This document shows positions 1-64,000 of a stretch of DNA of 64,000 bases, piece after piece. The stretch covers positions 310,001-374,000 of the forward strand of contig CAIQVH010000016.1 of assembly GCA_903875215.1 (NCBI GenBank), written 5' to 3'. The DNA comes from an uncultured Anaerolineae bacterium (lineage in GTDB: Bacteria > Chloroflexota > Anaerolineae > Anaerolineales > Villigracilaceae). Under the pieces are notes generated by a model. The model was not told the DNA's origin, did not search any database, and saw only the letters and a program-made list of their open reading frames with translations. A program made the translations under genes and the position numbers. How positions within the stretch are numbered: position 1 is the first letter of the stretch; each line of letters begins with the position of its first letter.

Positions 1-212
1 GCGCCCGAAAGGACCAGGAAACCCATCAGCACGGTCATGGTGCCGGGGGTGAGATGGAATTTTTGTGCCAGTGCCACTTCCAGTACGGCCCAGGCACTGG
101 TGCCCAGGTTGGCGCGGATCATGATGGCGATGGCCAGGCCAAACAGCCCCAGTCCGGCTTCGATCACGAGAAAATCCCGGAGGAAGGTTTTCCAACGAAT
201 TGGTTTGAGCAT
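1..212 (-). CDS. YczE/YyaS-type integral membrane protein (N-terminal part only)
   Basis: Only the first 70 codons are in the window; the rest lies left of base 1. The visible protein begins MLKPIRWKTFLRDF and continues into two hydrophobic stretches with the motif AIMIRANLGTSAWAVLE, which I recognise from the YczE/YyaS/YitT-like membrane proteins (DUF6198 group), where a short basic N-terminus precedes the first helix and a conserved NLG-x-S/P-W segment. The family has no firmly established substrate. It is divergent from the homocysteine methyltransferase gene. The family call rests on one N-terminal segment. Confidence 0.6.
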   Translation of the reverse strand, partial: MLKPIRWKTFLRDFLVIEAGLGLFGLAIAIMIRANLGTSAWAVLEVALAQKFHLTPGTMTVLMGFLVLSG

Positions 213-335
213 TCTGCCTCGCTTGAGAATAGGGCCTGACCCGCGGCCAGGCGGTCTCTATTGTATCGGATTTGTGTCCGCCTGCCGGGGCAGGCGGGGT
301 ACAATAGGGGACGAGATTTCTTGTTGGAGGCGATG

Positions 336-1208
336 ATGTCAAAATTAACTGATTTTTTGGCCGGGTCGGGTATTTTGGTGGCGGATGGCGCCACCGGGAC
401 CCAGCTGCAAAAGGCCGGGCTGAAGCCGGGCGCTTCTCCCGAGCGCTGGAACCTGGAAAACCCCGAGGCGATCCGGGCGTTGCATCGCGGCTATATTGAA
501 GCCGGCGCCAACGTGGTGCTGACCAACACCTTCGGCGGGACGCGCTTTCGGCTGGCGCGGCACGGATTGGAAGCCCAGGTGAAGGAAATCAACGCCGCTG
601 CAGCGCGGCTGGCGCGTGAGGTGGCGGGCGAATCCGTCTTTGTTTTTGGCGATATCGGCCCGAGCGGGGAACTGCTCAAGCCGCTGGGCAGGTTGACTTA
701 CGAGGAAGCGGTGGCCGGGTTTGCCGAACAGGCCGAGGGTCTGCTGGCGGGTGGGGTGGATGCGATCCTGGTCGAAACGTTGAGTGATATCAACGAGGCC
801 AAAGCCGCCCTTGAGGGCGTGCGCCGTGTCAGTGCGGATATTCCGGTGCTGGTGACGTTCAGCTTTGATACGCATGGCCGCACGATGATGGGAATCAAGC
901 CCGAAAAAGCCGCCCGGGAGATTTGGGCGCTGGGGGTGACGGCGGTGGGCGCCAACTGCGGGCGCACGCTGACCGAAACGCTGACGGCTATCGAGCAGAT
1001 GCGCGCGGCTGTGCCGGAGGCAGTGTTGATGGCCAAGCCCAACGCTGGCCTGCCGCATGCCAGCGGCGGCGACATGGTGTATGACGTTACGCCGGAGATC
1101 ATGGCAGAGTATGCCCACAAATTTGCCGCCCAGCAGGTGAAAATTTTTGGCGGCTGTTGTGGTTCTGCGCCGGAGCATATCCACGCGATTGCTGAAGCGC
1201 TGAAGTAA
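336..1208 (+). CDS. homocysteine S-methyltransferase family protein
   Basis: A 290-residue protein of the zinc-dependent homocysteine/betaine methyltransferase family, which moves a methyl group to homocysteine to give methionine. It has the VADGATGTQLQ start typical of the fold, VLTNTFGG, and the three expected zinc ligands: Cys208 in ANCG and Cys274/Cys275 in GGCCGS near the C-terminus. The length fits a stand-alone domain like the N-terminal part of MetH. Two ATGs lie in tandem; the second (336) is 5 nt after GGAGG and is preferred. The longer upstream reading frame is unlikely because it crosses a GC-rich hairpin at 279-298. The methyl donor cannot be read from sequence; a corrinoid-protein partner is not nearby. 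Confidence 0.88.
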   Translation: MSKLTDFLAGSGILVADGATGTQLQKAGLKPGASPERWNLENPEAIRALHRGYIEAGANVVLTNTFGGTRFRLARHGLEAQVKEINAAAARLAREVAGESVFVFGDIGPSGELLKPLGRLTYEEAVAGFAEQAEGLLAGGVDAILVETLSDINEAKAALEGVRRVSADIPVLVTFSFDTHGRTMMGIKPEKAAREIWALGVTAVGANCGRTLTETLTAIEQMRAAVPEAVLMAKPNAGLPHASGGDMVYDVTPEIMAEYAHKFAAQQVKIFGGCCGSAPEHIHAIAEALK

Positions 1209-1216
1209 CTTCATCA

Positions 1217-1257
1217 AAAGCCCCGGCAGGTTTATTAGCCTGCCGGGGCTTTTTTTT
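1217..1257. terminator. bidirectional rho-independent terminator
   Basis: A near-perfect stem (arms 1217-1230 and 1239-1252, core CCCCGGCAGG/CCTGCCGGGG) is flanked by A-runs on one side and T-runs on the other. It can end both the methyltransferase and the convergent M20 gene, whose stop codon lies inside the T-run. Confidence 0.9.
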
Positions 1258-2419
1258 AATCCAGTCCCGCGCGGAAAAAGCGCAGCGCGGCTTCCACGAA
1301 CAGGGCCGTGCCAAGTGGCAGGGCGCGCTCGTCAATGTTCACGGTTGGGCTGTGGAGCTGGTCGCCCGCCCCGATCTGGGTGCCGAGGAAGAACATGGCG
1401 CCGGGGACCAGCTTTGCAAAGTAGGCGAAATCTTCGGCGCCCATGTGCCGGACAGGCGGCAGGATATTTTCTGCGCCGATCAGATCGCTCGTCACGCTGT
1501 GCAGGAATCGCACCGCCCGATCGTGATTGTAGCCCGGCGGGTAGCCGGTGCTGATGCTCAATTCAGCCTCACCGCCCAGGGCGCGTACCACTCCCAGTGT
1601 TTTCTCGATCTCCGCGTGAATAATCTGCTGGACGGCCTGGCTCATATAGCGGATGGTGCCGCTGATTTCCACGCGCGTGGGGATGACGTTGCTGGCGCTC
1701 CCGGCGTGGATCGAACCGATGCTGATGACCGCCGGTTCAAAGGCATTCACACGGCGCGAAACGATGCCGTGCAGCGCCAGGATCAGATGACCGCTTAAGA
1801 AAATCGGATCAATCGTCTGGTCGGGGTAGGCGCCGTGCCCGCCGCTGGATTTGACAGTGATGGAAAACGAATCCACCCCGGCGGAAGCCGGCCCGTCATT
1901 GATGACGACCTGCCCGACCGGGGTTTGCGGGTCGACGTGCAAGGCCAGGATGGCGTTCACGCCATCCATTGCGCCGTCCTCGATCATGCGGGGCGCGCCG
2001 CTCAGGCCTTCATCATCGTCATCTTCCTCGGCTGGCTGGAACAGGAAGCGCAGCGTGCCCTGGAAGGTTTCGCGCGCCAGCAGGGTGGCTGCGCCGAGTG
2101 CCATGGCAGTGTGGGCGTCGTGTCCGCAGGCGTGCATCACCCCCGGGTTTTGCGAGGCATACGAGACGCCGGTCTGTTCTTCGATGGGCAGGGCATCCAT
2201 ATCGGCGCGGATGGCCAGCAGCGGACCGCCGCTGCCAATTTCGGCCACCACGCCCGTCTTGCCGACCCCGGTGCGGACGCGGTAACCGAGCGCGGTCAGC
2301 ACCTCCGCCACTTTGGCTGCTGTGCGAAATTCCTGAAAGGACAGTTCCGGGTGGGCGTGAAAATCGCGCCGCCAGGCAATCAGCAGATGTTCAATTTCGT
2401 GGGCTTTTTCGAGCATCAT
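1256..2419 (-). CDS. M20-family amidohydrolase / metallopeptidase
   Basis: A 387-residue cytoplasmic metallohydrolase of the M20D type (hippuricase, N-acyl-amino-acid or IAA-amide hydrolase-like), which hydrolyses N-acyl or peptide bonds. Visible signatures are RRDFHAHPELSF near the N-terminus, the metal-binding MHACGHDAHTAMALG, the QPAEE acid motif and MGAEDFAYF near the C-terminus. The two tandem ATGs are preceded by GGAGG at a 6-nt spacing, which supports the start at 2419. Length is normal for the family. The natural substrate cannot be deduced. Confidence 0.9.
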   Translation of the reverse strand: MMLEKAHEIEHLLIAWRRDFHAHPELSFQEFRTAAKVAEVLTALGYRVRTGVGKTGVVAEIGSGGPLLAIRADMDALPIEEQTGVSYASQNPGVMHACGHDAHTAMALGAATLLARETFQGTLRFLFQPAEEDDDDEGLSGAPRMIEDGAMDGVNAILALHVDPQTPVGQVVINDGPASAGVDSFSITVKSSGGHGAYPDQTIDPIFLSGHLILALHGIVSRRVNAFEPAVISIGSIHAGSASNVIPTRVEISGTIRYMSQAVQQIIHAEIEKTLGVVRALGGEAELSISTGYPPGYNHDRAVRFLHSVTSDLIGAENILPPVRHMGAEDFAYFAKLVPGAMFFLGTQIGAGDQLHSPTVNIDERALPLGTALFVEAALRFFRAGLD

Positions 2420-2468
2420 GGGAAACCTCCGTAGGAGAGCAACACTCCAATCATACTCGAAAAGGAAA

Positions 2469-2499
2469 TAAAAAACCGCCCGCGGGTTGGGCGGGCGGC
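2469..2499 (-). terminator. terminator of the DUF5666-type gene
   Basis: On the minus strand an 8-bp GC stem (arms 2476-2483 and 2491-2498) is followed by a run of T residues. It lies just past the stop of the gene at 2516-3094 and before the M20 start. Confidence 0.85.
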
Positions 2500-2515
2500 T
2501 GAAGAGCAGGATCGG

Positions 2516-3094
2516 CTAATCGTGGTGGCTGTCGTTGGAGTGGTCTTCGGTGTCGGAGGGCTGTTCGTGGCTGGAACGATCCCCGCCGTGATCATCGGCC
2601 GTTTCGGGGGCCGGCGAATTGCTGCTGTTGGAGTCATCCGTACCGGAGCCTTTGTCGCCCTGATCATCACCAACTTCCGCGCTGGGATTCTGGCCGCCCT
2701 GATCGTCGCCAATTTCAGGGTTCGGATTCTGACCGCTCTGATCGTCGCCGGCAGGTTGATTGGGGTCGAGGCGATCATCCTCCTGGCTGGGCAGTTCCAC
2801 GCTTTTTGCGTTGAGGCTGCCATCTGGCTGGAGCAGAGCTTCCACCTTGATCGTATCCCCGATGACGAAAGTGCCGGCTGCGACAAGAGCCGGATCCACG
2901 CTGACGGTTTGCCCAGAGATGATCCAGGTAGCGCCGTCCATGGCATCAATAACCCCGGTCAGCATGATTTCGCTGGAATTGGCCCCGGCGCCGCCGGTTT
3001 CCAGGAATTCTGCGGCCGAAGCGCGGCCCAGGCGGACGAACAGCAGGGTGGTCAGGGTCAGTGCGGCGAACAGGAGTTGGACAGTGCATTTCAT
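2516..3094 (-). CDS. exported DUF5666-like protein with acidic repeat tail
   Basis: A 192-residue protein with an N-terminal hydrophobic signal segment (residues 5-28, ending near ASA), so probably exported. Residues 45-100 (TGVIDAMDGATWIISGQTV, then a GDTIKVEA segment) resemble the small beta-barrel DUF5666 domain often found in Chloroflexota and other secreted proteins. From about residue 110 the protein becomes a low-complexity acidic tail with three imperfect repeats around GDDQ-GQNP, ending in Asp, Ser and His. SD AGAGGTG precedes the ATG. Its role is unknown; the Asp/His-rich tail could bind divalent metal, which is inference only. Confidence 0.72.
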   Translation of the reverse strand: MKCTVQLLFAALTLTTLLFVRLGRASAAEFLETGGAGANSSEIMLTGVIDAMDGATWIISGQTVSVDPALVAAGTFVIGDTIKVEALLQPDGSLNAKSVELPSQEDDRLDPNQPAGDDQSGQNPNPEIGDDQGGQNPSAEVGDDQGDKGSGTDDSNSSNSPAPETADDHGGDRSSHEQPSDTEDHSNDSHHD

Positions 3095-3221
3095 TTTTCA
3101 CCTCTAAATGAATTTGGACTGAATTACACTGATATTGTCGGGGGGACAGTCCAAAAGTTATGGGCAAAAAATGGTCTAGGGCTGACAATCTTGCAAGCTG
3201 TTGTGCGATTTCAGGCCGGGT

Positions 3222-4379
3222 TCAGGCTGCAAGGTCCCAGGGAGCGGATTGGGGGGCGTGTCCGGCCAGGGAGGGGCGAATGTGCTCACCCAGGCCTGGC
3301 AGTTGGTCGGCGACGGCTGCCAGCAGGCCGATATTGCCGGAGAGCATCATGTCGCCAAAGGGTGTGGCAAAGCAGGGAGCCAGAAAATCCCCGCTGGCGG
3401 GCGCATTCATCAGGGTGCGGCGCGGCCCGGTAACGGCGACATCCCAGTCGCCGCGTCCCAGCTCAAGCGGAGTCTGGTCGTAGAGCAGCGCGCCGTGCCC
3501 CATGTCGTTGAAGATTTCGGCATGGGTTAAGGTGCCGGCGGCCAGGCGCCGCAGCAGGGTGGTCAGGCGCGGCAGGTCAATTTCGCCGGTGTGATGTTCA
3601 AACAGGCCTTCGACGCCGTGCTCGCCGAGGCGGAAGGCCAGACAGTGGAAATTTCCCAGGTTGGCGACCAGTTTTTGCGGCCGGGCGGCGACGTATGGGT
3701 CAAAGGTGGCTCCGAGGATGGCTGCCGGGGCGCTATCCATGACGATCAATGGCGCGTCCACCGTACGGGCTGCTGTGGCGACGGCTTGCAGGCGTGTCAT
3801 GCTGGAGGGGATTTCAGCCGTGGAGTAGGCGAAGCTGGTCAGGGTGTTGCGCGCGCGCAGGCGTTCGTCGAGGTAGTCGAAGCGGGATTGGCGGTTGGAG
3901 ATGCCGGGCGGGGTGTCGCCATGGTCGAAGACGGCCACGGCCACTGCGGCCAGGTCGCGCAGGGTCAGGCCGAAGCGGGAGAAGGTTTCGGCCAGCAGGG
4001 GAAAGTCGAAGTCGGTCATTTCCAGGCGTTGGATGGTTTTTGGCAGGCGGCGGGCTTCTTCTTCGGCGATGATCTGGATGCCCATGGCGCGGACTTTGTC
4101 GAGGTTGTCGTTGAAGGTGCGGGCGGCGTCTGGGGTGGCGTAGATGGGCAGGCCGGCGCGGGCGTGCGCTTCGGCGGCCCAGGCGGAGGGCCCGCCGCCC
4201 ATCATGTGGCCGGTCAGCAACAGTGCTTCCTTTTGACGGGTGGCGGCCTGGATTTGGCGGTGAATCTGCAGGGTGGGCGAAGGCAGGATCAGTTTGTAGC
4301 CGTTTTCGATGGCCAGGTTTGAATCGTAAAGCAGGATGTCTTGCGTGCCGGTGCCGATGTCAACGGTTAATATTTTCAT
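3222..4379 (-). CDS. DUF1786 domain-containing protein
   Basis: A 385-residue protein starting MKILTVDIGTGTQDILLYD, a phosphate-binding-loop-like opening of the actin/ASKHA type that is characteristic of DUF1786 proteins (sometimes called pyruvate-formate-lyase-activating-enzyme-like). A second glycine-rich block (GHMMGGGPSAWAAE) and a VANLGNFHCLAF block fit the ATPase fold. SD AAGGA lies 8 nt before the ATG. No characterised function is known to me for this family. It is divergent from the PerR-type gene, sharing a 144-bp intergenic region that contains the PerR-like box. Confidence 0.75.
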   Translation of the reverse strand: MKILTVDIGTGTQDILLYDSNLAIENGYKLILPSPTLQIHRQIQAATRQKEALLLTGHMMGGGPSAWAAEAHARAGLPIYATPDAARTFNDNLDKVRAMGIQIIAEEEARRLPKTIQRLEMTDFDFPLLAETFSRFGLTLRDLAAVAVAVFDHGDTPPGISNRQSRFDYLDERLRARNTLTSFAYSTAEIPSSMTRLQAVATAARTVDAPLIVMDSAPAAILGATFDPYVAARPQKLVANLGNFHCLAFRLGEHGVEGLFEHHTGEIDLPRLTTLLRRLAAGTLTHAEIFNDMGHGALLYDQTPLELGRGDWDVAVTGPRRTLMNAPASGDFLAPCFATPFGDMMLSGNIGLLAAVADQLPGLGEHIRPSLAGHAPQSAPWDLAA

Positions 4380-4457
4380 GGGGAATCCTTGTTGGGGTGG
4401 GGAGGAAGCTCCGCGGGATAGTATACAGGCATCCAGCGGGTTTGGGCAGTTTTTCTC

Positions 4458-4493
4458 TTGACAGTTACGAGTAATTATTTATAATAATTCTAA
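4458..4493 (+). promoter_or_regulatory. consensus promoter overlapped by a PerR-type box
   Basis: A perfect -35 TTGACA (4458-4463) and perfect -10 TATAAT (4480-4485) are 16 bp apart. The -10 is embedded in TTATAATAATTCTAA (4479-4493), which differs from the B. subtilis PerR box consensus TTATAATNATTATAA at one position. It sits 31 bp before the PerR/Fur-type gene, so the regulator probably represses its own operon by covering the -10. Confidence 0.82.
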
Positions 4494-4523
4494 ATAAAGA
4501 ATAATTCCAGGAAAGAAAGCAGT

Positions 4524-4994
4524 ATGATAACTCCCCAGGTGTTAACGATGACTCTGCAGCAAGCTGGCATGCGGATCACTCCGCAGCGTGTGGCCATCTG
4601 CAAACTGCTGGCCGAGAGCGAGGAGCATCCCACGGCGGCGCGCATCTTTGAGCAGGTGAAGGTTTTATTCCCCTCCATTTCGCTGGCAACCATTTACAAT
4701 ACGCTTGAGACGCTTGTCAACCTGGGGGTGGTGAATGTGCTCGGGCATGCGGGGGATGACCAGGTGCATTATGATGCGGAAGTGGATCCGCACGTTAACC
4801 TGGCCTGCATCGCCTGCCACCGGATTGTGGATTTGCCTTCCGAGCATGTGACGCATCTTGATCACGAAATTACCGCGGCTTCGGGCTACAAATTGCTCGG
4901 CGCGCGGGTGCTGTATTATGGGCTGTGTCCCGCCTGCCAGGCGGCCGGCTCCCCATCCCACCCACTTCGCAAATCACAGACAGGGATCCAATGA
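4524..4994 (+). CDS. Fur/PerR-family metal-dependent repressor
   Basis: A 156-residue winged-helix repressor of the Fur superfamily. It shows the ITPQRVAICKLLAES helix start, the recognition-helix motif SISLATIYNTLETLV, and two structural-zinc pairs (Cys95/Cys98 in CIAC, Cys135/Cys138 in CPAC). The regulatory-site segment reads YDAEVDPHVN, so the HxH of B. subtilis PerR appears as HxN. The PerR-like box on its promoter and the downstream P1B-4 ATPase suggest control by Fe2+ and/or peroxide rather than zinc. The stop codon overlaps the ATPase start (ATGA), which implies translational coupling. PerR versus Fur cannot be settled from sequence alone. Confidence 0.88.
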   Translation: MITPQVLTMTLQQAGMRITPQRVAICKLLAESEEHPTAARIFEQVKVLFPSISLATIYNTLETLVNLGVVNVLGHAGDDQVHYDAEVDPHVNLACIACHRIVDLPSEHVTHLDHEITAASGYKLLGARVLYYGLCPACQAAGSPSHPLRKSQTGIQ

Positions 4995-7315
4995 CCAACC
5001 AGACCAATTCTATCCGGATGCCCGGGGAAGGCTCGCGCTGTACTGATGTGCTCAGCGATACGCTGCGCGGCTACCAGGGCATTGAAAATGTCGAATTCAA
5101 CCTTGAACAGGGGCAGTTGAAAGCCGTCTACGACCCGCGTATTCTCTCCAACGAGCGCGCCATGCAATTGGTGCATCAATCGGGGCAGGTGGCGGCCATG
5201 CGGGTGGCGCAGTGCGCGGCGCGGCGCGAACATGGTGTGCCGGCCTGCGCCAACTGCGCCGGTGCAATGGGCAAGGCGCTGCTGGCGCAATATCAAAACG
5301 CGGCCACGCTGCCGACCACCAGTTTTACGGATGGCGTGATCGTGGCCAGCCTGAATCAGCCGGCCTTGAGCGGCGACCGCGCTGAAGTGGAGGCTGCCTT
5401 CCTGGGGACCGAAACGCTCCCGGCGCTGCCGTCGTTCTGGTCAAAGGAAAAGCTCGAGGTCATTCTGACCGCACTCAATGCCGGGGCTGGCCTGGCCGCC
5501 TGGCTGGGCGCGCGCTTTGGGCTGGATCCCCTGGCGGTGGGGATTTTGTACGCCATTTCCTTCCTGGCTGGCGGTTATTTTGGGGTGCTGGCCAGTATTG
5601 AGGGGTTGAAGGAAAAAAATCTTAATGTCGATGTGTTGATGATTGTGGCGGCGCTGGGCGCAGCCTTTGTCGGGTCTCCGGCGGAAGGCGCGATGCTTTT
5701 GTTTCTGTTCTCGCTTTCCAACACGTTGCAATCGTTTGCCATGGATCGCAGCCGCAAGGCAATTGAAAAACTGCTTGATCTGAGGCCCTCGCTGGCGACG
5801 GTGCGGCGCGGCTCACGGCTGGTGACGGTGCCGACCGAGCAGTTGACGCTTGGCGACGTGGTGCTCGTCCGCCCGGGGGAACGCTTTCCGATTGATGGCG
5901 ATATCATCGCCGGGGAGTCGGATGTCAACCAGGCCACCATCACGGGCGAAGCACTGCCCGTCCATAAAACCAGCGGCGAGGGCGTTTTCGCTTCCACGCT
6001 GAATGGAAACGGCGCGCTCGAGATCCGTGTGACGCGCCTGGCGCGGGATACCACCCTGGCGCGCATTGTCCAGATGGTGGAAAATGCCCAGGCGACGAAA
6101 GCCAACACCCAGCGTTCGCTGGATGAGTTCGAGCAGAAATATGCCCTGTTTGTGCTGGGCGCAGCCGGCCTGCTGATCCTGATTCCCTGGTTGGTGCTGG
6201 GCCAGGCTTTCCAACCGACTTTTTACCGGGCCATGACCTGGCTGGTGGTGGCTTCGCCCTGTGCGCTGGTCATTTCCACACCGGCCAGCATTCTTTCGGC
6301 TATTGCCAATGCGGCCCGGCATGGTGTACTGTTCAAGGGCGGTGTGCACCTCGAGAAGACCGCCACCCTTAAGGTACTGGCTTTCGACAAAACCGGCACG
6401 CTGACCACCGGCCAGCCCTCGCTGACGCATGTCTTCGCCCTGGATGGCAACTCTGACTACCTGCTGCGGCTGGCTGGGGCCGTTGAAGCGCGCTCCGAGC
6501 ATCCCCTGGCGCGCGCCATCGTCAGCGCCGCCCAGCGCGAACACCCTGACCTGCCCGCCGCGACCGAGTTTCGCGCCATCCCCGGCCAGGGCGTGGAAGC
6601 GCGCGTGGAGGGACTCATGTTCTGGATGGGCAACGAACGCCTGTTTGAAGAACGCGGCGTTCCGCTGCCCGCCAGCCTGCTGGCTCGTCTGCGCGAGCTG
6701 GAAGATGAAGGTCAGACCGCCATGTTCCTGTACAGCCAGAGTGCGCAGAGTTTCCTTGGCCTGGTGGCGGTGGCCGATACGATGCGCCCCGACGCAGTGG
6801 AGATGATCCGCGGCTTGAAGGCTGCCGGGATTGAGCGGGTGGTGATGCTGACCGGGGATAACCCGCGCGCGGCGGCCAAGATTGCCGCCCGAGCCGGGGT
6901 GGATGAGTTCCATGCCGGCTTGCTGCCGCAGGACAAGGTGACGGTGCTCCAGTCTCTCAAGCAGAAGTACGGGCCGGTAGCCATGGTCGGGGATGGGGTC
7001 AATGATGCGCCTTCGCTGGCCACTGCCGATATCGGCATTGCCATGGGCGGCGGCGGCACCGATGTGGCCATCGAAACCGCTGACGTGGTGCTGATGTCGG
7101 ATGACCTGCGCAAAATCCCCTTTGCCATTGGGCTGGCGCGCCAATCCAAGAAAATCGTCTGGCAAAATCTGACTTTTGCGCTGGCGGTCATTGTCCTGCT
7201 GATTGCTTCGGCGTTTGGCGCCAACCTGCCCCTGCCGCTGGGCGTCTTTGGCCATGAGGGCAGCACTGTGCTGGTCGTCTTGAACGGTCTGCGCCTGCTG
7301 GCATATCGCGAGTAA
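4991..7315 (+). CDS. P1B-4-type heavy-metal-transporting P-type ATPase (PfeT/CoaT-like)
   Basis: A 774-residue inner-membrane metal-efflux pump. It has ITGEALPVHK (actuator domain), the transport motif SPC (422-424), the phosphorylation motif DKTGTLT (Asp466), EHPLARA, and MVGDGVNDAPSLA. The last membrane segment carries HEGST (from His755). SPC plus HEG-S/G-T is the signature of the P1B-4 subgroup (Fe2+, Co2+ or Zn2+ exporters such as PfeT, FrvA, CoaT). The N-terminal 110 residues resemble a degenerate HMA fold without the usual CxxC, followed by a Cys/His cluster (CAARREHGVPACANC). The ATG overlaps the repressor stop by 4 bp. Iron efflux is the best guess given the PerR-type partner. Confidence 0.9.
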   Translation: MTNQTNSIRMPGEGSRCTDVLSDTLRGYQGIENVEFNLEQGQLKAVYDPRILSNERAMQLVHQSGQVAAMRVAQCAARREHGVPACANCAGAMGKALLAQYQNAATLPTTSFTDGVIVASLNQPALSGDRAEVEAAFLGTETLPALPSFWSKEKLEVILTALNAGAGLAAWLGARFGLDPLAVGILYAISFLAGGYFGVLASIEGLKEKNLNVDVLMIVAALGAAFVGSPAEGAMLLFLFSLSNTLQSFAMDRSRKAIEKLLDLRPSLATVRRGSRLVTVPTEQLTLGDVVLVRPGERFPIDGDIIAGESDVNQATITGEALPVHKTSGEGVFASTLNGNGALEIRVTRLARDTTLARIVQMVENAQATKANTQRSLDEFEQKYALFVLGAAGLLILIPWLVLGQAFQPTFYRAMTWLVVASPCALVISTPASILSAIANAARHGVLFKGGVHLEKTATLKVLAFDKTGTLTTGQPSLTHVFALDGNSDYLLRLAGAVEARSEHPLARAIVSAAQREHPDLPAATEFRAIPGQGVEARVEGLMFWMGNERLFEERGVPLPASLLARLRELEDEGQTAMFLYSQSAQSFLGLVAVADTMRPDAVEMIRGLKAAGIERVVMLTGDNPRAAAKIAARAGVDEFHAGLLPQDKVTVLQSLKQKYGPVAMVGDGVNDAPSLATADIGIAMGGGGTDVAIETADVVLMSDDLRKIPFAIGLARQSKKIVWQNLTFALAVIVLLIASAFGANLPLPLGVFGHEGSTVLVVLNGLRLLAYRE

Positions 7316-7328
7316 ACTTTGGACGGAT

Positions 7329-7375
7329 AAAAACAGCGCCGGCGCTACCCTGCATGGGCCGCCGGCGCTGTTTTT
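7329..7375. terminator. bidirectional terminator between the ATPase and kbl genes
   Basis: Inverted arms (7329-7343 and 7361-7375, core CAGCGCCGGC/GCCGGCGCTG) are flanked by A5 and T7. They serve two convergent genes. Confidence 0.9.
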
Positions 7376-7386
7376 TTATTGGGAAA

Positions 7387-8565
7387 TCAGATGACGCCGA
7401 GTTTTTTCCCGACGGTTCGGAAGGCTTCCAGGCCCTGCTCAAGATCGGCCGGGGAGTGGGCCGCCGAAATCATAACGCGGATGCGGGCCTTGCCCTGCGG
7501 CACTGTGGGGAAGCCGAGCGCCATGGCAAACACGCCGGCCTCGAACAATTCACGGCTGAACTGTTGGGCCAGCGGCGCTTCGCCGAGCATGACCGGGGTG
7601 ATGGGTGTTTGGCTTGCGCCGGTGTTAAAGCCCAGCTTTTGCATTTCGGCTTTGAAGGTGCGCGCATTGGCCCAGAGTTGATCCACCAGTTGGGTGGAGT
7701 CTTCCAGCAGGTCGAGCGCGGCCAGGCAGGCGGCGGCATCGGGCGCGGTGACTGCCGAAGAAAACAGGAAGGGCCGCCCGCGCTGGCGCAGCCATTCGAT
7801 GATGACCGCTTTTCCGGCTACCACGCCGCCCACCACCCCGAAGGCCTTGGACATCGTCCCCACTTCCACATCCACTTTGCCGTGCAGGCCAAAATGATCG
7901 ACGATGCCGCGCCCGCCGGCGCCCAGCACGCCTTCGCCGTGTGCGTCATCCACCATCAGCAGCAGGTCATACTTTTGGGTCACCTCGTAGATATCGGGTA
8001 GGGGGGCGATGTCGCCATCCATGCTGAAGACGCCGTCGGTGACGACCAGCCCCCGGCGGAACTGGCTTAAATTCGCCCGGATCTGCTCTTCCAGGGATTG
8101 CGGATCGTTGTGTTCGTAGGCGATGATCTTTGCGCCCGAAAGCCGGCAGCCATCAATGATGCTGGCGTGATTGAGCCGGTCGGAGAAGATGACATCCTCC
8201 TTGCCCACCAGGGCCGGCAGGGTGGCCAGGTTGGCGGTGAAGCCGCTCTGGAAGGTGATGGCCGCTTCGACGCCTTTGAAGGCCGCCAGGCGTTTTTCCA
8301 GCTCGAGGTGCAGGCTGGTTGTCCCGGCGATGGAGCGCACCGCCGCCGGGCCAACGCCCATTTCGGCGGCGGCGTTTTGCGCGGCGGCCACCAGGGCCGG
8401 GTGGTTGGCCAGCCCCAGGTAATTGTTGGAGCAGAAGTTCAGCACTTTCTTGCCATCCACCACCAGCCAGGCCCCTTGCGGCGAGCCAATGGTGCGGATG
8501 CGGTTGTATAACCCGGCCTGCTTCAGGCCGTCGAGTTCCTGGGAAATCCAATCAGTTTTGGACAC
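7387..8565 (-). CDS. kbl: glycine C-acetyltransferase (2-amino-3-ketobutyrate CoA ligase)
   Basis: A 392-residue PLP enzyme of the alpha-oxoamine synthase family, close in length to characterised Kbl. It cleaves 2-amino-3-oxobutyrate with CoA to glycine and acetyl-CoA in threonine catabolism. Motifs are [26 protein letters not shown], and [11 protein letters not shown] containing the PLP lysine (about Lys240). The start is a GTG with AAGGAG 6 nt upstream. No threonine dehydrogenase is in the window, so a related role (KBL versus AONS/BioF) is possible; overall sequence reads most like Kbl. Confidence 0.88.
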
Positions 8566-8744
8566 GGGGTACTCCTTGGAGGTGGAAGTTAGAAGTGGGA
8601 AGGTGGTAGGTAGAAGTTGAATTCATTATAGCGAGTTCCAGGAGGCCGGTCTGTCATGTTTTTGGCCTGACATGCGTAATGAGGATGGGTCGGGTGGGAG
8701 AGCGTTGGTGGGGAGGAAGCCCGAATCAAAAGAGACAGTCACCC

Positions 8745-10586
8745 TTACAGGCGGTTGTCTCCTTCTTCTGCCAGCAGTCCCAGTTCGGCCAAAATGCCCA
8801 GGACTTTGGCTTCTGCGCCGCTTTGGAGTACGACCGTGGTGGGGCCGAGGATCTCGCCGAGGAAGCGGGCGGCTTTGGAGGCGCGCAGTTCGTTCAGGAT
8901 CTCGGGTTTGCTGACCTTGAGCACGGTCAGCGTTTCGATGCGGGCTTCGGTGCCGTTGGTTTCCCAGCGCTGCAGCGCTTTGACAAAGGCCGGGGGAACC
9001 TTTCCGCCGGAGTGTCTGGCCAGCAGGCCGAGCAGGTGGCTGATCTTGAGTCCCTGTCCGGCGGCACGTTTGAGCGAGGCGGGGGTGACGCGGTAACGGT
9101 ATTCTTCGGGGTTGGGGGAGGTCTCCCAATCGCAGAAGCGGGCGATCTGGTAGCGGGCGGCGCGGGGGGCCAGGCGCGGGATGGTGAGGCGGCCGCTGGA
9201 TGAGATGACGATTTTCTCATTCTCGTCGAACGCCGCAGGTCGAGGGTCGCCGGCCTTTTTACTTTCCACGTTTGACACACAGATTCGGAATGCAGTTGGA
9301 GCGCCATTCTCTTCAGCTGACGCCAGGTCGATTTGCCCCAGCCAGTGCAAGACCTGGAAGAAGTGGCGCAGCAGGGCGCCCTCGATTTCGTCCCAGTGGT
9401 TGAATCCGCGCAGGTACTGGCCGTCTGCGAGGCGTTTGATGAACCAGGTGTCATAATCGCCGGCGGGGCGCTGGAAATCGGGGTATTTTTGTTTGATGTC
9501 GCGGGTGAAGGCGGGCAGGCTCCACCAGGCGCCTTCGGGCAGCGGTTCCAGCAGGTTCAGCAGGAATTCGCGGGTGATGAGCGGCTGGTTCTCCCAGCCG
9601 CCTTCAAAGGCCAGGCCGGGCAGCTGGCGCAGTTCGTTGAAGCTCTCGCTGGCCTGCCAGGCGGTGACGATGGCGGCCAGCGCCTGGCTGCGCGGGGTTT
9701 CGAGAAAGGTTCTGACGGCTTCGGGCTGCAGGCTTTCGCCCCTGGCTCCTTTCGCGGCAGGAGAGGGGATCATTAAACGGGAGGCGGCTAGCAGTCCGGT
9801 CAGAATGGGGGTGGGGATGGTTTGCGCGGGAGGCTCCATTCCCAGACGCAGGGCGGCCAGCAGCGTGGTCAGTTCATCCAAAATATGGTCGCTGGCGGGC
9901 AGGGGATGGGCTTTTTCGGCGGGCGTGGCGGGGCGCCCGGGTATTCCAGCGGGCGCGGCGGGCGGCGCGGCGGGCAGGCGGGGCGGGCTGGAGGCGGGCG
10001 GGCGCGGCACTTCCGGCTCGCTTTCGACGGGCAGGTCGTCGAGATCGGCATATTCCGGCTCGGTCAGGTCGGCGTATTCGGGTTCGGGCGCGGTGGGGCG
10101 CGGGGCGGGTTCGGGCTCCGGTTCTGGCTCTGTTACCGTGCTGGCTGCAAAGCCGATGAATTCCAGCGCCTGGAGGATGTCTTCGGGCAGGTAGGCGAAT
10201 TCCTGGGGGCCGGCGGGGGTTTCAAAAAAGGCTTTGCCGAGCAGGGCGCGGTAGTAGAGGCTCTCGGCGGCTGAGTTGGGGCGGGCGTGGGGCTGTTCGC
10301 GGTCGCGTTTGCCGGGGCCCATCTCGCGGATTTCGCCGTGGCTGCGGGCAAACTGGGCCCACGGCAGGCGCCCGCCTGCGCCGAGCAGGGCGCGCAGGGC
10401 GGCCTGGGCCGATTCTGGCAGGGTTTCGATCACTTCTTCCATCAGCCCGGCATCGAGCATGCCATCGGCCAGCTCTTCGGCGGCTGCGGCGGGGGTGACG
10501 CTGGTCAGTTCCAGGCCCCAGAGCGAGGCGACGATGCGTAGAAAACCGAGATCATGGGCGGGGAGGCTTTGGGCAAGCGAGGGCAT
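8745..10586 (-). CDS. large uncharacterised protein with helicase-associated (Helicase_C_3-like) features
   Basis: A 613-residue protein. The N-terminal part reads as alpha-helical winged-helix-like (LPESAQAALRALLGAGGRLP, EIREMGPGKRDRE), which I associate with bacterial helicase/XPB-associated domain proteins. The middle (about 150-250) is a Pro/Glu/Ala-rich linker, followed by a helical module with WWSLPAFTRDIKQKYP. The C-terminus contains a short beta-alpha unit around VLQSGAEAKVLGILAELG. There is no Walker A or signal peptide, so it is probably a cytoplasmic DNA-associated factor. The family call is tentative. Confidence 0.55.
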   Translation of the reverse strand: MPSLAQSLPAHDLGFLRIVASLWGLELTSVTPAAAAEELADGMLDAGLMEEVIETLPESAQAALRALLGAGGRLPWAQFARSHGEIREMGPGKRDREQPHARPNSAAESLYYRALLGKAFFETPAGPQEFAYLPEDILQALEFIGFAASTVTEPEPEPEPAPRPTAPEPEYADLTEPEYADLDDLPVESEPEVPRPPASSPPRLPAAPPAAPAGIPGRPATPAEKAHPLPASDHILDELTTLLAALRLGMEPPAQTIPTPILTGLLAASRLMIPSPAAKGARGESLQPEAVRTFLETPRSQALAAIVTAWQASESFNELRQLPGLAFEGGWENQPLITREFLLNLLEPLPEGAWWSLPAFTRDIKQKYPDFQRPAGDYDTWFIKRLADGQYLRGFNHWDEIEGALLRHFFQVLHWLGQIDLASAEENGAPTAFRICVSNVESKKAGDPRPAAFDENEKIVISSSGRLTIPRLAPRAARYQIARFCDWETSPNPEEYRYRVTPASLKRAAGQGLKISHLLGLLARHSGGKVPPAFVKALQRWETNGTEARIETLTVLKVSKPEILNELRASKAARFLGEILGPTTVVLQSGAEAKVLGILAELGLLAEEGDNRL

Positions 10587-10649
10587 AGGTATCCTGTTGA
10601 CCGGGAGGCGATCCCCCCGGTCAGCCTCCGATTGTACAACAATTTAAAT

Positions 10650-11567
10650 TTATCCGCGCACCACCTGCAGCGCGCCCGGAATAATTTCAAAGCGGATGCC
10701 GCGCAGGTTGCTGCCAAAGCTGGTGAAAATTTCACCGTCGGCATGGACGTAGAGCGGGCGGTCAGATTTCAGCGCCAGCGTGCGGCAGGTGCCCAGGCGC
10801 ACTTCCTTAAAACGCCCGTGCGTGCCGTTCATCACCTCGGGGATCAGGCGGAACATGGTCAGGCGGCTGCAGGCGGTGATGGTGGCGTAGTTCAGCAGAC
10901 CGTCGTTGTTGACGGCCTGCGGCGCGATCCTGAATCCGCCGCCCTCGCGCGGCCCGTTGCAAAGCGCCAGCATCAACGTGCCCTGGTCCCAGGTTTCGTT
11001 ATCCGTCTCAATATGCATCTGTGCCACATCATGGTTGAGCAGGATGGTCTGGATGACGGCGGTCAGGTACATCAGGAATCCGCGCACGATGGGTAATTTG
11101 TGTGAGCGGATGGTGACCACGGTATCGAAGCCGATGCCCGCCGTGTTATCGAAATACTCCTGCCGGCCATGTTCATCGGTTAACAGGCCAATATCCACGC
11201 TGACCGGCGCACCGTTTAAGGCCAGCGCCAGAGCATGATCGGGCCGGGAGGGCAGGTTGAGCGCGTGCGCAAAATCATTCCCCGAACCGACCGGCACCAC
11301 TCCCAACAGGGGGCGCTGCGCGGCTGGAACCTGCATCAGGCCATTGACCACCTCGTGCACCGTGCCATCGCCGCCCAGCGCCACCACCAGGTCATAGCCC
11401 TGCAGGGCGGCCTGGCGAGCCAGCTCGGTGGCATGCCCCGGGTACACCGTCCCGCTCCAATCGGCGGCGCCATATTCAGCCACGATCGGGCGCAGGTCGT
11501 TGGCCACTTTCCAGGCGCGGCCCATGTCAGCGATCGGGTTCAGGATCAATTTTGTTTTGCGCGGCAT
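10650..11567 (-). CDS. diacylglycerol kinase-type lipid kinase (YegS/DgkB family)
   Basis: A 305-residue cytoplasmic or membrane-peripheral lipid kinase. It opens KLILNPIADMGRAWK, then has the nucleotide-binding GGDGTVHEVVNGL loop, PVGSGNDFAHAL and NTAGIGFDTVV, the standard DAGK catalytic landmarks. It likely phosphorylates diacylglycerol or a related polyprenyl or lipid substrate. The start at 11567 is chosen because GGAGGAAG lies just upstream; the longer frame to 11594 would put the SD inside the gene. A second, diverged family member is at 35535-36476. Confidence 0.88.
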   Translation of the reverse strand: MPRKTKLILNPIADMGRAWKVANDLRPIVAEYGAADWSGTVYPGHATELARQAALQGYDLVVALGGDGTVHEVVNGLMQVPAAQRPLLGVVPVGSGNDFAHALNLPSRPDHALALALNGAPVSVDIGLLTDEHGRQEYFDNTAGIGFDTVVTIRSHKLPIVRGFLMYLTAVIQTILLNHDVAQMHIETDNETWDQGTLMLALCNGPREGGGFRIAPQAVNNDGLLNYATITACSRLTMFRLIPEVMNGTHGRFKEVRLGTCRTLALKSDRPLYVHADGEIFTSFGSNLRGIRFEIIPGALQVVRG

Positions 11568-11732
11568 GTCTTCCTCCAAAAAAAGGTCTGGCACCAGCTT
11601 CCCGTGTGAGAAGTTTCTGCAAACAGAAACACCGCCCCGCCCCGCGGGTTCTTTTTGCCCCGAAAAAGGCGGTTTTAAACTATGTTAGAATGTGAAGAAA
11701 TTCTCAAATCTTGCAATTTGGAGAAAATTCTC

Positions 11733-12521
11733 ATGTCTCCTTTAAATTTACCTGCTTCCACTCCGCTGCGGCCGCTTCGCACCGCCATTGTCGTCGGCGC
11801 CTCCAGTGGAATTGGAGAGGCGCTGGTGCGCCGGCTGGCCCGCGAGGGATACCTGGTGGCGGCGGTGGCGCGGCGCCGCGAGCTGCTGGACGAGCTGTGC
11901 GCGCAGGTCAACGCCGTCTGTGGCGAGACGCGCGCCCGCCCCTATGCCCATGATGTGACCGATTACGCCTCCGCGCCGCTGCTGCTCAAGCAAATCGTCC
12001 AGGAATTTGGCGCGCTCGACCTGTTTGTCTACAATTCCGGCATTCAGATTCCGGTTGCCGTGGATGAATTTGATTTTGCCAAGGACCTCGCCATGTACGA
12101 GACCAACCTGCTTGGCGCCCTGGCCTGGTTGAACCCGGTGGCGGCCATGTTCCAGGCCTTGCAGGCCGGGCAAATTGTCGGCATTTCCTCCGTGGCCGGT
12201 GACCGCGGCCGGGTCGGCGCGCCTGCCTATAATACCTCCAAGGCCGCCTTCAGCGCCTATTTGGAAGCCCTGCGCAACCGTCTGACCCGGCGCGGCGTGA
12301 CCGTGACGACCATCAAGCCCGGCTTTGTAGATACCGCCATTTTGCGCTCGGCCGGCGCTAAAAAGACCTTCTGGGTGATTGACCCGGATCAGGCCGCCGC
12401 CGGAATCTGGCAGGCGATCAAAACCCGTCGACAGACAGCTTATGTGCCCGGCCAGTGGGCGCTGCTGATGCTGATCATCCGTCACATCCCCTCTTTCATT
12501 TTCCGCCGCTTGAGTTTCTAA
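11733..12521 (+). CDS. short-chain dehydrogenase/reductase (possible DprE2-type partner)
   Basis: A 262-residue classical SDR with the Rossmann motif VVGASSGIGEALV, YNSG in place of NNAG, an ISSVAG strand and the catalytic YNTSK (Tyr166/Lys170). The C-terminus is hydrophobic and ends in RHIPSFIFRRLSF, like membrane-associated SDRs such as DprE2. The start at 11733 follows GGAG by 9 nt; an earlier in-frame ATG at 11682 has no SD. The gene is 38 bp upstream of a DprE1-like FAD oxidase, so together they may oxidise and re-reduce a polyprenyl-linked or other sugar to epimerise it. That role is inferred from the pairing. Confidence 0.78.
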   Translation: MSPLNLPASTPLRPLRTAIVVGASSGIGEALVRRLAREGYLVAAVARRRELLDELCAQVNAVCGETRARPYAHDVTDYASAPLLLKQIVQEFGALDLFVYNSGIQIPVAVDEFDFAKDLAMYETNLLGALAWLNPVAAMFQALQAGQIVGISSVAGDRGRVGAPAYNTSKAAFSAYLEALRNRLTRRGVTVTTIKPGFVDTAILRSAGAKKTFWVIDPDQAAAGIWQAIKTRRQTAYVPGQWALLMLIIRHIPSFIFRRLSF

Positions 12522-12559
12522 CGCGCGGCTGCGGGCGCCAGCCGCCCGATCGAGATTCC

Positions 12560-13978
12560 ATGAAAACAGACCCTCTTCCCTACGAACGACTCACCTATCT
12601 TGAAAATTTTGGCCATTCACTGCGGCGCGCGGCCTACCTGTACCGTCCCACCTCCGCCGGGCAAATCAGTGAGGTGTTCAAAATCGCCCGCCACAATGAT
12701 TTCAAAGTCACCCTGCGCGGCGCGGGCCGTTCCTATAACGACGCCGCTCTGAACGGTGGCGGCCTGGTCATTGACTTGCAGGACATGAACCACATCCTGG
12801 ATTGGAATCCCGAGACCGGGATCATCAAGGCGGAACCCGGTGTCAACCTGCAAACACTCTGGCAGCGTGTCCTGCCCGACGGTTGGTGGCCGCCGGTCGT
12901 TTCCGGGACGATGTTCACCACGCTGGGCGGCTGCCTGGGGATGAACATTCACGGCAAGAACAATTTCCGCATGGGCCCGATCGGCGAGCACGTGCTGGAG
13001 TTCACTGCCCTGCTGCCGACCGGCGCGGAAGTGACCTGTTCCCCTACCCATAACGGTGATTTGTTTTACAGCATGATTTCTGGCATGGGCATGTTGGGCG
13101 TTTTCATTTCCATCACCTTGCAGATGAAGAAGATGCACTCCGGCCTGCTGGAAGTGACCGCTTTCCCGGTGCGGACTCTGCACGAGCACCTGGCGGCTAT
13201 CGAGGAGCAGGCTCCGCAAAACGATTACACTGTCGGCTGGCTGGATGCCATGGCGGGCGGTGGCGGTCTGGGCCGCGGCCAGATCCACGCAGCAAAATAT
13301 CTGCGCGAAGGTGAAGACCCTGAGCCTCAAAAAACCATGCAGGTGGCCTACCAGACTCTGCCGGAGAAGATGTTCGGATTCTTCCCCAAATCTTCCATTC
13401 ATTATTTCATGACGCCGTTTCAGATTGCACCGTTGTGGGGGTTGGTCAATACTGCCAAATATGTGGCCAGCCTGCGCTCTGGGCTCTATCGCCAGTCGCA
13501 TGCGGCCTTTCATTTTTTGCTGGATTATGTTCCAAACTGGGAGCTGGCCTATGGGCGCGGCGGGCTGATTCAGTACCAGTCTTTTCTCCCCAGGGAAACC
13601 GCCGAAGCGGCCTGGGCTGAGCTGTTGGCCCTGTCGCTTAGGCGCGGGTTGCCCTCTTATCTGGGGGTGACCAAGCGCCACCGGCCCGATAAATTTCTGC
13701 TTTCGCACGCGGTGGATGGTTTTTCACTGGCGATGGATTTCAGGGTGACGGCCGGCAGCCGCGAGAAGCTGCGCGCCATGTTGCAGGAGTTTGATCAGAT
13801 TGTAACGGCGGCGGGCGGGCGTTTTTACTTCGCCAAGAATAGCGAGACGATGCCCGAGGTTGCGTTGAAATTCCTCGGTCAACCGGTGGTGGAGCGGTTC
13901 AAGGCATTGAAACGGCGCACCGACCCGAATAATCTGCTCGAATCTGATCTGTATCGACGCGTGTTTGGTAGTCTGTAA
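12560..13978 (+). CDS. FAD-linked oxidase, DprE1-like / aldonolactone oxidase family
   Basis: A 472-residue flavoprotein of the VAO/PCMH fold. The FAD pyrophosphate loop is RGAGRSYND, the second FAD block is GTMFTTLGGCLGMNIHGKNN, and the C-terminus reads RRTDPNNLLESDLYRR, as in DprE1 and aldonolactone oxidases. DprE1 oxidises the 2-OH of decaprenylphosphoryl-ribose; the IHGKN block here closely resembles that enzyme. The ATG at 12560 is chosen because the conserved domain starts right after it and the longer frame overlaps the SDR. It follows the SDR in one operon. The substrate is unknown; an arabinose-type sugar epimerisation is a reasonable hypothesis. Confidence 0.82.
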   Translation: MKTDPLPYERLTYLENFGHSLRRAAYLYRPTSAGQISEVFKIARHNDFKVTLRGAGRSYNDAALNGGGLVIDLQDMNHILDWNPETGIIKAEPGVNLQTLWQRVLPDGWWPPVVSGTMFTTLGGCLGMNIHGKNNFRMGPIGEHVLEFTALLPTGAEVTCSPTHNGDLFYSMISGMGMLGVFISITLQMKKMHSGLLEVTAFPVRTLHEHLAAIEEQAPQNDYTVGWLDAMAGGGGLGRGQIHAAKYLREGEDPEPQKTMQVAYQTLPEKMFGFFPKSSIHYFMTPFQIAPLWGLVNTAKYVASLRSGLYRQSHAAFHFLLDYVPNWELAYGRGGLIQYQSFLPRETAEAAWAELLALSLRRGLPSYLGVTKRHRPDKFLLSHAVDGFSLAMDFRVTAGSREKLRAMLQEFDQIVTAAGGRFYFAKNSETMPEVALKFLGQPVVERFKALKRRTDPNNLLESDLYRRVFGSL

Positions 13979-13993
13979 CGGTGGGAGCATGTC

Positions 13994-14035
13994 GCCGGGT
14001 GTGGGTGCTTTGCCCAGGCCCGGCGTTTTTTATTT
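13994..14035 (+). terminator. terminator after the SDR-FAD oxidase operon
   Basis: Stem GCCGGG/CCCGGC (13994-13999 with 14019-14024), with an inner TGGG/CCCA pairing, is followed by a T-run. Confidence 0.75.
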
Positions 14036-14094
14036 AACCGCTGCCGGCCAGGGTGATTTTGCAGTTTTTATGGGGTTTTTGTCGTAAATATAAA

Positions 14095-14123
14095 TTGACT
14101 TTTTTGTGCAAAATCAGTACACT
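14095..14123 (+). promoter_or_regulatory. sigma-70-type promoter of the FHA gene
   Basis: TTGACT (14095-14100), a 17-bp spacer and TACACT (14118-14123) lie 35 bp upstream of the FHA start, in an AT-rich stretch. Confidence 0.65.
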
Positions 14124-14158
14124 TGAAGCCATCATAATCGTTTCTTTCTGGAGGAGAA

Positions 14159-14779
14159 ATGGCTGCTCAATATCAACTCGTTATGCAATCCGGGCCGACT
14201 CCCGGAAAAACGTTCCCGTTGGAGGGGGACGTGATCATGATTGGCCGTGAGGCGACCAATGGAATTGCCATCAACGACGCGGAAATTTCGCGCCGCCATT
14301 CCCAGCTGGTTTTTCAGGGGGGGAAGTATGTCCTCTCTGATTTAGGGTCCACGAATGGGACTTTTGTGAATGGCCGGCGGATTGTGGGCCAGCATATCCT
14401 GGTGCCTGGGGAGGTTGTGGCGCTGGGTGAGCAGATCAGCCTGGTGTTTGAGGTGGTGGCGCAGGCCGACCCGAATGCGACGATGATTTCCTCCGCAGCG
14501 CATACTCCGGCGGCGGCTCCGCGGGCTTCGGCTCCGGTTCCTCCCCCTGCGGCGCGGCCCGTGCCGCAGTCATATGCTGGCCAGGTGCCGGCTGATCCGG
14601 AAATTGCTGCGCCGGCTGCGAAGCGCGGGCCGAATCGCACAGTGATTATTGTGGCGGTGGTGGTGCTGTTGCTGATATGCTGCTGTGTGGTGGTGCCGTT
14701 TGTGTATGACCAGATGAATCTGTGGTGCTCGCCGGTGACTTCCTGGCTGGTGCCGATGATCGGCGGGGCTTGCCCGTAA
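14159..14779 (+). CDS. FHA-domain membrane protein
   Basis: A 206-residue protein. Residues 1-105 are an FHA phosphothreonine-binding domain with the core motifs IGREATN, SRRHSQL and DLGSTNGTFVNGRRI. A Pro/Ala-rich linker follows (about 110-155), then one membrane helix around residues 160-182 with three consecutive cysteines, and a short tail with two further cysteines. The FHA domain is N-terminal to a single helix, so it is most likely cytoplasmic and tail-anchored. SD GGAGGAG is directly upstream. A Ser/Thr kinase is encoded about 20 kb away (34409-35467) and could supply the phosphorylated partner, but there is no direct evidence of a link. Confidence 0.88.
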   Translation: MAAQYQLVMQSGPTPGKTFPLEGDVIMIGREATNGIAINDAEISRRHSQLVFQGGKYVLSDLGSTNGTFVNGRRIVGQHILVPGEVVALGEQISLVFEVVAQADPNATMISSAAHTPAAAPRASAPVPPPAARPVPQSYAGQVPADPEIAAPAAKRGPNRTVIIVAVVVLLLICCCVVVPFVYDQMNLWCSPVTSWLVPMIGGACP

Positions 14780-14793
14780 AATTTGTGAGCGTG

Positions 14794-14825
14794 AGCCCGG
14801 GGTTTCTGGCCCCGGGCTTTTTTTA
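14794..14825. terminator. terminator between FHA and metallopeptidase genes
   Basis: Nine-bp perfect stem AGCCCGGGG/CCCCGGGCT (14794-14802, 14810-14818) with T7 following on the plus strand. The convergent gene ends inside it. Confidence 0.88.
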
Positions 14826-16199
14826 TTGTGCAGGGCGGCTTTCCAGATCGAGCAGGAGCCGGACGGCGCGTAACAAGTTCTCGGCCTGGGAATAGTTTCC
14901 GGCGCGCAGGCGGGCATCGGAGGCGACCAGTAGGGCTTCGACCTGTTGGTTGATGGGGTTGCGCGGATGTCGCAGCCAGTCGGCGAGCAGGCCTTTCTGA
15001 CGGATATGGCTGCCGGGAGGCAGCCAGGCGGTCAGGAAATAGGCGGAGGGGTCGTGGGCCTGCTGGTAGCGTCGCAGCGTGTCGTAGAAGGCGATGGTCA
15101 GACGCAAGTCGGTGCGTTGGTCGGCGGTTACGGGTTGGGCGCGCAGGAAGGTGAGGAAGTCGGTTTCGAGGGCCGCAAGGTCGAGGCTGAAGTGGGCTTG
15201 CAGGGCGGTATCGAGCGCGGTGGAGGGCAGGTTGTCGGGGGCGGGGTGAATGTCGCGGTAGAATGCGTCAAATTGCTGCCAGCCGTGGGTCTGGATGAGA
15301 TAACCAACCAGGGCGGCGGCTTCGAGGTAGCCGGTTTCATGTTGGGAGGTGTAAAAGGTGTTGGTTAGCTGGCGCAGGGGAATGTACCAGCCCAGATCGA
15401 GCAGGGCGGCGGCGCGGGGGAAGATGGGTTCTTCCTTGAAGTGGCCGCCGCTGAGGTAGACGGCCAGTCCTTCTGCCAGGAGGGTGGGACGCAGGTCGCC
15501 GCCTTGTTGGGCGTCCAACCAGTGAATCATTTCGTGGTGGATGACCTGGGCGGTGGTGCTGCCGGCGTAATTCTGGTCGAGGTAGGAGACGTAGAGGCCG
15601 TCGGATGTGAACCCGCCGTGGCCGAGGGTGCGCGGCAGGAAGGTGAGCGGGATTTGCTGCTGAAATTTGGCGCCGAAATTCTGTTCCACGCTTGCGGCCT
15701 GGGAATTGGCCATGTCTGCCAGGGTGGTGATGTCGCGTTCGGCGGCGGTGCCGGTGACATAGTGGAGAATGCAGCAGCTGGTGGGGGTTTCTGCCCAGTG
15801 GGCTTGCGGTTCGGGGTACGGGAGCGCGGCGGCGGGCAGGAGGGAGTAGGTTTCCTGCCAGCTCTGGTGATCGGGGAGCAGGGTAAAGGTCAGGGTGTGG
15901 GGGCCGGGGGCCAGTCCGGCGGTATCCCAGACCCAGTAAAAGGTGGCCTGGTTGCGTTTGCCCAATCCCCAGGGTTGGATGGGTTGTTCATCGAGAATTT
16001 GCTCTGCCTGGCTGATCTGGATGGTTTTGCCGGATGGATCCAACCCGGCAGGGGGCAGGACCTCGAAGCTGATTTTGTCACTGGCATACAGTGGGCCGTC
16101 GGGGTGGGTGATGACGTTAAAGGCTGGGGCAGGGCTGGCGGCTGGCAGGCTGACACAGGCGCTGAGCAGAAACAGGACGGCGAGGAGAAAACGTGACAT
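14823..16199 (-). CDS. lipoprotein zinc metallopeptidase (peptidase MA-like, gluzincin)
   Basis: A 458-residue exported lipoprotein: a hydrophobic signal ends in the lipobox LLSAC. The zinc site is HEMIH (His222, Glu223, His226) with a downstream Glu243 in LLAEGLAVYLSGG, the arrangement of the gluzincin clan (peptidase MA-like domain). The first 130 residues after the anchor look like a beta-rich Ig-type domain. It probably cleaves proteins or peptides at the cell surface. There is no SD before the ATG; a TATAAT lies 7 nt upstream, so the message may be leaderless. The natural substrate is unknown. Confidence 0.82.
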   Translation of the reverse strand: MSRFLLAVLFLLSACVSLPAASPAPAFNVITHPDGPLYASDKISFEVLPPAGLDPSGKTIQISQAEQILDEQPIQPWGLGKRNQATFYWVWDTAGLAPGPHTLTFTLLPDHQSWQETYSLLPAAALPYPEPQAHWAETPTSCCILHYVTGTAAERDITTLADMANSQAASVEQNFGAKFQQQIPLTFLPRTLGHGGFTSDGLYVSYLDQNYAGSTTAQVIHHEMIHWLDAQQGGDLRPTLLAEGLAVYLSGGHFKEEPIFPRAAALLDLGWYIPLRQLTNTFYTSQHETGYLEAAALVGYLIQTHGWQQFDAFYRDIHPAPDNLPSTALDTALQAHFSLDLAALETDFLTFLRAQPVTADQRTDLRLTIAFYDTLRRYQQAHDPSAYFLTAWLPPGSHIRQKGLLADWLRHPRNPINQQVEALLVASDARLRAGNYSQAENLLRAVRLLLDLESRPAQ

Positions 16200-16206
16200 A
16201 AGCGTT

Positions 16207-16212
16207 ATTATA
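16207..16212 (-). promoter_or_regulatory. -10 box placed 7 nt before the metallopeptidase ATG
   Basis: On the minus strand a perfect TATAAT is followed by seven bases and then the ATG at 16199. Transcription would start at or next to the start codon. No convincing -35 at 16-18 bp. Confidence 0.5.
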
Positions 16213-16260
16213 TATGGTTGTAAAAAGCCTGCGGCGCGTTACAATTAAGCCGAGGAGCCT

Positions 16261-17547
16261 ATGTCATCGAGTAAACCATCTTCAAATCTCAAACGGGGCA
16301 ACCTGGTGCGGTCACGCCGGGAGGCAGCGGAGAGCGCGCCAGCGCCTGTCGCGCCCAGCCTTTCTCCAGACTGGAACCCGGCCACCAAGCTGGTGGTTGG
16401 GCTGACGCTGGTGGCGCTGGCGGCGGCTATGCTGGTCAATTTCCGTTCAATCGTTCCGCCGATTATTCTTTCATTCATCCTGGTTTACCTGCTCTACCCG
16501 CTGGCAGCACTTTTGTCGCGCAAGGCGCATCTGAAGTGGGGTGTAGCGGTGAACCTGATCTATTTTGTGCTGATCCTGGTCATCCTGGGGCTGCTGGCAA
16601 TCACCGGGCTGGAGATTGTGGTGCAGATGCAGAGCCTGCTGACTCTGGTGGAGACCAGCCTGTCCAAACTGCCGGGGATGGTGGACGCCCTGGCAGCCCG
16701 CATCCCGGCCAATGTCGGGCCGTTTTCGCTGGATATTTCCACCATTAACCTCGACCAGGTCAGCGGGCAGTTGATTGATACTGCCCAGGCCATGCTGGGC
16801 CGTACCGGAGAGTTGATCGGCACCCTGGCAGGCGGCGCGCTGAACACGCTCGGCTGGACGGTGTTCGTGTTGCTGGTCTCGTATTTCGTTCTGGTGGAAA
16901 GTGGCGGCTTGCGCGAAGACATTCTGCCGCTCGATCTGCCGGGGTATACCAAAGACCTGCAGCGCATCTCCAAGGAGTTGACACGCATCTGGAATGCCTT
17001 CCTGCGGGGTCAAATCATTCTGATCTCAGTGGCCACGGCCATCTACGTGGTGGTTTTAAGCGGCCTGGGTGTCAGCTATGCCCTGGGGCTGGCTATCCTG
17101 GCCGGTATGGCGCGCTTCCTGCCTTACGTTGGCCCTTTCATCAGCTGGACGATCCTGGCGCTGGTGACTTTCTTCCAGCCAGACACGCCCTTTGGCCTGA
17201 TTCCGCTGGCATACACGCTCATCATCCTGGCCACCGCCTGGCTGATTGACGGCATTCTAGATAACATTGTTTCGCCGCGCATCATGGCCGAAGCGCTCAA
17301 AGTTCATCCGGCCGCCGTGCTGGTGGCCGCCATCATCGCCCTGGAAATGCTGGGCATCCTGGGCGTCATCATCGCCGCGCCCATCCTGGCCACGCTGCAA
17401 CTGGTGGGGCGCTACATCATCCGCAAACTCTTTGACCTGGATCCGTGGGAAGGCATGGAAGAAAACCCTATGCCGCCCTCCCTGCGCGTCCAGTTCAGAC
17501 GCTGGGTGGCCTCCCTGCGTGCAAAATTCCGCTGGCAGGGCGAATGA
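16261..17547 (+). CDS. AI-2E-family transporter (PerM/YdiK-like)
   Basis: A 428-residue polytopic membrane protein of the AI-2E/UPF0118 family. The pattern is two N-terminal helices (residues about 45-85), a third at 95-120, a long soluble loop (about 125-185), then helices including LGVSYALGLAILAGMARFLPYVGPFIS and the conserved DNIVSPRIMAEALKVHP segment, which typifies the family. Members have been linked to autoinducer-2, organic-solute or Na+(Li+)/H+ export; the substrate here is unknown. The start is preceded by GAGGAG. The tail after residue 390 is short and basic. Confidence 0.85.
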   Translation: MSSSKPSSNLKRGNLVRSRREAAESAPAPVAPSLSPDWNPATKLVVGLTLVALAAAMLVNFRSIVPPIILSFILVYLLYPLAALLSRKAHLKWGVAVNLIYFVLILVILGLLAITGLEIVVQMQSLLTLVETSLSKLPGMVDALAARIPANVGPFSLDISTINLDQVSGQLIDTAQAMLGRTGELIGTLAGGALNTLGWTVFVLLVSYFVLVESGGLREDILPLDLPGYTKDLQRISKELTRIWNAFLRGQIILISVATAIYVVVLSGLGVSYALGLAILAGMARFLPYVGPFISWTILALVTFFQPDTPFGLIPLAYTLIILATAWLIDGILDNIVSPRIMAEALKVHPAAVLVAAIIALEMLGILGVIIAAPILATLQLVGRYIIRKLFDLDPWEGMEENPMPPSLRVQFRRWVASLRAKFRWQGE

Positions 17548-17572
17548 CCTGCCAAAGTGCGCTTTCGTGCTT

Positions 17573-17578
17573 TATAAT
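17573..17578 (+). promoter_or_regulatory. probable -10 box for the 59-residue protein gene
   Basis: Perfect TATAAT 27 bp upstream of a start with a strong SD; the -35 region is poor. Confidence 0.45.
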
Positions 17579-17605
17579 GGCATAAATTTGAAAGGAGATA
17601 TCCAA

Positions 17606-17785
17606 ATGCCGAAGAATCCCGAACCGACGACCGAAACCCTGGCCGAGACCGAGAATTATCTGGTCTGGAAAGCTGAAGAGCCGGATGGTGAAACCACCTT
17701 CCATGTAGAACTTGGCAACCTGACGGTACATTTCTTCCGCGAAGAATGGGAAGAGTTCCTCGAACTCGTTCGCTCGCTGGAGTAA
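17606..17785 (+). CDS. small acidic protein of 59 residues, unknown function
   Basis: A short gene with a near-ideal SD (AAAGGAGATAT, 5-9 nt before ATG), its own -10 box and its own terminator, so it is very likely real. The product starts MPKNPEPTTETLAETENYLV and has an acidic, Phe/Trp-rich C-terminal half with alternating beta-like segments (TTFHVELGNLTVHFF, then EEWEEFLELVRSLE helix). It has no cysteines, signal or membrane helix, so it should be cytosolic. I do not recognise the family. Confidence 0.75.
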   Translation: MPKNPEPTTETLAETENYLVWKAEEPDGETTFHVELGNLTVHFFREEWEEFLELVRSLE

Positions 17786-17793
17786 CCCAACCG

Positions 17794-17827
17794 CTCGCAG
17801 GGGCAGCCCCCCTGCGAGTTTTCTTTT
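17794..17827 (+). terminator. terminator ending directly at the next start codon
   Basis: A perfect 10-bp stem CTCGCAGGGG/CCCCTGCGAG (17794-17803, 17809-17818) is followed by TTTTTCTTTTAT, and the ATG of the P1 peptidase is the next base. This leaves no room for an SD. Confidence 0.85.
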
Positions 17828-18814
17828 ATGAAAAATGCCATCACCGACATCCCCGGCATCAAAGTCGGCCAGGTACAGGATCTGGACGCGCTGACCGGCG
17901 TCAGCGTTGTGTTGTGTCCCAAAGGCGCCGTGGCCGGTGTGGATGTACGCGGCGGCGCACCCGGTACCCGCGAAACCGACCTGCTCAATCCGCTTAACCT
18001 GGTGGAAAAAGTGCACGCCATCACGCTGGCCGGTGGTTCCGCCTTCGGGCTGGATGCCGCCAGCGGGGTCATGCGCTACTTGGCAGAACAGAAAATTGGC
18101 TTCAACACCGGAGCCGGAATAGTGCCGATCGTCCCTGCCGCCATTCTCTTCGACCTGAACCTGGGCCGCGGCGATATCCATCCCACCCCCGAGATGGGAT
18201 ACCGCGCCGCAGCCGCCGCCCAGTCTGGCGAGGTGGCCGAAGGCCTGGCCGGGGCGGGCGCCGGTGCCAGCGTGGGGAAAATCTTCGGCCTGCAGAGCGC
18301 GATGAAATCTGGCATTGGCACGGCCAGCCTGGAGATTGGCGCAGGTGTGCTGGTCGGTGCCTTGGTGGCGGTCAATGCTTTTGGCGATGTGCTGGATCCG
18401 CAGACGGGGCAAATTTTGGCCGGGGCGCGCGCGCTGGATGTGGCCGGGCTGCACTTTGGCGTGCCGGGCTATTTTGCCGACACATTGCAGGTGATCAGAA
18501 CCCTGCCTGGCCGTGCGGTGCTGGCCTTGGCGACCGGTTCCAATACCGTCATTGGCGTGGTGGCCACGAATGCCCGTCTCACCAAGGCCGAAGCCAACAA
18601 GGTGGCGCAGATGGCGCATGACGGATTGGCGCGCGCCATCCGCCCGGCGCATACCATGTTGGATGGGGATACCATCTTTGCGCTTGCTACGGGCGCAAAA
18701 AAAGCGGATGTGAGCACGGTTGGCGCGTTTGCCGCCGAAGTGTTTGCGCAGGCTTGTGCGCGGGCAGTGCGTTCTGCGAGCGGCGCGGGCGGCCTGCCAG
18801 GGTTGAAAGAATAA
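17828..18814 (+). CDS. P1-family (S58, DmpA-like) self-processing peptidase
   Basis: A 328-residue N-terminal-nucleophile-type hydrolase of the DmpA/BapA P1 family. It has DIPGIKVGQ at the start, VDVRGGAPGTRETDLL, TLAGGSAFGLDAASG and the GAGAGASVGKI block, then the auto-cleavage/active-site region around GSNTVIGVVATNARLTK. Such enzymes act on N-terminal amino acids of beta-peptides, amides or esters. The ATG lies immediately after a terminator hairpin without an SD; the homology begins at the very first residues, so a later start is unlikely. How it is expressed is therefore unclear. Confidence 0.85.
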   Translation: MKNAITDIPGIKVGQVQDLDALTGVSVVLCPKGAVAGVDVRGGAPGTRETDLLNPLNLVEKVHAITLAGGSAFGLDAASGVMRYLAEQKIGFNTGAGIVPIVPAAILFDLNLGRGDIHPTPEMGYRAAAAAQSGEVAEGLAGAGAGASVGKIFGLQSAMKSGIGTASLEIGAGVLVGALVAVNAFGDVLDPQTGQILAGARALDVAGLHFGVPGYFADTLQVIRTLPGRAVLALATGSNTVIGVVATNARLTKAEANKVAQMAHDGLARAIRPAHTMLDGDTIFALATGAKKADVSTVGAFAAEVFAQACARAVRSASGAGGLPGLKE

Positions 18815-18841
18815 AAAAAGGTGAATGGATCACGTTAAAAG

Positions 18842-18880
18842 AAAACGGGAGACGCCGCACTGGCCGCGTCTCCCGTTTTT
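18842..18880. terminator. bidirectional terminator
   Basis: Arms AAAACGGGAGACGC (18842-18855) and GCGTCTCCCGTTTT (18866-18879) form a perfect 14-bp stem followed by T residues, between convergent genes. Confidence 0.9.
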
Positions 18881-18900
18881 TGATTCTCGCTAAAGCCGGG

Positions 18901-19275
18901 TTAGTGGTGATGCTTCTTTTCGTCTTTGAAGATTAAGGTCAGCACCACGCTGACGAGGGTGACAATCAGACCGCCCAGGAAGGCTGGCCAGAAGCCATTC
19001 ACAGTGAAGCCCACGCCGAATTTTGTGCCGACTACGCCAGCCAGCCAGAACATGAAGGTGTTGATGACCAGGGTGAACAGACCGAGGGTCAGGAAAATTA
19101 ACGGACAGGTCAACAGTTTGAGCAAGGGCCGTACCAGGGCGTTGAGCAGGCCGAAAATGAGGGCCAGCCAGGCCAAGGCCAGCCAGTTGGTGGATTGCGG
19201 AGTGATGCCGGGGATGAGCGCGATGGCGGCGTAGAGGGCTACCGCATTAATAAACCAGCGAATGACGAAACGCAT
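18901..19275 (-). CDS. phage-holin-family (YvlD-like) membrane protein
   Basis: A 124-residue membrane protein with four hydrophobic helices, starting MRFVIRWFINAVALYAAIAL, with LNALVRPLLKLLTCPLIFLTLGL and a final helix ending in DEKKHHH. This matches the PF04020-type 'phage holin family' proteins, which are chromosomal four-helix proteins and not true phage lysis holins. SD AAGGAG precedes the ATG. The His tail is unusual but short. Role is unknown; membrane stress is a common guess in relatives. Confidence 0.82.
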   Translation of the reverse strand: MRFVIRWFINAVALYAAIALIPGITPQSTNWLALAWLALIFGLLNALVRPLLKLLTCPLIFLTLGLFTLVINTFMFWLAGVVGTKFGVGFTVNGFWPAFLGGLIVTLVSVVLTLIFKDEKKHHH

Positions 19276-19319
19276 AGGGTCTCCTTTGGTTGGTTGCTGT
19301 CTCAGACAGTTAACAGGGT

Positions 19320-20330
19320 CTACGCAGGAGTGTCATTGGGGTTGCGCCCAATCGCTTCCATCCAGATCAGGGTGCGTTGGGGTGCAAAACCGGCGGCGCG
19401 GATGGCTTCGTCGGCGATTTCGGCGGGGAATTCCATCGTCAGGCTGTGGCGTTCGGATAAAGCCCGGCGTCCATGCAGGAGCAGGCTGGTGATGGCGGCA
19501 GGGTCGCAGGGTTCGGGCGCAGCCAGCCAGAGTTGTTCGCTGTGTCCATGGTTGTGCTGGCAGGCCAGTACGGCGCTGAGCTTGCCAGATCGGTAGGCGG
19601 ACCATTGCTGGGTGCTGATCTCGGCAAAGAAACAATACAGGCTGTTGAGCAGGCCGGGGTTGAGCACATTCCAGCGTTGGGAATAGTACCAGTCCAGGGC
19701 GGTGGGATAGTCGCTTTCTAGCCACCGGCTCTGGTTGTGCCAGTCGCGCGCAGGGCGTGGTTGAATCAGGATGTCGGGTTCGCGGGGTTCGGACAGCAGG
19801 TTGGTGCCCGGGGAGGCATGCCAGGTGGTGCGGCGGGCGCGTTCTACGAACCCAAGCTGACGATAGAGTGAGATTGCGCCGGGGTTATCCTGGCGGACTT
19901 GTAGCCAGGCGCTGCTGGCGCGCTTTTCGCGGGCACGTTGCAAGGCGGCCTCGGTCAGGGCGCTGGCGATGCCCTGGCGGCGGTAATCGGGGTGGGTGGC
20001 GACGTTGGCGATCAGGTAGGTTTTCTGTCCGCCCTTAAAAAATGGAATCAGGCTGGCGTTGCCGACAACCTGCCCGTGATCTTCCCAGACGAAGCCGGAG
20101 AGCGGCAGCGAGACAGATTCGATCATGCGCGGCGCCCAGTTCATAAAGTGAGAATCGCGTCCGTTGCGGCGCATCTGATCGATGTAATTACGCCCTTCCG
20201 GGTCAAGCGTGGCAGAGAAGCATAATTCAATCAAATCGGCCACTGCGGGCAAGTCACGCAGAATATTTAGCGGGCGCATCCGTCCGGCGGCGGTTGGTGT
20301 GGCTGGGGCCAGCAAAAATGTCACAGTCAT
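19320..20330 (-). CDS. GNAT-family N-acetyltransferase
   Basis: A 336-residue cytosolic protein. Residues about 20-165 form a GNAT domain with the acetyl-CoA-binding motif ANVATHPDYRRQGIASAL and the ISLYRQLGFVE C-terminal motif. Residues 170-330 may be a second degenerate GNAT-like half (MEFPAEIADEAIRAAGF). It would transfer an acetyl group from acetyl-CoA to an amine; substrate unknown. The start at 20330 is supported by a promoter whose -10 lies 7 nt upstream, with no SD; an internal ATG at 20279 is an alternative. Confidence 0.78.
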   Translation of the reverse strand: MTVTFLLAPATPTAAGRMRPLNILRDLPAVADLIELCFSATLDPEGRNYIDQMRRNGRDSHFMNWAPRMIESVSLPLSGFVWEDHGQVVGNASLIPFFKGGQKTYLIANVATHPDYRRQGIASALTEAALQRAREKRASSAWLQVRQDNPGAISLYRQLGFVERARRTTWHASPGTNLLSEPREPDILIQPRPARDWHNQSRWLESDYPTALDWYYSQRWNVLNPGLLNSLYCFFAEISTQQWSAYRSGKLSAVLACQHNHGHSEQLWLAAPEPCDPAAITSLLLHGRRALSERHSLTMEFPAEIADEAIRAAGFAPQRTLIWMEAIGRNPNDTPA

Positions 20331-20337
20331 GGGCCCA

Positions 20338-20367
20338 ATTATATTGGATTCTGGCCGGGTGTGGCAA
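20338..20367 (-). promoter_or_regulatory. promoter for a leaderless acetyltransferase mRNA
   Basis: Minus strand: TTGCCA (20367-20362), an 18-bp spacer, TATAAT (20343-20338), then seven bases and ATG. Transcription should start at about the A of the ATG. Confidence 0.6.
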
Positions 20368-20455
20368 CTCCGTTTGGGAAGGGTAGGTTTTTATATGGGA
20401 ATTTTCTCCAGGATGGTCTACACAACCGTCGTTTCTGCCAATCGCATTTGTTAGA

Positions 20456-20476
20456 AAAAATGCGGTTCGCATTTTT
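20456..20476. terminator. short AT/GC hairpin with T-run
   Basis: AAAAATGCG and CGCATTTTT are perfect inverted arms around GTT. It may act as a weak bidirectional terminator in the 406-bp gap before the cytochrome gene. Confidence 0.5.
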
Positions 20477-20509
20477 GTGGTTCTGTAGATTTAGATCAGC
20501 TTATCCGGA

Positions 20510-20538
20510 CTTGTGACATTTATAATTTATGCTTGTGA
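20510..20538 (+). promoter_or_regulatory. two CTTGTGA direct repeats 22 bp apart upstream of the cytochrome gene
   Basis: CTTGTGA occurs at 20510-20516 and 20532-20538, two helical turns apart, in an AT-rich block that also holds TATAAT at 20521. TGTGA half-sites are typical of CRP/FNR-type regulators, but no clean full dyad is present. The remainder of 20539-20736 holds only scattered AT-rich sequence and the SD. Confidence 0.3.
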
Positions 20539-20736
20539 TTAAATGCACTATTAATCTTTTTCTAATCTTGTCATAATGGTGCCAGTATCTCTGGCAATGG
20601 CCCTTGTCAGGGTTTTCCCCAACAGGTTTTTTACGTTGTACTCCAAAAATAATGGAACGTGGAGGCGTCATTTCAAATACGAAACCTTGAATATTCTGCA
20701 ATAAATTACCCACAAATTACTTAAGGAGAATGCAAC

Positions 20737-23109
20737 ATGATGTCTACAAAGAAGTTTTTGGTTTTACTTGGCGCTCTGGTCCTGGCCAGCAGCCTTATCC
20801 TTGCAGCCTGCTCGGCCCAGACGGGTCCTGCCGGCCCTACTGGTCCTGCCGGCGCTGTTGGTCCTGCCGGCCCTGCCGGTCCTGCCGGCCCTGCGGCTGA
20901 AGTTGCGGCCAGCAAGGACATTCAGTTTGAAACTTGTGCCGGCTGCCATGCCGAATCGGGTGCTGAGCATCAGAAATACTACAGCATGCTGTACCAGGAT
21001 GGCGTGATCCAGGTCTCGAATGTGACCTACAAGTTCACTGCCGCCGCTGGTGATGCAACCGATACGACCGTCGTCACCTTCAAGATGACCAAGGATGGTC
21101 AGCCGATCAGTGGTGCTTCGGTTGAAAACTCGAATATCTACTTTACTGCCTGGACGGGCACGACTTTCGAAGGCGCAGGCCGGTTGTCTCTCAAAGGCAA
21201 GCTGACTTACGATGAAAAAAGCGGTGTGACCACCAGCACGCTGGCCGAGTTGGCCGATACCAAAGCCACTGGCTATGTTGATTATGTCGACGAAAGCAAG
21301 GTGGATGGTCTGGTCGTGGTCTATGGCTATGACAAGCAAATGGGCAGCCTGCCGGAACGCATCAAGCAGGTTCAATTCCCGTACGCTGCCATTGGCAAGA
21401 CGGGCAAAGGCACCGATTACGTCTCGGCTGCCAATAACGATGGCTGCGAAAAATGCCACTCGGATCCGTATCTCAAGCATGGCAATATCTATGGCCAGAT
21501 TGCTGGCGATCCTGCGACCGATTTCTATGCCTGCAAAGCCTGCCACCTGGATAACACCGCCGGCGGCCATTTCGAATGGCAGATCACCGCTGACGATCCG
21601 GAAGCCGGGGCTGCGTATCTCGCGGCTGGTGAGGGTTCTGCGACGGATGAAATCAAGGCCAAGTACGGTTATAAGACGACCTTGATGAATGATGTGCACA
21701 TGTCGCACTCCATGGAATTCCCTTATCCGCAGTCGATGTCGAATTGTGCGACCTGCCATGAGGGCAAGCTGGATATGGTGTTGTCGGATGCCAACTTCAA
21801 GATCGAAACCTGCAAGAGCTGCCACCCGCAGACCGGTTCGGTGAAGAAAGATGGCGATACGGTCATTTTCGATACGACCACGTATGCGCTGGCCACCATC
21901 CTGCCCCAGGGGCATGATATGGCGGCGGATTGCAGCGCCTGCCACGGTGAAGGTAAGGCTGCCCCGGCCTTCAGCAAGATTCATACTGGCTATGACAAGT
22001 CAATCTACACCGCAGATGGCAAGAAAATCTCGGATATTGTCAAGGTCAATATTGACAAAGGCACCTATGCAGATGGCAAACTAACCGTTGCTTTCAGCGC
22101 GGCCTCCTCGGAAGATATTGGCTTGGACGTCAAGACCATCACCCCCACCGTTTTGGTCAGCCTGTACGGTTGGAATACCAAGGACTTTGTTGTTGGCGGT
22201 CATGAAAGACTGATTGACGATAACAAAGACGGCACGATCGACTCCAAAGATGGCCGCAACCTGGAAATGGCCCTGGATGGCAAAACTGAGAATCCGCGCG
22301 TCGCGGTCACCAGCGCCGCCGACGGCAAGTGGGAAGTCGTCTTCGATCTGACCCCTTGGCAAGATTTGATGGCCAACGGTACCGTCACCAAGGCCGAAGT
22401 CGGCGTCCTGCCGGCCCTGACCAATGCTGATGGAGTTGCCGTGGCTGTCAGCGCCACCTCCAAGACATTTGACCTGGCTGCCAAGAAATTCGTCAATTTC
22501 TATCCTGCGGTTGTCAATGTTCAGAAGGGCTGCAACGACTGCCACGATCAACTGGCTACCACCTTCCACAGCCCGGCTTACGGTGGAAGCATCGTAGTCT
22601 GCTCCATGTGCCACATCGTCAAGAGCGGTGGCTCCCACCTGGAAATGCAGGGCCGCACGATCGACTCCTACATCCACGCCATCCACAACTCGCAGCAGTT
22701 TGATGTCGCCAAGATCGACTTCGCCGACCCGGCGCAGGCTGAGAAATACGCGGTCGATTCCGAACTTCCCTTCCCGAAGCATGGCATCACCAACTGCGAA
22801 GCCTGCCACAATCCCGGCACCTACAATGTCCCCTCGCAGTCCAAGACATTGCCTGGCATCCTCTCTGCTTCCGCTACGCTCACTGGCAAGACGCGCAACA
22901 TCGGTGAAGTGCCGTCCTATGTCACCGGGCCTGCTTCACTCGCCTGTGGCTCCTGCCACCGCGCCGCCCTGATCAACGAAGACTCCGCCGAAGGCCTGAA
23001 GCTCTTCAACACCCATATCAAGACGTATGGTTACATGGTTGAAGCCGGCGAAAAGCCGCTCGATACGCTCAACGGCGTGTGGAGCCAGATCATGGGGCTC
23101 TTCAAGTAA
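20737..23109 (+). CDS. OmcA/MtrC-type decaheme c-type cytochrome lipoprotein
   Basis: A 790-residue exported multiheme cytochrome. The signal peptide ends in the lipobox LAAC (Cys25), followed by a collagen-like Gly-Pro-Ala stretch (about residues 30-52). Exactly ten CxxCH heme motifs start at residues 67, 237, 266, 337, 359, 399, 599, 622, 687 and 737. The spacing gives one isolated heme, a beta-rich region, a five-heme cluster, a second beta-rich region (about 410-598) and a four-heme cluster, recalling the four-domain MtrC/OmcA fold. Such proteins carry electrons to extracellular acceptors (metal oxides, humics, partner cells). SD GGAG precedes two tandem ATGs. It is a single-gene unit; no porin, CymA-like or cytochrome-maturation gene is in the window. 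Confidence 0.93.
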   Translation: MMSTKKFLVLLGALVLASSLILAACSAQTGPAGPTGPAGAVGPAGPAGPAGPAAEVAASKDIQFETCAGCHAESGAEHQKYYSMLYQDGVIQVSNVTYKFTAAAGDATDTTVVTFKMTKDGQPISGASVENSNIYFTAWTGTTFEGAGRLSLKGKLTYDEKSGVTTSTLAELADTKATGYVDYVDESKVDGLVVVYGYDKQMGSLPERIKQVQFPYAAIGKTGKGTDYVSAANNDGCEKCHSDPYLKHGNIYGQIAGDPATDFYACKACHLDNTAGGHFEWQITADDPEAGAAYLAAGEGSATDEIKAKYGYKTTLMNDVHMSHSMEFPYPQSMSNCATCHEGKLDMVLSDANFKIETCKSCHPQTGSVKKDGDTVIFDTTTYALATILPQGHDMAADCSACHGEGKAAPAFSKIHTGYDKSIYTADGKKISDIVKVNIDKGTYADGKLTVAFSAASSEDIGLDVKTITPTVLVSLYGWNTKDFVVGGHERLIDDNKDGTIDSKDGRNLEMALDGKTENPRVAVTSAADGKWEVVFDLTPWQDLMANGTVTKAEVGVLPALTNADGVAVAVSATSKTFDLAAKKFVNFYPAVVNVQKGCNDCHDQLATTFHSPAYGGSIVVCSMCHIVKSGGSHLEMQGRTIDSYIHAIHNSQQFDVAKIDFADPAQAEKYAVDSELPFPKHGITNCEACHNPGTYNVPSQSKTLPGILSASATLTGKTRNIGEVPSYVTGPASLACGSCHRAALINEDSAEGLKLFNTHIKTYGYMVEAGEKPLDTLNGVWSQIMGLFK
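20824..20892 (+). repeat. collagen-like Gly-Pro-Ala coding repeat
   Basis: About eight Gly-X-Y triplets, mostly Gly-Pro-Ala, encoded by tandem GGTCCTGCC/GGCCCTGCC units. They lie between the lipid anchor and the first heme of the cytochrome, probably as a stiff spacer or a trimerising stalk. Confidence 0.85.
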
Positions 23110-23145
23110 ATCGTCCGTAAGGTGGGTTTCGGCCCCCAAAAGCAA

Positions 23146-23180
23146 AACAACAAGGGTCCTACGGGGCCCTTGTTGTTGAT
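23146..23180 (+). terminator. terminator of the cytochrome gene
   Basis: AACAACAAGGG (23146-23156) pairs with CCCTTGTTGTT (23167-23177). The T-run is interrupted, so efficiency is uncertain. Confidence 0.65.
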
Positions 23181-23311
23181 TAAAGAGCCGATCACAGCGC
23201 TCCACGATCCCCAAATGGTCTCCCTGAAAACTCATTTCACAGGGAATCCCGTGTAGAATAGAATTCATACGCATTTCTAATAGCTTTCTTTCAGTCCACC
23301 GCATTCGCCTT

Positions 23312-23320
23312 TGCTATAAT
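23312..23320 (+). promoter_or_regulatory. extended -10 promoter of clpC
   Basis: TGCTATAAT (TGn plus a perfect TATAAT) lies 28 bp upstream of the ClpC start. There is no good -35 and no CIRCE (TTAGCACTC) or CtsR-like repeat in the 239-bp upstream gap. Confidence 0.55.
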
Positions 23321-23348
23321 CATCAGCACTTGGAAAGGATTCTAGCCT

Positions 23349-25775
23349 ATGATGCGATTTGATCGTTTTACCGAGCGAGCCCAAGAAGCTGCCCAGCAGG
23401 CTGCGGAAATTATCCAGCGTTATGGGCACAACCAGATTGATACCGAACACATCCTGCTGGCCCTGATCGAACAACCCGGCGGGGTAATCACCCAAATATT
23501 AAGTCATCTGGGAGTCAATGGCGAGGCGCTTTCCGAACGGTTGGATGCCACGCTGAAAGCCACACCCAAAGCCAACATCTTTGGCGGCGGCAATGCCGGG
23601 CAGATTTTCATCACCCCACGCGTCAAGCGGATTATTGACCAGGCCAACGACGAAGCCTCGCGCCTGCGCGATGACTACATCTCCACCGAACACATTTTCC
23701 TGGCAATATTGATGGAACGCAACACCCCGGCCGCTCGCGTGCTCGAAAGCGCAGGAATTACCCGCGACCGGGTCAACGAAGCCATTCAACAGATTCGCGG
23801 CGGGCAGCGGGTGACTGACCCCCAGGCCGAAACACGCTACCGCACCCTCGAAAAATACTCCCGTGACCTGACCCAACTGGCCCGCGAAGGAAAACTCGAC
23901 CCGGTGATTGGCCGCGATAACGAGATTTTACGTCTCATCCAGATTCTTTCACGCCGCACCAAGAACAACCCGGTGCTGATTGGTGAAGCAGGCGTGGGCA
24001 AAACGGCCATCGTCGAAGGCCTGGCCCAAAAAATCGCCGATAACGATGTCCCCGAGATTTTAAGCGGGAAAAAAGTCGTCGCACTCGACCTGGGCGCCAT
24101 GATCGCCGGTTCGCGCTTCCGGGGCGAGTTTGAAGAGCGCCTGAAGGCCGTCATGGAAGAAGTCCAGCATGCTCAGGGCGACATCATCATGATGATTGAT
24201 GAACTGCATACCGTGGTGGGTGCCGGCGCGGCCCAGGGAGCCATGGATGCTTCCAATATGCTTAAACCAGCCCTGGCGCGCGGTGAACTGCAATGCATCG
24301 GCGCGACCACGCTGGATGAATTTCACAAGCACATTGAGAAGGATGCCGCCCTGGAACGCCGCTTTGCCCCCATCTACGTCGATGAACCCAACCCGGATGA
24401 CGCCATCAAAATGTTGTTCGGTCTGCGCGATCGCTATGAAGCCCACCACAAGGTGCGCTATTCGGATGAAGCCCTGGCTGCGGCCGTTCATCTCTCTGAA
24501 CGCTACGTCACCGATCGGCATTTGCCCGACAAGGCGATTGATTTGATGGATGAAGCGGCCGCCAAGCTGCGTGTGGCGCTTTACTCAATGCCGCCCGAGC
24601 TGAAGGATATGAAAAACGAAATCGATAAACTGACCGCTGAAGAAGAGCAGGCCGGGCTGGCGCGCGAATACGAACGCGCCGCGCAGAAAAAATCGGAGCG
24701 GTTGCGCCTGGAAGGCGAATATCACGAAAAACGGGATCGGTGGGAGGCCGAGAATCACATTGATGAGGTGGTGGATGTCAACGATATCGCCGAGGTGGTG
24801 CATCAGTGGACGGGTATCCCGGTTCACCAGATGATGGAAACCGAGGCGGAGAAACTGCTCCAGATGGAGCAGCGCCTGCACGAGCGTATCATTGGCCAGG
24901 AAGAAGCCATCCATGCCATCAGCGATGCCATTCGGCGGGCCCGCTCCGGGCTCAAGGATCCCCGGCGGCCGGTGGGGTCGTTCATTTTTATCGGCCCAAG
25001 TGGTGTTGGGAAAACGGAGCTGGCCAAGGCGTTGGCCTGGTTCATGTTCGATGACGAAGATGCGCTGGTGCGCATTGATATGTCCGAGTATCGCGAACAG
25101 CATACCGTCAGCCGCTTGTTTGGCGCGCCTCCCGGCTATATCGGGTATGAAGAAGGCGGCCAGCTGACAGAGGCCGTCCGGCGCCGCCCGTATCGCGTGC
25201 TGTTGTTTGATGAAATTGAGAAAGCCCATCCTGAAGTCTGGAATGCGCTGCTGCAAATCTTGGATGATGGCCGGATGACGGATGGACAGGGCAACGTGGT
25301 TGATTTCCGCAATACGGTGCTGATCATGACCAGCAATCTGGGCACGGAATATGTTCGCAAAGGCGGGACGCTGGGTTTCCTGCAAAAGACCAGCGATGAC
25401 AGTGACCGCGATGCCCACGAGAAGATTGAAAAGGCGTTGAAAAGCTCCTTCCGCCCTGAATTCCTGAATCGTATCGACGAAATCATCATGTTCTCGCCGC
25501 TCAGCGTGGAACAGATGGAAGAGATTGTCATACTGCAGATGAGGGAAGTGCAGGATCGCCTGAGGGAATTTGGTGTGCAGGTTTCGATCGCTCCGGCGGC
25601 GCGCACCTGGCTGGCCAAGCAGGGTTACGATCCGGCGTTTGGTGCGCGTCCTTTGCGGCGGGCGATCCAAAAATTTGTTGAGAGTCCGCTTTCAGTGGAG
25701 TTGTTGGCCGGGAAGTTTGCCAAGGGGGGCGAAGTCCTGATTGACATCGAAAATGACAAGGTGGTCTTCCATTAG
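23349..25775 (+). CDS. clpC: ATP-dependent Clp unfoldase subunit, ClpC type
   Basis: An 808-residue AAA+ unfoldase that feeds substrates to ClpP. The N-domain starts [17 protein letters not shown]. Walker A motifs are GEAGVGKT (about residue 210) and GPSGVGKT (about 548), with pore loops GSRFRGEF and [13 protein letters not shown]. The middle domain is short (about 410-490), as in ClpC rather than ClpB. The tripeptide LGF in the second AAA domain matches the loop that docks ClpP. AAGGA is upstream of two tandem ATGs. No mcsA/mcsB/ctsR genes are adjacent, unlike the Bacillus arrangement. Confidence 0.93.
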
Positions 25776-25793
25776 TCGCATGGCAAGAGTAGC

Positions 25794-25830
25794 CTGCTCC
25801 GACGGAAAGCCTCCGCCGGAGCAGTTTTTT
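25794..25830 (+). terminator. terminator of clpC
   Basis: CTGCTCCGaCGG (25794-25805) pairs with CCGcCGGAGCAG (25813-25824) with one mismatch and is followed by T6. Confidence 0.88.
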
Positions 25831-25848
25831 GGGGTGGGGATTTGCTGC

Positions 25849-25876
25849 TTGTTTTTCGCCTAATCCAGTGTAAAAT
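25849..25876 (+). promoter_or_regulatory. promoter of ssb
   Basis: TTGTTT (25849-25854), a 16-bp spacer and TAAAAT (25871-25876) lie 63 bp before the SSB start. Confidence 0.5.
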
Positions 25877-25939
25877 ACATTTGTTCTACAAATTGCGCCA
25901 CCGCTACGCGGTGGAACCTCTACACTCAAGGAGCTTCCC

Positions 25940-26365
25940 ATGTACCACACCCTCATCATTGTTGGAAACGTCGGCCGTGATCCGGAGATGCGTTATACGC
26001 CTTCCGGCCAGTCGGTGACCTCGTTTTCGGTGGCGACCAACCGCCAGTATACCGGGAACAATGGCCAGCCTGTCAAAGAAACCATCTGGTTTCGGGTGAC
26101 GGCCTGGGGCAAGACTGGCGAAGTCTGCAACCAGTATCTAAAAAAAGGCAGCAAGGTGTTGATCGAAGGCCGTTTAGCGCCGGATCCTAACACCGGCGGC
26201 CCGCGCGTCTGGACCAAGCAGGATGGTTCGTCTGGCTCTTCGTTTGAGGTGACGGCCAGTACCGTGCGTTTCCTGTCGGGCCGTGAGGATGGTAGCGGCG
26301 GGCCGATGGGAGCTGATGGCGGCGGAGCCTTCATAGGCGCGCCGGAAGATGATATCCCATTCTAA
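25940..26365 (+). CDS. ssb: single-stranded DNA-binding protein
   Basis: A 141-residue OB-fold SSB that coats ssDNA during replication and repair. It starts MYHTLIIVGNVGRDPEMRYT, has the TIWFRVTAWGK strand, SKVLIEGRL, a Gly-rich linker from about residue 113, and ends in the acidic tip DDIPF that recruits partner proteins. SD AAGGAG lies upstream. It is shorter than E. coli SSB but normal for many non-proteobacterial SSBs. It is followed by a hairpin and then three or four co-oriented genes (DUF3467, translin, membrane protein). Confidence 0.93.
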   Translation: MYHTLIIVGNVGRDPEMRYTPSGQSVTSFSVATNRQYTGNNGQPVKETIWFRVTAWGKTGEVCNQYLKKGSKVLIEGRLAPDPNTGGPRVWTKQDGSSGSSFEVTASTVRFLSGREDGSGGPMGADGGGAFIGAPEDDIPF

Positions 26366-26375
26366 GATAGTCAGG

Positions 26376-26402
26376 CCCTAAAGGGTTAAAAACCCTTTAG
26401 GG
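26376..26402 (+). terminator. perfect 12-bp hairpin after ssb
   Basis: CCCTAAAGGGTT (26376-26387) pairs fully with AACCCTTTAGGG (26391-26402). The following TCTCTTTC is a weak U-tract, so it may be a partial terminator or an RNA-stability element within the ssb-DUF3467 unit. Confidence 0.65.
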
Positions 26403-26425
26403 TCTCTTTCATTCAAGAGGTGGAA

Positions 26426-26761
26426 ATGAGCAATCATCCCAATCGTACCCAGACTTCCCTGGAAGTTCCGCCCGACCTGGATGTGGTGTATTCCAACCTG
26501 GTGCGGATCGCTCATTCTCCGGCGGATCTTGTTCTCGATTTTGCGCACCTGCTGCCTGGTGAAACCAATGCCAGGGTTGGGGCGCGCATCCTGATGACAC
26601 CCCTGAGTGCCAAGTTGCTGCTGCGCGCGCTGACCGAAAACATCGCCCGCTACGAGGCTGCTTTTGGCGAGATTCACATGCCGGTTTCGACGTTGGCTGA
26701 CCAGCTCTTTCGGCCGCTACACCCACCGGATGGCCCGGCGCCCGAGGAAGGCAAGGCATAA
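26426..26761 (+). CDS. DUF3467 domain-containing protein
   Basis: A 111-residue protein. Residues 14-85 match DUF3467: VYSNLVRIAHSPADLVLDFA, LPGETNARVGARILMTP and KLLLRALTENIARYEAAFGEI. The family is small, cytoplasmic and uncharacterised, common in diverse bacteria and archaea. The start at 26426 follows AGAGG by 5 nt; an in-frame GTG at 26420 overlaps the SD. It ends 3 nt before the translin-family gene, so they are probably co-translated. Confidence 0.85.
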   Translation: MSNHPNRTQTSLEVPPDLDVVYSNLVRIAHSPADLVLDFAHLLPGETNARVGARILMTPLSAKLLLRALTENIARYEAAFGEIHMPVSTLADQLFRPLHPPDGPAPEEGKA

Positions 26762-26764
26762 CCT

Positions 26765-27448
26765 ATGGAACAACTCGAAACCCTGGCTGACCAAATCCGC
26801 CAGCAATTTGATGTCCGTACCGCTGCCCGTGACCAGGCGCTCTCTCAGGCGCGGATGTTGACCCGCCACTGTTCACAGGCCATTCGCGCTGTTCATCGTG
26901 ACGAAATCGACTCAATGAATGAGCAGCTGGCTGCCGCCGGCCAGCTGGCCGACAGCCTGCGCCAGTCCCTGGCCGCGCACCCCGATCTATATTTTGCCGG
27001 TTATACCCAGGATGCGCTCAAGGAATTTGTGGAAGCAAATGTCACCTGCGCGCTGATTAAAAATCAGCCGCTGCCTGGCCTGGACAAGTTGAGCGTAGAG
27101 GCCAACACCTACTTGAACGGACTGGCAGAAGTGGTCGGCGAGCTGCGCCGCCGCTGTCTCGATATTCTGCGCCACGGTTATTCGACCGAAGCCGAACGGC
27201 TCCTGACGCTCATGGATGACATCTATTCCGTTCTGGTGACTATGGACTATCCCGACGCCATCACAAACGGCTTGCGTCGCCAGACCGATATCGCGCGCAA
27301 CATCATCGAAAAAACCCGCGGCGATATCACCTTCAGCCTGCGCGGCGAACATCTCGAAAAAGCCCTGGCGCGCATGAGCCATCAAATCAGCGGCGAGAGC
27401 GGTCCGCAGGGGCCTACGCTCAGTCGCGCCGGGATGGATGAGGAGTAG
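26765..27448 (+). CDS. translin-family nucleic-acid-binding protein
   Basis: A 227-residue all-helical protein that I assign to the translin family (prokaryotic branch, often mislabelled as haloacid dehalogenase). Diagnostic segments are QDALKEFVEANVTCALI, YLNGLAEVVGELRRRCLDIL, and RRQTDIARNIIEKTRGDIT near residues 180-200. Translin binds single-stranded RNA/DNA as an octamer; its partner TRAX carries RNase activity. The TRAX catalytic acidic triad is not obvious here. Its position after ssb and DUF3467 fits a nucleic-acid role. SD is AAGG, partly inside the upstream gene. Confidence 0.8.
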   Translation: MEQLETLADQIRQQFDVRTAARDQALSQARMLTRHCSQAIRAVHRDEIDSMNEQLAAAGQLADSLRQSLAAHPDLYFAGYTQDALKEFVEANVTCALIKNQPLPGLDKLSVEANTYLNGLAEVVGELRRRCLDILRHGYSTEAERLLTLMDDIYSVLVTMDYPDAITNGLRRQTDIARNIIEKTRGDITFSLRGEHLEKALARMSHQISGESGPQGPTLSRAGMDEE

Positions 27449-27452
27449 ACAC

Positions 27453-28106
27453 ATGCCCAGAGGCGGGCGCAAATACCGTCTGCTGCTTTATCAAAATGTT
27501 CTTGATCGGTGGTGGCCCGTCACGCTCACGCTGGCGGTCATTCTCTTTCTTTATATCGCCGCGCTTTGGTGGGGCAGACTTCTGCTCCCAGGCCCGCTGA
27601 TCAATCTCCTGCCCGAGCTTGCCCAGACAAATGGTACCGTCCTGGCTCTGGTTGGCGCTCTGGCCTTGTTATTGTCGCTGGCTCTGCTCGGTATGCGCCG
27701 AGGCGCGTATCTGCAGTTATTCGATACCTACCTCTGCCTGAAAACCCCTTTCCTGCGTGTCAACATTGCTTATAAACGCATACAACGCACGACCACAGCC
27801 CAGGTTGCCACGCTGTTTCCGCCCTCCCGTTACAAAGGTTGGAAACGCGACATCATCACCTCCATTGCCACCCGAACTGCCATCGTTTTGCACCTTACGG
27901 CTTACCCCTTACCGCGCGCCACCTTCAACCTGTTCCTGTCCCCTTTTTTCTATTACGATGCCACCCCGCATTTCGTCCTCGTTGTGGATGACTGGATGGC
28001 TTTTAGTATGGAACTGGACAGCCGTCGCGCCACTGGGAAAACCTCGCGTCCCGACCTATCCAAACCTTCCACATCAGAACTGCTGGATGATTTGACCCGC
28101 AAATAG
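27453..28106 (+). CDS. membrane protein of unknown function with two N-terminal helices
   Basis: A 217-residue protein. A basic N-terminus (MPRGGRKYRLLLYQ) precedes two membrane helices (about residues 24-48 and 63-83, GTVLALVGALALLLSLALL). The remainder is a soluble domain resembling bacterial PH-like proteins in layout (two-helix hairpin followed by beta-rich region with YLQLFDTYLCLKTPFLRVN). The start at 27453 follows GAGGAG at 7 nt. The frame stays open upstream to 27438 but that start lacks an SD. I do not recognise the family. It is co-oriented with translin with a 4-nt gap. Confidence 0.7.
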   Translation: MPRGGRKYRLLLYQNVLDRWWPVTLTLAVILFLYIAALWWGRLLLPGPLINLLPELAQTNGTVLALVGALALLLSLALLGMRRGAYLQLFDTYLCLKTPFLRVNIAYKRIQRTTTAQVATLFPPSRYKGWKRDIITSIATRTAIVLHLTAYPLPRATFNLFLSPFFYYDATPHFVLVVDDWMAFSMELDSRRATGKTSRPDLSKPSTSELLDDLTRK

Positions 28107-28180
28107 AAATAGGCTCTGCCGGAGCCTCTTCCTTTACCATTGCAGGCCCACTTAAAAAAGCCATTCCCTTTGGAGACATC

Positions 28181-28603
28181 ATGAACATTTATTTCGCCTG
28201 CGCCATCACCGGCGGCCGGGAATTTGAGCCGGTTTACCAGGCTCTCGTGGCCGCGCTTGAAGCCGACGGGCATCAAATCCCCACTTCGCATCTGGCCGCA
28301 TCCGAAGTGATTTATCTCGAGAAAGTTATTCAACCGCAGGAAGTCTATGCCCGCGATGTGGCCTGGATCCGCGCCGCGGATGCACTCATTGCCGAAGTCA
28401 GCGTGCCCTCGCATGGGGTTGGCTATGAAATCGCCTTTGCGTTGGGGTTGGGAAAACCCGTCCTGGCCTGTCATCGCGCCGACCGCGCTGTGTCCAAGAT
28501 GATCACTGGTAATCCCGATCCCAACCTGACGGTGCAGATCTACGACACGGTTGGGGAGGCGGCGCAGTTGATCCGCGCCTACCTGGCCGGGTACGCGACC
28601 TAG
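28181..28603 (+). CDS. nucleoside 2-deoxyribosyltransferase / DNPH1-like N-glycosidase
   Basis: A 140-residue cytosolic protein of the nucleoside 2-deoxyribosyltransferase superfamily. It starts MNIYFACAITGGREFE and has the catalytic block ADALIAEVSVPSHGVGYEIAFALGLGKPV, where the Glu in GYEIA is the expected nucleophile, as in DNPH1/Rcl and NDT. It would hydrolyse the N-glycosidic bond of deoxynucleoside monophosphates or transfer deoxyribose, so a nucleotide-pool cleaning role is likely. SD GGAG lies 7-8 nt before the ATG. Confidence 0.85.
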   Translation: MNIYFACAITGGREFEPVYQALVAALEADGHQIPTSHLAASEVIYLEKVIQPQEVYARDVAWIRAADALIAEVSVPSHGVGYEIAFALGLGKPVLACHRADRAVSKMITGNPDPNLTVQIYDTVGEAAQLIRAYLAGYAT

Positions 28604-28642
28604 TTGTGAAATTTGTCACTATTAGAACGTGACAAAAATACT

Positions 28643-28760
28643 TTGTGAATTTTCGCACATAGGGTATCATTAACGACGACAAGAGCAGTAACATGCTCCT
28701 CGCTGTCTCCTCCTTTGGCGAATGCCTACGCCGGGTCCTCCCCCCGGCGTAGGCCGTTTA
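28643..28760 (+). ncRNA. candidate small RNA with C-rich (anti-SD-like) loops
   Basis: Between the N-glycosidase and panC there is a promoter-like TTGTGA (28643-28648), a 16-bp spacer and TATCAT (28665-28670). Downstream are a small GAGCA/TGCTC hairpin (28684-28699), an unpaired TCTCCTCC stretch (28706-28713) and a perfect 12-bp stem GCCTACGCCGGG/CCCGGCGTAGGC (28724-28735, 28743-28754) with loop TCCTCCC. Exposed CUCC motifs complementary to Shine-Dalgarno sequences are typical of trans-acting sRNAs. The stem is followed by CGTTTAATCG, a poor U-tract, so transcription may run into the next terminator. No protein is encoded here that I can defend. Confidence 0.45.
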
Positions 28761-28765
28761 ATCGC

Positions 28766-28799
28766 AAAAAACTCCCGGCAAACCTGCCGGGAGTTTTTT
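28766..28799. terminator. bidirectional terminator next to panC
   Basis: AAAAACTCCCGGCA (28766-28779) and TGCCGGGAGTTTTT (28785-28798) form a perfect stem with A- and T-runs; panC ends in it on the minus strand. Confidence 0.9.
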
Positions 28800-29643
28800 A
28801 ACCGAGTACGATGTTGTCTATCAATCGAGTGGAGCCGATGAAAACTGCCAGCGAAAGCAGTGTTTTTTCGTTCAGGGTTTCCACTTCAGCCAGAGTGTCA
28901 TAATCAGCGCAGGAGAGATATTGCGGGCGGGCGAGCGGTTCTTCGGCCAGGATGGCGCTCATGGTCTGGAGCAGGGCGGCAGCGTGGCGTTCTCCACGTT
29001 CGTAGGCGGCGCGGGCTGCGCCCAGGGCGCGGTACAGCACTCCGGCGGCGCGGCGCTCGTCAGCGTTTAGATAACTGTTGCGGCTCGACATCGCCAGCCC
29101 GTCGGCTTCGCGCAGGGTGGGGCAGATCACTATTTCGATGGGATAACTGAGATCGCGTGCCAGCTGGCGGATGACGGCGGCCTGTTGGGCATCTTTCTGG
29201 CCGAAGTAAGCTTTTTCTGGCCTGACAGCGTTAAACAGTTTCGAGACGACGGTTGCTACGCCTCGAAAGTGACCGGGGCGGGCGGCGCCTTCCAGCGGCT
29301 GCGAGAGCAATTCCACATCCACCCAGGTCTGGTAGCCGGGCGGGTAGAGCACCTCCGGGGTTGGGACCCAGACCAGGTCGACGCCAGCTGCTTCGAGCAA
29401 TTGCAGATCGCCTGGCAGGTTGCGCGGGTAGCGGGACAGATCTTCGCCCGGGCCGAATTGGGTCGGGTTGACGAAAATGCTGGTGACGACGCTGCGACAT
29501 TCCTGCCGGGCGCGGCGGGCCAGGGAGAGATGGCCCTCGTGCAGGTAGCCCATGGTGGGAACGAGTCCGAGCGGGCCTTCGAGCAGGCGCAGGGCTTGCC
29601 AGAGTTCCTGGAGGCTGGTGGCGATGATCATGGATTCGCTCAT
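28798..29643 (-). CDS. panC: pantothenate synthetase
   Basis: A 281-residue enzyme joining pantoate and beta-alanine with ATP to form pantothenate for CoA synthesis. Motifs are LVPTMGYLHEGHLSLARRA with the HxGH ATP site, SIFVNPTQFGPGEDLSRYPR, KLFNAVRPEKAYFGQKDAQQ, and MSSRNSYL. Length is standard. The open frame extends much further upstream but only out of the degV frame; ATG 29643 overlaps the degV stop (ATGA) and has AAGGA upstream, so it is the start. No panB or panD lies nearby; the neighbours are fatty-acid kinase genes. Confidence 0.93.
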   Translation of the reverse strand: MSESMIIATSLQELWQALRLLEGPLGLVPTMGYLHEGHLSLARRARQECRSVVTSIFVNPTQFGPGEDLSRYPRNLPGDLQLLEAAGVDLVWVPTPEVLYPPGYQTWVDVELLSQPLEGAARPGHFRGVATVVSKLFNAVRPEKAYFGQKDAQQAAVIRQLARDLSYPIEIVICPTLREADGLAMSSRNSYLNADERRAAGVLYRALGAARAAYERGERHAAALLQTMSAILAEEPLARPQYLSCADYDTLAEVETLNEKTLLSLAVFIGSTRLIDNIVLG

Positions 29644-30497
29644 AAGACAGGTTCCTTTTTGAGGGCAGCGAAGCCCAATCCGTTGGGGCCGGCATGGGTG
29701 CCGATCAGGCTGGTGACGTTGACGAGCGGAATTTGTTCTGGCAGGCTGGGGCAGGCCGGGCTGGCGCGCAGGCTGGCGAGGAAGTCGCTGGCGCGCTGGG
29801 GGGCGTTGGTGTGCAGGATGGCGAGTTTTTCGAGCGGGCCATGCTCTTGCAGGGTGTTCAGCAGCAGGTTGGTGGCCTGGCGTGTGGTGCGGGCGGCGCC
29901 CAGGGGCCGGATGACGCCCTCGCGCACATCCAGCACGGGTTTGATGTTCAGCAGGCTGCCAAGCAGGGTGACGGCGGCGGGAAAGCGTCCTGAGCGGTGC
30001 AGGTATTCCAGCGTGTCGAGGGCCGCGCCGACGCAAACCCGGTGGCGTGCCGATTGAATCTGTTCCAAAACGGATTCCAGGTTCAGGCCGCGGGCCGCGG
30101 CTTCGGCGGCGGCCTCGATCTGGAATCCGGTTCCGAGGGAGAGCGAGCCGGATTCCAGTACGGTGATCTGGTTGTTGAAATCGGCGGCGACCTGCCGGGC
30201 AATGTTGGCAATGCTGGTCAGTTTTTCGGCGGTATGCAGGGAGATGATGTGGTCGCACCCGGTGGTGAGGAGTTTTTCGTAGCGGGAGGCAAAGTCGGCG
30301 GGGGAGGGGGCGGCGGTGGTTGCGGGCTGCCGGAAGGTTGGCAGGCGCTGGTAAAACTGTTCACGGGTTATTTCGATGGAATCGAGGTAGGGCTGGCCGT
30401 CCAGGACGAGGATGGCGGGAATGACTTCGATGTTGTAACGCTCGATTTGGTCGGCGGGTAAATCGGCGGGTGAGTCGGTGACGAATCCGAGCTTCAT
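29640..30497 (-). CDS. DegV family protein (FakB-type fatty-acid-binding)
   Basis: A 285-residue DegV protein, starting MKLGFVTDSPADLPADQIE, with VIPAILVLDGQPYLD, AAPSPADFASRYEKLL, LGTGFQIEAAAEAA and a LLGSLLNIKPVLDVREGVIRPL block. DegV proteins (FakB) present a bound fatty acid to FakA for phosphorylation. It lies two genes downstream of the FakA-like gene with ATGA overlaps on both sides, so it is very likely the same operon. The usual SLSSKLSGTY loop reads SLHTAEKLTS, which may change lipid choice. Confidence 0.88.
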   Translation of the reverse strand: MKLGFVTDSPADLPADQIERYNIEVIPAILVLDGQPYLDSIEITREQFYQRLPTFRQPATTAAPSPADFASRYEKLLTTGCDHIISLHTAEKLTSIANIARQVAADFNNQITVLESGSLSLGTGFQIEAAAEAAARGLNLESVLEQIQSARHRVCVGAALDTLEYLHRSGRFPAAVTLLGSLLNIKPVLDVREGVIRPLGAARTTRQATNLLLNTLQEHGPLEKLAILHTNAPQRASDFLASLRASPACPSLPEQIPLVNVTSLIGTHAGPNGLGFAALKKEPVL

Positions 30498-31222
30498 AAG
30501 GGGAGTTCCATCAGGGTCAGGCCTACGGTTTGCGGGCCAAAGAGCGCGCTGAGCGTAGGGTTGGTTTCCATCTCGATGAAGGAGACCTCGGGAAAGCGTA
30601 TGCTGGTGGTCTGGCGCAGCTGTTGGGCGCGCAGGACGGGCGGTCTGCCCTGGAAGAAGATGATTTGTTGGGGCGTTTCAAATTCTTCGATGAATTCCAG
30701 CAGGTCTTCGAGTAATTGACGCCGGGTGCGCGCGGTTTTATAGGGCTGGAGGCTGACGGTTTCCATGGAGAAAAGTGTGAAGAGATCGGGGTTGGCGTTG
30801 TTTCGGTCGATTGGGCAGATCAAGGTGTAGATGTGCGGCATGGCTGCGCGTAGGCGGTCTTCCACTTCGGCCAGGGGAGCGCCGGCGGCGATCGCCTGCA
30901 GGCCAAGCTGGGCGAGCAGACCCAGGCCGGGGCCGGTTTGCCAGGTCTCCAGGATGGTAATGGTGGCCGGGCCGCTGTAGCTGCGAGCGGCCTGCCAGAC
31001 TGTGGCGCTGATTGGCAGGAGTTGTGGAGCGACGGTCAGGACCAGGATGTTTTGAAAGCTGCCTTCCAGGGCATTAAAGATACGCTGGATTTGCTGTGGT
31101 TCGGGGGGATGAATGCGCTGGCTGGCCTGTTGCACGGGCAGATGGCGCAAGTGTGGGTCCGTGCGGGCAGTGGCGGATGGGAACAGAGCGGTGCTGTCGG
31201 TCAGGAGGCAGATGGAGTGCAT
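30494..31222 (-). CDS. divergent DegV-like protein (second FakB candidate)
   Basis: A protein of 242 residues from MHSICLLTDSTALFPSATA, the usual DegV opening. An open frame continues to ATG 31270, but the extra 16 residues do not resemble DegV and neither start has an SD. The glycine- and serine-rich fatty-acid-contact loops of typical DegV are poorly conserved, while the overall length and C-terminal RFPEVSFIEMETNPTLSALFGPQTVGL fit the second DegV lobe. It overlaps degV by ATGA and follows the FakA gene, so a specialised lipid-presenting partner is plausible. Confidence 0.65.
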   Translation of the reverse strand: MHSICLLTDSTALFPSATARTDPHLRHLPVQQASQRIHPPEPQQIQRIFNALEGSFQNILVLTVAPQLLPISATVWQAARSYSGPATITILETWQTGPGLGLLAQLGLQAIAAGAPLAEVEDRLRAAMPHIYTLICPIDRNNANPDLFTLFSMETVSLQPYKTARTRRQLLEDLLEFIEEFETPQQIIFFQGRPPVLRAQQLRQTTSIRFPEVSFIEMETNPTLSALFGPQTVGLTLMELPL

Positions 31223-31306
31223 GGCGCGTGGCAGATATGCCGACACGCACAACGCCCTCGATGCTTTCATGGTGCAGTGTGCGTGTCGGGGTGGGGAGAT
31301 CCCGGG

Positions 31307-32944
31307 TTATTCGATCGAAATGATGAACTGGTAGTGCGGCTGGCCGCCTTCCTGAACTTCGACTTCCTGCCCGCTGTATTTTTCGCGGATCAGGTCGGCA
31401 ATGTGGTTGGCTTCGGAGTGTTTCAGGTCTTCGCCATAGAAGAGGGTGATCAGTTCGTACTCGCTGGCATGGGCTTTTTCGAGAAATTCCATGCAGGCGT
31501 GTTCCAGGCTGTCGGACGCGACGGCCAGGGTGCCGTTTAATAGGGCGATGACCTGCCCTTCTTTGACAGTCACACCATCAATTTCAACTGAGCGGGTTGC
31601 AACGGTGATTTCGCCGGTGACGACACTTTCGAGGGCTTTGATCATCTTCTCAGCGATTTTATCCAGGTCGCCATCGGGGTTCAGGTGCAGCATGGAGGCC
31701 AGCCCCTGCGGGATGTTGCGGCTGGGGATGACGCGCACTTGTTTGACGGTTACTTCTTTGGCCTGGTTGGCGGCCAGGACGATGTTTTTGTTGTTGGGCA
31801 GGATGATGACTTTGTCAGTGGGCAGGTTTTCAAAGGCTTCGAGAATATCCTTGGTGGATGGGTTCATCGTCTGCCCGCCGGAGACGATGGCGGCCACGCC
31901 CAGGCTGGCAAAAATGCGCGAGATGCCGTTACCCGGCGAAACCGTCACAACGGCAATCTGTCCGGGTTCGATGTTGGTCAGCTCGAGCGTGGTGCCAGCC
32001 TGGTTGCCGATTTCTTCCATTTGCGCCAGCAGGTTTTCCATGGCCACCTTGGTGATGGTGCCGAGGCTCATGATATAGTCGATTGGTTCGTAGCGCTTCT
32101 CGAGCGGGGTGTGGATGTGCATGCGGTACATCCCCTCGCCTTCACCAACCTGGATGGAGGTGCCCATTTCTTCGAGCCGGTTGTAGAATGCCTGCAGCTC
32201 GAAGCCGCTTTGCGGGCGAAAATCGACCACCACTTCCCAATCCTGGCCTTCTTCAACGTCATCCATGGCATTCTCCAGGTTCATGGCAGACAAGGGTTGC
32301 ACGGAGATGAGTGGCGCTTCGAGCGATTCGCCGTCTATGAAGCGCAGCATCCCCTCCAGGATGAAAAACAGCCCTTTGCCGCCGGAATCGACTACCCCGG
32401 CCTGTTTCAAGATCGGCAGGAATTCGGGGGTGCGTTGCACCGATTCGTCGGCGGCCTTGACGCAGCGCCGCAGTACTTCCACGGGGTCATCGGTATCCTG
32501 GATGGCCAGATTGGCGGCGATGGCAATATCTTTTGAAACCGTGAGAATGGTGCCCTCCACCGGGCGCACGACCCCTTTGTAGGCGGTATCACGCGCTTCG
32601 GCGAAGGCGGCGGCCAGGGCGGGGGCGTCGATCACATCCTGGCCGTGCAGGGCGCGTGAGAATCCGCGCCAGAGCTGCGAGAGGATTACGCCTGAGTTGC
32701 CGCGCGCGCCCATTAACGCGCCTTGTGCTACGGCGGCGATCATTTGTCCGGCGCTGTGATGCCCAAGGTTGCTGACTTCGTTGTACGCCGAAGTCATGGT
32801 CAGGAGCATGTTCGTGCCTGTATCGCCATCGGGAACGGGAAACACGTTCAGCGCGTTGACGGTTTGCTGGTTGGTGCGCAACCAGGCCAGGCCAGCTTCC
32901 ACTAATTTTTTTACTGCCAATCCATCAATTGACTTGCTCGTCAT
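31307..32944 (-). CDS. DAK2-domain fatty acid kinase, FakA/YloV type
   Basis: A 545-residue protein with an N-terminal DhaL/DAK2 nucleotide-binding domain (NVFPVPDGDTGTNMLLTM holding the Mg-ATP aspartates, GARGNSGVILSQLWRGF) and a C-terminal DegV/EDD-like half (residues about 330-545, VIVSGGQTMNPSTKDILEAF, IILPNNKNI). FakA phosphorylates fatty acids bound to FakB (DegV) proteins, feeding phospholipid synthesis. SD AGGAG. The order Asp23 - FakA - DegV - DegV - panC on one strand, divergent from rpmB, is a conserved type of layout. Confidence 0.92.
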   Translation of the reverse strand: MTSKSIDGLAVKKLVEAGLAWLRTNQQTVNALNVFPVPDGDTGTNMLLTMTSAYNEVSNLGHHSAGQMIAAVAQGALMGARGNSGVILSQLWRGFSRALHGQDVIDAPALAAAFAEARDTAYKGVVRPVEGTILTVSKDIAIAANLAIQDTDDPVEVLRRCVKAADESVQRTPEFLPILKQAGVVDSGGKGLFFILEGMLRFIDGESLEAPLISVQPLSAMNLENAMDDVEEGQDWEVVVDFRPQSGFELQAFYNRLEEMGTSIQVGEGEGMYRMHIHTPLEKRYEPIDYIMSLGTITKVAMENLLAQMEEIGNQAGTTLELTNIEPGQIAVVTVSPGNGISRIFASLGVAAIVSGGQTMNPSTKDILEAFENLPTDKVIILPNNKNIVLAANQAKEVTVKQVRVIPSRNIPQGLASMLHLNPDGDLDKIAEKMIKALESVVTGEITVATRSVEIDGVTVKEGQVIALLNGTLAVASDSLEHACMEFLEKAHASEYELITLFYGEDLKHSEANHIADLIREKYSGQEVEVQEGGQPHYQFIISIE

Positions 32945-33013
32945 GCCAAATAATCTCCTAGCGGGAGGTGGTCTTGTTGATTCTCAAAAACGATGGGTGT
33001 GGCCGGGGGGCCG

Positions 33014-33370
33014 TCAGTCGGGGTTGCTCACGCGCAGGCCTTGCACGTGGACGTTGATTTCATGGACTTTTAGCCCGATGGTTTTTTCAACGTGGTAGCG
33101 CACCGCGTTGGCGACGCTGTTAGCTACGGATGCGATGCGCGTGCCAAATTCAATGATGATGTAGATGTCAATGTCGAGTTTATCGCCATCGAAGTGGATG
33201 TTCACGCCGCGGGTAGGTTCGCGGATGATGGTGCTGGCCAGGCCTTCGGCCAGGTTTTTGGGGGCCAGGCCGACGACGCCGTAGGATTGCAGGGTGGCGT
33301 GATAGGCAAGGGTGGCAATGGCATTGGGTGAAATGTGAATGCTTCCCAGGGTGGTCTTTTCGTGTCCCAT
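33014..33370 (-). CDS. Asp23/Gls24-family protein (YloU-like)
   Basis: A 118-residue cytosolic protein starting MGHEKTTLGSIHISPNAIATLA, with YGVVGLAPKN and a second half IDIYIIIEFGTRIASVANSVANAVRYHVEKTIGLKVHEINVHVQGL, as in the Asp23/YloU family, linked in Firmicutes to envelope stress and the FakA pathway. SD AAGGA. It lies 69 bp upstream of fakA and is probably cotranscribed. Confidence 0.9.
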   Translation of the reverse strand: MGHEKTTLGSIHISPNAIATLAYHATLQSYGVVGLAPKNLAEGLASTIIREPTRGVNIHFDGDKLDIDIYIIIEFGTRIASVANSVANAVRYHVEKTIGLKVHEINVHVQGLRVSNPD

Positions 33371-33403
33371 AAGTTGTCCTTTGCGAAATAAATAACACTT
33401 TCC

Positions 33404-33432
33404 TTGTGAAAGGATACGAATTGTGATAAAAT
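33404..33432 (+). promoter_or_regulatory. promoter of rpmB
   Basis: TTGTGA (33404-33409), a 17-bp spacer and TAAAAT (33427-33432) are 55 bp upstream of the L28 start, in the divergent region with asp23. Confidence 0.6.
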
Positions 33433-33487
33433 ACCGAGCCTGTCAAAAACAGACAAACGGAATTATAGCAAGAAAGGATGATTTCAG

Positions 33488-33670
33488 ATGGCTAAGTGTG
33501 CTCATTGCGGAAAAACCACGACTTTTGGTCACAACCGTTCTTTTTCTCTGCGTGCCACCAATCGCAAGTTCCTGCCGAATTTGCAAAAAGTGACCGTGAT
33601 TGAGAAGGGCTCGAAGACGCAGAAGACGCTTTGCACCAAGTGCATTCGTACCCTGGTTAAGACGGCGTAG
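33488..33670 (+). CDS. rpmB: 50S ribosomal protein L28 (zinc-ribbon form)
   Basis: A 60-residue ribosomal protein: MAKCAHCGKTTTFGHNRSFSL, RATNRKFLPNLQKV, and a C-terminal TLCTKCIRTLVK. The CxxC pairs at both ends make the C+ zinc-binding form. SD AAAGGA. The position divergent from asp23/fakA matches the rpmB-yloU-yloV order seen in Firmicutes. Confidence 0.95.
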   Translation: MAKCAHCGKTTTFGHNRSFSLRATNRKFLPNLQKVTVIEKGSKTQKTLCTKCIRTLVKTA

Positions 33671-33697
33671 TTTTATTCCTTTCTCTTTCAGACAGAG

Positions 33698-33722
33698 ATC
33701 ACGGCGCAAGCCGTGATTTTTG
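33698..33722. terminator. terminator between rpmB and rpe
   Basis: ATCACGGC/GCCGTGAT (33698-33705, 33710-33717) around GCAA, with T5 following. It sits where the two genes converge. Confidence 0.85.
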
Positions 33723-33724
33723 GT

Positions 33725-34405
33725 TTAAAGATCCCGGCCAGCCAGGATCTGTTTGAGGACGGCGATTCCGGCGGCAGGTCCGTCTGGGTGTTTGAAGACA
33801 GCGTTTCCGGCGACGAAGGCATTGGCTCCGGCGGCGAGCAGGGCCGGGAGGGTCTTTTCGGAGACGCCGCCATCAATTTCGAGCCAGGCGGGTGAATGAA
33901 TGGCGGCCAGCATTTGCCGGATCTCGTTCACTTTGGCAAGGGTTTCGGGTAAGAAGGCTTGCGCGCCAAACCCGGGGTTGACGGTCATGACCAGTACCAG
34001 ATCTACCAGCGGCAGGATTTCTTTGAGCATAATGGCGGGAGTGCCTGGGTTGAGTGTCACTCCGGCTTTGAGGCCGAGGGCCTGGATTTGCTGCAGGGTG
34101 CGGTGCAGGTGCGGGCAGGTTTCCACGTGTACGGTCAGGCGGTTGGAGCCGGCGGCGGCAAAGGCTTCGAGGTAACGTTCGGGCTGTTCGATCATCAGGT
34201 GCACGTCGAGCGGCAGGCGTGTGGCGCGGCGGCAGGCTTCCACTACCAACGGGCCGATGGTCATGTTGGGGACGAAGTGGCCGTCCATTATGTCGACGTG
34301 AATCCAATCGGCGCCGCCCTGTTCGCAGGTGGTGATTTCTGCGCCCAGTCGGGTGAAATCGGCGGAGAGGATGGAGGGGGCGATCACAAAATTGGGCATG
34401 GTCAT
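33725..34405 (-). CDS. rpe: ribulose-phosphate 3-epimerase
   Basis: A 226-residue TIM-barrel enzyme interconverting ribulose 5-phosphate and xylulose 5-phosphate. Motifs are APSILSADFTRLG, DWIHVDIMDGHFVPNMTIG, LDVHLMIEQPERY, VLVMTVNPGFGAQAF, and EIDGGVSEKT with AGANAFVAGNAVF. The metal and catalytic Asp/His residues are present. The start is 3 nt after the stop of the upstream Ser/Thr kinase gene, so the two are co-translated. Confidence 0.95.
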   Translation of the reverse strand: MTMPNFVIAPSILSADFTRLGAEITTCEQGGADWIHVDIMDGHFVPNMTIGPLVVEACRRATRLPLDVHLMIEQPERYLEAFAAAGSNRLTVHVETCPHLHRTLQQIQALGLKAGVTLNPGTPAIMLKEILPLVDLVLVMTVNPGFGAQAFLPETLAKVNEIRQMLAAIHSPAWLEIDGGVSEKTLPALLAAGANAFVAGNAVFKHPDGPAAGIAVLKQILAGRDL

Positions 34406-34408
34406 TTT

Positions 34409-35467
34409 TCAGCGCGGGTTGATCAAGGTGCCGATGACGTAGATCCACCACGGAATCAGCCCGCCGACGGCAGTAAGCGCAACAAGGCCAAGTCCAACGC
34501 TGATCCAGTCGATGCTGGTGAGACTTTCCTCGGCAGCTGTTTCGGTTTCGGGTTCGGGGAAAACCGGCTCGAGGGTGATGGGCTGCGAGCGACGCGTTTC
34601 GGCAGTGGGCGGCGGGGGTGAAAGGCGCACGGCGGCTGAGCGTTGCACCTGTCCAAATGTCATCAGGACGCGACCAAGCTGGTCGGCGGTGCGATAGCGT
34701 GCAGAGGGTTCCTTGGAAAGTACTTTTAGAATGATTTGTTCCAGCTCGGGAGTGATGGCGGGGTTGAGCTGGCTGGGTGGCTGCGGCGGCATTTCACGGT
34801 GCAGGCGGGCCAGGGTTTCAGGAGTGCGGGCCACGAAGGGCGGGCGCCCGGTGAGTAGTTCGTACATGACGATGCCGAGCGAGTAGACATCCGAGGCTGG
34901 GGAGGGGGCCTGCCCGGCGGCTTGTTCGGGAGAAAAATAGAGTGGTGAGCCCCAGACGACCTCGTGGCGCTCCTCGGGGTGGATGCTGGCGATGGCACGC
35001 GCAATGCCAAAGTCGGTCACTTTCAGCCGCCGGTCGGGGGTGACGAGCATGTTGTGGGGTTTGACATCGCAGTGCACCAGGCCGGCACGGTGGGCATATC
35101 CGATTCCGGCGCAGGCCTGTACTATGAGCGGCAGGGCGTCGTCGAGGCTGAATATCCCCAGGTTTTCCAGCATGGTTTTGAGATTGGTGCCCGGTACATG
35201 CTCCATGACAATGAACAGCTGGCCCTGGTCAAACCCAAAATCATGCACGGTGACGATGTTGGGATGGGATAGATTGGCCGCGGCCTTGGCTTCCTGCCGG
35301 AATCGCACCTGAAAATCGCCGTCGGCAGAATAATCGGGATGCAGAACTTTGATGGCGACGAAGCGCTCCAGCATCAGATCGCGGGCGCGATAAACCTGGG
35401 CCATGCCGCCGGTGCCGAGTGGTTCCAGAAGCTGGTAGCGATTGTTGAGCAGAGTTTGTGTGGACAT
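34409..35467 (-). CDS. Ser/Thr protein kinase (PknB-like) with C-terminal membrane helix
   Basis: A 352-residue Hanks-type kinase. It shows the GTGGMAQVYRARD glycine loop, VAIKVLHPD lysine, and DFGIARA. The catalytic loop reads HCDVKPHN (Asp134) so the Arg before the catalytic Asp is replaced by Cys133, a 'non-RD' form. After the kinase domain (about residues 1-265) come a Pro-rich linker and one membrane helix near the C-terminus (WISVGLGLVALTAVGGLIPWWIYVIG), with almost nothing beyond it, so there is no PASTA or other extracellular sensor. SD AGGAAAG supports the start at 35467 over the longer frame at 35482. Confidence 0.9.
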   Translation of the reverse strand: MSTQTLLNNRYQLLEPLGTGGMAQVYRARDLMLERFVAIKVLHPDYSADGDFQVRFRQEAKAAANLSHPNIVTVHDFGFDQGQLFIVMEHVPGTNLKTMLENLGIFSLDDALPLIVQACAGIGYAHRAGLVHCDVKPHNMLVTPDRRLKVTDFGIARAIASIHPEERHEVVWGSPLYFSPEQAAGQAPSPASDVYSLGIVMYELLTGRPPFVARTPETLARLHREMPPQPPSQLNPAITPELEQIILKVLSKEPSARYRTADQLGRVLMTFGQVQRSAAVRLSPPPPTAETRRSQPITLEPVFPEPETETAAEESLTSIDWISVGLGLVALTAVGGLIPWWIYVIGTLINPR

Positions 35468-35522
35468 AGCTTTCCTGACCAAAATTATATCATCTCATCT
35501 TCTCCATATTCTGTCGTCCCTT

Positions 35523-35528
35523 TATAAT
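35523..35528 (+). promoter_or_regulatory. -10 box 6 nt before the lipid kinase ATG
   Basis: Perfect TATAAT, then GGCGCC, then ATG (35535). No SD. This suggests a leaderless mRNA. Confidence 0.5.
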
Positions 35529-35534
35529 GGCGCC

Positions 35535-36476
35535 ATGCAATCTCTTTTGATTTTCAATCCCGCTGCCGGGCGGATTTCGGTGCGCCCGTATGTCTATCGG
35601 GCTGTGCGCGTTCTGCGTGAGGCGGGCTGGTCGGTGCGGATTGTGGCCACCCGCAGCGGCACCCATGCGACAGAACTGGCCAGGCAGGCTGCCGCAGATG
35701 GGTTGGAGGCGGTATTTGCCGTCGGCGGGGATGGTACCATGGGGCAGGTGGCTATCGGCCTGAGCGGGTCACATACTGCGCTGGGCGTGCTCCCGGCTGG
35801 AACGACCAATGTCCTGGCGCTGGAACTTGGCCTGGTGCCCTTTGAATGGTTCCGCCCCTGGGCGCTGGAGCAAAATGCCGGTCAACTGGCGCGCGGGCGG
35901 GTGGTGGATGTTGACCTGGGCCTATGCAATGGCCGCCCCTTTCTGCTTTGGAGTGGGCTGGGGCTGGATGCCCGAGTGATCCACTGGATTGAGCCGCGTC
36001 CGCGGCTGGCAAAATATGTGGCTGTGCCGCACTATTTCGTAGCGACCGTGCTGCAGGCCGCCAACTGGCCGGGTGTGGATGTGACGGTGCGGGCCGATGG
36101 CTGCGAATGGCGCGGCCATATTGTGCAGGGCGTGGCCTCCAATATTCGCCATTACCTGGGCGGATTATCTGACCTGACGCCCGATGCCCTGCTGGATGAC
36201 GGCCGGCTGGAACTCTGGCTGCTCTCCGGTTCCAACCTGTTTCACAGCCTGCGACACGGTTTTGGGTTAATGGGCGGCCGTCACTTGCGGGCCGCCGATT
36301 CTCATTGTATTCGCGCCCGGCGGTTCGAAATCCAGTTCAGTCAACCGGTCCCAACCCAACGTGATGGAGAACCGGACGGGTTAGCCAGCACCTTGATCTT
36401 TGAAAGCGCGCCCGGCGCACTGCGCATGCTTTTTCCCCGGCAGGCGCTGACCTTACTTCAACACCCGTCAGACTGA
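35535..36476 (+). CDS. second diacylglycerol kinase-type lipid kinase
   Basis: A 313-residue DAGK-family enzyme: SLLIFNPAAGRISVRPYVYR, the nucleotide loop GGDGTMGQVAIGL, LGVLPAGTTNVLALELGL and a GLGLDARVIHWIE block. It has the family's GTTNxLA form instead of GSGND, so it may use a different lipid from the copy at 10650-11567. ATG 35535 is chosen because the conserved domain begins there and a -10 box is 6 nt upstream; the open frame to 35442 would run through that promoter. It is followed by a Ca2+/H+ exchanger on the same strand. Confidence 0.87.
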   Translation: MQSLLIFNPAAGRISVRPYVYRAVRVLREAGWSVRIVATRSGTHATELARQAAADGLEAVFAVGGDGTMGQVAIGLSGSHTALGVLPAGTTNVLALELGLVPFEWFRPWALEQNAGQLARGRVVDVDLGLCNGRPFLLWSGLGLDARVIHWIEPRPRLAKYVAVPHYFVATVLQAANWPGVDVTVRADGCEWRGHIVQGVASNIRHYLGGLSDLTPDALLDDGRLELWLLSGSNLFHSLRHGFGLMGGRHLRAADSHCIRARRFEIQFSQPVPTQRDGEPDGLASTLIFESAPGALRMLFPRQALTLLQHPSD

Positions 36477-36505
36477 GAAGCATTTTATAGAAGGAGACGA
36501 ATCGG

Positions 36506-37579
36506 ATGAAAAAATGGAAAACCACTTTCCAGCAGCACCCATATGCCTTCCTCTTGTTGGTTTTACCCATCTTGCTTGTGGGTGAACTGTTGGATTGGCC
36601 GGCGGTGGTTATTTTTGGACTGGCGGCCCTGGGCGTTATCCCGCTGGCAGCTTACATTGGCGAGGCCACCGAAGCCCTGGCCGCATACACCAACCCGCGC
36701 CTGGGTGCATTGTTGAATGCCACCCTGGGCAACGCTGCCGAGCTGATCATCACAATCGTTGCAGTGCGGGCAGGTCTGCTTGAGTTGGTCAAAGCCTCCA
36801 TTACTGGTTCGATCCTGGGAAACCTGCTGCTGGTGCTGGGGTTTGCCATGGTCTATGGCGGCGCAAAACATGGAATTCAGACCTTCAACCGCCGTCAGGC
36901 CAGCCGCAATGCCATTTTGCTGGTACTTTCTGCCGTGGCGCTGGTCATTCCCTCCATGTTGAGTCACTATATCGGCGCGCAGGGTGACCCGAAGGTAGAG
37001 GCACTCAGCATTGGCGTCGCGATCGTCATGATCGTGCTGTACGCGCTTGGCCTGATTGACGCCAACCGTTCCATTGAAAGCCCTCTTTCGCATGAAATTC
37101 CCCAGTCTGTGCGCCCGCCCTATTCACTGGCCCAGGCCATTGGAATCCTGGCGGCTTCCACGCTGGCAATTGTCTGGCTCTCCGAGGTGCTGGTCGGTGC
37201 GGCGGAAGCGGTCATTTCGGGGCTGGGGATTTCCGAGTTTTTCCTCGGCATCATCCTGATCCCGTTGATTGGCAACGTGGCCGAGCATTTCGTCTCGGTT
37301 CAGCTGGCCGGGAAGAATAAGATGGATTTGAGCGTGGAAATTGCCATTTCCTCCAGCCTGCAGATTGCCCTGTTTGTGGCTCCTCTGCTGGTATTTATCA
37401 GCCTGGCCCTGGGAAATCCGCTCCAGTTGATTTTTAACCAGATGGAATTACTGGCCCTGTTGCTGGGCGTGTTCATCTCGGCCCTGGTCTCGGCGGATGG
37501 CGAATCAACCTGGCTGGAAGGGGCCGGATTGCTGGCCATTTATGTTATCCTTGGGCTGGCGTTCTTCTTGATGTCCTAA
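36506..37579 (+). CDS. Ca2+/H+ antiporter (CAX family)
   Basis: A 357-residue membrane exchanger with about eleven helices, in two homologous halves. Each half has the acidic CaCA motif: GNAAELIITIVAVRAG in the first and IGNVAEHFVSVQLAGKNKMD in the second, plus SITGSILGNLLLVLG. These are the CAX signature repeats. It exports Ca2+ (or Mn2+) in exchange for protons. SD AAGGAG. It is 29 bp downstream of the lipid kinase and may share its transcript. Confidence 0.92.
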   Translation: MKKWKTTFQQHPYAFLLLVLPILLVGELLDWPAVVIFGLAALGVIPLAAYIGEATEALAAYTNPRLGALLNATLGNAAELIITIVAVRAGLLELVKASITGSILGNLLLVLGFAMVYGGAKHGIQTFNRRQASRNAILLVLSAVALVIPSMLSHYIGAQGDPKVEALSIGVAIVMIVLYALGLIDANRSIESPLSHEIPQSVRPPYSLAQAIGILAASTLAIVWLSEVLVGAAEAVISGLGISEFFLGIILIPLIGNVAEHFVSVQLAGKNKMDLSVEIAISSSLQIALFVAPLLVFISLALGNPLQLIFNQMELLALLLGVFISALVSADGESTWLEGAGLLAIYVILGLAFFLMS

Positions 37580-37592
37580 CCTGGCAGGAGTT

Positions 37593-38081
37593 ATGAAAAC
37601 CGACCTTCGTTCATCTCCGATGTTGCGTGCCCTGGGCGGCGCGGTGCTCTTGGCCGCGATCCTGTTTGTGGGTGCCTGGGCCTGGGCGGCTGCCAGCCAA
37701 CCGCCTCGCCCCGACCCGGCCGGGCTGATGGCGGAAATGACGGTTTTCCCGGCCCCCAGCGGCACTCCGCGCGCCGAGGTTGTTCCCACCGATCCCTATG
37801 CTCCTCCACCCACCCAAACGGTTATCCCCGGCCAGCTTGAAATTGGCGTTTACGCCAAAATCATTGGCACCGATGGCCAGGGGTTGCGCATCCGCTCCAC
37901 TCCCGGCCTGAATGGTGAACAGCAATTCCTCGGTTTTGATGCGGAAGTTTTCCGCATTCAGGATGGCCCAACCGAAGTGGATGGTTATACCTGGTGGTAC
38001 CTGGTTTCCAATTATGACGATGGCCGCGCCGGTTGGGCGGCCTCCAATTTTCTCGAATTCGTTCCCTCTCCCAATCCATAA
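37593..38081 (+). CDS. membrane-anchored SH3-like domain protein
   Basis: A 162-residue protein with one N-terminal membrane helix (residues about 12-33), a Pro/Thr-rich linker, and a C-terminal bacterial SH3-like domain (VYAKIIGTDGQGLRIRSTPG, then WWYLVSNYDDGRAGWAA). Such domains often bind cell-wall glycan or peptide. SD AGGAG. It follows the CAX gene by 13 nt and is followed by a DUF971 gene. Confidence 0.78.
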   Translation: MKTDLRSSPMLRALGGAVLLAAILFVGAWAWAAASQPPRPDPAGLMAEMTVFPAPSGTPRAEVVPTDPYAPPPTQTVIPGQLEIGVYAKIIGTDGQGLRIRSTPGLNGEQQFLGFDAEVFRIQDGPTEVDGYTWWYLVSNYDDGRAGWAASNFLEFVPSPNP

Positions 38082-38084
38082 GCC

Positions 38085-38432
38085 ATGAAGGAAAAACCGC
38101 TCAATATCACTGCCAATCGCGCCCGCCTGGACATGACCATCACCTGGGGTGACGGTCACACCAGCCTGTATCCGTTTTCCCTGCTGCGAGCCGCCTGTCC
38201 TTGCGCTCAGTGCCGCGGCGGGCATGAGAAGATGTCCCCCGAACCGGACCCTGAGATTTTTTCTGTGCAGCTGGAAGAAACCCCGGCCACCCGGCTGGCG
38301 AACATCAAGCCCACCGGGGCCTATGGCATTACCCTGGTCTGGGAAGATGGTCACGACTATGGCATTTACAACTGGCATTACTTGCGGGCTGCCTGCCCAT
38401 GCCCCATCTGCCGCGCCCCGCAGCGGAAATAA
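38085..38432 (+). CDS. DUF971 domain-containing protein
   Basis: A 115-residue cytosolic protein. It has the DUF971 motifs LDMTITWGDGHTSLYPFSLL, RAACPCAQC and a repeat at the C-terminus, YGIYNWHYLRAACPCPIC, so two CPCxxC clusters probably bind zinc or an Fe-S cluster. The domain is the N-terminal module of gamma-butyrobetaine hydroxylase and is often linked to Mrp/ApbC Fe-S carriers. It has no own SD and lies 3 nt after the upstream stop, so it should be translationally coupled. Confidence 0.88.
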   Translation: MKEKPLNITANRARLDMTITWGDGHTSLYPFSLLRAACPCAQCRGGHEKMSPEPDPEIFSVQLEETPATRLANIKPTGAYGITLVWEDGHDYGIYNWHYLRAACPCPICRAPQRK

Positions 38433-38464
38433 CCTGGGAAAAGATTCCACCCTGGCCGACCCCA

Positions 38465-38508
38465 AAAAAAGACCCTGCAAAGCTGGAACTCAGCGCAGGG
38501 TCTTTTTT
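38465..38508. terminator. bidirectional terminator
   Basis: AAAAAAGACCCTGC and GCAGGGTCTTTTTT form a strong stem (38465-38478, 38495-38508) between two convergent genes. Confidence 0.9.
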
Positions 38509-38532
38509 CTTCGCCTGGCGGCATAGGTGACT

Positions 38533-40398
38533 TTATGGCGTGGCTGTGGCCGTCGGCTGCTTGGTATTGGTCGGTTTGAGAGTCATCGTCGGCTGGCGCG
38601 TATCGGCGGGTCGGGGTGTTTTGGTGGGCGTGCTGCTAATCAACGGCGTGACGGTTGGTGTTGGGGTAGGGGATGCGAACTGATCCAGCTGGCGCTGGGC
38701 TTCGGCGCGCCGTTCGGCTGGGATGTCCTGCTCGGGCAGGGAGAGCAGTTCCTTCCAGGCTTTGATGGCGGCTGAAGGGGCGTTCAGGTTTTGGTTGGCC
38801 AGCGCGCTGATATACAGATATTGACCCCGTTCGCGGTTGTCGGCTGCCATTTTTTCCACCGGGCTGATGGTTAGATAGGCTTTGCCCCATTCTTCCAGCG
38901 CCAGGTAGGCTCGCGCCAGGCCTTCGGTGTTGCGGAAGGAATTGGCGTTGAGATCCACTGACTTTTGGAAACTTTCCAGCGCAGATTCATTTTTCCCTTG
39001 GGCCAGCAGGGATTCGCCCTGCCAAAAATAGGCTTCCGAATGAGTCTTATCCAGGCGCAGGGCCTGGTCCAGATATTTCTGGGCCGAGTCGTAATCCTGG
39101 CGGTCGATGTAGGCCGCGCCCAGCACCGTGAACGCATCCGCGTTATCAGGCTGATACTGGACATAGGTTTCGAGCACCTGCACCGCCTGGTCGGTTTGGC
39201 CGTTGGCGTGGTAGGCCATCCCCAACACGAGATATCCCTCCAGCAGGGTCAAATCTAACTGGTTGGCCTGTTGGGCCGCTTCCAGTGCGGCGGGGTTCTC
39301 TTTTTGCGCCAGCAGGATGCGCGCCAGCAGCACTTTGACCAGCGGCGAGCCCGGAGAAATCACATCCGCCTGTTCCGTATCCGCCCGGGCGGCGGCATAA
39401 TCTCCGGCGCGCAGGAAATATCCGGCGCGTTCCAGGTAGGCTTCTGCGTAATTTGGATCCAGGTCAATGGCCAGGTTCAAATCAGAGAAGATATTGGCGT
39501 TGGGATTGAGCGCCAGGTTGGTACGCGCCCGCCCGAGATAGCTGGGCGCAAAATTGGGGTTGGCGCGCATGGCCCCGGCATAATAACCGAGCGCTTCGTT
39601 GTAACGTTTGGCCATCCGGCGGGCCTCCCCGGCGAAAAACAGCGCATCAGCTGAGCCCGGTTCGGCGGTGGCCACCTGCTCCATTAACAGCACGGCATTG
39701 TCCCATTGGCCCTGGTTATAAGCCCGGATGGCTCCGCGATAGCTGTCCATCGATGCGCCGGTGTGCGGAGTGGCCGCATAAACCGGTGTGGGCGTGTACG
39801 TTTCGGCCAGTTGGAGCGCCAGGCCGGGCCGAACCGTCGGCGCATCGGGCGCATTGGCGTTCTTGTAGGGTGTCACGGTCGGGCGCGGCGTTCCGACGAT
39901 CACCACCTGGGGGGCTGCCGGGCGGTTGACGTTTAAAAAGCGCAAGCCAAAGAACGTCCCGCCAAGGATCAACCCTGCCACACTAAAAATCACCGCCAGC
40001 TTCAAAACCGGGCTGCCCGTCAGCCGTTTCATCACCGGCTCTTGGGGCTGCTCCTCAACCAGTTTCACCTTGTTCTCCCACGGGCGCGGGTGATTCATCG
40101 GAAACGGCGTGATCGACTCATCTGGAGGCAGCGCTCCCATCAGCAGCAGTCCCCGCCGCGCCGCCGCATTCGTCGGATCGAGCTTCAAAGCGGCCTGCAG
40201 GCAGTAAAGCCGCTCTTTTTGCGTTTCCATGGCTGCGCTCAACCAGACCCAATACAGCGGGTTATTCTGATCGGTCTGCAACAACTTGGTCAGGAGCTCT
40301 TTCGCCTGGGCGAATTTCTCCTGTCGGATGGCCTCGATGGCGTGCTGAAGCATTTTCTCTTGCGCGGTAGGTTCAGGCGGGAGTAAATCTGGGTTCAT
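38533..40398 (-). CDS. tetratricopeptide-repeat membrane protein
   Basis: A 621-residue protein. The N-terminal 90 residues hold cytoplasmic TPR-like helices (NPLYWVWLSAAMETQKERLY), a membrane helix follows at about 125-148, and then about eight TPR units (residues 215-560; typical YLERAGYFLRAGDYAAARAD and AYIDRQDYDSAQKYLDQALR). The last 60 residues are Pro/Thr-rich. The long TPR part should be outside the membrane. It may act as a scaffold for surface or secretion complexes. It is expressed from a promoter whose -10 is 6 nt from the ATG. Confidence 0.85.
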   Translation of the reverse strand: MNPDLLPPEPTAQEKMLQHAIEAIRQEKFAQAKELLTKLLQTDQNNPLYWVWLSAAMETQKERLYCLQAALKLDPTNAAARRGLLLMGALPPDESITPFPMNHPRPWENKVKLVEEQPQEPVMKRLTGSPVLKLAVIFSVAGLILGGTFFGLRFLNVNRPAAPQVVIVGTPRPTVTPYKNANAPDAPTVRPGLALQLAETYTPTPVYAATPHTGASMDSYRGAIRAYNQGQWDNAVLLMEQVATAEPGSADALFFAGEARRMAKRYNEALGYYAGAMRANPNFAPSYLGRARTNLALNPNANIFSDLNLAIDLDPNYAEAYLERAGYFLRAGDYAAARADTEQADVISPGSPLVKVLLARILLAQKENPAALEAAQQANQLDLTLLEGYLVLGMAYHANGQTDQAVQVLETYVQYQPDNADAFTVLGAAYIDRQDYDSAQKYLDQALRLDKTHSEAYFWQGESLLAQGKNESALESFQKSVDLNANSFRNTEGLARAYLALEEWGKAYLTISPVEKMAADNRERGQYLYISALANQNLNAPSAAIKAWKELLSLPEQDIPAERRAEAQRQLDQFASPTPTPTVTPLISSTPTKTPRPADTRQPTMTLKPTNTKQPTATATP

Positions 40399-40404
40399 GC
40401 CATG

Positions 40405-40433
40405 AGTTTAGCACAGCCCGTCGAGGCGGGCAA
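40405..40433 (-). promoter_or_regulatory. promoter for a leaderless TPR gene mRNA
   Basis: Minus strand: TTGCCC (40433-40428), a 17-bp spacer, TAAACT (40410-40405), CATGGC and then ATG (40398). There is no SD. Confidence 0.6.
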
Positions 40434-40486
40434 GCGCTTCTGGCGTAAAAAAAAACCATCTTCTGCCTCCCCTGGGTGGAATGTGG

Positions 40487-40492
40487 GATAAT
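40487..40492 (+). promoter_or_regulatory. -10 box 6 nt before the LysM lipoprotein ATG
   Basis: GATAAT, then TCCAGC, then ATG at 40499, without an SD. Poor -35. This is the divergent partner of the TPR gene promoter. Confidence 0.4.
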
Positions 40493-40498
40493 TCCAGC

Positions 40499-41452
40499 AT
40501 GGTTAACTGGATTCTGCGTCGCGACTGGCTTTTGCTCGTACCCCTGGCATGGTTCGGGCTGGCAGGTTGTTCCACGACTGGAACAACCGCCCCGGCTCCC
40601 TTGCTTCCGTTAAACCTGCCTCTATACGCCACTGCGACAGTACCCCTCAGCCCCACCTTCACCCCGGCCGCCAGCCCGCCGCCTGTTCCTACATCCACGC
40701 CGGTCATCCACATCATTGTAGCCGGGGATACCCTCAGCAGCCTGGCGCTGCATTACAACCTGACTCTGGCCGAATTGCTGGCAGCTAACCCCGGCATCCA
40801 GCCGCAAGCCCTGGTCGTTGGGCAGACGCTTCAAATTCCGGCGGCAGGGTCCGTGATTGCGGCATTGCCCACTCCTGCCGCGGTAACACTGGGCCAGGTC
40901 AGCTGTTTTCCTTCGGGGGGCGGCCTGTTTTGCCTGTTGCCGCTCCAGGGATCGGATGGTATGCTGCTCGAAAATGTCAGGGTACAAATTCTGCTGCTCG
41001 ATGCCAGCGGCCAGGTGCGGGCCAGCCAGGAAGCCCTGCTGCCCCTGAACAGTCTCCCGGCTGGGAAAACGCTCCCGGCGCTGGCCTTTTTCCCGGGGCT
41101 GGACACCGCCAGCGGCTGGCAGGCCCGCGTTCTAACCGCCATCCAGCCCTCCACCGCCGAATCCAGGTATCTGGATATACAAGTGCAAAATCTGCTGGTG
41201 GGTATTGATTGGGGTGGGCGTTCTGCCACGGTGCAGGGACAGGTGGCTTTGCCTGCTGGCGCCAGCCCGGCGCGGGTCATCTGGTTGGCCGGGGTTGCCT
41301 ACGATGCGCAAGGCCGTCCGGTCGGCGCCCGGCGCTGGGAATGGGCGGGGATGCCTCCTGCTGACGGAGCGCCGTTGCCATTTTCTTTTTCCGTGTATAG
41401 TGCCGGCCCACCGATTGCGCGCGTGGAAGTGCTGGCCGAAGCCCGTCCGTAA
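40499..41452 (+). CDS. LysM-domain lipoprotein
   Basis: A 317-residue exported protein with a lipobox-type signal (WFGLAGC), a Pro/Thr-rich linker, and one LysM domain (residues about 72-115: HIIVAGDTLSSLALHYNL, LLAANPGIQPQALVVGQTL) that binds peptidoglycan. The C-terminal two thirds (about 125-317) are beta-rich and may form Ig-like or related domains; I do not recognise them. The start at 40499 is supported by the signal peptide and a -10 box; the longer frame to 40481 adds only a few residues and would run through the -10. Confidence 0.82.
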   Translation: MVNWILRRDWLLLVPLAWFGLAGCSTTGTTAPAPLLPLNLPLYATATVPLSPTFTPAASPPPVPTSTPVIHIIVAGDTLSSLALHYNLTLAELLAANPGIQPQALVVGQTLQIPAAGSVIAALPTPAAVTLGQVSCFPSGGGLFCLLPLQGSDGMLLENVRVQILLLDASGQVRASQEALLPLNSLPAGKTLPALAFFPGLDTASGWQARVLTAIQPSTAESRYLDIQVQNLLVGIDWGGRSATVQGQVALPAGASPARVIWLAGVAYDAQGRPVGARRWEWAGMPPADGAPLPFSFSVYSAGPPIARVEVLAEARP

Positions 41453-41462
41453 GTCGAATACA

Positions 41463-41492
41463 AAACTCCCCCGGCCATGACCGGGGGAGTTT
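41463..41492. terminator. terminator between two convergent lipoprotein genes
   Basis: AAACTCCCCCGG/CCGGGGGAGTTT (41463-41474, 41481-41492) is a perfect 12-bp stem around CCATGA. The T-tract is short. Confidence 0.8.
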
Positions 41493-41502
41493 GTCAGGAG
41501 GT

Positions 41503-42903
41503 TTACCAGACCAGCCAGGATTCAGACGAACAGACCGGCGTGCTTCCCGGTTGGGACAGGCACACTTTGTAAGCGATAATTTGGCCCCTCGTTGTCTTGG
41601 ATAGTCGGATTTTTAGGTAAGTTGAGCCGCTAGTTGAGGTGGGCGGGAAGTGCAGGCTTTGCACCGTGCCATCCGGTAAGTTGATTTCGATAGCAGGTTC
41701 CATATTTTGCATGGGCAGGTTGGGCGTGGTGTTATAGGCCAGCACGCCCAGGATTTGTTCCTGGCCTGGGGCCACGGTCGGGCTGCTTTCCCATACGATC
41801 AGCTTGATTTGTCCGCTCGTGACGTTTTGCATGGCGAGGTAAAGATGTCCGAGCGGGGCAGGGTGAATCTGGTTTTCGGGTGGGGCGGCCGGGTCAAAAT
41901 CCAGGCAGTAATAAGTGAAGCACTGCCGGCGGATGCCGTTGACATTGAAAAGCTCGGTCGTTGGGATTCCTGAATTGTTCGCTCCGCCGTTCTGGGCGAT
42001 GTATTTTAAGAAGCGCGTGGGGACATTGTGCCCCAGGTTGGCGATCGGGTCGATGGGCAGGAAGACCATCAGTTCATTGTCGAGGGCCGGGGCGAGTTTA
42101 TCCGGTTGTATTCCAGTCAGCGCGGGCAGTTGGCGCAGTTGGACGTTTTTGAGGTCGTTTGGCGACACGGTAATGACGACATTTTCATAGACCTGCTCCA
42201 GCAGGCCGTCAGCTGTGAGGTAGGGCGCGGTGAGGGGTGCTCCGGGGAAATTATCTCCCAGGGATTGGGTGAAGGTGATAAATGGTTGGGGCAGATAATC
42301 CTGGGCATCAATGACTGCATCTGAGCGGGGGGCAGAACAACCCTGGCCCAAATAGTTTTGACGGCAGGCAATCAAGCCATACGGAATCAGGTGGACTCGC
42401 TTCTGCGAATCTCCAAGCTCCAGGTAGAAGCCTAATTTTTCGAAATATTGTTCGTAGCGGTTCTGGTCAGAATTGAACCGTACTTCAGTGAGTGGCTGGC
42501 CGACAAAACGTACCCCGCCTAGTTGGTCGAAGAAAGGAATGAAATCTACATAAACCAGGTGCCCGTTCAGGTAACGCACGCCGGGCAGGTTGTCAGCAAT
42601 TGTCAGGCCTGGGTCGCCGGTCAGGAATTTTTTCCCGAGGGGTTCAAAATTGTATCGTTCTCCGGCGGGCAGACTTTCATCATAGATCATCAGGGCGTTT
42701 TCGGTAAATTGCAGCAGCCGCGAGCCATCTTGAAACATGGTTCCCTGCCCGGCCCCGAGGGTGGTTTCTCCGCCCATCAGGTTGTAAAAGTCACTAAAGC
42801 GAGCGTCGATGGCGACGTTCGCTGCCGTTTGTGATTCTGAACACCCCATCAATCCCATTGCCATCAAGCCGATGATCAAGATGAAAGCAAGTTTCTTGTA
42901 CAT
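41503..42903 (-). CDS. large lipoprotein of unknown function
   Basis: A 466-residue exported protein. From ATG 42903 the N-terminus reads MYKKLAFILIIGLMAMGLMGC, a lipoprotein signal with the lipid-attachment Cys at residue 21. The open frame to 42978 would add 25 residues ahead of the signal and is not preferred. The mature part begins with repeats of a globular beta-type domain (FYNLMGGETTLGAGQGTMFQ, FFDQLGGVRFVGQPLTEVRF) that look like two related units of the kind found in surface lipoproteins. The C-terminus (about 360-466) is Ig-like. I do not recognise a family. It is near two palindromes upstream (43088-43106, 43204-43229). Confidence 0.7.
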   Translation of the reverse strand: MYKKLAFILIIGLMAMGLMGCSESQTAANVAIDARFSDFYNLMGGETTLGAGQGTMFQDGSRLLQFTENALMIYDESLPAGERYNFEPLGKKFLTGDPGLTIADNLPGVRYLNGHLVYVDFIPFFDQLGGVRFVGQPLTEVRFNSDQNRYEQYFEKLGFYLELGDSQKRVHLIPYGLIACRQNYLGQGCSAPRSDAVIDAQDYLPQPFITFTQSLGDNFPGAPLTAPYLTADGLLEQVYENVVITVSPNDLKNVQLRQLPALTGIQPDKLAPALDNELMVFLPIDPIANLGHNVPTRFLKYIAQNGGANNSGIPTTELFNVNGIRRQCFTYYCLDFDPAAPPENQIHPAPLGHLYLAMQNVTSGQIKLIVWESSPTVAPGQEQILGVLAYNTTPNLPMQNMEPAIEINLPDGTVQSLHFPPTSTSGSTYLKIRLSKTTRGQIIAYKVCLSQPGSTPVCSSESWLVW

Positions 42904-43087
42904 TTTTTCTGCCTGGATTGTGCAAGAGCCTGTATTTCGGAAGGTTGGAAACGAGCTGCAATGAGCTTTTGTTGCCATAAAAACGATTCGCTAAAACGAG
43001 GATGTTTCAATCACTGTCTGGCCAGAGGTTTTTGGAGCACAGGTTGCACCAATCCAAATTTAGTTTACTACATGATTTATCAAGATT

Positions 43088-43106
43088 TTTATACTTCAGG
43101 TATAAA
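43088..43106. promoter_or_regulatory. 19-bp palindrome upstream of the large lipoprotein gene
   Basis: TTTATAC-TTCAG-GTATAAA is a perfect 7+7 inverted repeat in an AT-rich spot 185 bp before the lipoprotein ATG. It may be an operator, or simply promoter-rich DNA. The rest of 42904-43304 has no coding signal. Confidence 0.45.
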
Positions 43107-43203
43107 TAAAGTATAGAGATTGACTGTTTCACCTGTGCCGGTTTTGTTGTTGTTTTTTGGAGTTTCTTGCCTGGTAATGTGGGTGGAGTGAAAGGACGCA
43201 GAA

Positions 43204-43229
43204 TTACACCTGAAAAATCTCAGGTGTAA
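43204..43229. promoter_or_regulatory. 26-bp palindrome with AGGTGTAA arms
   Basis: TTACACCTGA/TCAGGTGTAA is a perfect 10-bp inverted repeat around AAAATC. It sits about 75 bp beyond the 3' end of the fused kinase-regulator and about 300 bp before the lipoprotein start. It has no T-run, so it reads more as a dyad operator than a terminator. Confidence 0.45.
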
Positions 43230-43304
43230 GGAAAACCCAACGATTGGACTTTTTTCACAATGGGTGGAATGTTGTACTGGCTGACTGGGGGATGCTGGCC
43301 AGAG

Positions 43305-46300
43305 TTATTTGTTGCGTTGCTGTCGGCGGGCATAGGCGATGGCCTGCTGGCGATTATCGAGGTGCAGGCGTTCCAATACCTGCCCCATATGATATTTGAC
43401 GGTTTGTTCGCTCAAGTGCAGGGCTTCGCCGACTTCTTTGTATTGCAGCCCTTGGGCCACGAGTTCCAGTATCTGCCACTGCCGCAGGGATAAGTCTTCG
43501 TCGGTGGCGCGGCTGACGGTCTTTTGGGCGGGGTCGCTTTGCCGGGTGAATTCTGCCAGCATGCGCGAGGCCAGCCGGGGGGTGAGAGGGGTTTCTCCAT
43601 GCGCCAGGCCTGCCAGTAGTTTGAAAAAATCGTCTGTGTTGAGATCTTTCAACAAATAGCCGGATGCTCCACTTTTGATGGCTTCAAACAAAATGTCATC
43701 ATCCTCGGAGACGGTAAGGATGACGATCTTCGTTTCGGGCAGTTCGGTTTTGATGCAGCGGGTGGCTTCCAGTCCGTTGACATCGGGCATGTTAACATCC
43801 ATGATAATGATATCGGGGTGGAGGGTGCGAGCTTTCTCAATGGCCTCGGCGCCATTGCGCGCGGTGTCGCTGACTACCAGGCCGCGTGATTTGAGCAGGG
43901 TATGCAAGCCATCCAGGAAAATTGGGGAATCGTCCACCAGGAGCAGGCGTAGTTTTTGAGCGGCGGTCAGATCGATTTCTACGATGTTTTTTTGTGATTG
44001 GGTCAGCAGGGGGAGGCTGAACAGGAGTTTTGTCCCGGTTCCGGGGCGGGAGCGGGCCTCCATCTTGCCACCAATTTGCCGGGATTTTTCGCGTAGTAGA
44101 TCGAGTCCGGGGTGTGGATTTTCTCCTTTCGAGGAAATCTGCTCGAGGTCAAACCCCAAGCCATTGTCAGAAAGGATGATTTGGAGATGGTCCTCCAGCA
44201 GGTTGAGCAGGATTTCGATTTTTGTGGTTCCGTTGTGCAAAGGGGTATGCTCCAACGTTGCCAGGATGATATTCAGAATGTTTCCTTGGGTGGCTGGATT
44301 AAGCGTTGGCAGGGGTTGGTCTGTGGGAACACTGAGGCTGGTCTGGATGCCGGACTGCCCGGTGAATTGGAGTAAGATGGTTTCCAGTTGGGCAACAAAA
44401 CTGTTTCCCGGGGCTGACTCGATTCCCAGGTTGGAGATCAGGTGGTTGATTTCGTTCTGCAGGTTCTGGGCGAAACGGGTCGTGGTTTCGATGCTAATCC
44501 CTGCTGCTTCGATGTCCTGTTCGGAAAAGAATTTTTTGCCAGATTGTGCTTCCGATAGAAGTTGGCCAGCGGCTTTGCCCAGAGTGCTTTGAAGGTTAAG
44601 CCCCAGTTTCTCACGCTCTTTTTGTGCGCTGGCAAGTTGTTCTTGCTGTTTGCTGATCTGTTCCATTAAACGGTGACGCTGAAGGACTTCGGCTTGAATT
44701 TGTTCTTGAGCGGCGGTCAGTTGCTGGGCGATGGCCGTGATGTTTGCCTCGCTGCTATTGACCCGGTCGCGGAGCTGTGTGAGGGTATGGCTGAATGATT
44801 CGGCCAATAATCCAATCTCATCATTGAATAGGAGCGGCATTGCTGTGCCGGGCTCTCCTCGGTTGATCATTTGGATGTTGGCCAGCAGGTTAGTAAGAGG
44901 TTTGACCAGGTTGATGCGGATGAATAGCAGGGTGGCGATCAGCGTGATGAAGGCAGCCGGTAAAAAACCGCTGGCCAGTGGCAGCATCGACTGGTGAATT
45001 TGCTGGCGCATGTCCAGGTAGCGACTATCTACAAAACCGGAAGTTGTGTCCAGGTGTAAGGGGAGTGCGGTATCAAGGTCAATTTCCTTGATTTGCGCTG
45101 GTTGGTTGCCGCTGACCAGGCCGGTCATGCTGCTGACCGTGGATGCGGCGAATAAGTCGGTGTTGGTGAGCGCATTTTGCTCGAAGGCCAGGGTAAACAT
45201 CCCGTCTGGGTAGAGAACCACCTGAAATGTCAGGGGTTTGTTTGATTCGTGGAGCATGTTGACCCAGGAAATGACCACGCGTTTGCGAGTATTCTGAACA
45301 TAAATGCCGCTGGTGTCCTGGGATTCAAGGTGCAGCTTGCTGTAGCAGGCGAGGATTTTGGGTTCCGTCCCATATAGGCCTAAGATTCCATCCTGCTCAG
45401 GCAGGGACCCAAAACTGATGAAACCATTGGTATGAATGTTAATCTGATTGTGGGGGATGCCGTAAAACGGGAATGAGAAAGCGGGGATAATGGTCTGATA
45501 ACTGCTTTCGGTGAAATTCAAACGCTCTCCGAGTTGCGGGTCAAACTGGAAGGGCATGTTTTCGATGCGGTATCCGCCGCCTGTTTGGGGCAAAAAACGC
45601 AAGGCGCGAGCTGCCTGTCTGGTATCTGCCCGGGGTGAATTTGCCAGGGCGGCTGGCAGCAGGAACCAGCCGAAACTTCCCAGCAGTCCGAGTACGATGA
45701 CGATGTTCATCCCAACCATGCGGACGGTGAAAGGAATGGGTCTGGGCAGCGAAATCAAGTAGGTGCTGCCCAACAGTAAAGTGGCCAGCAAGAGGATGGC
45801 GTTGCAAATGCTCCAGTAGGATTGGGTGTTGATCAGATTGTATGTTGTGCCAATGTGAAGGACGCTCAGCAGCAGGCAGAGAAAGATGGCCAGGAGAAGA
45901 TCGCGCAGGGTTCGGTCAATCTGGCCGGCTGGTCTCCATAGAGTCTGCCAGCCGGTCTGCTCATTTTTGGTCTGGGCAATGGCCTGCCGCCAGAGGATAA
46001 ATAAAACCCATAATAAAGTGGCCGGAACAATGAAATTGGTTGCATTGATTTGCGGGACGACCACGTGGGAAGAGAGCCGGATCAGTCGATAAATGGTGAA
46101 GCAGAATTCCCCCAAAAAAATGATCAGCGACAGGAACAAGACGATTCTTCTTTCTCGTTCGAGGTGGAGCGCCTGCGCCGGGAAAAAGTACCCGAATTGC
46201 AGGAGAAATACAAGGCTGAGCGCCAAAACAGGAAATACCCAGGATAGTGCCCAGGGTGCCAGGCGCGGATTGAGGGAGTTATTCAGAAAATTGAGAAAAA

Positions 46301-46475
46301 TCAGGAATGTGGAGATCCAGATGAAAGCTGCCATGATCGTCACATGCTGTAGTTCTGTCCCCTTCTTTTTTGCCTGGGATGAAACCAATAGCAAATACCA
46401 GCCCAGGCTGCCAAGCAGGATAATTTCTGCCAGCAGGCTGAGGGAGATGGGGGTCAGGTACCAGGGTTGCAACAT
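43305..46475 (-). CDS. membrane protein fusing a degenerate histidine kinase, receiver and LuxR HTH
   Basis: A 1056-residue one-piece signalling protein. About seven N-terminal membrane helices (1-290) and a probably external beta-rich region (about 300-490) are followed by a helix and a HAMP-like segment (FNDEIGLLAESFSHTL). The HisKA_3-like position reads REKLGLNLQSTLGK near residue 618; canonical proteins have LHD, so the phospho-acceptor His is a Gln. The ATPase domain keeps DNGLGF and GTGTKLLF, but the N-box reads TLEHTPLHN. Next is a NarL-type receiver (LLLVDDSPIF, Asp in IIIMDVNMP) and a LuxR HTH (LSEQTVKYHMGQVLERL) at the C-terminus. The kinase half looks catalytically impaired and the DNA-binding output intact. 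There is no SD before ATG 46475. Confidence 0.85.
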   Translation of the reverse strand: MLQPWYLTPISLSLLAEIILLGSLGWYLLLVSSQAKKKGTELQHVTIMAAFIWISTFLIFLNFLNNSLNPRLAPWALSWVFPVLALSLVFLLQFGYFFPAQALHLERERRIVLFLSLIIFLGEFCFTIYRLIRLSSHVVVPQINATNFIVPATLLWVLFILWRQAIAQTKNEQTGWQTLWRPAGQIDRTLRDLLLAIFLCLLLSVLHIGTTYNLINTQSYWSICNAILLLATLLLGSTYLISLPRPIPFTVRMVGMNIVIVLGLLGSFGWFLLPAALANSPRADTRQAARALRFLPQTGGGYRIENMPFQFDPQLGERLNFTESSYQTIIPAFSFPFYGIPHNQINIHTNGFISFGSLPEQDGILGLYGTEPKILACYSKLHLESQDTSGIYVQNTRKRVVISWVNMLHESNKPLTFQVVLYPDGMFTLAFEQNALTNTDLFAASTVSSMTGLVSGNQPAQIKEIDLDTALPLHLDTTSGFVDSRYLDMRQQIHQSMLPLASGFLPAAFITLIATLLFIRINLVKPLTNLLANIQMINRGEPGTAMPLLFNDEIGLLAESFSHTLTQLRDRVNSSEANITAIAQQLTAAQEQIQAEVLQRHRLMEQISKQQEQLASAQKEREKLGLNLQSTLGKAAGQLLSEAQSGKKFFSEQDIEAAGISIETTTRFAQNLQNEINHLISNLGIESAPGNSFVAQLETILLQFTGQSGIQTSLSVPTDQPLPTLNPATQGNILNIILATLEHTPLHNGTTKIEILLNLLEDHLQIILSDNGLGFDLEQISSKGENPHPGLDLLREKSRQIGGKMEARSRPGTGTKLLFSLPLLTQSQKNIVEIDLTAAQKLRLLLVDDSPIFLDGLHTLLKSRGLVVSDTARNGAEAIEKARTLHPDIIIMDVNMPDVNGLEATRCIKTELPETKIVILTVSEDDDILFEAIKSGASGYLLKDLNTDDFFKLLAGLAHGETPLTPRLASRMLAEFTRQSDPAQKTVSRATDEDLSLRQWQILELVAQGLQYKEVGEALHLSEQTVKYHMGQVLERLHLDNRQQAIAYARRQQRNK

Positions 46476-46600
46476 TTGGGGCGTTTCAATTGGGAACAGC
46501 TCGAAGGATCGAGTCGTAATTATAACGAAGCTGCTGGATTTGCGCGGCTTTTACGCAAAGTCACGTTGCTCTATGGTTTCCGGCGTGGGTTTTATTCATA

Positions 46601-46629
46601 TTTACACACGCCTGCCTTGCATGTATAAT
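46601..46629 (+). promoter_or_regulatory. promoter of the DUF4388-GTPase signalling operon
   Basis: TTTACA (46601-46606), a 17-bp spacer and TATAAT (46624-46629) are 51 bp upstream of the DUF4388 start. It likely starts the whole run of co-oriented genes to 50790. Confidence 0.7.
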
Positions 46630-46679
46630 CATTCTACTCTTTACCCATTCCTATTCCAAAAGAGACAGGCGGCTGGCGC

Positions 46680-47501
46680 ATGGCACTCCGCGGAAACCTA
46701 CGCGATTTTACCGTTACGCAATTGTTAAATCTGATCAACCTGGCCCATAAAACAGGGACTCTGGTCATTGAAGGTCCTGGAGAAGCAGCCAGGGTGGCTT
46801 TTCGGCTTGGCAAACTGGCATATGCCCAGGTTGGCCAGGAAGATAACCGCTTGGCTTCGGTTCTACATCGTGCCAACAAGTTGACCACTGGCCAGCTGCG
46901 CGCCATTCAAACCCGCGCGATGCAGGTCAGCGACAAAGAGCTCGGTTTGTTGTTGATTAATGCCGGCTACCTGACCCAGGATGACATCTTAAATTCCCTG
47001 CAATCGTATTTTACGGATGTGGTCCGCCGGCTCTTTACCTGGGTGGAAGGTTCCTTTCGCTTCGAGAATGAACTGCTGCCACCGGAGGATCGCATCACCG
47101 TGCGACTGGACCTGGAGAATTTAATTATCGAAGGCGCCCGCCAGCTGCGGGAGTGGGAACAACTGCAGGATGAAATTCCCAGCCTCGAGATGGCACTCAA
47201 ATTTATTGAGCGGCCAGGAACCAATATCCAAAAAATGAATTTGAGCGTGGAAGAGTGGCGGGTGGTTTCTTTTATTAATCCGCGCAACACTATCTTGCAG
47301 ATTGCGGCGGCGGCCAAAATGAGCGATCTGGAAATTCGCCGCATTGTGTATGGTTTGCTGCAGGCTGGGCTGGTGGAAGTCATCCGCCCGGATGGCGGGT
47401 TGGCAACCGCTGAACGCGTCCGGCCGCAGGTCATCGTGCAGAACCGTGAAGAGCAAAAGTCGCTGGTGAATCGGTTGATCACCCGCATTCGTTCAATATA
47501 A
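46680..47501 (+). CDS. DUF4388 (PATAN-like) domain protein
   Basis: A 273-residue cytosolic protein. The N-terminal domain reads MALRGNLRDFTVTQLLNLIN and KTGTLVIEG with VAFRLGKLAYAQVG, matching DUF4388, which is frequent in bacterial signalling. Residues about 75-165 hold a helical hairpin unit (LLINAGYLTQDDILNSLQSY), and 190-250 a winged-helix-like region (ISPLEMALKFIERPG is followed by EIRRIVYGLLQAGLVEVIRP). It immediately precedes a Ras-like GTPase, as DUF4388 proteins often do, so it may act as a GTPase partner. That role is inferred. Confidence 0.82.
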   Translation: MALRGNLRDFTVTQLLNLINLAHKTGTLVIEGPGEAARVAFRLGKLAYAQVGQEDNRLASVLHRANKLTTGQLRAIQTRAMQVSDKELGLLLINAGYLTQDDILNSLQSYFTDVVRRLFTWVEGSFRFENELLPPEDRITVRLDLENLIIEGARQLREWEQLQDEIPSLEMALKFIERPGTNIQKMNLSVEEWRVVSFINPRNTILQIAAAAKMSDLEIRRIVYGLLQAGLVEVIRPDGGLATAERVRPQVIVQNREEQKSLVNRLITRIRSI

Positions 47502-47529
47502 TTTTACTGATTAATTCTGGTGAGGCATT

Positions 47530-48072
47530 ATGCAGACCGTTAAAATGGTGGTAACCGGCCCGTTCAGTGCAGGAAAAACCGAATTCATTCGCTCTGTCAG
47601 CGAAATCGACGTGGTCTCGACGGAAAGAAAAATTACAGCCAGCGGTGAGCGCGCCATTAAGAACGCCACCACGGTTGCCATGGATTTTGGTCGCATCACG
47701 GTGGATGAAGACCTGGTGTTGTATTTATTTGGCACGCCGGGTCAAAAACGGTTTGACTTCATGTGGGAGATTCTTTCAGAAGGGATGCTTGGATTCATCG
47801 TGATGGTGGACAGTTCCCGCCCGGAGACTTTCCGCGAAGCGCGTTCGATTCTTGAGACCTTCCGCGCTTATGCGCCAACCCCGTATGTGGTGGCGGCCAA
47901 TAAGCAGGATGTGACCGACGCCTGGGAGATCGAAGATATTCGTCATGCTTTGCGCCTGGATGGCAAGGTAAAGCTACTGCCCTGCGTTGCCAACGATAAA
48001 ACCACCGTCAAAAACATCCTGCTTGAACTGCTCTACAGCATTTTGGCCGAGATGGATGGCGGGGACAAATAA
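47530..48072 (+). CDS. Ras-like small GTPase (MglA/COG2229 type)
   Basis: A 180-residue GTPase. The P-loop is TGPFSAGKTEF, the switch I region has KNATTVAMDFGRI, switch II reads LFGTPGQKRFDFMW, and the base-specificity motif is NKQD. A Gln follows the G3 PG step, as in active Ras-type GTPases. Relatives act as polarity or signalling switches (MglA) or in conservon-type modules. It sits 28 nt after the DUF4388 gene and 17 nt before a hydrolase gene. No dedicated MglB/roadblock protein is present here. Confidence 0.9.
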   Translation: MQTVKMVVTGPFSAGKTEFIRSVSEIDVVSTERKITASGERAIKNATTVAMDFGRITVDEDLVLYLFGTPGQKRFDFMWEILSEGMLGFIVMVDSSRPETFREARSILETFRAYAPTPYVVAANKQDVTDAWEIEDIRHALRLDGKVKLLPCVANDKTTVKNILLELLYSILAEMDGGDK

Positions 48073-48089
48073 CCCGGTCTGAGACCACT

Positions 48090-48887
48090 GTGTCATCCAT
48101 CACGACTGATCAAGGCATCGTACATTACGAAGTGTATGGGCGGGGGCGCCCGGTCATCCTTTTACACGGCTGGTTGGGCTCTTGGGGGCTTTGGCAGGAA
48201 ACCATGGCTTATCTTGGGCGCTATTACCGCACCTATGCGCTCGACTTTTGGGGATTTGGCGAATCGGGCAAAAAACGTGAAACCTATGCAGTGCAGGATT
48301 TTGTCAGCCTGGTGGATCAATTCATGGATCGCCTGGGCATTTATCAGGCGCCACTGGTGGGTCACAGTATGGGAGGCACGGTCAGCCTCTCGGTGGCCAT
48401 TCAATTCCCGGAGCGGGTCAAAAAAGTGGTGGTGATTGGTTCGCCCATTGTTGGTTCCTCGCTGGCTGTCCCGCTCAAGCTGGCTGGCTATCGCTCGATC
48501 GCCTTTATCCTGTTCAATATGATGTGGGCTTTTCGGGGCGGCATGAAGATTGCCTCGCCTTATATATGCTCGGACCCGCGCTTTCCAGCGATGATGGATA
48601 AGGATCTCTCGCGCACAACGGTAGAATCTTTCCTGCTCAGCATTGCCTCCCTGCGCCGCACCGACTTGCGCCCGGCGCTGGCCCAAGTGAAAGTGCCGGT
48701 TATGGGCATGTACGGTGACCGTGATAACATCGTCCATCCCAGGCAGTGGCAGCCGCTTTCGGCGGGCATCCCGGCGGCAAAAATTGTCCGCTGGGAGAAG
48801 GCGCAGCATTTTGTCATGCTGGATACGCCCCAGGATTTTATGGATAACCTGAAGAATTTCCTGGACGAGAAGGAGGATCCTGCCTGA
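48090..48887 (+). CDS. alpha/beta-fold hydrolase
   Basis: A 265-residue hydrolase. It has the HGWLGSWGLW oxyanion block, the nucleophile motif GHSMGG, MGMYGDRDNIV as the acid region and AQHFVMLDTP as the His region, so the triad is complete. The GTG start at 48090 is supported because the paralogue at 59944 aligns from its first residues (GIVHYEVxGRGRP). Substrate unknown (ester or lipid-like are possible). It overlaps the V4R gene by one base (TGATG). Confidence 0.86.
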   Translation: MSSITTDQGIVHYEVYGRGRPVILLHGWLGSWGLWQETMAYLGRYYRTYALDFWGFGESGKKRETYAVQDFVSLVDQFMDRLGIYQAPLVGHSMGGTVSLSVAIQFPERVKKVVVIGSPIVGSSLAVPLKLAGYRSIAFILFNMMWAFRGGMKIASPYICSDPRFPAMMDKDLSRTTVESFLLSIASLRRTDLRPALAQVKVPVMGMYGDRDNIVHPRQWQPLSAGIPAAKIVRWEKAQHFVMLDTPQDFMDNLKNFLDEKEDPA

Positions 48888-49504
48888 TGCAAACCTCCCG
48901 GAATCAATATCCCCAACCGATGGGCCGAATCATGCTCCAGGCGCTGGAAGAAATCCTGGGTAATGACGGAGCCCGGGCCATTCTCAACCTGGTTGATGGG
49001 TTTGATGTCGCCTTGTGCGATGCTCGCCATGAAGTGGGCATTTCTTTCGAATCCATCAGTCAGCTGCAGGATGCCCTGGAGAGGGAGTATGGCCTGCATG
49101 GTGGCCGTGGAATTGCGCTGCGGGTCGGGCGGGCCTGTTTTCAACAAGGTTTGCGCGAATTTGGCCCGCGCCATGGTCTGACCGATCTCACCTTTCGCCT
49201 GCTGCCTGCGCAATCCAAATTCCAGGCCGGCGCAGCAGCCCTGGCCGAGATCTTTAACCGGTACACCGATCAGCGTGTGCGCCTGGAAGACCAGGGCAAG
49301 ACTCTGCTCTGGCACATTGAACGTTGCCCTTTATGCTGGGAACGTCAGGCCGAAGCGCCGAGCTGCCAGATGGCGGTGGGCCTGTTGCAGGAAGCGCTGT
49401 ATTGGTTAAGCGGCGGCAAGTTTTTTCGGGTGGAAGAAATCAGTTGCCAGGCGTGCGGAGATGCGACCTGCACTATTGCGATTGATAAGACACCCATGGG
49501 GTGA
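48887..49504 (+). CDS. V4R (4-vinyl reductase) domain protein
   Basis: A 205-residue protein. Most of it forms a V4R domain, a small-molecule-binding module related to the ligand domain of XylR/DmpR and to chlorophyll-biosynthesis BchJ. Near the C-terminus are CPLCW and a final metal-like block EISCQACGDATCTIAI. The domain generally binds small hydrophobic ligands, so it may be the chemical input of the cluster. ATG overlaps the stop of the hydrolase. Confidence 0.82.
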   Translation: MQTSRNQYPQPMGRIMLQALEEILGNDGARAILNLVDGFDVALCDARHEVGISFESISQLQDALEREYGLHGGRGIALRVGRACFQQGLREFGPRHGLTDLTFRLLPAQSKFQAGAAALAEIFNRYTDQRVRLEDQGKTLLWHIERCPLCWERQAEAPSCQMAVGLLQEALYWLSGGKFFRVEEISCQACGDATCTIAIDKTPMG

Positions 49505-49509
49505 AACGC

Positions 49510-50790
49510 ATGTTCAAAATCATCTTGCAGGCTCCCAGGCGAATCCCGCCTTTTAATGAACCCGCACGGGAACTGCGCATCCAGAATATGCCGCTCTGGT
49601 TGTGGCAGCGCAATCTTCTTGCGCCATATGTCACTCGTGAACAGGAAATCCCCTCCAACGCGCGCCTGCCACAGATTCGCGAGCCGATGCTGGTCTATCG
49701 GGATAACCTGTTTTTTGACCGATTTTTCATCGAAGAGTTTCTGGATCTGGCGCAGCAACGGGGACGGCCGGTGCGGGCAGCTTTTTCGATCGATGACCCG
49801 GCTTTCCGGGAACATGCCCTGCCTCTTTCGGTCTCTTATACACCCGCGGGAAATCTTTATCTGGCAGATTTGTGGTATTACCCCAAGGGCCCGGAAGTGG
49901 ATGTTGACCCGCTGGTGATTAACATGCAATCCAGCGAAGTCGGCTATTATCATGTGCCCTCTTACATGGCCGGAACGCATGGTGATCTGGTGTACCAGGT
50001 GCCGCGCCGGGCCATGATGGCGATTGACTGTTGGACTCACGTCTTCATAGCTGACAGCGTTTTTGGCCTGTTTGCGCGCGCGTTGCGCTTTGAGACGCGC
50101 CTGAATCACGACTTGGCGTTCAAGCTGAATATCCTGGCATCCGCCATTTACGAAGGCCGCCAATTGCTGGAGTGTTCCAAACTGGTGAGGATTGGTAAAG
50201 GTTGTACGATTGATCCGACGGCTGTCATCCATGGCCCAACCACCATTGGCGACCGGGTGACGATCAATGCTGGGGCGGTGATTGAAAACTGCATCATTGG
50301 CGATGATGTTAACATCTCTCAGGGCTGCCAGCTAATGCTCTCGGTGGTTGGCAATGGGACTTTTCTGCCTTTCCGGGCAGCCCTGTTTATGACCACGATC
50401 ATGGATAATTCCATGGTTGCGCAGAATACCTGCCTGCAAATGTGCGTCGTCGGCCGGAACACCTTCATCGGCGCTGGATCGACGTTTACCGATTACAACC
50501 TGATCCCTGCGCCGATTCGGGCATTGGATGGGCATGATGAACTTCGGGTGACCAATCGCCCGGTGTTGGGTGGGGCGGTTGGCCATAATTGCCGCATTGG
50601 GGCCGGGATGATTGTTTATCCGGCGCGCACGATCGAGTCGGATGTTGTGCTGGCAGCTTCGCGTGAGCGGCGGGTGATTGATCGGGATATCAAGTACGAG
50701 GACAGCGATCACCACAAGATGAAGAATGCCAGTGCCCACAAGCAGGTTTATCCGCGCCGGGGCGGGGAAAAGGATCTCGAAGCCTGGTAA
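49510..50790 (+). CDS. left-handed beta-helix protein, possible nucleotidyl/acyltransferase-like
   Basis: A 426-residue protein. The last 210 residues (about 220-400) have hexapeptide repeats of left-handed beta-helix type (GKGCTIDPTAVIHGPTTIGD, VTINAGAVIENCIIGDDVN, and NCRIGAGMIVYPARTIESDV). The first 200 residues resemble no family I can name. There is no clear nucleotide-sugar signature (no GxG-x-R start). ATG 49510 follows GGGGTG; a GTG at 49501 would overlap the upstream stop (GTGA) and is an alternative. A role in surface sugar modification is possible but not shown. Confidence 0.7.
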   Translation: MFKIILQAPRRIPPFNEPARELRIQNMPLWLWQRNLLAPYVTREQEIPSNARLPQIREPMLVYRDNLFFDRFFIEEFLDLAQQRGRPVRAAFSIDDPAFREHALPLSVSYTPAGNLYLADLWYYPKGPEVDVDPLVINMQSSEVGYYHVPSYMAGTHGDLVYQVPRRAMMAIDCWTHVFIADSVFGLFARALRFETRLNHDLAFKLNILASAIYEGRQLLECSKLVRIGKGCTIDPTAVIHGPTTIGDRVTINAGAVIENCIIGDDVNISQGCQLMLSVVGNGTFLPFRAALFMTTIMDNSMVAQNTCLQMCVVGRNTFIGAGSTFTDYNLIPAPIRALDGHDELRVTNRPVLGGAVGHNCRIGAGMIVYPARTIESDVVLAASRERRVIDRDIKYEDSDHHKMKNASAHKQVYPRRGGEKDLEAW

Positions 50791-51197
50791 AGGCTTGAGC
50801 GGGGACAGGCCGGGGTTTTCTTGCCACAGGGTCTGGTCTGTTTGGGTACGGTGAAGGGCTGCGGGGTGAGTTTCCGGCAAGTCGCCAGAAAGGCTGGCGA
50901 AATGGATGCAGGTGCCCCCTTTTGTCCTGTTTCACATGCAAAACTTCTCGCTCGGGCGGCTGGTGGGTTATACTTGATTATTCATCAGGCAGTCGGCTGC
51001 TCGCGATGTTTCTGTAATGCTGGCCAGCACACGAAATGATATAGTTGGGATGGACGGCGGCCGGGCGGGCTTCCATGAATTTCTGTTTAAGCCTGAGTTT
51101 TGGCCCGGAGAATCTGACTGTCCGGAAGTGAAAAAATATAATAACGCGGCTGCGACTGACCAGTTTTGCGCAGCGCCAGATGTGATGGAGGCTCTTA
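50791..51197 (+). other. 407-bp gap without a supported gene
   Basis: I see no convincing gene here. A hairpin TCGCCAG/CTGGCGA (50882-50888, 50894-50900) has no T-run. TATACT at 50969-50974 is the best -10 candidate for the next gene. SD GGAGG at 51186 is close to its start. Short open frames in this interval have no SD and no family resemblance. Confidence 0.6.
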
Positions 51198-52103
51198 ATG
51201 GGAAAAGCCCGCCTTTTGATTGTTGAAGATGATGTTGATATTTCCACCATGCTGAAAATTTACTTCAGCGGGTTGGGCTTTGAGGTGGATACTGCCATGC
51301 GTGGTTCGGATGCGTTGGAAAAAACGCGCATGGCACTGCCGCATTTGATTGTGCTGGATATCATGCTGCCTGATATTGATGGTTATGAAGTCTGCCGAAA
51401 TTTGCGCACCAATACGCGCACCAGTCATATTCCGATTATTTTTCTGACGCAGAAGGATGAACGCAGTGACCGTTTGCAGGGTCTGGAGCTGGGTGCGGAT
51501 GATTATATTACCAAGCCATTTGATATCGAAGAGTTGAAGCTGCGTGTCCAAGGCGCCATCCGGCGTTCGGAGCGGGAGAGTTTGACAGATCCACGCTCGG
51601 GCCTGCCTGCCGGACGCCTGATTGAAGAGCAGCTGCGCCGCATTATTCGTGAGAAAAGCTGGGCTTTTCTGGACATTCGCATTAACCATTTTGATCCTTT
51701 TAAGGATGTTTATGGGTTTGTGGCTGGCGATGATGTGCTGCGTTTTGCGGGGATGTTGATTGGCGAAGTGTTGGATGAACGCGGCACCCCGGGCGATTTT
51801 GTTGGCCATGCCGGTGGTGATAATTTTATTGTGATTACGACAGAAGGCGCGGCGGCTGGAATCCGCGTTAGTTTGAAAGAGCGCTTTGCGGAGGAAGTGC
51901 AATCTCACTACAACTTTATTGACCGTCAGCAGGGATTTATTGTTGCCCCTGGCGCTGATGGACAGAATGACCAAGCCCCGTTAATGACCCTGGCGGTTGG
52001 GTTAGTTTCGCCTGCACAGCATTCTTTTGCCGATATTCGCGAGATTACCGAACTGGCCGCAGAAGCGCGCCGACAGGATGCGGGAGCTGCTGCCAGGGCC
52101 TGA
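51198..52103 (+). CDS. receiver plus degenerate GGDEF domain response regulator
   Basis: A 301-residue protein. The REC domain (1-120) has the acidic pair LLIVEDDVD, the phosphate acceptor Asp in IVLDIMLPDIDG and Lys in ADDYITKPFD. The second domain (about 130-290) has GGDEF-like architecture (LTDPRSGLPAGRLIEEQLRR; then RINHFDPFKDVYG), but the active-site sequence is HAGGDNFIVI where GGDEF or GGEEF is needed, so it is probably not an active cyclase. It may bind nucleotide or act as a protein-interaction domain. It lies 18 nt upstream of the giant kinase, whose target it could be. Confidence 0.85.
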   Translation: MGKARLLIVEDDVDISTMLKIYFSGLGFEVDTAMRGSDALEKTRMALPHLIVLDIMLPDIDGYEVCRNLRTNTRTSHIPIIFLTQKDERSDRLQGLELGADDYITKPFDIEELKLRVQGAIRRSERESLTDPRSGLPAGRLIEEQLRRIIREKSWAFLDIRINHFDPFKDVYGFVAGDDVLRFAGMLIGEVLDERGTPGDFVGHAGGDNFIVITTEGAAAGIRVSLKERFAEEVQSHYNFIDRQQGFIVAPGADGQNDQAPLMTLAVGLVSPAQHSFADIREITELAAEARRQDAGAAARA

Positions 52104-52121
52104 CCGGGGAGAGCTGCCGTA

Positions 52122-55100
52122 ATGCTGCAAGGACCGGTATTCCTGGGCATCGGCGTTCTTATCTCTGGACTATTTATTTTTTCGATAGTCTGGTTGGTTT
52201 TGCGTGTGTTGCCTCGTATCCGTCCCGCACTGCCGGATGCGGTTCAAGCGGGTGGGGGACCGGGGGATGCTCCTTGTGAGGCGGTGCTGGTGGTTGAGGT
52301 GGGCGGACGGTTTCGCCACATCAATGCCCTGGCGCGGGAGTGGTTTGAACTGCTCGAAGGGGAAATTCCCAATATAGAACGACTGGCTCGCCGTACGCGC
52401 CCCGGCGCAAGTTTTTTGGAGATATGCGCCGCTGAAGGTCAGGCGCATTTTTCCATTAATGGGCGGCTGGTTGATGCGGTTTCTTACCGGGTGCCGGGGG
52501 AAGTTCTTTCGATGTTGGTGGTCATCCGGGCTGTTGAGAGTCCGTTGGATGCTGATCAGGCCCAGCATGGGGAGGATCTTCCGGGGGCAACGCTTAAGAC
52601 GGTGACCGAGTTTGGCCAGGCCATCGCGACCAGTTTGAGTCTTGAAACGACGGTCCACTCCATCCTGGCGAATGTTGAACGGCTGGTGGTCTGTGATTTT
52701 CTGGAAGTCAAAGTTTGGGATGAGAGTACCAGGGCGTTGATTCCGTACCGGCTGAGTGATGTCACCGGAGCAGCGCGCCTGCTGCAGCGGGAAAAAGTCA
52801 GCCGGTTCGGTGAATATGCTGGTTACCTGGTCGCGCAGCGGCAGGAATTGTTGATTCCGGACACGCGTGCTTTTTCGGATGTGAAATATGACCCCGTTGA
52901 GAGCCGCCTGCCTCCGATGGGTTCCTACATTGGTCTGCCCTTGCTGGCTTATGGTCTGCTGGTTGGCACCCTGGAAATGGGGGTTGTGCAGGCGAATAGT
53001 TTTTCGCGCGAGGAAGTCAACCTGCTGAAATTGGTGACGCCCCAGGCGGCGGTGGCGCTGCGAAATGCTTTCCTGTATGAAAAACAACAGCGTTGGAATA
53101 CCCAGCTTGTGGGGCTCACAAACCTTTCACATGCGGTGGGGCCATTGCGTGACTTGCGGGAGTTATTCGCGCGGCTGGTCGATGGGCTGGCGCCCTATTT
53201 TAACGTTGAAATTCTGGGTTTTTTACTCTACGATGAACAGCGCCGGGTGCTGGAAGGGCAATTGCCTTTTTATGGGCTGCCCAATGATTTTGTGCAGATT
53301 TACCGGACGACGGTGCGCGCAAACAGCCCGGCGGACGTGCGCATCCATGGCCAGGCGGTGATCACGACACTGGATGCACGCCAGGATGATGTCTGGGCGG
53401 AGTTGGGGCTGCAGGATCTGGCGCAGGCGGCTTCCATGCGCGATACGGCGCTGGTCCCGCTGATTTCGGCTGGCTGTTTCCTTGGCTTCCTCCAGCTTTC
53501 GAATCACAAGCAGGGCAATCAGCCGCTCTCGCTGGATGAATTGCGCCTGTTAAACATGGTTGCCAACCAGGTGGCCGCTCTGCTCGATAATACCCTGCTC
53601 GATCAGCAGGTGCGCCAGCGCAACCAGCGCGTCGAGGTGTTGCGACGGATTTCCAGCCTGGTGAGTTCTTCGGCGAGCCTGGATGAGATCATGGGCTTTG
53701 CCTTGCAGGAATTGGCACAGCTGCTCCAGGCTGAGGCTGGGGCGGTTTTCCTGATGGATGAAGGCGAAGGTGTTTTGCACGCGCACAAAGCCTCGATTTT
53801 TGGCGTCCCGGAAGAATGGCGTGAACCACTCTCGCAGGTGATCATCAAGCCGTCCATTTATCGCAAGACGGTGATGGGCAGTCAGCGTCCGTTCCTTTCA
53901 GGCAATCTTTCGGGCGACCGGCGGATATTGCCGCCCTACCAGCCGCTGGTGCGGCACCTGGGCTTCCAGTCGGCGTTGTGCGTGCCGCTGGTGGTTGGCG
54001 GGCGCGGAATCGGTGAACTGCTGCTGGGAGGGCGGCAGGCGGACCTGTTCACCCTGCCGGATACACAGACCGCCTCCACTGTGGCCAGTCAGCTGGCGGT
54101 GGCGATTGAGAATGCGCGTCATGTGGGTGAGACGGAAGCTGTGCTGCGCCGCAGGGCTGGCTACCTGCCGGATCTGGCGCGTTATGTACGGGAAGTCAGC
54201 TCCAGCTCAAACCCGAAAGACTTGCTGCGCATTGTCTTTGAAGAAAGCCTGCGTGTGGCTGGCGTTGAGTGCGGCGCCGCCTGTTTATATGACTCCGGTG
54301 AGAGCGGGCTGGCAAATCGATCGATCATACTCCGGCTCGGCCATCCAGCCGGTGAGACGCTCAGCGGCGGTCAGACCTCCGTTCTCGAACTGGGCATCCC
54401 GGTTGTGATGGATGCGCCTGGTGCAATTCCGCATGCCGGGATTGCGGCGGTGTTGCTGACGCCAATCAGTCATCAGGAGCGGGTACTTGGTTTCATCGAA
54501 TTGCATGCGCCACAGGCCGGTTATTTTGATGAAGCCCGCGTGGAAATGCTCAGAATTATGGGCATCCAGGCTGCAATTGCCTTGCAGATGGCGTTGGCTG
54601 CCCATGAACAAACCGGACGGGTGGAACAGTATCGCCGCCGATCGGATACCTTCAAACAATTATTCGACATTCTGCAAGGGCTGCGGGTGGAAGATGCGCT
54701 GGAGAACGCCCTGGAACTGGTCGCCCAGGGGATTCGACAGGCGACACCCTTTCGCGCCGTCCTGGTCAGCCTGCATGATCCTGCGACCGGGATGTTAACC
54801 CGCATCGCTGGAACCGGGATTGACGCTGCAGCTTTTGTCCAGTTGCAGGAGCATCAACAATCGTGGATGAGCGTGGCCGAGTTGATGAAGCCTGAATTCG
54901 AAATTGGCAACCTGTATTTTATCCCGGCTGATAAGGCGCCAGTCATCCCTGCTGATGTGCAGACGCTCACCGTTGTTCAGGATGCGAATCCGGCCCCAAA
55001 TGCCTGGCAGCCGGACGACATGCTCATCCTGCCGGTCTACGACAACGCTGACCGGCCGCTCGGCCTGATCAGTGTCGACGCGCCGAGCGACGGGCGCCGC

Positions 55101-58100
55101 CCGGATGGGGTGACGGTCGAAATCCTGGAAGTGTTCGCCGCCCAGGCCGCTCTGACGATCACCAGCGCCCGGAGCAGGCTGTCTTTCCAGCAGCGCATCA
55201 CCGAATTGGGCCGGGAGATTGACCGTCAGAAGAATCTGGTCAGTTTCAGCCAACGCAGCCTGCCCAATTTGCTGCAAAAGGATCTGGATCACACCGTCAC
55301 CGTCTCCAACTTGAACCAGCGGGCGCGCCACATCCGGGCCGGGCTGCAGCTGACGGAGGCCATCAGCCGACAGTTTGATGCCTCGGCGGCTTTGTTGACT
55401 CTTGGCCAGCAGGTGCTGACCAGCTTTGATATGTCCATCTCCCTTGTCGCACAGGATACGGCCGATGGACCGCGCATTGTCCACACGATTGGCAATCTGC
55501 CTCGCGATACCAACCCGGAGGCTTTGTTCGGCCAGCGCAATCCGTTGCGCAGCTGTTTGCAAACCGGCGAAACGATCCTTTCAATTGATCTGGACGAAGA
55601 CGAGACCTGGCATGATACGCCCTTCCTGACCGCGCTGCGTGCCAAATCATTCCTGGCCATCCCTGTGGTGATCAATCAGAAGACCATCGCGGCGGTTTTG
55701 GCCACCGATTCTGAAACCATGCCGGCTATGTCGCCTGAAGACCGGCAGGTGTATTTTCAGATCAGCCGCCAGGTTTCGATCATTTTACAGAATATCAGCC
55801 TGCTGAATGAGACCCGACAGCGTTTGCAGGAAGTGAATTTGCTGCTCGATTTCAGCCGCCAATTGAGCGGGTTGAGTCCAAAGGAAATTCTCGAATCGCT
55901 TTTGCAGAGCGCTTTACGGGTGGTGTCTCCGGCGCATGCCGGTGTGGTGATGCAATGGGATGCACGGGCGGAGGAACTGATCCCGGTGGCAGCTTTGAAT
56001 TATGTGGATGACGAGGGCGTCCTGCGCATCACATACCAGCTTAACGAGGGCTTGCCCGGGCGCGTTTTTGCTGAAAAATCGCCCAGGCGGGTGGATGAAA
56101 TCAATTTTGCGCTCGATTACAATCTCCCGGCGGAGAATTTGCTCAAGTACCGGAAAGCCACCGGGGGCCGGGTACCCGTCTCCAGCCTGCTGGTTCCCAT
56201 TCAGGCCGGGTTGCATAACATGGGCGTGCTGGTGCTGGATAATTTCAACACATCGGCGGCCTTTCGCCCGGATGATGAAGCCCTGCTGCTGTCGCTGACT
56301 CAACAGGTTGCGCTCGCGCTCGAGAACGTGCGCCTGGTGCAGGCCACGCAGGAACGCACCGGTCAATTGCAGGCGTTGAATGCCGTTGCGGCCACCCTGA
56401 CTTCCAGTTTACAGCGCAAAGAACTGGTCAGTTCCCTGCTTGATCGCATGGGATCGGTCATCCCCTATGATACGGCCATCCTGTGGCTGCGCAAGGCAGA
56501 GAAGATGGTCGTTGCCGAAGCGCGCGGCTTTGGCGACAGCGAAGAACGCAAAGGCCTGCAGGTGGACATTGAGGACAGTCTGCTGCTGAATGAGATGATT
56601 CGCACCGGGGAGGCGATCGCCGTTGGAGATGTGCGCGCGGATGCGCGTTTCTCGACCCTGGTTGAGAAGCCCTACCTGTCCTGGTTGGGCGTCCCCCTGA
56701 TCGCCAAGGGCCAGGTGATTGGCGTGATCGCCGCCGAAAAACTGGATCCGCACTTTTACAACCAAGAAATCGTTCAGTTGGCCACGACCTTCACCAGCCA
56801 GGCCGCCGTAGCACTGGATAATGCCAGCCTGTTCGAAGAATCCGTCCGGCGCGCCGCTGAGTTGGATGAACGCTCCAAGCGCCTGGCCTTGCTTAACCTG
56901 TTCTCGGCGGAACTGGCTGGTTCGTTGAATGCCGAGCAGGTGCTCCGGTTAACAGCCAATCAGTTGTTGGTGGCCTTGCAAGCCGAGCGCTGTTTGATTA
57001 TTTCGTTGGAAGAAAAAGGCCAGGCTGTCCTGCTTACCGTTCTGCCCGACGAAACCGGACGCCCGACCATGTACCGCGGCTTGCCGGATGTGCCGCTCCT
57101 GGCCCATTTGCGAGAGTCACTCACTGTTTACACCACCGACGATATGCGCACAGATCCCAAACTGGCGGCGCTGCGTGATGTGCTTGAAGAGGCTGTTTCG
57201 TTGATGATTTTGCCTATCTCTGACGGCAGCCACGTTTATGCCCTGGTTTTGCAGAACAACCTCCCCGGCCGCTTTATTGCCACCGAAATTGAACTGGCCC
57301 GTACAATCGGTAACCAGTCCGCCATCGCCTTGAAGAATGCGGAACTTTACCAGTCCACGCTGGCCACCGCGGAACGTCTGGCAATCCTGAACCAGGTTTC
57401 ATTCGATATTGGCGCCAGTTTGGATCTTGAAGATATTTACCGCGCGGTGCATGGCGCCGCCTCCCGGCTGATGCCAGTGGATGCTTTTATTGTTGCGCTG
57501 CGCGACGAGGCCCTCGACGAAGTGGATGGAGTCTATATCGTCGATATGGGACAACGCATCAGTGGGGTGCGCCTGCCAAATGGGCAGGGACTGACCGGTC
57601 AGGTGATTACCAACGGCCAGCCGATTCTCACTCTCCAATCCCGCGAAGCCGAATCGCGCGGCGGTGTGACGATTGGCGAGAAGGGCACACCGCATTCCAT
57701 CCTGGTGGTGCCGATGCTTTCCGGCGGCAAGGTGATTGGTGCGCTTTCGGCTCAAAGCTATCAGTTCAATGCCTACACCGAGAACGACCAACAGATCTTG
57801 AGCACGCTCGCCAACCAGGCCACCATCGCCATCGAGAATGCCCGCCTGCTTGGCCAGACGCAGAAGCTGGCCGCCACGCTCGAACAGCGCGTCGTCGATC
57901 GTACGGCGGAACTGGAACGCGAACAGCACAATACCGAAACCTTGCTGCGCATTCTGACTGAAGTTTCCTCCAGCCTGGACCTGGATCGCGCGTTAAGCCG
58001 CACCCTCTCCCTCTTGAACGAGGCGATTGGCGCGGAACAGGGCACGATCATGCTCCTGCATCCCGAAGACAACATGCTCCATTATCGGGCTGGGTACGGC

Positions 58101-59558
58101 TATGTCACCCAGGATCCGCAGACCGGCAAACAGACAAACTCTTTCAATCTCAAGATTGGCGAAGGCCTGGCCGGCTGGGTGGTCAAGCACCATCAGCCGG
58201 TGCTGGTGGATGACCTGTATCTCGACCCGCGCTGGGTGGTTTCGCAGACATCCCAGAATCACCGCAGCGCACTGGTTGCGCCATTGGTGGTGGGTGAGGA
58301 CGTGATCGGGGCTATCATGGTCTTCCATCGCCGGATCGGGTTCTTTAACGAAGATTCGCTTGAGATGGTGCGTGCGATCGGTTCGCAGGTGGCGATTGCC
58401 ATCAACAATGCCCAACTATATGAGCTGATTCGCGATCAGGCCGAGCGCCTGGGGGCGATGCTGCGCCAGCAGCAGATGGAAGCCAGCCGCCAGACTGCCA
58501 TTCTCGAAGCGGTGGCCGACGGCGTGCTCGTTACCGATCCGGCCAATACCATCTCGTTTGTGAACGTCTCGGCAGAAAGCATTCTCTCCCTTTCGGCGGC
58601 CCAACTGGTTGGGAAGCCGGTGGAAAACGTTGCCGGCTTGTTTGGGAAAACTACCCAGACCTGGGTGCATACCGTCAAAGAGTGGTCGCACAATCCCGCC
58701 GGGCATCACGGAGGCGAGACATACGCCGAGCAGATCAGCCTGGAAAATGGGCAGGTGGTGCTCGTTCACCTGGCCCCGGTCATCTGGCGGAATGAATTTC
58801 TGGGAACCGTCTCCATATTCCGTGACATCACGCATGAAGTTGAAGTTGACCGGCTGAAATCAGAATTTGTGGCCACCGTCAGCCACGAATTGCGCACGCC
58901 GATGACCTCCATCCGCGGCTACGTGGATGTCCTCTTGATGGGCGCGGCCGGAGCGCTGACAGAGAATCAGTCCCGCTTTTTGGGCATCGTCAAGAACAAT
59001 ACCGAGCGCTTGAACATCCTGGTCAATGATCTTCTGGATGTTTCGCGCATCGAAGCAGGGCGCGTTTTCCTGGCAATTCAACCAGTGGATTTACAAGAAG
59101 TTGCCGGCGAAATTGTGGCAGACGCATTGCGCCGTTCGCATGAAGAACACAAACCGATGCAGATTTCTCTTTCTGTGACCGAGAGCTTACCGCGGGCGCT
59201 GGCCGACCCCGAGCGCATCCGGCAAGTCATTGACAATTTGATGGATAACGCCTATAACTACACCCCGGCGGATGGCAAAATTGAAATTCGCCTGCACAAA
59301 TCCGATGGGCTGGTGCAGGTGGATGTCAAAGACACTGGGATCGGCATCCCCGTTGGATTGCACGAACGCGTTTTTGACCGGTTCTTCCGTGGCGAAGACC
59401 CGCTGGTGCTTGCCACTCCGGGTACCGGGCTGGGCCTGCCCATCGTCCGGCAATTGGTGGAAATGCACCATGGAAAGATCTGGATGACCAGCACTGGCGT
59501 GGCGGGCGAAGGCAGCACCTTCTCGTTCACCCTGCCTGCCTATGAATCTGAGGAGTAA
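52122..59558 (+). CDS. giant multi-GAF sensor histidine kinase
   Basis: A 2478-residue kinase. One N-terminal helix (about residues 5-28) is followed by a PAS-like domain (about 45-135) and about eleven consecutive GAF-type domains, which I place near residues 173-320, 340-500, 520-670, 697-830, 857-1020, 1083-1230, 1253-1410, 1430-1575, 1603-1750, 1767-1915 and 1953-2100. Most end in the recurrent QAAxALxNAxLY helix. A PAS domain (about 2123-2236; ILEAVADGVLVTDPANTISF), HisKA (VSHELRTPMTSIRG, His2255) and HATPase (DNLMDNAYNYTP, DTGIGIP, GTGLGLPIVRQL) complete it. The kinase core looks intact. GAF ligands are unknown; only one or two may be true sensors and the rest signal relays. SD GGAGAG. 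Confidence 0.92.
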   Translation: MLQGPVFLGIGVLISGLFIFSIVWLVLRVLPRIRPALPDAVQAGGGPGDAPCEAVLVVEVGGRFRHINALAREWFELLEGEIPNIERLARRTRPGASFLEICAAEGQAHFSINGRLVDAVSYRVPGEVLSMLVVIRAVESPLDADQAQHGEDLPGATLKTVTEFGQAIATSLSLETTVHSILANVERLVVCDFLEVKVWDESTRALIPYRLSDVTGAARLLQREKVSRFGEYAGYLVAQRQELLIPDTRAFSDVKYDPVESRLPPMGSYIGLPLLAYGLLVGTLEMGVVQANSFSREEVNLLKLVTPQAAVALRNAFLYEKQQRWNTQLVGLTNLSHAVGPLRDLRELFARLVDGLAPYFNVEILGFLLYDEQRRVLEGQLPFYGLPNDFVQIYRTTVRANSPADVRIHGQAVITTLDARQDDVWAELGLQDLAQAASMRDTALVPLISAGCFLGFLQLSNHKQGNQPLSLDELRLLNMVANQVAALLDNTLLDQQVRQRNQRVEVLRRISSLVSSSASLDEIMGFALQELAQLLQAEAGAVFLMDEGEGVLHAHKASIFGVPEEWREPLSQVIIKPSIYRKTVMGSQRPFLSGNLSGDRRILPPYQPLVRHLGFQSALCVPLVVGGRGIGELLLGGRQADLFTLPDTQTASTVASQLAVAIENARHVGETEAVLRRRAGYLPDLARYVREVSSSSNPKDLLRIVFEESLRVAGVECGAACLYDSGESGLANRSIILRLGHPAGETLSGGQTSVLELGIPVVMDAPGAIPHAGIAAVLLTPISHQERVLGFIELHAPQAGYFDEARVEMLRIMGIQAAIALQMALAAHEQTGRVEQYRRRSDTFKQLFDILQGLRVEDALENALELVAQGIRQATPFRAVLVSLHDPATGMLTRIAGTGIDAAAFVQLQEHQQSWMSVAELMKPEFEIGNLYFIPADKAPVIPADVQTLTVVQDANPAPNAWQPDDMLILPVYDNADRPLGLISVDAPSDGRRPDGVTVEILEVFAAQAALTITSARSRLSFQQRITELGREIDRQKNLVSFSQRSLPNLLQKDLDHTVTVSNLNQRARHIRAGLQLTEAISRQFDASAALLTLGQQVLTSFDMSISLVAQDTADGPRIVHTIGNLPRDTNPEALFGQRNPLRSCLQTGETILSIDLDEDETWHDTPFLTALRAKSFLAIPVVINQKTIAAVLATDSETMPAMSPEDRQVYFQISRQVSIILQNISLLNETRQRLQEVNLLLDFSRQLSGLSPKEILESLLQSALRVVSPAHAGVVMQWDARAEELIPVAALNYVDDEGVLRITYQLNEGLPGRVFAEKSPRRVDEINFALDYNLPAENLLKYRKATGGRVPVSSLLVPIQAGLHNMGVLVLDNFNTSAAFRPDDEALLLSLTQQVALALENVRLVQATQERTGQLQALNAVAATLTSSLQRKELVSSLLDRMGSVIPYDTAILWLRKAEKMVVAEARGFGDSEERKGLQVDIEDSLLLNEMIRTGEAIAVGDVRADARFSTLVEKPYLSWLGVPLIAKGQVIGVIAAEKLDPHFYNQEIVQLATTFTSQAAVALDNASLFEESVRRAAELDERSKRLALLNLFSAELAGSLNAEQVLRLTANQLLVALQAERCLIISLEEKGQAVLLTVLPDETGRPTMYRGLPDVPLLAHLRESLTVYTTDDMRTDPKLAALRDVLEEAVSLMILPISDGSHVYALVLQNNLPGRFIATEIELARTIGNQSAIALKNAELYQSTLATAERLAILNQVSFDIGASLDLEDIYRAVHGAASRLMPVDAFIVALRDEALDEVDGVYIVDMGQRISGVRLPNGQGLTGQVITNGQPILTLQSREAESRGGVTIGEKGTPHSILVVPMLSGGKVIGALSAQSYQFNAYTENDQQILSTLANQATIAIENARLLGQTQKLAATLEQRVVDRTAELEREQHNTETLLRILTEVSSSLDLDRALSRTLSLLNEAIGAEQGTIMLLHPEDNMLHYRAGYGYVTQDPQTGKQTNSFNLKIGEGLAGWVVKHHQPVLVDDLYLDPRWVVSQTSQNHRSALVAPLVVGEDVIGAIMVFHRRIGFFNEDSLEMVRAIGSQVAIAINNAQLYELIRDQAERLGAMLRQQQMEASRQTAILEAVADGVLVTDPANTISFVNVSAESILSLSAAQLVGKPVENVAGLFGKTTQTWVHTVKEWSHNPAGHHGGETYAEQISLENGQVVLVHLAPVIWRNEFLGTVSIFRDITHEVEVDRLKSEFVATVSHELRTPMTSIRGYVDVLLMGAAGALTENQSRFLGIVKNNTERLNILVNDLLDVSRIEAGRVFLAIQPVDLQEVAGEIVADALRRSHEEHKPMQISLSVTESLPRALADPERIRQVIDNLMDNAYNYTPADGKIEIRLHKSDGLVQVDVKDTGIGIPVGLHERVFDRFFRGEDPLVLATPGTGLGLPIVRQLVEMHHGKIWMTSTGVAGEGSTFSFTLPAYESEE

Positions 59559-59560
59559 GT

Positions 59561-59935
59561 ATGGCCAAGATCGTCATCGCAGAAGATGAGCCCGATATCC
59601 GCGATTTGATCGCCTTCACCCTGCGCTTTGCCGGGCATGAAGTCATCACGGGCAGCAACGGCGAGGAAGGCTATCATCTGGCCCGGCAGGAACACCCCGA
59701 CCTGGTGATGTTGGATGTGCGCATGCCCCGCATGACCGGCTACGAAGCCTGCCAGCGCATCAAGGCCGAGCCCGGGCTGGGCACCACCCCGGTCGTTTTC
59801 CTTTCTGCCAAGGGGCAGGAAAACGAAATCGAGCAGGGCCTGGCTGCCGGAGCGGAAGAATACCTGCTCAAACCGTTTGCTCCCGATCAGCTTGTTGAGA
59901 GAGTTAACGCCATTTTGCGGAAATTCGGCAAATAA
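59561..59935 (+). CDS. single-domain response regulator (CheY-like)
   Basis: A 124-residue REC protein. It has acidic residues in VIAEDEPDIRD, the acceptor Asp in VMLDVRMPRM, the Thr/Ser site VVFLSAKGQE and Lys in YLLKPFAP. It starts 2 nt after the kinase stop with GAGGAG inside the kinase end, so it is very likely the kinase's partner. With no output domain it must act by binding another protein. Confidence 0.9.
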   Translation: MAKIVIAEDEPDIRDLIAFTLRFAGHEVITGSNGEEGYHLARQEHPDLVMLDVRMPRMTGYEACQRIKAEPGLGTTPVVFLSAKGQENEIEQGLAAGAEEYLLKPFAPDQLVERVNAILRKFGK

Positions 59936-59943
59936 CGGAGTGT

Positions 59944-60729
59944 ATGAGCGCGATTTTATTGGAAGGCGGCATTGTTCACTATGAAGTGATAGGGCGCGGA
60001 CGTCCCATCATCTTCCTGCACGGCTGGGTGGGCTCCTGGCGTTATTGGATTCCTGCCATGCAGGCCGCCTCGACTGTTTTCCGCGCGTATGCGCTGGATT
60101 TGTGGGGCTTCGGCGATAGCGCCCACGACCCAGAACGTTATCCTGTTACCCAGCAAATTACCCTGCTGGAAAATTTCCTCGGTGAAATGGGCATTGGAAA
60201 GGTCGCCCTGATTGGGCACGGGCTGGGAGGCCTGATCGGCCTGCATTTCGCCCACCGCAATCCGCAGATGGTGGACCGTATCCTGTCCGTTAACGTCCCG
60301 CTCGATCTCAGCCTTGTGAATGCCCGCCTGCGGGGCAGCCTTCCATCCGACCTGGCGGATTGGCTTCTGGCAAAAGATCCCTCCGCCGACCCGGCCCGCA
60401 TGGACGCTCACAAGGCCGATTCGCAAGCTGTCTCCGCTTCCTTCGCCAATTCCGAGTCCTTCAGCCTGGCCAACCGCCTCGGCACACTCACCAATCCCTG
60501 TCTGCTGGTCTACGGGCAGAATGACCCGGCCATTACCGCGCCCGTCTATACCCCGGAAAATTCACCCTACAATCTTCATCTGATCAGCCTGGAACAAACC
60601 GGACACTTTCCCATGCTCGAGGATACCGCCCGCTTCAACCGCCTGCTGACCGATTTCCTGGCCCTCGATTCGGGCGTTTCGCCGCGCGAACTGCAGCTAA
60701 AGGAAGAATGGAAGCGCCGGGTGCGCTGA
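59944..60729 (+). CDS. alpha/beta-hydrolase-fold protein lacking the nucleophile Ser
   Basis: A 261-residue paralogue of the hydrolase at 48090 (shared GIVHYEV-GRGRP, then LHGWxGSW). The nucleophile elbow reads IGHGLGG where the paralogue has VGHSMGG, so the catalytic Ser is Gly (codon GGG at 60220-60222). The acid (GQNDPAI) and His (TGHFPMLED) regions remain. It is therefore likely non-catalytic, perhaps a ligand-binding or regulatory protein. It follows the receiver by 8 nt with SD GGAG. Confidence 0.85.
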   Translation: MSAILLEGGIVHYEVIGRGRPIIFLHGWVGSWRYWIPAMQAASTVFRAYALDLWGFGDSAHDPERYPVTQQITLLENFLGEMGIGKVALIGHGLGGLIGLHFAHRNPQMVDRILSVNVPLDLSLVNARLRGSLPSDLADWLLAKDPSADPARMDAHKADSQAVSASFANSESFSLANRLGTLTNPCLLVYGQNDPAITAPVYTPENSPYNLHLISLEQTGHFPMLEDTARFNRLLTDFLALDSGVSPRELQLKEEWKRRVR

Positions 60730-60761
60730 CCTGCCTGCGCCAGGTGTACAATCATCAAAAC

Positions 60762-60850
60762 TCAACGGGGAGCCTGCTCAACCAGGCTGAGAGGAGGGTA
60801 TTTTGCCCTCGACCCGCATAACCTGATCCGGATAATGCCGGCGGAGGGAA
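60762..60850 (+). promoter_or_regulatory. TPP riboswitch (THI element)
   Basis: The segment contains the hallmark thiamine-pyrophosphate aptamer blocks: GGGGAGCC, GGCTGAGA, CGACCC, then ACCTGATCCGGATAATGCCG and GGAGGGAA, in canonical order. It precedes thiamine pyrophosphokinase and a thiamine-type ABC importer. TACAAT at 60747-60752 is a likely -10. Confidence 0.95.
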
Positions 60851-60864
60851 TGGCTTGTTATTCC

Positions 60865-60891
60865 AGCAACCTCCCCCGGCGGGAGGTTGCT
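60865..60891 (+). promoter_or_regulatory. Shine-Dalgarno-sequestering hairpin of the riboswitch
   Basis: AGCAACCTCCC (60865-60875) and GGGAGGTTGCT (60881-60891) form an 11-bp perfect hairpin. The 3' arm holds the SD GGGAGG of the kinase gene. GGAGGG at the aptamer 3' end (60843-60848) is also complementary to CCTCCC, which gives a natural alternative pairing. There is no long T-run, so translational control fits better than termination. Confidence 0.8.
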
Positions 60892-60894
60892 TTC

Positions 60895-61554
60895 ATGTCC
60901 CGAGCGCTGATCTTTATTAATGGCCCCCTGCATGATCCAGAACTGGTGCGCGCCATGGCGCGGCCCGATGATCGCATTTTTGCCGCTGATGGCGGCGCCC
61001 GTCATGCTCTGGCCCTGGGGTTGACCCCCATCGCCATTTTGGGCGATCTGGATTCGCTCAGCCCGGAAGAAGTCAAAACCTACCTAGGGATGGGCATCCA
61101 TGTTTTGCGATACCCGCCTGTCAAGGACGAAACCGACCTGGAACTGGCGCTGAACCACGTCATTCGTGGCGGGCATCATCCCATCCTCATTATCGGCGGC
61201 TATGGCGGGCGGCTCGACCAATCCCTCGCCAACCTGGCGCTGCTCGCCGCCCCGGAAGCCATCGCCGCCGGCGCCCGTTTTGAGGACGGCCTGACCGAAG
61301 CCTTCTTCATCACCTCGCAGGCTGTACTGACAGGCGCTCCGGGCGATCTGGTGTCGCTCCTGCCCTGGGGAGTGCCGGCTGAGGGCATCCATACCGAGGG
61401 GCTTTCGTATCCCCTCGGCCATGAGACTCTCCAGCCCTTCCGTACGCGCGGCATCAGCAACCAGATGCTCGGCGAAACGGCCAAAATCAGTTTGAAGCAG
61501 GGCTTATTGCTCTGCGTTCATCAGCGCACTGTTGAAATAGGATCATTTTCATGA
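60895..61554 (+). CDS. thiN: thiamine pyrophosphokinase
   Basis: A 219-residue enzyme converting thiamine to thiamine diphosphate with ATP. Motifs are DGGARHALALGLTPIAILGDLDSL, the acidic DETDLELAL block, and GGYGGRLDQSLANLALL, all typical of TPK. The ATG at 60895 follows GGGAGG at 8 nt; the earlier ATG at 60835 lies inside the riboswitch aptamer. Its stop overlaps the next gene's start (ATGA at 61551-61554), so it should be translationally coupled. Confidence 0.94.
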   Translation: MSRALIFINGPLHDPELVRAMARPDDRIFAADGGARHALALGLTPIAILGDLDSLSPEEVKTYLGMGIHVLRYPPVKDETDLELALNHVIRGGHHPILIIGGYGGRLDQSLANLALLAAPEAIAAGARFEDGLTEAFFITSQAVLTGAPGDLVSLLPWGVPAEGIHTEGLSYPLGHETLQPFRTRGISNQMLGETAKISLKQGLLLCVHQRTVEIGSFS

Positions 61555-62624
61555 AACGACTTCTTGGCACTTTGAGTTTGTTGACTCTTTTCCTGGCCGC
61601 TTGCGCCGCCTCCAGCCAGGTTCTCCCCTCCGAAACGGAAGCAGCAGCCAGCCCGGCGGTTCGCACGCTGACGGTGATGACTCACGATTCGTTTTCTGCC
61701 AGTGAAGCGGTAATCGCCGCTTTTGAGCAGGCCAATCAGGTCAACCTCGTCTTTCTTAAATCGGGAGATGCCGGGGCGGCGCTTAACAAGGCGATTCTTT
61801 CAAAGGATGCCCCGTTGGCGGATGTGTTCTACGGCGTGGATAATACCTTTCTCTCCCGCGCCCTGGCCGCCGGGGTGTTTGAAGCTTATAACGCTCCGCT
61901 GCTGGCTGATGTGCCCATCGAGTTCAAGCTCGACCCGCAAAACCGCGCTCTGCCGGTTGATTTTGGCGATGTCTGCCTGAATTACGATAAAGCCTGGTTT
62001 GACGGAAAAAAAATGCCCGGCCCGGCCTCGCTCGATGACTTGCTCAAGCCCGAGTACCGCGGCCTGCTCGTCGTCGAGAATCCGGCCACTTCTTCGCCGG
62101 GGCTGGCGTTTTTGTTGGCAACCATCCAAAAATACGGCGATCCGGGTTATTTGGAGTATTGGCGCGCGCTCAAAGCCAATGATGTGGTGGTGGTGGATGG
62201 CTGGGAGACGGCTTACTATACCAATTTCAGCGCTTCATCGGGCCGCGGCCCGCAGCCGCTGGTGGTTTCGTATGCCACCAGCCCGGCTGCCGAGTTTATT
62301 TTTGCTCCCAGCCCGCTGGCCGACGCCCCGACCGCTTCGATGTTGCAGGGCTGTTTTCGTCAGGTGGAGTTTGTGGGCATTTTGAAGGGCAGCCCCAACC
62401 GCGCCCTGGCCGAAAAATTTATTGATTTCATGCTTTCCCGCGCCTTCCAGGAGGATATGCCGCTCCAGATGTTCGTTTATCCGGTTAACCCGCAGGCTGC
62501 CCTGCCCGCCGATTTTGCCCGTTTTGCCCGCCTGGCGCCCAACCCGGCCAGCCTGCCCGTGGACGAGATTTCGGCCAACCGTGAAAAATGGCTGGCAGCC
62601 TGGACGGAAGTAGTCTTGCACTGA
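61551..62624 (+). CDS. thiamine-type ABC transporter substrate-binding lipoprotein (ThiB/TbpA-like)
   Basis: A 357-residue lipoprotein with lipobox LFLAAC and the mature fold of the ThiB family (LTVMTHDSFSASEAVIAAFE, DAPLADVFYGVDNTFLSRA, PVDFGDVCLNYDKAWF, and a GWETAYYTNF block). It would capture thiamine or a phosphate ester outside the membrane. ATGA overlap with the kinase gene. Thiamine specificity comes mainly from the riboswitch and neighbours. Confidence 0.9.
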   Translation: MKRLLGTLSLLTLFLAACAASSQVLPSETEAAASPAVRTLTVMTHDSFSASEAVIAAFEQANQVNLVFLKSGDAGAALNKAILSKDAPLADVFYGVDNTFLSRALAAGVFEAYNAPLLADVPIEFKLDPQNRALPVDFGDVCLNYDKAWFDGKKMPGPASLDDLLKPEYRGLLVVENPATSSPGLAFLLATIQKYGDPGYLEYWRALKANDVVVVDGWETAYYTNFSASSGRGPQPLVVSYATSPAAEFIFAPSPLADAPTASMLQGCFRQVEFVGILKGSPNRALAEKFIDFMLSRAFQEDMPLQMFVYPVNPQAALPADFARFARLAPNPASLPVDEISANREKWLAAWTEVVLH

Positions 62625-62637
62625 ACCGCGTTGCTCA

Positions 62638-64000
62638 ATGAAACTTCGTCTGTTGCCGGCTGTGCTGTTCCTGGGGATTTTCTTTTTCCTGCCGCTGGGG
62701 CGGATCCTGGCTCTCAGCCTGGCACCGCTCTCCCAGCTGGATGCGGCCTTATTCTCGCGCCTGGCGGACGTGTTGCGCTTCACTTTTTTCCAGGCGGCGG
62801 CCTCCAGCCTGCTGACTGTGCTGTTTGGCCTGCCTCTGGCCTTTCTCTTTGCCCGGGTTGACTTTCCGTTAAAACCCTTCCTGCGCACGCTGACCGCCAT
62901 TCCGTTCATGCTTCCGACCGTGGTGGTGGCGGCCGCGTTTAACGCCCTGCTCGGTCCGCGTGGTTGGTTTAACCTGGCGTTGATGAGCGCTTTGGGTCTC
63001 TCACAACCGCCGATTATCTTTCTGGGGACGCTGGGAGCGATCCTGGCCGCGCATGTCTTCTATAATGCCACCATCGTCATCCGCCTGGTTGGCAATGCCT
63101 GGGCCAATCTCGATCCGCGTCTTGGGCAGGCTGCCCGCTCGCTGGGCGCCAGCCCGGCGAGTGTCTTCTGGCAGGTGACTTTGCCGTTGTTGCGCCCGGC
63201 TCTGCTCGCGGCCACGTTGCTGGTGTTTCTGTTTGATTTCACCAGCTATGGGGTGATTCTGTTGCTTGGCGGGCCAAAATTTTCCACGATTGAAGTGGAA
63301 ATCGCCCTGCAGGCGCTGCAAATGCTCAATCTTCCCGCGGCGGCGCTGCTCTCTCTGATTCAACTGCTCTGCACGCTGACGTTTTCCGTGCTATACACCC
63401 GCAGCCTCTCCCGGTTGGCCGCCCCGCTCAAACCCGTGCCGCAGACTCCGCGCCGCGCACAAACCCGGCTCGAACGCCTGTTGGTTGCCAGCCTGGTTTG
63501 TGTTCTGCTTATGTTCTATGCCCTGCCCTTGCTGGCCTTACCGCTGCGCTCCATCTCCCGCCTCGAAGCGCAGCGCGGCCAGCGCACGGCCAGCGGCCCG
63601 GCGCTGACACTGGAATATTACACCGAGCTGTTTATCAACCGCCGCGGCTCCATCTTCTACATTCCACCGGCCACCGCCGCGCGCAATTCGCTGGCCTATG
63701 CCGGGCTGACAGTGGCCTGCTCGTTGCTGCTGGGCTTTCCTGCCGCGCAGGCGCTTGCCCGCCCTGGCCGGCTGGAAAAATGGCTCGATCCCTTGCTGCT
63801 GCTGCCGCTGGGCGCTTCTGCCGTTACCCTGGGGTTGGGATACCTGTTGACGTTCAACCGCCCGCTTGTCCCGTTTCTTGTGCCTGGCAGGGGATTGGCG
63901 CTCTCCTTCCTGGCCTCCCCGCTGATCGTGCCGCTCGCGCACACCACCATTGCCCTGCCATTTGTCATCCGCAGTTTGCAGGCCGCGCTTGCCACCATTC
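62638..64000 (+). CDS. thiamine-type ABC transporter permease (ThiP-like, 3' end cut off)
   Basis: At least 454 codons of a large permease with two fused membrane halves, as in ThiP. It begins MKLRLLPAVLFLGIFFFLPLG. The EAA-type loop that docks the ATPase reads AARSLGASPASVFWQVTLPL in the first half. The second half has begun (LAYAGLTVACSLLLGFPAAQ) when the window ends. The start at 62638 is 13 nt after the upstream stop; no clear SD. The ATPase subunit is presumably further right. Confidence 0.88.
   Translation, partial: MKLRLLPAVLFLGIFFFLPLGRILALSLAPLSQLDAALFSRLADVLRFTFFQAAASSLLTVLFGLPLAFLFARVDFPLKPFLRTLTAIPFMLPTVVVAAAFNALLGPRGWFNLALMSALGLSQPPIIFLGTLGAILAAHVFYNATIVIRLVGNAWANLDPRLGQAARSLGASPASVFWQVTLPLLRPALLAATLLVFLFDFTSYGVILLLGGPKFSTIEVEIALQALQMLNLPAAALLSLIQLLCTLTFSVLYTRSLSRLAAPLKPVPQTPRRAQTRLERLLVASLVCVLLMFYALPLLALPLRSISRLEAQRGQRTASGPALTLEYYTELFINRRGSIFYIPPATAARNSLAYAGLTVACSLLLGFPAAQALARPGRLEKWLDPLLLLPLGASAVTLGLGYLLTFNRPLVPFLVPGRGLALSFLASPLIVPLAHTTIALPFVIRSLQAALATI

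Follow-up and report, generated by a model that had tools for sequence, protein, structure and literature searches.

A giant Anaerolineae histidine kinase with eleven anciently ordered GAF units joined by heptad-phased linkers

What does a single histidine kinase do with eleven GAF units in a row, and are these units genuine, old and distinct from one another? The question is raised by an ORF on the + strand of the window (the whole stretch of 64,000 nucleotides that was analysed), which starts with ATG, spans positions 52122-59558 and encodes 2478 residues without an internal stop. A preliminary description made from the sequence alone had counted about eleven GAF units between a PAS-like start and a PAS-HisKA-HATPase end. 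The Pfam search bore out this count: both GAF_2 (PF13185; E=1.4e-128, 424 bits, curated cut-off 28.6) and GAF (PF01590; 4e-113, 374 bits, curated cut-off 22.4) matched in 11 stretches, and a scan of the own genome gave 11 separate GAF matches in the kinase frame at the same places. Structure prediction led to the same number. In AlphaFold models built on ortholog alignments (mean pLDDT 80.1 and 77.9), residues 1-1066 contained five GAF folds, and residues 1062-2242 another six and a PAS fold. Because these models are monomeric and have a pTM of 0.34-0.39, the relative placement of the units and dimerisation lie beyond what they show. The resulting layout is as follows.

52122..59558, + strand: giant GAF-array histidine kinase, 2478 aa (ORF, Pfam, end-to-end orthologs)
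52137..52202, + strand: predicted transmembrane helix, residues 6-27 (hydrophobic helix in AlphaFold model and sequence)
52281..52532, + strand: PAS-like domain, residues 54-137 (secondary structure of the model; no Pfam match)
52617..53078, + strand: GAF unit U1, 166-319 (genome scan, model)
53130..53600, + strand: GAF unit U2, 337-493 (genome scan, model)
53655..54125, + strand: GAF unit U3, 512-668 (genome scan, model)
54189..54602, + strand: GAF unit U4, 690-827 (genome scan, ortholog conservation, model)
54675..55178, + strand: GAF unit U5, 852-1019 (genome scan, class-wide matches, model)
55326..55805, + strand: GAF unit U6, 1069-1228 (genome scan, invariant motif, model)
55854..56339, + strand: GAF unit U7, 1245-1406 (genome scan, model)
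56391..56834, + strand: GAF unit U8, 1424-1571 (genome scan, model)
56907..57350, + strand: GAF unit U9, 1596-1743 (genome scan, model)
57402..57851, + strand: GAF unit U10, 1761-1910 (genome scan, cross-family profiles, model)
57957..58421, + strand: GAF unit U11, 1946-2100 (genome scan, model)
58479..58841, + strand: PAS domain adjoining the kinase, 2120-2240 (PF00989 3.3e-06, model)
58857..59060, + strand: HisKA domain, 2246-2313, with phospho-acceptor His2255 (Pfam 2.5e-20)
59205..59540, + strand: HATPase_c domain, 2362-2473 (Pfam 4.8e-29)

The catalytic end was as first described: the PAS, HisKA and HATPase_c domains had Pfam matches, and His2255 lies within an SHELRTP box and was kept in at least 90% of the orthologs, so that the protein has both the phospho-acceptor histidine and the ATPase domain of a HisKA sensor histidine kinase. 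The PAS-like start stood in part, since residues 54-137 have a PAS-like order of strands and helices in the AlphaFold model but matched no Pfam model. The preliminary description had overlooked the predicted transmembrane helix at residues ~6-27, after which comes an Arg-rich stretch. As the kinase has no sizeable extracytoplasmic part, it probably senses cytoplasmic or membrane-borne signals.

Since the gene is repetitive and 7.4 kb long and the assembly consists of 38 contigs, an artefact of assembly or duplication was conceivable. End-to-end orthologs with 45-68% identity were found, however, throughout the family in many independent genomes, including the single-contig genomes G018, G249 and G385, which rules out an assembly chimera, and the units within the protein were just 20% identical on average (range 11-30%). 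We regard the chance of such an artefact as negligible. Recent tandem duplication was also rejected, because units this different are colinearly orthologous: unit-specific HMMs built from the own family matched the proteins of other families colinearly, almost always in the same order. Units that share only ~20% identity within the protein and yet match unit for unit across families indicate that the array is ancient and ordered, in agreement with the initial view of the units as old and diverged; judged by these sequence comparisons, the GAF array is older than the order. The genome itself is that of a Chloroflexota of the Anaerolineae/Anaerolineales type. The named matches were Anaerolineales/Anaerolineae genomes, and no homolog outside the class was found at the same threshold in the phylum sample. 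Values of dN/dS obtained per unit from the two closest orthologs were 0.008-0.18, with dS saturated for most units.

The number of units was constant within the family in all 18 of the 18 complete orthologs that aligned end to end, each having 11. In class relatives outside the order, the same gene encodes 7 to 14 GAF units and up to 3130 aa, so 11 is not the extreme; the unit count is out of the ordinary, as had been supposed, but not unique. In the own genome, the next largest GAF protein among those examined has ~5-6 units. A published count of equally long bacterial GAF arrays was not found in the open-licence PMC literature, where the largest described array in the papers searched was that of the seven-GAF photoreceptor PtxD (PMC5812497). 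We therefore call the array large and do not extend the claim to the largest, the comparison being class-wide. The kinase is real, intact and anciently conserved, and the size of its array is common to the whole class.

Shorter, frameshift-free relatives do exist. The kinase of G024, of the same family, has 8 units, and those of G005 and G003, of the same genus, have 804 and 787 residues with just two degenerate GAF remnants. When a tree was built from the kinase core and the two regulators, G003 and G005 appeared on a long branch within the genus of 11-unit kinases, and G024 lay next to a relative with 11 units. Because the short forms nest within 11-unit clades, we rejected the reduced arrays as the ancestral state; they arose by later reduction, in which G024 lost three units and G003/G005 lost nine, and the long form is not artefactual.

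In the models, nearly every GAF unit is followed by a single helix of ~43-71 residues, with the U3-U4 helix interrupted once. We measured each inter-GAF junction with profile-based anchors, from the Asn in IENA, at the end of a GAF unit, to the Leu in SLDLDE, where the following unit starts. In the class set after removal of all closest-family proteins but one, 94.4% of the 287 non-redundant junctions, among which orthologous ones still share their length by descent, had a distance of 7n or 7n+4, as compared with 28.6% expected by chance. The two length classes were defined post hoc from the lengths, a bias that is lessened but not removed by the control spans inside GAF domains, which were at 7n or 7n+4 in 29.6% of cases with the same anchors. 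Class-wide, the distances were 28, 32, 35, 39, 42, 46, 49, 53, 60, 67 or 70; the exceptions were a distance of 27, most of whose occurrences fell at one orthologous junction, plus a few isolated cases. Nine of the ten junctions in the kinase of the window fitted the rule (binomial P ~9e-5), and U6-U7, at 27, is a single residue off 7n.

Hydrophobicity along the linkers had a period of 3.5 residues. Together with the heptad-class lengths and the negative control within domains, this places the kinase among coiled-coil (heptad-linker) receptors. The linker helices contained 1 indel in 566 residues in 18 pairwise ortholog comparisons, namely a 7-residue insertion in G037, whereas 41 were found in 835 residues of GAF helices and strands and 155 in 566 loop residues; these counts are not independent, because a single event can be inherited by several orthologs. 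Four inserted residues make up the classical coiled-coil stutter, heptad-dependent linkers determine the output of YF1, an engineered kinase, and similar heptad signatures between consecutive sensor modules have been described (PMC6798134). These results support a continuous coiled-coil relay and speak against beads on a flexible string. The 28/35/42 spacers recurred in other GAF kinases encoded by the own genome, indicating a general rule and no peculiarity of the giant kinase; what is exceptional here is the number of consecutive repeats over which the rule holds. In the same genome, some nine GAF kinase-like genes also follow one another on a single strand (L072, L073; G000:C31:116000-138500).

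A very long mechanical coiled chain had been offered early on as one possible purpose of the array. The coiled chain is borne out by the heptad-locked linkers, but a mechanical ruler of fixed length is disfavoured by the occurrence of 2 to 14 units with the coiled-coil phase kept, which fits modular gain and loss of inputs. The same variation bears on the idea that the array is a length device or scaffold with little sensing, either a rigid rod that holds the kinase off the membrane or a docking platform. The single N-terminal membrane helix, the locked linker lengths and the 11 units fixed in the family are all compatible with this idea, yet total length is not conserved within the same gene cluster, whereas the unit-specific invariant residues are, and we consider it improbable.

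Each GAF unit has invariant residues of its own, which, with the colinear HMM matches, is as expected if each unit has a distinct job. The degree of conservation differed among the units. Column identity in the family orthologs was ~0.60-0.64 in U6, U7, U8 and U11, ~0.41 in U1 and U9, and lowest (0.34) in U4; U6 contains an invariant GQRNPLR motif, and U5 had the best class-wide matches. U10 is a variable slot that, in other families, is missing (G036, G031 and G035) or doubled (G030 and G027). This unevenness, and the disappearance of three units in one relative and nine in two others, could mean that the array is mostly a passive relay, in which sensing is left to a few units, such as U5-U8 and U11, and the others are ligand-free folds that carry the coiled coil. 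Every unit nevertheless keeps its colinear identity across families, and even in U4, the least conserved, Cys717, His771 and His795 were present in 90% or more of the family's orthologs. We think a mostly passive relay rather unlikely, though it is the strongest of the alternatives. The three residues of U4 form a possible metal or redox site.

The closest solved folds were phytochromes, the CyaB2 tandem GAF (1ykd) and PDE2A. Such fold similarity, and the precedent of PtxD with its seven GAF units, at least six of which bind bilin (PMC5812497), would suit an array of cyclic-nucleotide or bilin sensors of the CyaB2/PDE/cyanobacteriochrome type. Against this, the identity to these folds was just 10-19%, and the only cysteines conserved at 90% or more in the entire kinase were Cys102 in the N-terminal domain and Cys717 in U4. 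The units thus do not each have a conserved bilin-binding Cys of the kind found in cyanobacteriochrome and phytochrome GAF domains, and we rejected a bilin photoreceptor; the sensor-array reading as a whole appears very improbable.

The kinase gene lies in a cluster whose other members are all on the same strand.

46680..47501, + strand: PATAN/DUF4388 protein (domain match 1.4e-27; synteny)
47530..48072, + strand: MglA-like small GTPase (domain match, solved-structure match; synteny)
48090..48887, + strand: alpha/beta hydrolase 1 (domain match; synteny)
48887..49504, + strand: V4R-domain protein (domain match; synteny)
49501..50790, + strand: hexapeptide-repeat protein (domain match; synteny)
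51198..52103, + strand: response regulator with degenerate GGDEF (GGDNF) (domain and motif; synteny)
59561..59935, + strand: stand-alone receiver-domain response regulator (domain match; synteny)
59944..60729, + strand: alpha/beta hydrolase 2 (domain match; synteny)

This order (PATAN/DUF4388, MglA-like GTPase, hydrolase, V4R, hexapeptide, REC-GGDNF, kinase, receiver, hydrolase) was found class-wide with local losses, and the kinase, REC-GGDNF and receiver genes remain adjacent throughout the class. The receiver at 59561..59935 is likely the cognate of the kinase. In G013, G032 and G038 the kinase, hexapeptide and REC-GGDNF genes were jointly absent. The best solved match of the GTPase was MglA (3t12, E=1e-07), and its G3 motif, GTPGQ, lacks the usual Asp, which assigns it to the MglA family. 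In 54 sequences class-wide, GGDNF and variants replaced the GG(D/E)EF of an active diguanylate cyclase; this non-canonical motif suggests that the protein serves as a receptor or docking partner instead of a cyclase.

Several further features of the locus and its relatives were observed. The V4R protein (48887-49504) has class-conserved cysteines (RCPLCW ... C ... ISCQACGDATC) that may form a metal or cluster site. In most family relatives the hexapeptide and REC-GGDNF genes are separated by an acyl-ACP-reductase-like gene (solved match 6jzq, E=1.9e-27; L039:11860-12948), which is missing at 50790-51198 here and had no match elsewhere in the own genome. In G007 (L085), both response regulators were present, and the kinase, V4R and hexapeptide genes were absent between the flanking genes. 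At the G005/G003 loci (L083, L084) no PATAN or V4R matches were found, roadblock was not found genome-wide, and the GTPase had diverged to ~40% identity; this is a single lineage, and G003 is 63% complete. At a second locus (L138:5371-7278; G000:C14), genes for a roadblock/LC7 protein, a V4R paralog and a REC-GGDEF-like paralog are consecutive, so that a GTPase regulator is again found in the company of these components, and related REC-GGDEF paralogs and roadblock matches were close together in many relatives. A link to type IV pili through co-loss of PilM was unsupported, as PilM was present in 37 of 41 genomes, including kinase-less ones. Upstream of the cluster, at 43305-46475 on the - strand, a 1056-aa protein with membrane helices and HAMP, HATPase, receiver and LuxR-type DNA-binding domains is a one-protein two-component system.

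Taking these data together, we consider it fairly probable that the kinase is a membrane-anchored, cytoplasmic, dimeric histidine kinase with multiple inputs. Two parallel chains would place each GAF pair on one continuous coiled coil. Events at single units, involving a ligand or partner different for each, would alter the twist or stability of the coil, and the sum of these changes would be passed to the PAS-DHp module and there determine whether the enzyme acts as a kinase or a phosphatase on the receiver at 59561, the REC-GGDNF protein encoded at 51198 or both. On this model the array would integrate signals, one of the two possibilities raised at the outset. By a weaker analogy with conservons and MglA polarity modules, the output might feed the co-encoded MglA-like GTPase/PATAN pair. 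Two observations argue against multiple inputs: U1, U4 and U9 are weakly conserved, and kinases with 2 or 8 units still have their core, which must therefore do its job without most of the inputs. A broader proposal, which we put forward tentatively and hold to be possible rather than probable, is that the cluster is an unrecognised class-wide Anaerolineae signalling system, a counterpart of the conservons, in which a kinase whose sensor array is adjustable but phase-locked, with as many as 14 units, governs a switch made up of the MglA-like GTPase and the PATAN protein. If so, inputs could be gained or lost in evolution without breaking transmission.

Of what is new here, the orthology of the array unit by unit and the locking of its spacing in phase are the most useful. 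Natural versions of the kinase have 2, 7, 8, 10, 11, 12, 13 or 14 GAF units within the same gene cluster and all keep the linker phase, so that it becomes testable how many sensor modules one coiled coil can integrate and whether spacer phase sets the sign and gain of the response. The locus further suggests a conserved connection, so far uncharacterised, of two-component signalling with a bacterial Ras-like GTPase.

The architecture is of a known kind, a multi-GAF histidine kinase, in an extreme, large-array variant. Like other multi-GAF HisKA kinases, the giant kinase has helix-joined GAF units before PAS-HisKA-HATPase; unlike them, it has eleven units, a strict and ancient unit order and a fixed cluster context. 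PtxD of Nostoc punctiforme shares the long GAF array within one receptor (PMC5812497), but its units bind bilins, whereas the giant kinase has no bilin cysteine per unit. As in actinobacterial conservons/AGPS, a histidine kinase gene is co-conserved with a gene for an MglA-family small GTPase (PMC13343842, PMC4316618); in contrast to them, the present locus has response regulators and a PATAN protein. Membership in the conservons was rejected: the cluster contains no roadblock (CvnB) gene, two being located elsewhere in the genome, no cluster protein matched CvnC/DUF742, and the kinase has no C-terminal LPxR extension and ends in FTLPAYESEE. A PATAN (DUF4388) gene adjoining one for an MglA-type GTPase has been documented (PMC4316618) and recurs here, but in this cluster the giant kinase, V4R, REC-GGDNF and hydrolase genes are joined to the pair class-wide. 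Finally, signalling-helix and heptad-linker receptors such as YF1 and phytochrome kinases have linker lengths of the same heptad classes (PMC6798134, PMC1592074), whereas the giant kinase repeats the rule over ten consecutive junctions and has kept it through the gain and loss of units.

Follow-up and report, generated by a model that had tools for sequence, protein, structure and literature searches.

An alpha/beta-hydrolase-fold protein with a variable nucleophile site as a candidate signalling subunit in Chloroflexota

Protein A of an uncultured Anaerolineae bacterium is a conserved alpha/beta-hydrolase-fold protein that lacks a serine at its nucleophile elbow and occupies a fixed place in a signalling operon. 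Judged from the sequences, the best reading of A is a bacterial hydrolase-derived signalling subunit with a tail of its own, as a candidate function. Specifically we propose, at about an even chance, that A is a non-hydrolytic signalling subunit which has kept a putative ligand-sensing pocket and carries a candidate docking tail. All coordinates refer to the window, i.e. the whole stretch of 64,000 nucleotides that was analysed (positions 310,001 to 374,000 of contig CAIQVH010000016.1).

Protein A and its sister hydrolase

The open reading frame of A (59944..60729, +) codes for 261 residues and starts with ATG, with GGAG as a ribosome-binding site just 5' of it. It begins 8 bases 3' of the stop codon of a single-domain, CheY-like receiver gene (59561..59935, +; Pfam Response_reg), in keeping with the tight spacing described in the first-pass annotation. 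Pfam Abhydrolase_1 and Abhydrolase_6 score over the cut-off in A. The AlphaFold model has a mean pLDDT of 92.3 and is confident except for the C-terminal tail, and structural matches in the PDB extend across residues 1-245 with Z values up to 28.7. Because the gene ends ahead of a TPP riboswitch and a thiamine pyrophosphokinase-like gene, the signalling cluster appears to end with A. The riboswitch (Rfam RF00059, 71.8 bits; 60756-60866, +) is flanked by A and the thiN-like gene (60835-61554). It overlaps the start listed for the latter, which suggests that this gene in fact begins more 3'. A thiN-like gene was found 3' of A in 32 of 51 loci.

The nucleophile elbow of A reads GHGLGG (residues 91-96; 60214..60231, +). 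Gly93 (codon 60220-60222, +) stands there instead of a nucleophile for hydrolysis of the usual kind, i.e. Ser, Asp or Cys, and the alignment shows that this position varies across the family. At the aligned place the sister hydrolase B (265 residues, GTG start; 48090..48887, +) has GHSMGG with the serine intact. Both the replacement of the serine and the paralogy of A and B (32% identity, E 4e-40) had been claimed in the first-pass annotation and were borne out by the open reading frames and the alignment. Its statement that the histidine and the acid remain is correct, too: alignment with B and relatives identified Asp194 (60523..60525, +) and His221 (60604..60606, +) as these members of the former triad. 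Serine was kept in all 39 tail-less relatives, B included.

The nucleophile site and its surroundings

The first survey covered 101 genomes, the window's own and 100 relatives, in which orthologues of A at 36-74% identity were common. In the first 74 orthologues aligned, all from the window's order, residue 93 was Gly in 68, Asp in 3, Ala in 2 and Ser in a single case. A genome-collection scan and a phylum search widened the sample to named Anaerolineae, Levilinea saccharolytica and the Gly93 member Anaerolinea thermolimosa among them, and to another class, presumably Chloroflexia. At this intermediate stage the picture was similar with 143 of 144 tail-bearing sequences non-Ser and two changes on the tree, as if a single loss of serine lay at the root of the tail-bearing family. 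This view was overturned by wider sampling of the window's class. Among 40 orthologues in other orders of that class, residue 93 was Ser in 14, Gly in 12, Ala in 12 and Thr in 2; the early near-absence of serine is explained by the sampling of close relatives. Serine orthologues that share the gene order of A include those of G586, G689, G632, G653, G696, G509 and G534. The first-pass annotation had taken serine in orthologues as the sign of an isolated mutant. Such orthologues exist in other orders, yet with 73 of 74 orthologues non-Ser in the window's order an isolated mutation of the strain is ruled out. In total, the 184 tail-bearing sequences had Gly in 126, Asp in 20, Ser in 15, Ala in 15, Asn in 4 and Thr in 4. 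Class-wide, residue 93 is variable and not uniformly lost.

Contig NZ_LGCM01000042.1 of Levilinea saccharolytica carries two A loci (L159 and L164), which face in opposite directions at a distance of about 34 kb and are equally identical to the query. Either a large segment was duplicated in inverted orientation or the pair results from the assembly.

A tree was built without column 93 and without the tail. Because it is a quick tree over sampled sequences its counts are approximate, and the tree for residue changes leaves out L082 and L083, two long-branch rows without the His-Asp dyad. The tail-bearing family fell on one side of a branch with a weak support of 70. Inside this family the state Ser versus non-Ser changed 10 times, 4-5 of which are forced by starred branches. 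Residue 93 changed about 18 times on the tail-bearing tree, while H26, W28, H92 and G95 did not change at all and D194 and H221 changed once each. The median site had 27 changes; position 93 is thus unexceptional overall and stands out only against its catalytic neighbours. From this comparison we concluded that the nucleophile site was released and its surroundings were held.

A variable serine site may also be expected of a decaying copy of B, which lost the serine by drift and has no special role, and A is indeed missing from two genomes (G061 and G075) that retain the kinase and the degenerate-GGDEF receiver described below. However, the reading frames are uninterrupted, many relatives share 60-74% identity with A, a ribosome-binding site is present, the position in the operon is the same in two classes and several residues hardly vary, all of which points to purifying selection on A. 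Contradicted by conservation throughout the phylum, decay is highly improbable.

Of the 20 members with Asp93, 10 had Asn or Ser as residue 194, while this was seen in 0 of 124 others, a difference whose significance is inflated by shared descent. The data suggest that one carboxylate beside His221 may have been kept and swapped between positions 93 and 194. Position 117 at the end of beta6 is Asn in protein A of the window and seldom acidic in relatives. As it is Asn in 20 of 20 Asp93 members and Asp194 is gone in half of them, a place for these members in the haloalkane dehalogenase or epoxide hydrolase type, with its Asp nucleophile and an acid at the end of beta6 or after beta7, is not supported.

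Alternatively, A may still be an enzyme, with the His221-Asp194 dyad as general base and no serine nucleophile, e.g. in proton transfer, lyase or oxygenase-like chemistry. Catalysis by the dyad independent of serine would explain the free choice of Ser, Ala or Gly at position 93, and His and Asp are much more constant than this residue. The presence of serine in 15 of 184 sequences together with a mostly kept dyad would suit catalysis, too. A direct precedent is the alpha/beta-hydrolase-fold dioxygenase AqdC with a natural Ala in the elbow (PMC10548524). In the cofactor-free dioxygenases HOD and AqdC the elbow residue is Ser and Ala, respectively, at an unchanged reaction and with the His base kept (PMC10548524). 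A resembles them in the fold, the variable elbow residue and the retained His; on the other hand, the acid of HOD is Asp126 compared with Asp194 in A, and HOD and AqdC act in the breakdown of N-heteroaromatic compounds outside signalling operons. Asp126 of HOD sits at the beta6 position, to which position 117 of A would correspond by this placement. Several observations speak against an enzyme. Asp194 is replaced by Asn or Ser in the 10 Asp93 members mentioned above. His221 is lost in four sequences, some of which retain the locus; L082 and L083 among them have no Asp either, yet kept the tail and the operon place. Moreover, Anaerolineae are mostly anaerobic and oxygen chemistry seems unlikely there, and catalysis alone leaves the tail and the operon ties unexplained. 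We regard a serine-independent enzyme as rather unlikely.

The C-terminal tail and the conserved neighbours

The defining mark of the A family is a C-terminal tail with the motif LKEEWKRRVR, which B does not have; in the window it comprises residues 250-261, LQLKEEWKRRVR (60691..60726, +). W256 was kept in 184 of 184 family members. On the tail-bearing tree neither W256 nor R258 changed and R259 changed three times; the R-R pair departs in L273, L293 and L300. Mean pairwise identity in the tail was 0.82 and rose to 0.91 within residues 253-259; residues 1-120 reached 0.60 and the cap 0.33. The sets were picked by W-x-R-R, a choice that favours the tail. W256 was present also in 40 of 40 class members retrieved by a whole-protein profile. 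The pLDDT of the tail in the AlphaFold model of A was 50-57. High conservation combined with low model confidence suggests that the tail may be a docking segment. The tail, the most telling feature of A, escaped the first-pass annotation; it points to a protein partner at least as much as to a ligand.

Tail conservation in excess of that of the body would equally suit a pure scaffold or adaptor, in which the fold would serve only to carry the tail and nothing would bind in the pocket. The loss of His221 and of the acid in some members is in line with such a role, and so is the precedent of the NDRG proteins, which have a blocked pocket and no enzymatic activity (PMC7022630). Yet a scaffold would have no need of the pocket residues H26, W28, H92, G95, D194 and H221, which are near-constant, although some of them may serve the fold. 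We consider a pure scaffold unlikely.

Upstream of A the cluster contains genes for a DUF4388 protein (46680..47501, +; Pfam DUF4388), a small GTPase-like protein (47530..48072, +; Pfam ATP_bind_1/Ras), B, a V4R-domain protein (48887..49504, +; Pfam V4R), a left-handed beta-helix (hexapeptide) protein (49501..50790, +; Pfam Hexapep), a receiver with a degenerate GGDEF domain (REC-GGDEF; 51198..52103, +; Pfam) and a giant histidine kinase of 2478 residues with about 10 GAF domains, PAS, HisKA and HATPase (52122..59558, +; Pfam). The single-domain receiver gene starts 2 bases after the end of the kinase gene. All of 51 well-covered loci had the kinase upstream of A, and 48 of them had the single-domain receiver immediately 5' of A. 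Across classes the gene order is beta-helix protein, REC-GGDEF, kinase, (receiver), A; tabulated by hand, the order beta-helix protein, REC-GGDEF, (kinase), A was seen in 38 of 38 class genomes. A survey of 400 genomes of the phylum found the beta-helix protein in 69 of 69 genomes with A and in one without A (G110). In 298 genomes of the class A/B-type hydrolases, beta-helix protein and REC-GGDEF occurred together in 97 and were all missing in 186, a count which pools A and B. Order and co-occurrence thus tie A to the beta-helix protein, to the degenerate-GGDEF receiver and usually to the giant GAF-array kinase. Conserved neighbours of this kind are linkage, not contact. A literature search at the level of titles and abstracts found none that describes the gene cluster of A.

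REC-GGDEF is about 80% identical across family f1. Its GGDEF signature reads GGDNF, with the Glu replaced, in most of 69 homologues, so that the module contains a second component of enzymatic origin without an intact signature. In two loci of the window's genus, L253 (G005) and L254 (G003), A is devoid of Ser, acid and His with the tail kept; the kinase there is shortened to about 800 residues and V4R was not found.

The single-domain receiver is unlikely to be the sole partner of A. Four loci of the other class (L240, L241, L243 and L244) showed neither a separate receiver gene between those of the kinase and A nor a receiver fused to the C-terminus of the kinase; the kinase gene is followed directly by that of A. 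In G614 and G669 A is located 3' of REC-GGDEF with a gap of about 50-110 bases, estimated from coordinates. This is too small for a kinase gene, which weakens the case for the kinase as the only partner. The corresponding gap in G626 was about 460 bases, likewise by estimate from coordinates; in this arrangement the three genomes differ from the others. The data suggest that REC-GGDEF, and not the kinase, may be the constant partner of A.

Known systems and the proposed role of A

The first-pass annotation had suggested a dead-enzyme sensor in a signalling cluster after the example of KAI2/D14-like and Rsb-type proteins. The idea itself finds partial support, because a conserved Ser-less paralogue with retained His and acid is fixed in a signalling operon, which makes signalling without ester hydrolysis the best reading. 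The chosen precedent is imprecise. The Ser-His-Asp triad is present in KAI2 and RsbQ (PMC3548789), thus neither is an example of a dead enzyme. A has in common with KAI2, D14 and the bacterial RsbQ that an alpha/beta-hydrolase fold is found in signalling. It differs from KAI2 and RsbQ by Gly93, which replaces the serine and breaks the triad, and by its tail.

NDRG proteins are non-enzymatic proteins of the alpha/beta-hydrolase fold with signalling roles, e.g. human NDRG2 and NDRG3 and plant NDL; in NDRG3 all triad residues are replaced and the pocket is blocked (PMC7022630). A is like them in having the fold without a working nucleophile and unlike them in that Asp194 and His221 are mostly kept and that the gene is part of a bacterial two-component operon. 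A had no match to Pfam Ndr at E 0.001; by the fold search a distant kinship may still exist. The N-acyl homoserine lactonase AidH is among the closest structural matches of A (Z 28.7, rmsd 2.4-2.5, about 19% identity), with many other hydrolases being nearly equal. Wild-type AidH differs from A as an active enzyme with a Glu as the acid, without a signalling operon and without a tail. Its mutant S102G, however, is inactive and was crystallised with intact substrate, the lactone (PMC3532132), and an exchange of Ser for Gly can thus spare binding. By analogy, NDRG and AidH S102G appear to fit A better than KAI2, D14 and RsbQ.

The non-hydrolytic signalling subunit we favour would work as follows. 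Built on an alpha/beta-hydrolase, A would have given up nucleophilic ester hydrolysis in the window's lineage. A small molecule would bind in the retained pocket and be left uncleaved. The basic, Trp-containing tail would dock onto a partner of the module, and the ligand state of A could then be relayed to the kinase/receiver pathway.

A more elaborate version is speculative and, in our estimate, quite improbable. The transferase-like beta-helix protein would be the writer, B the eraser and A the reader of a small acyl or ester signal, with A reporting to the giant kinase and the pseudo-GGDEF receiver in Chloroflexota. G061 and G075 of family f2 keep the kinase, the receivers including REC-GGDEF, and V4R, while B, beta-helix protein and A are all missing; this joint loss favours the idea. 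The incomplete genome G007, on the other hand, retains B although beta-helix protein, kinase and A are missing, which disfavours it.

Taken together A looks like a retired enzyme reused in signalling, possibly as a small-molecule sensor. Signalling roles of dead alpha/beta-hydrolases are known mostly in eukaryotes. The A family is bacterial and widespread in Chloroflexota, with a nucleophile site that was released repeatedly and with pocket and candidate docking tail fixed, and A sits beside B, a matched sister that looks active. Gly, Ala, Ser, Thr, Asp and Asn at one and the same site provide a natural series for the question of when a hydrolase turns into a signalling part. Finally, the cluster of A suggests a sensory module that has apparently not been described before, in bacteria that have received little study.
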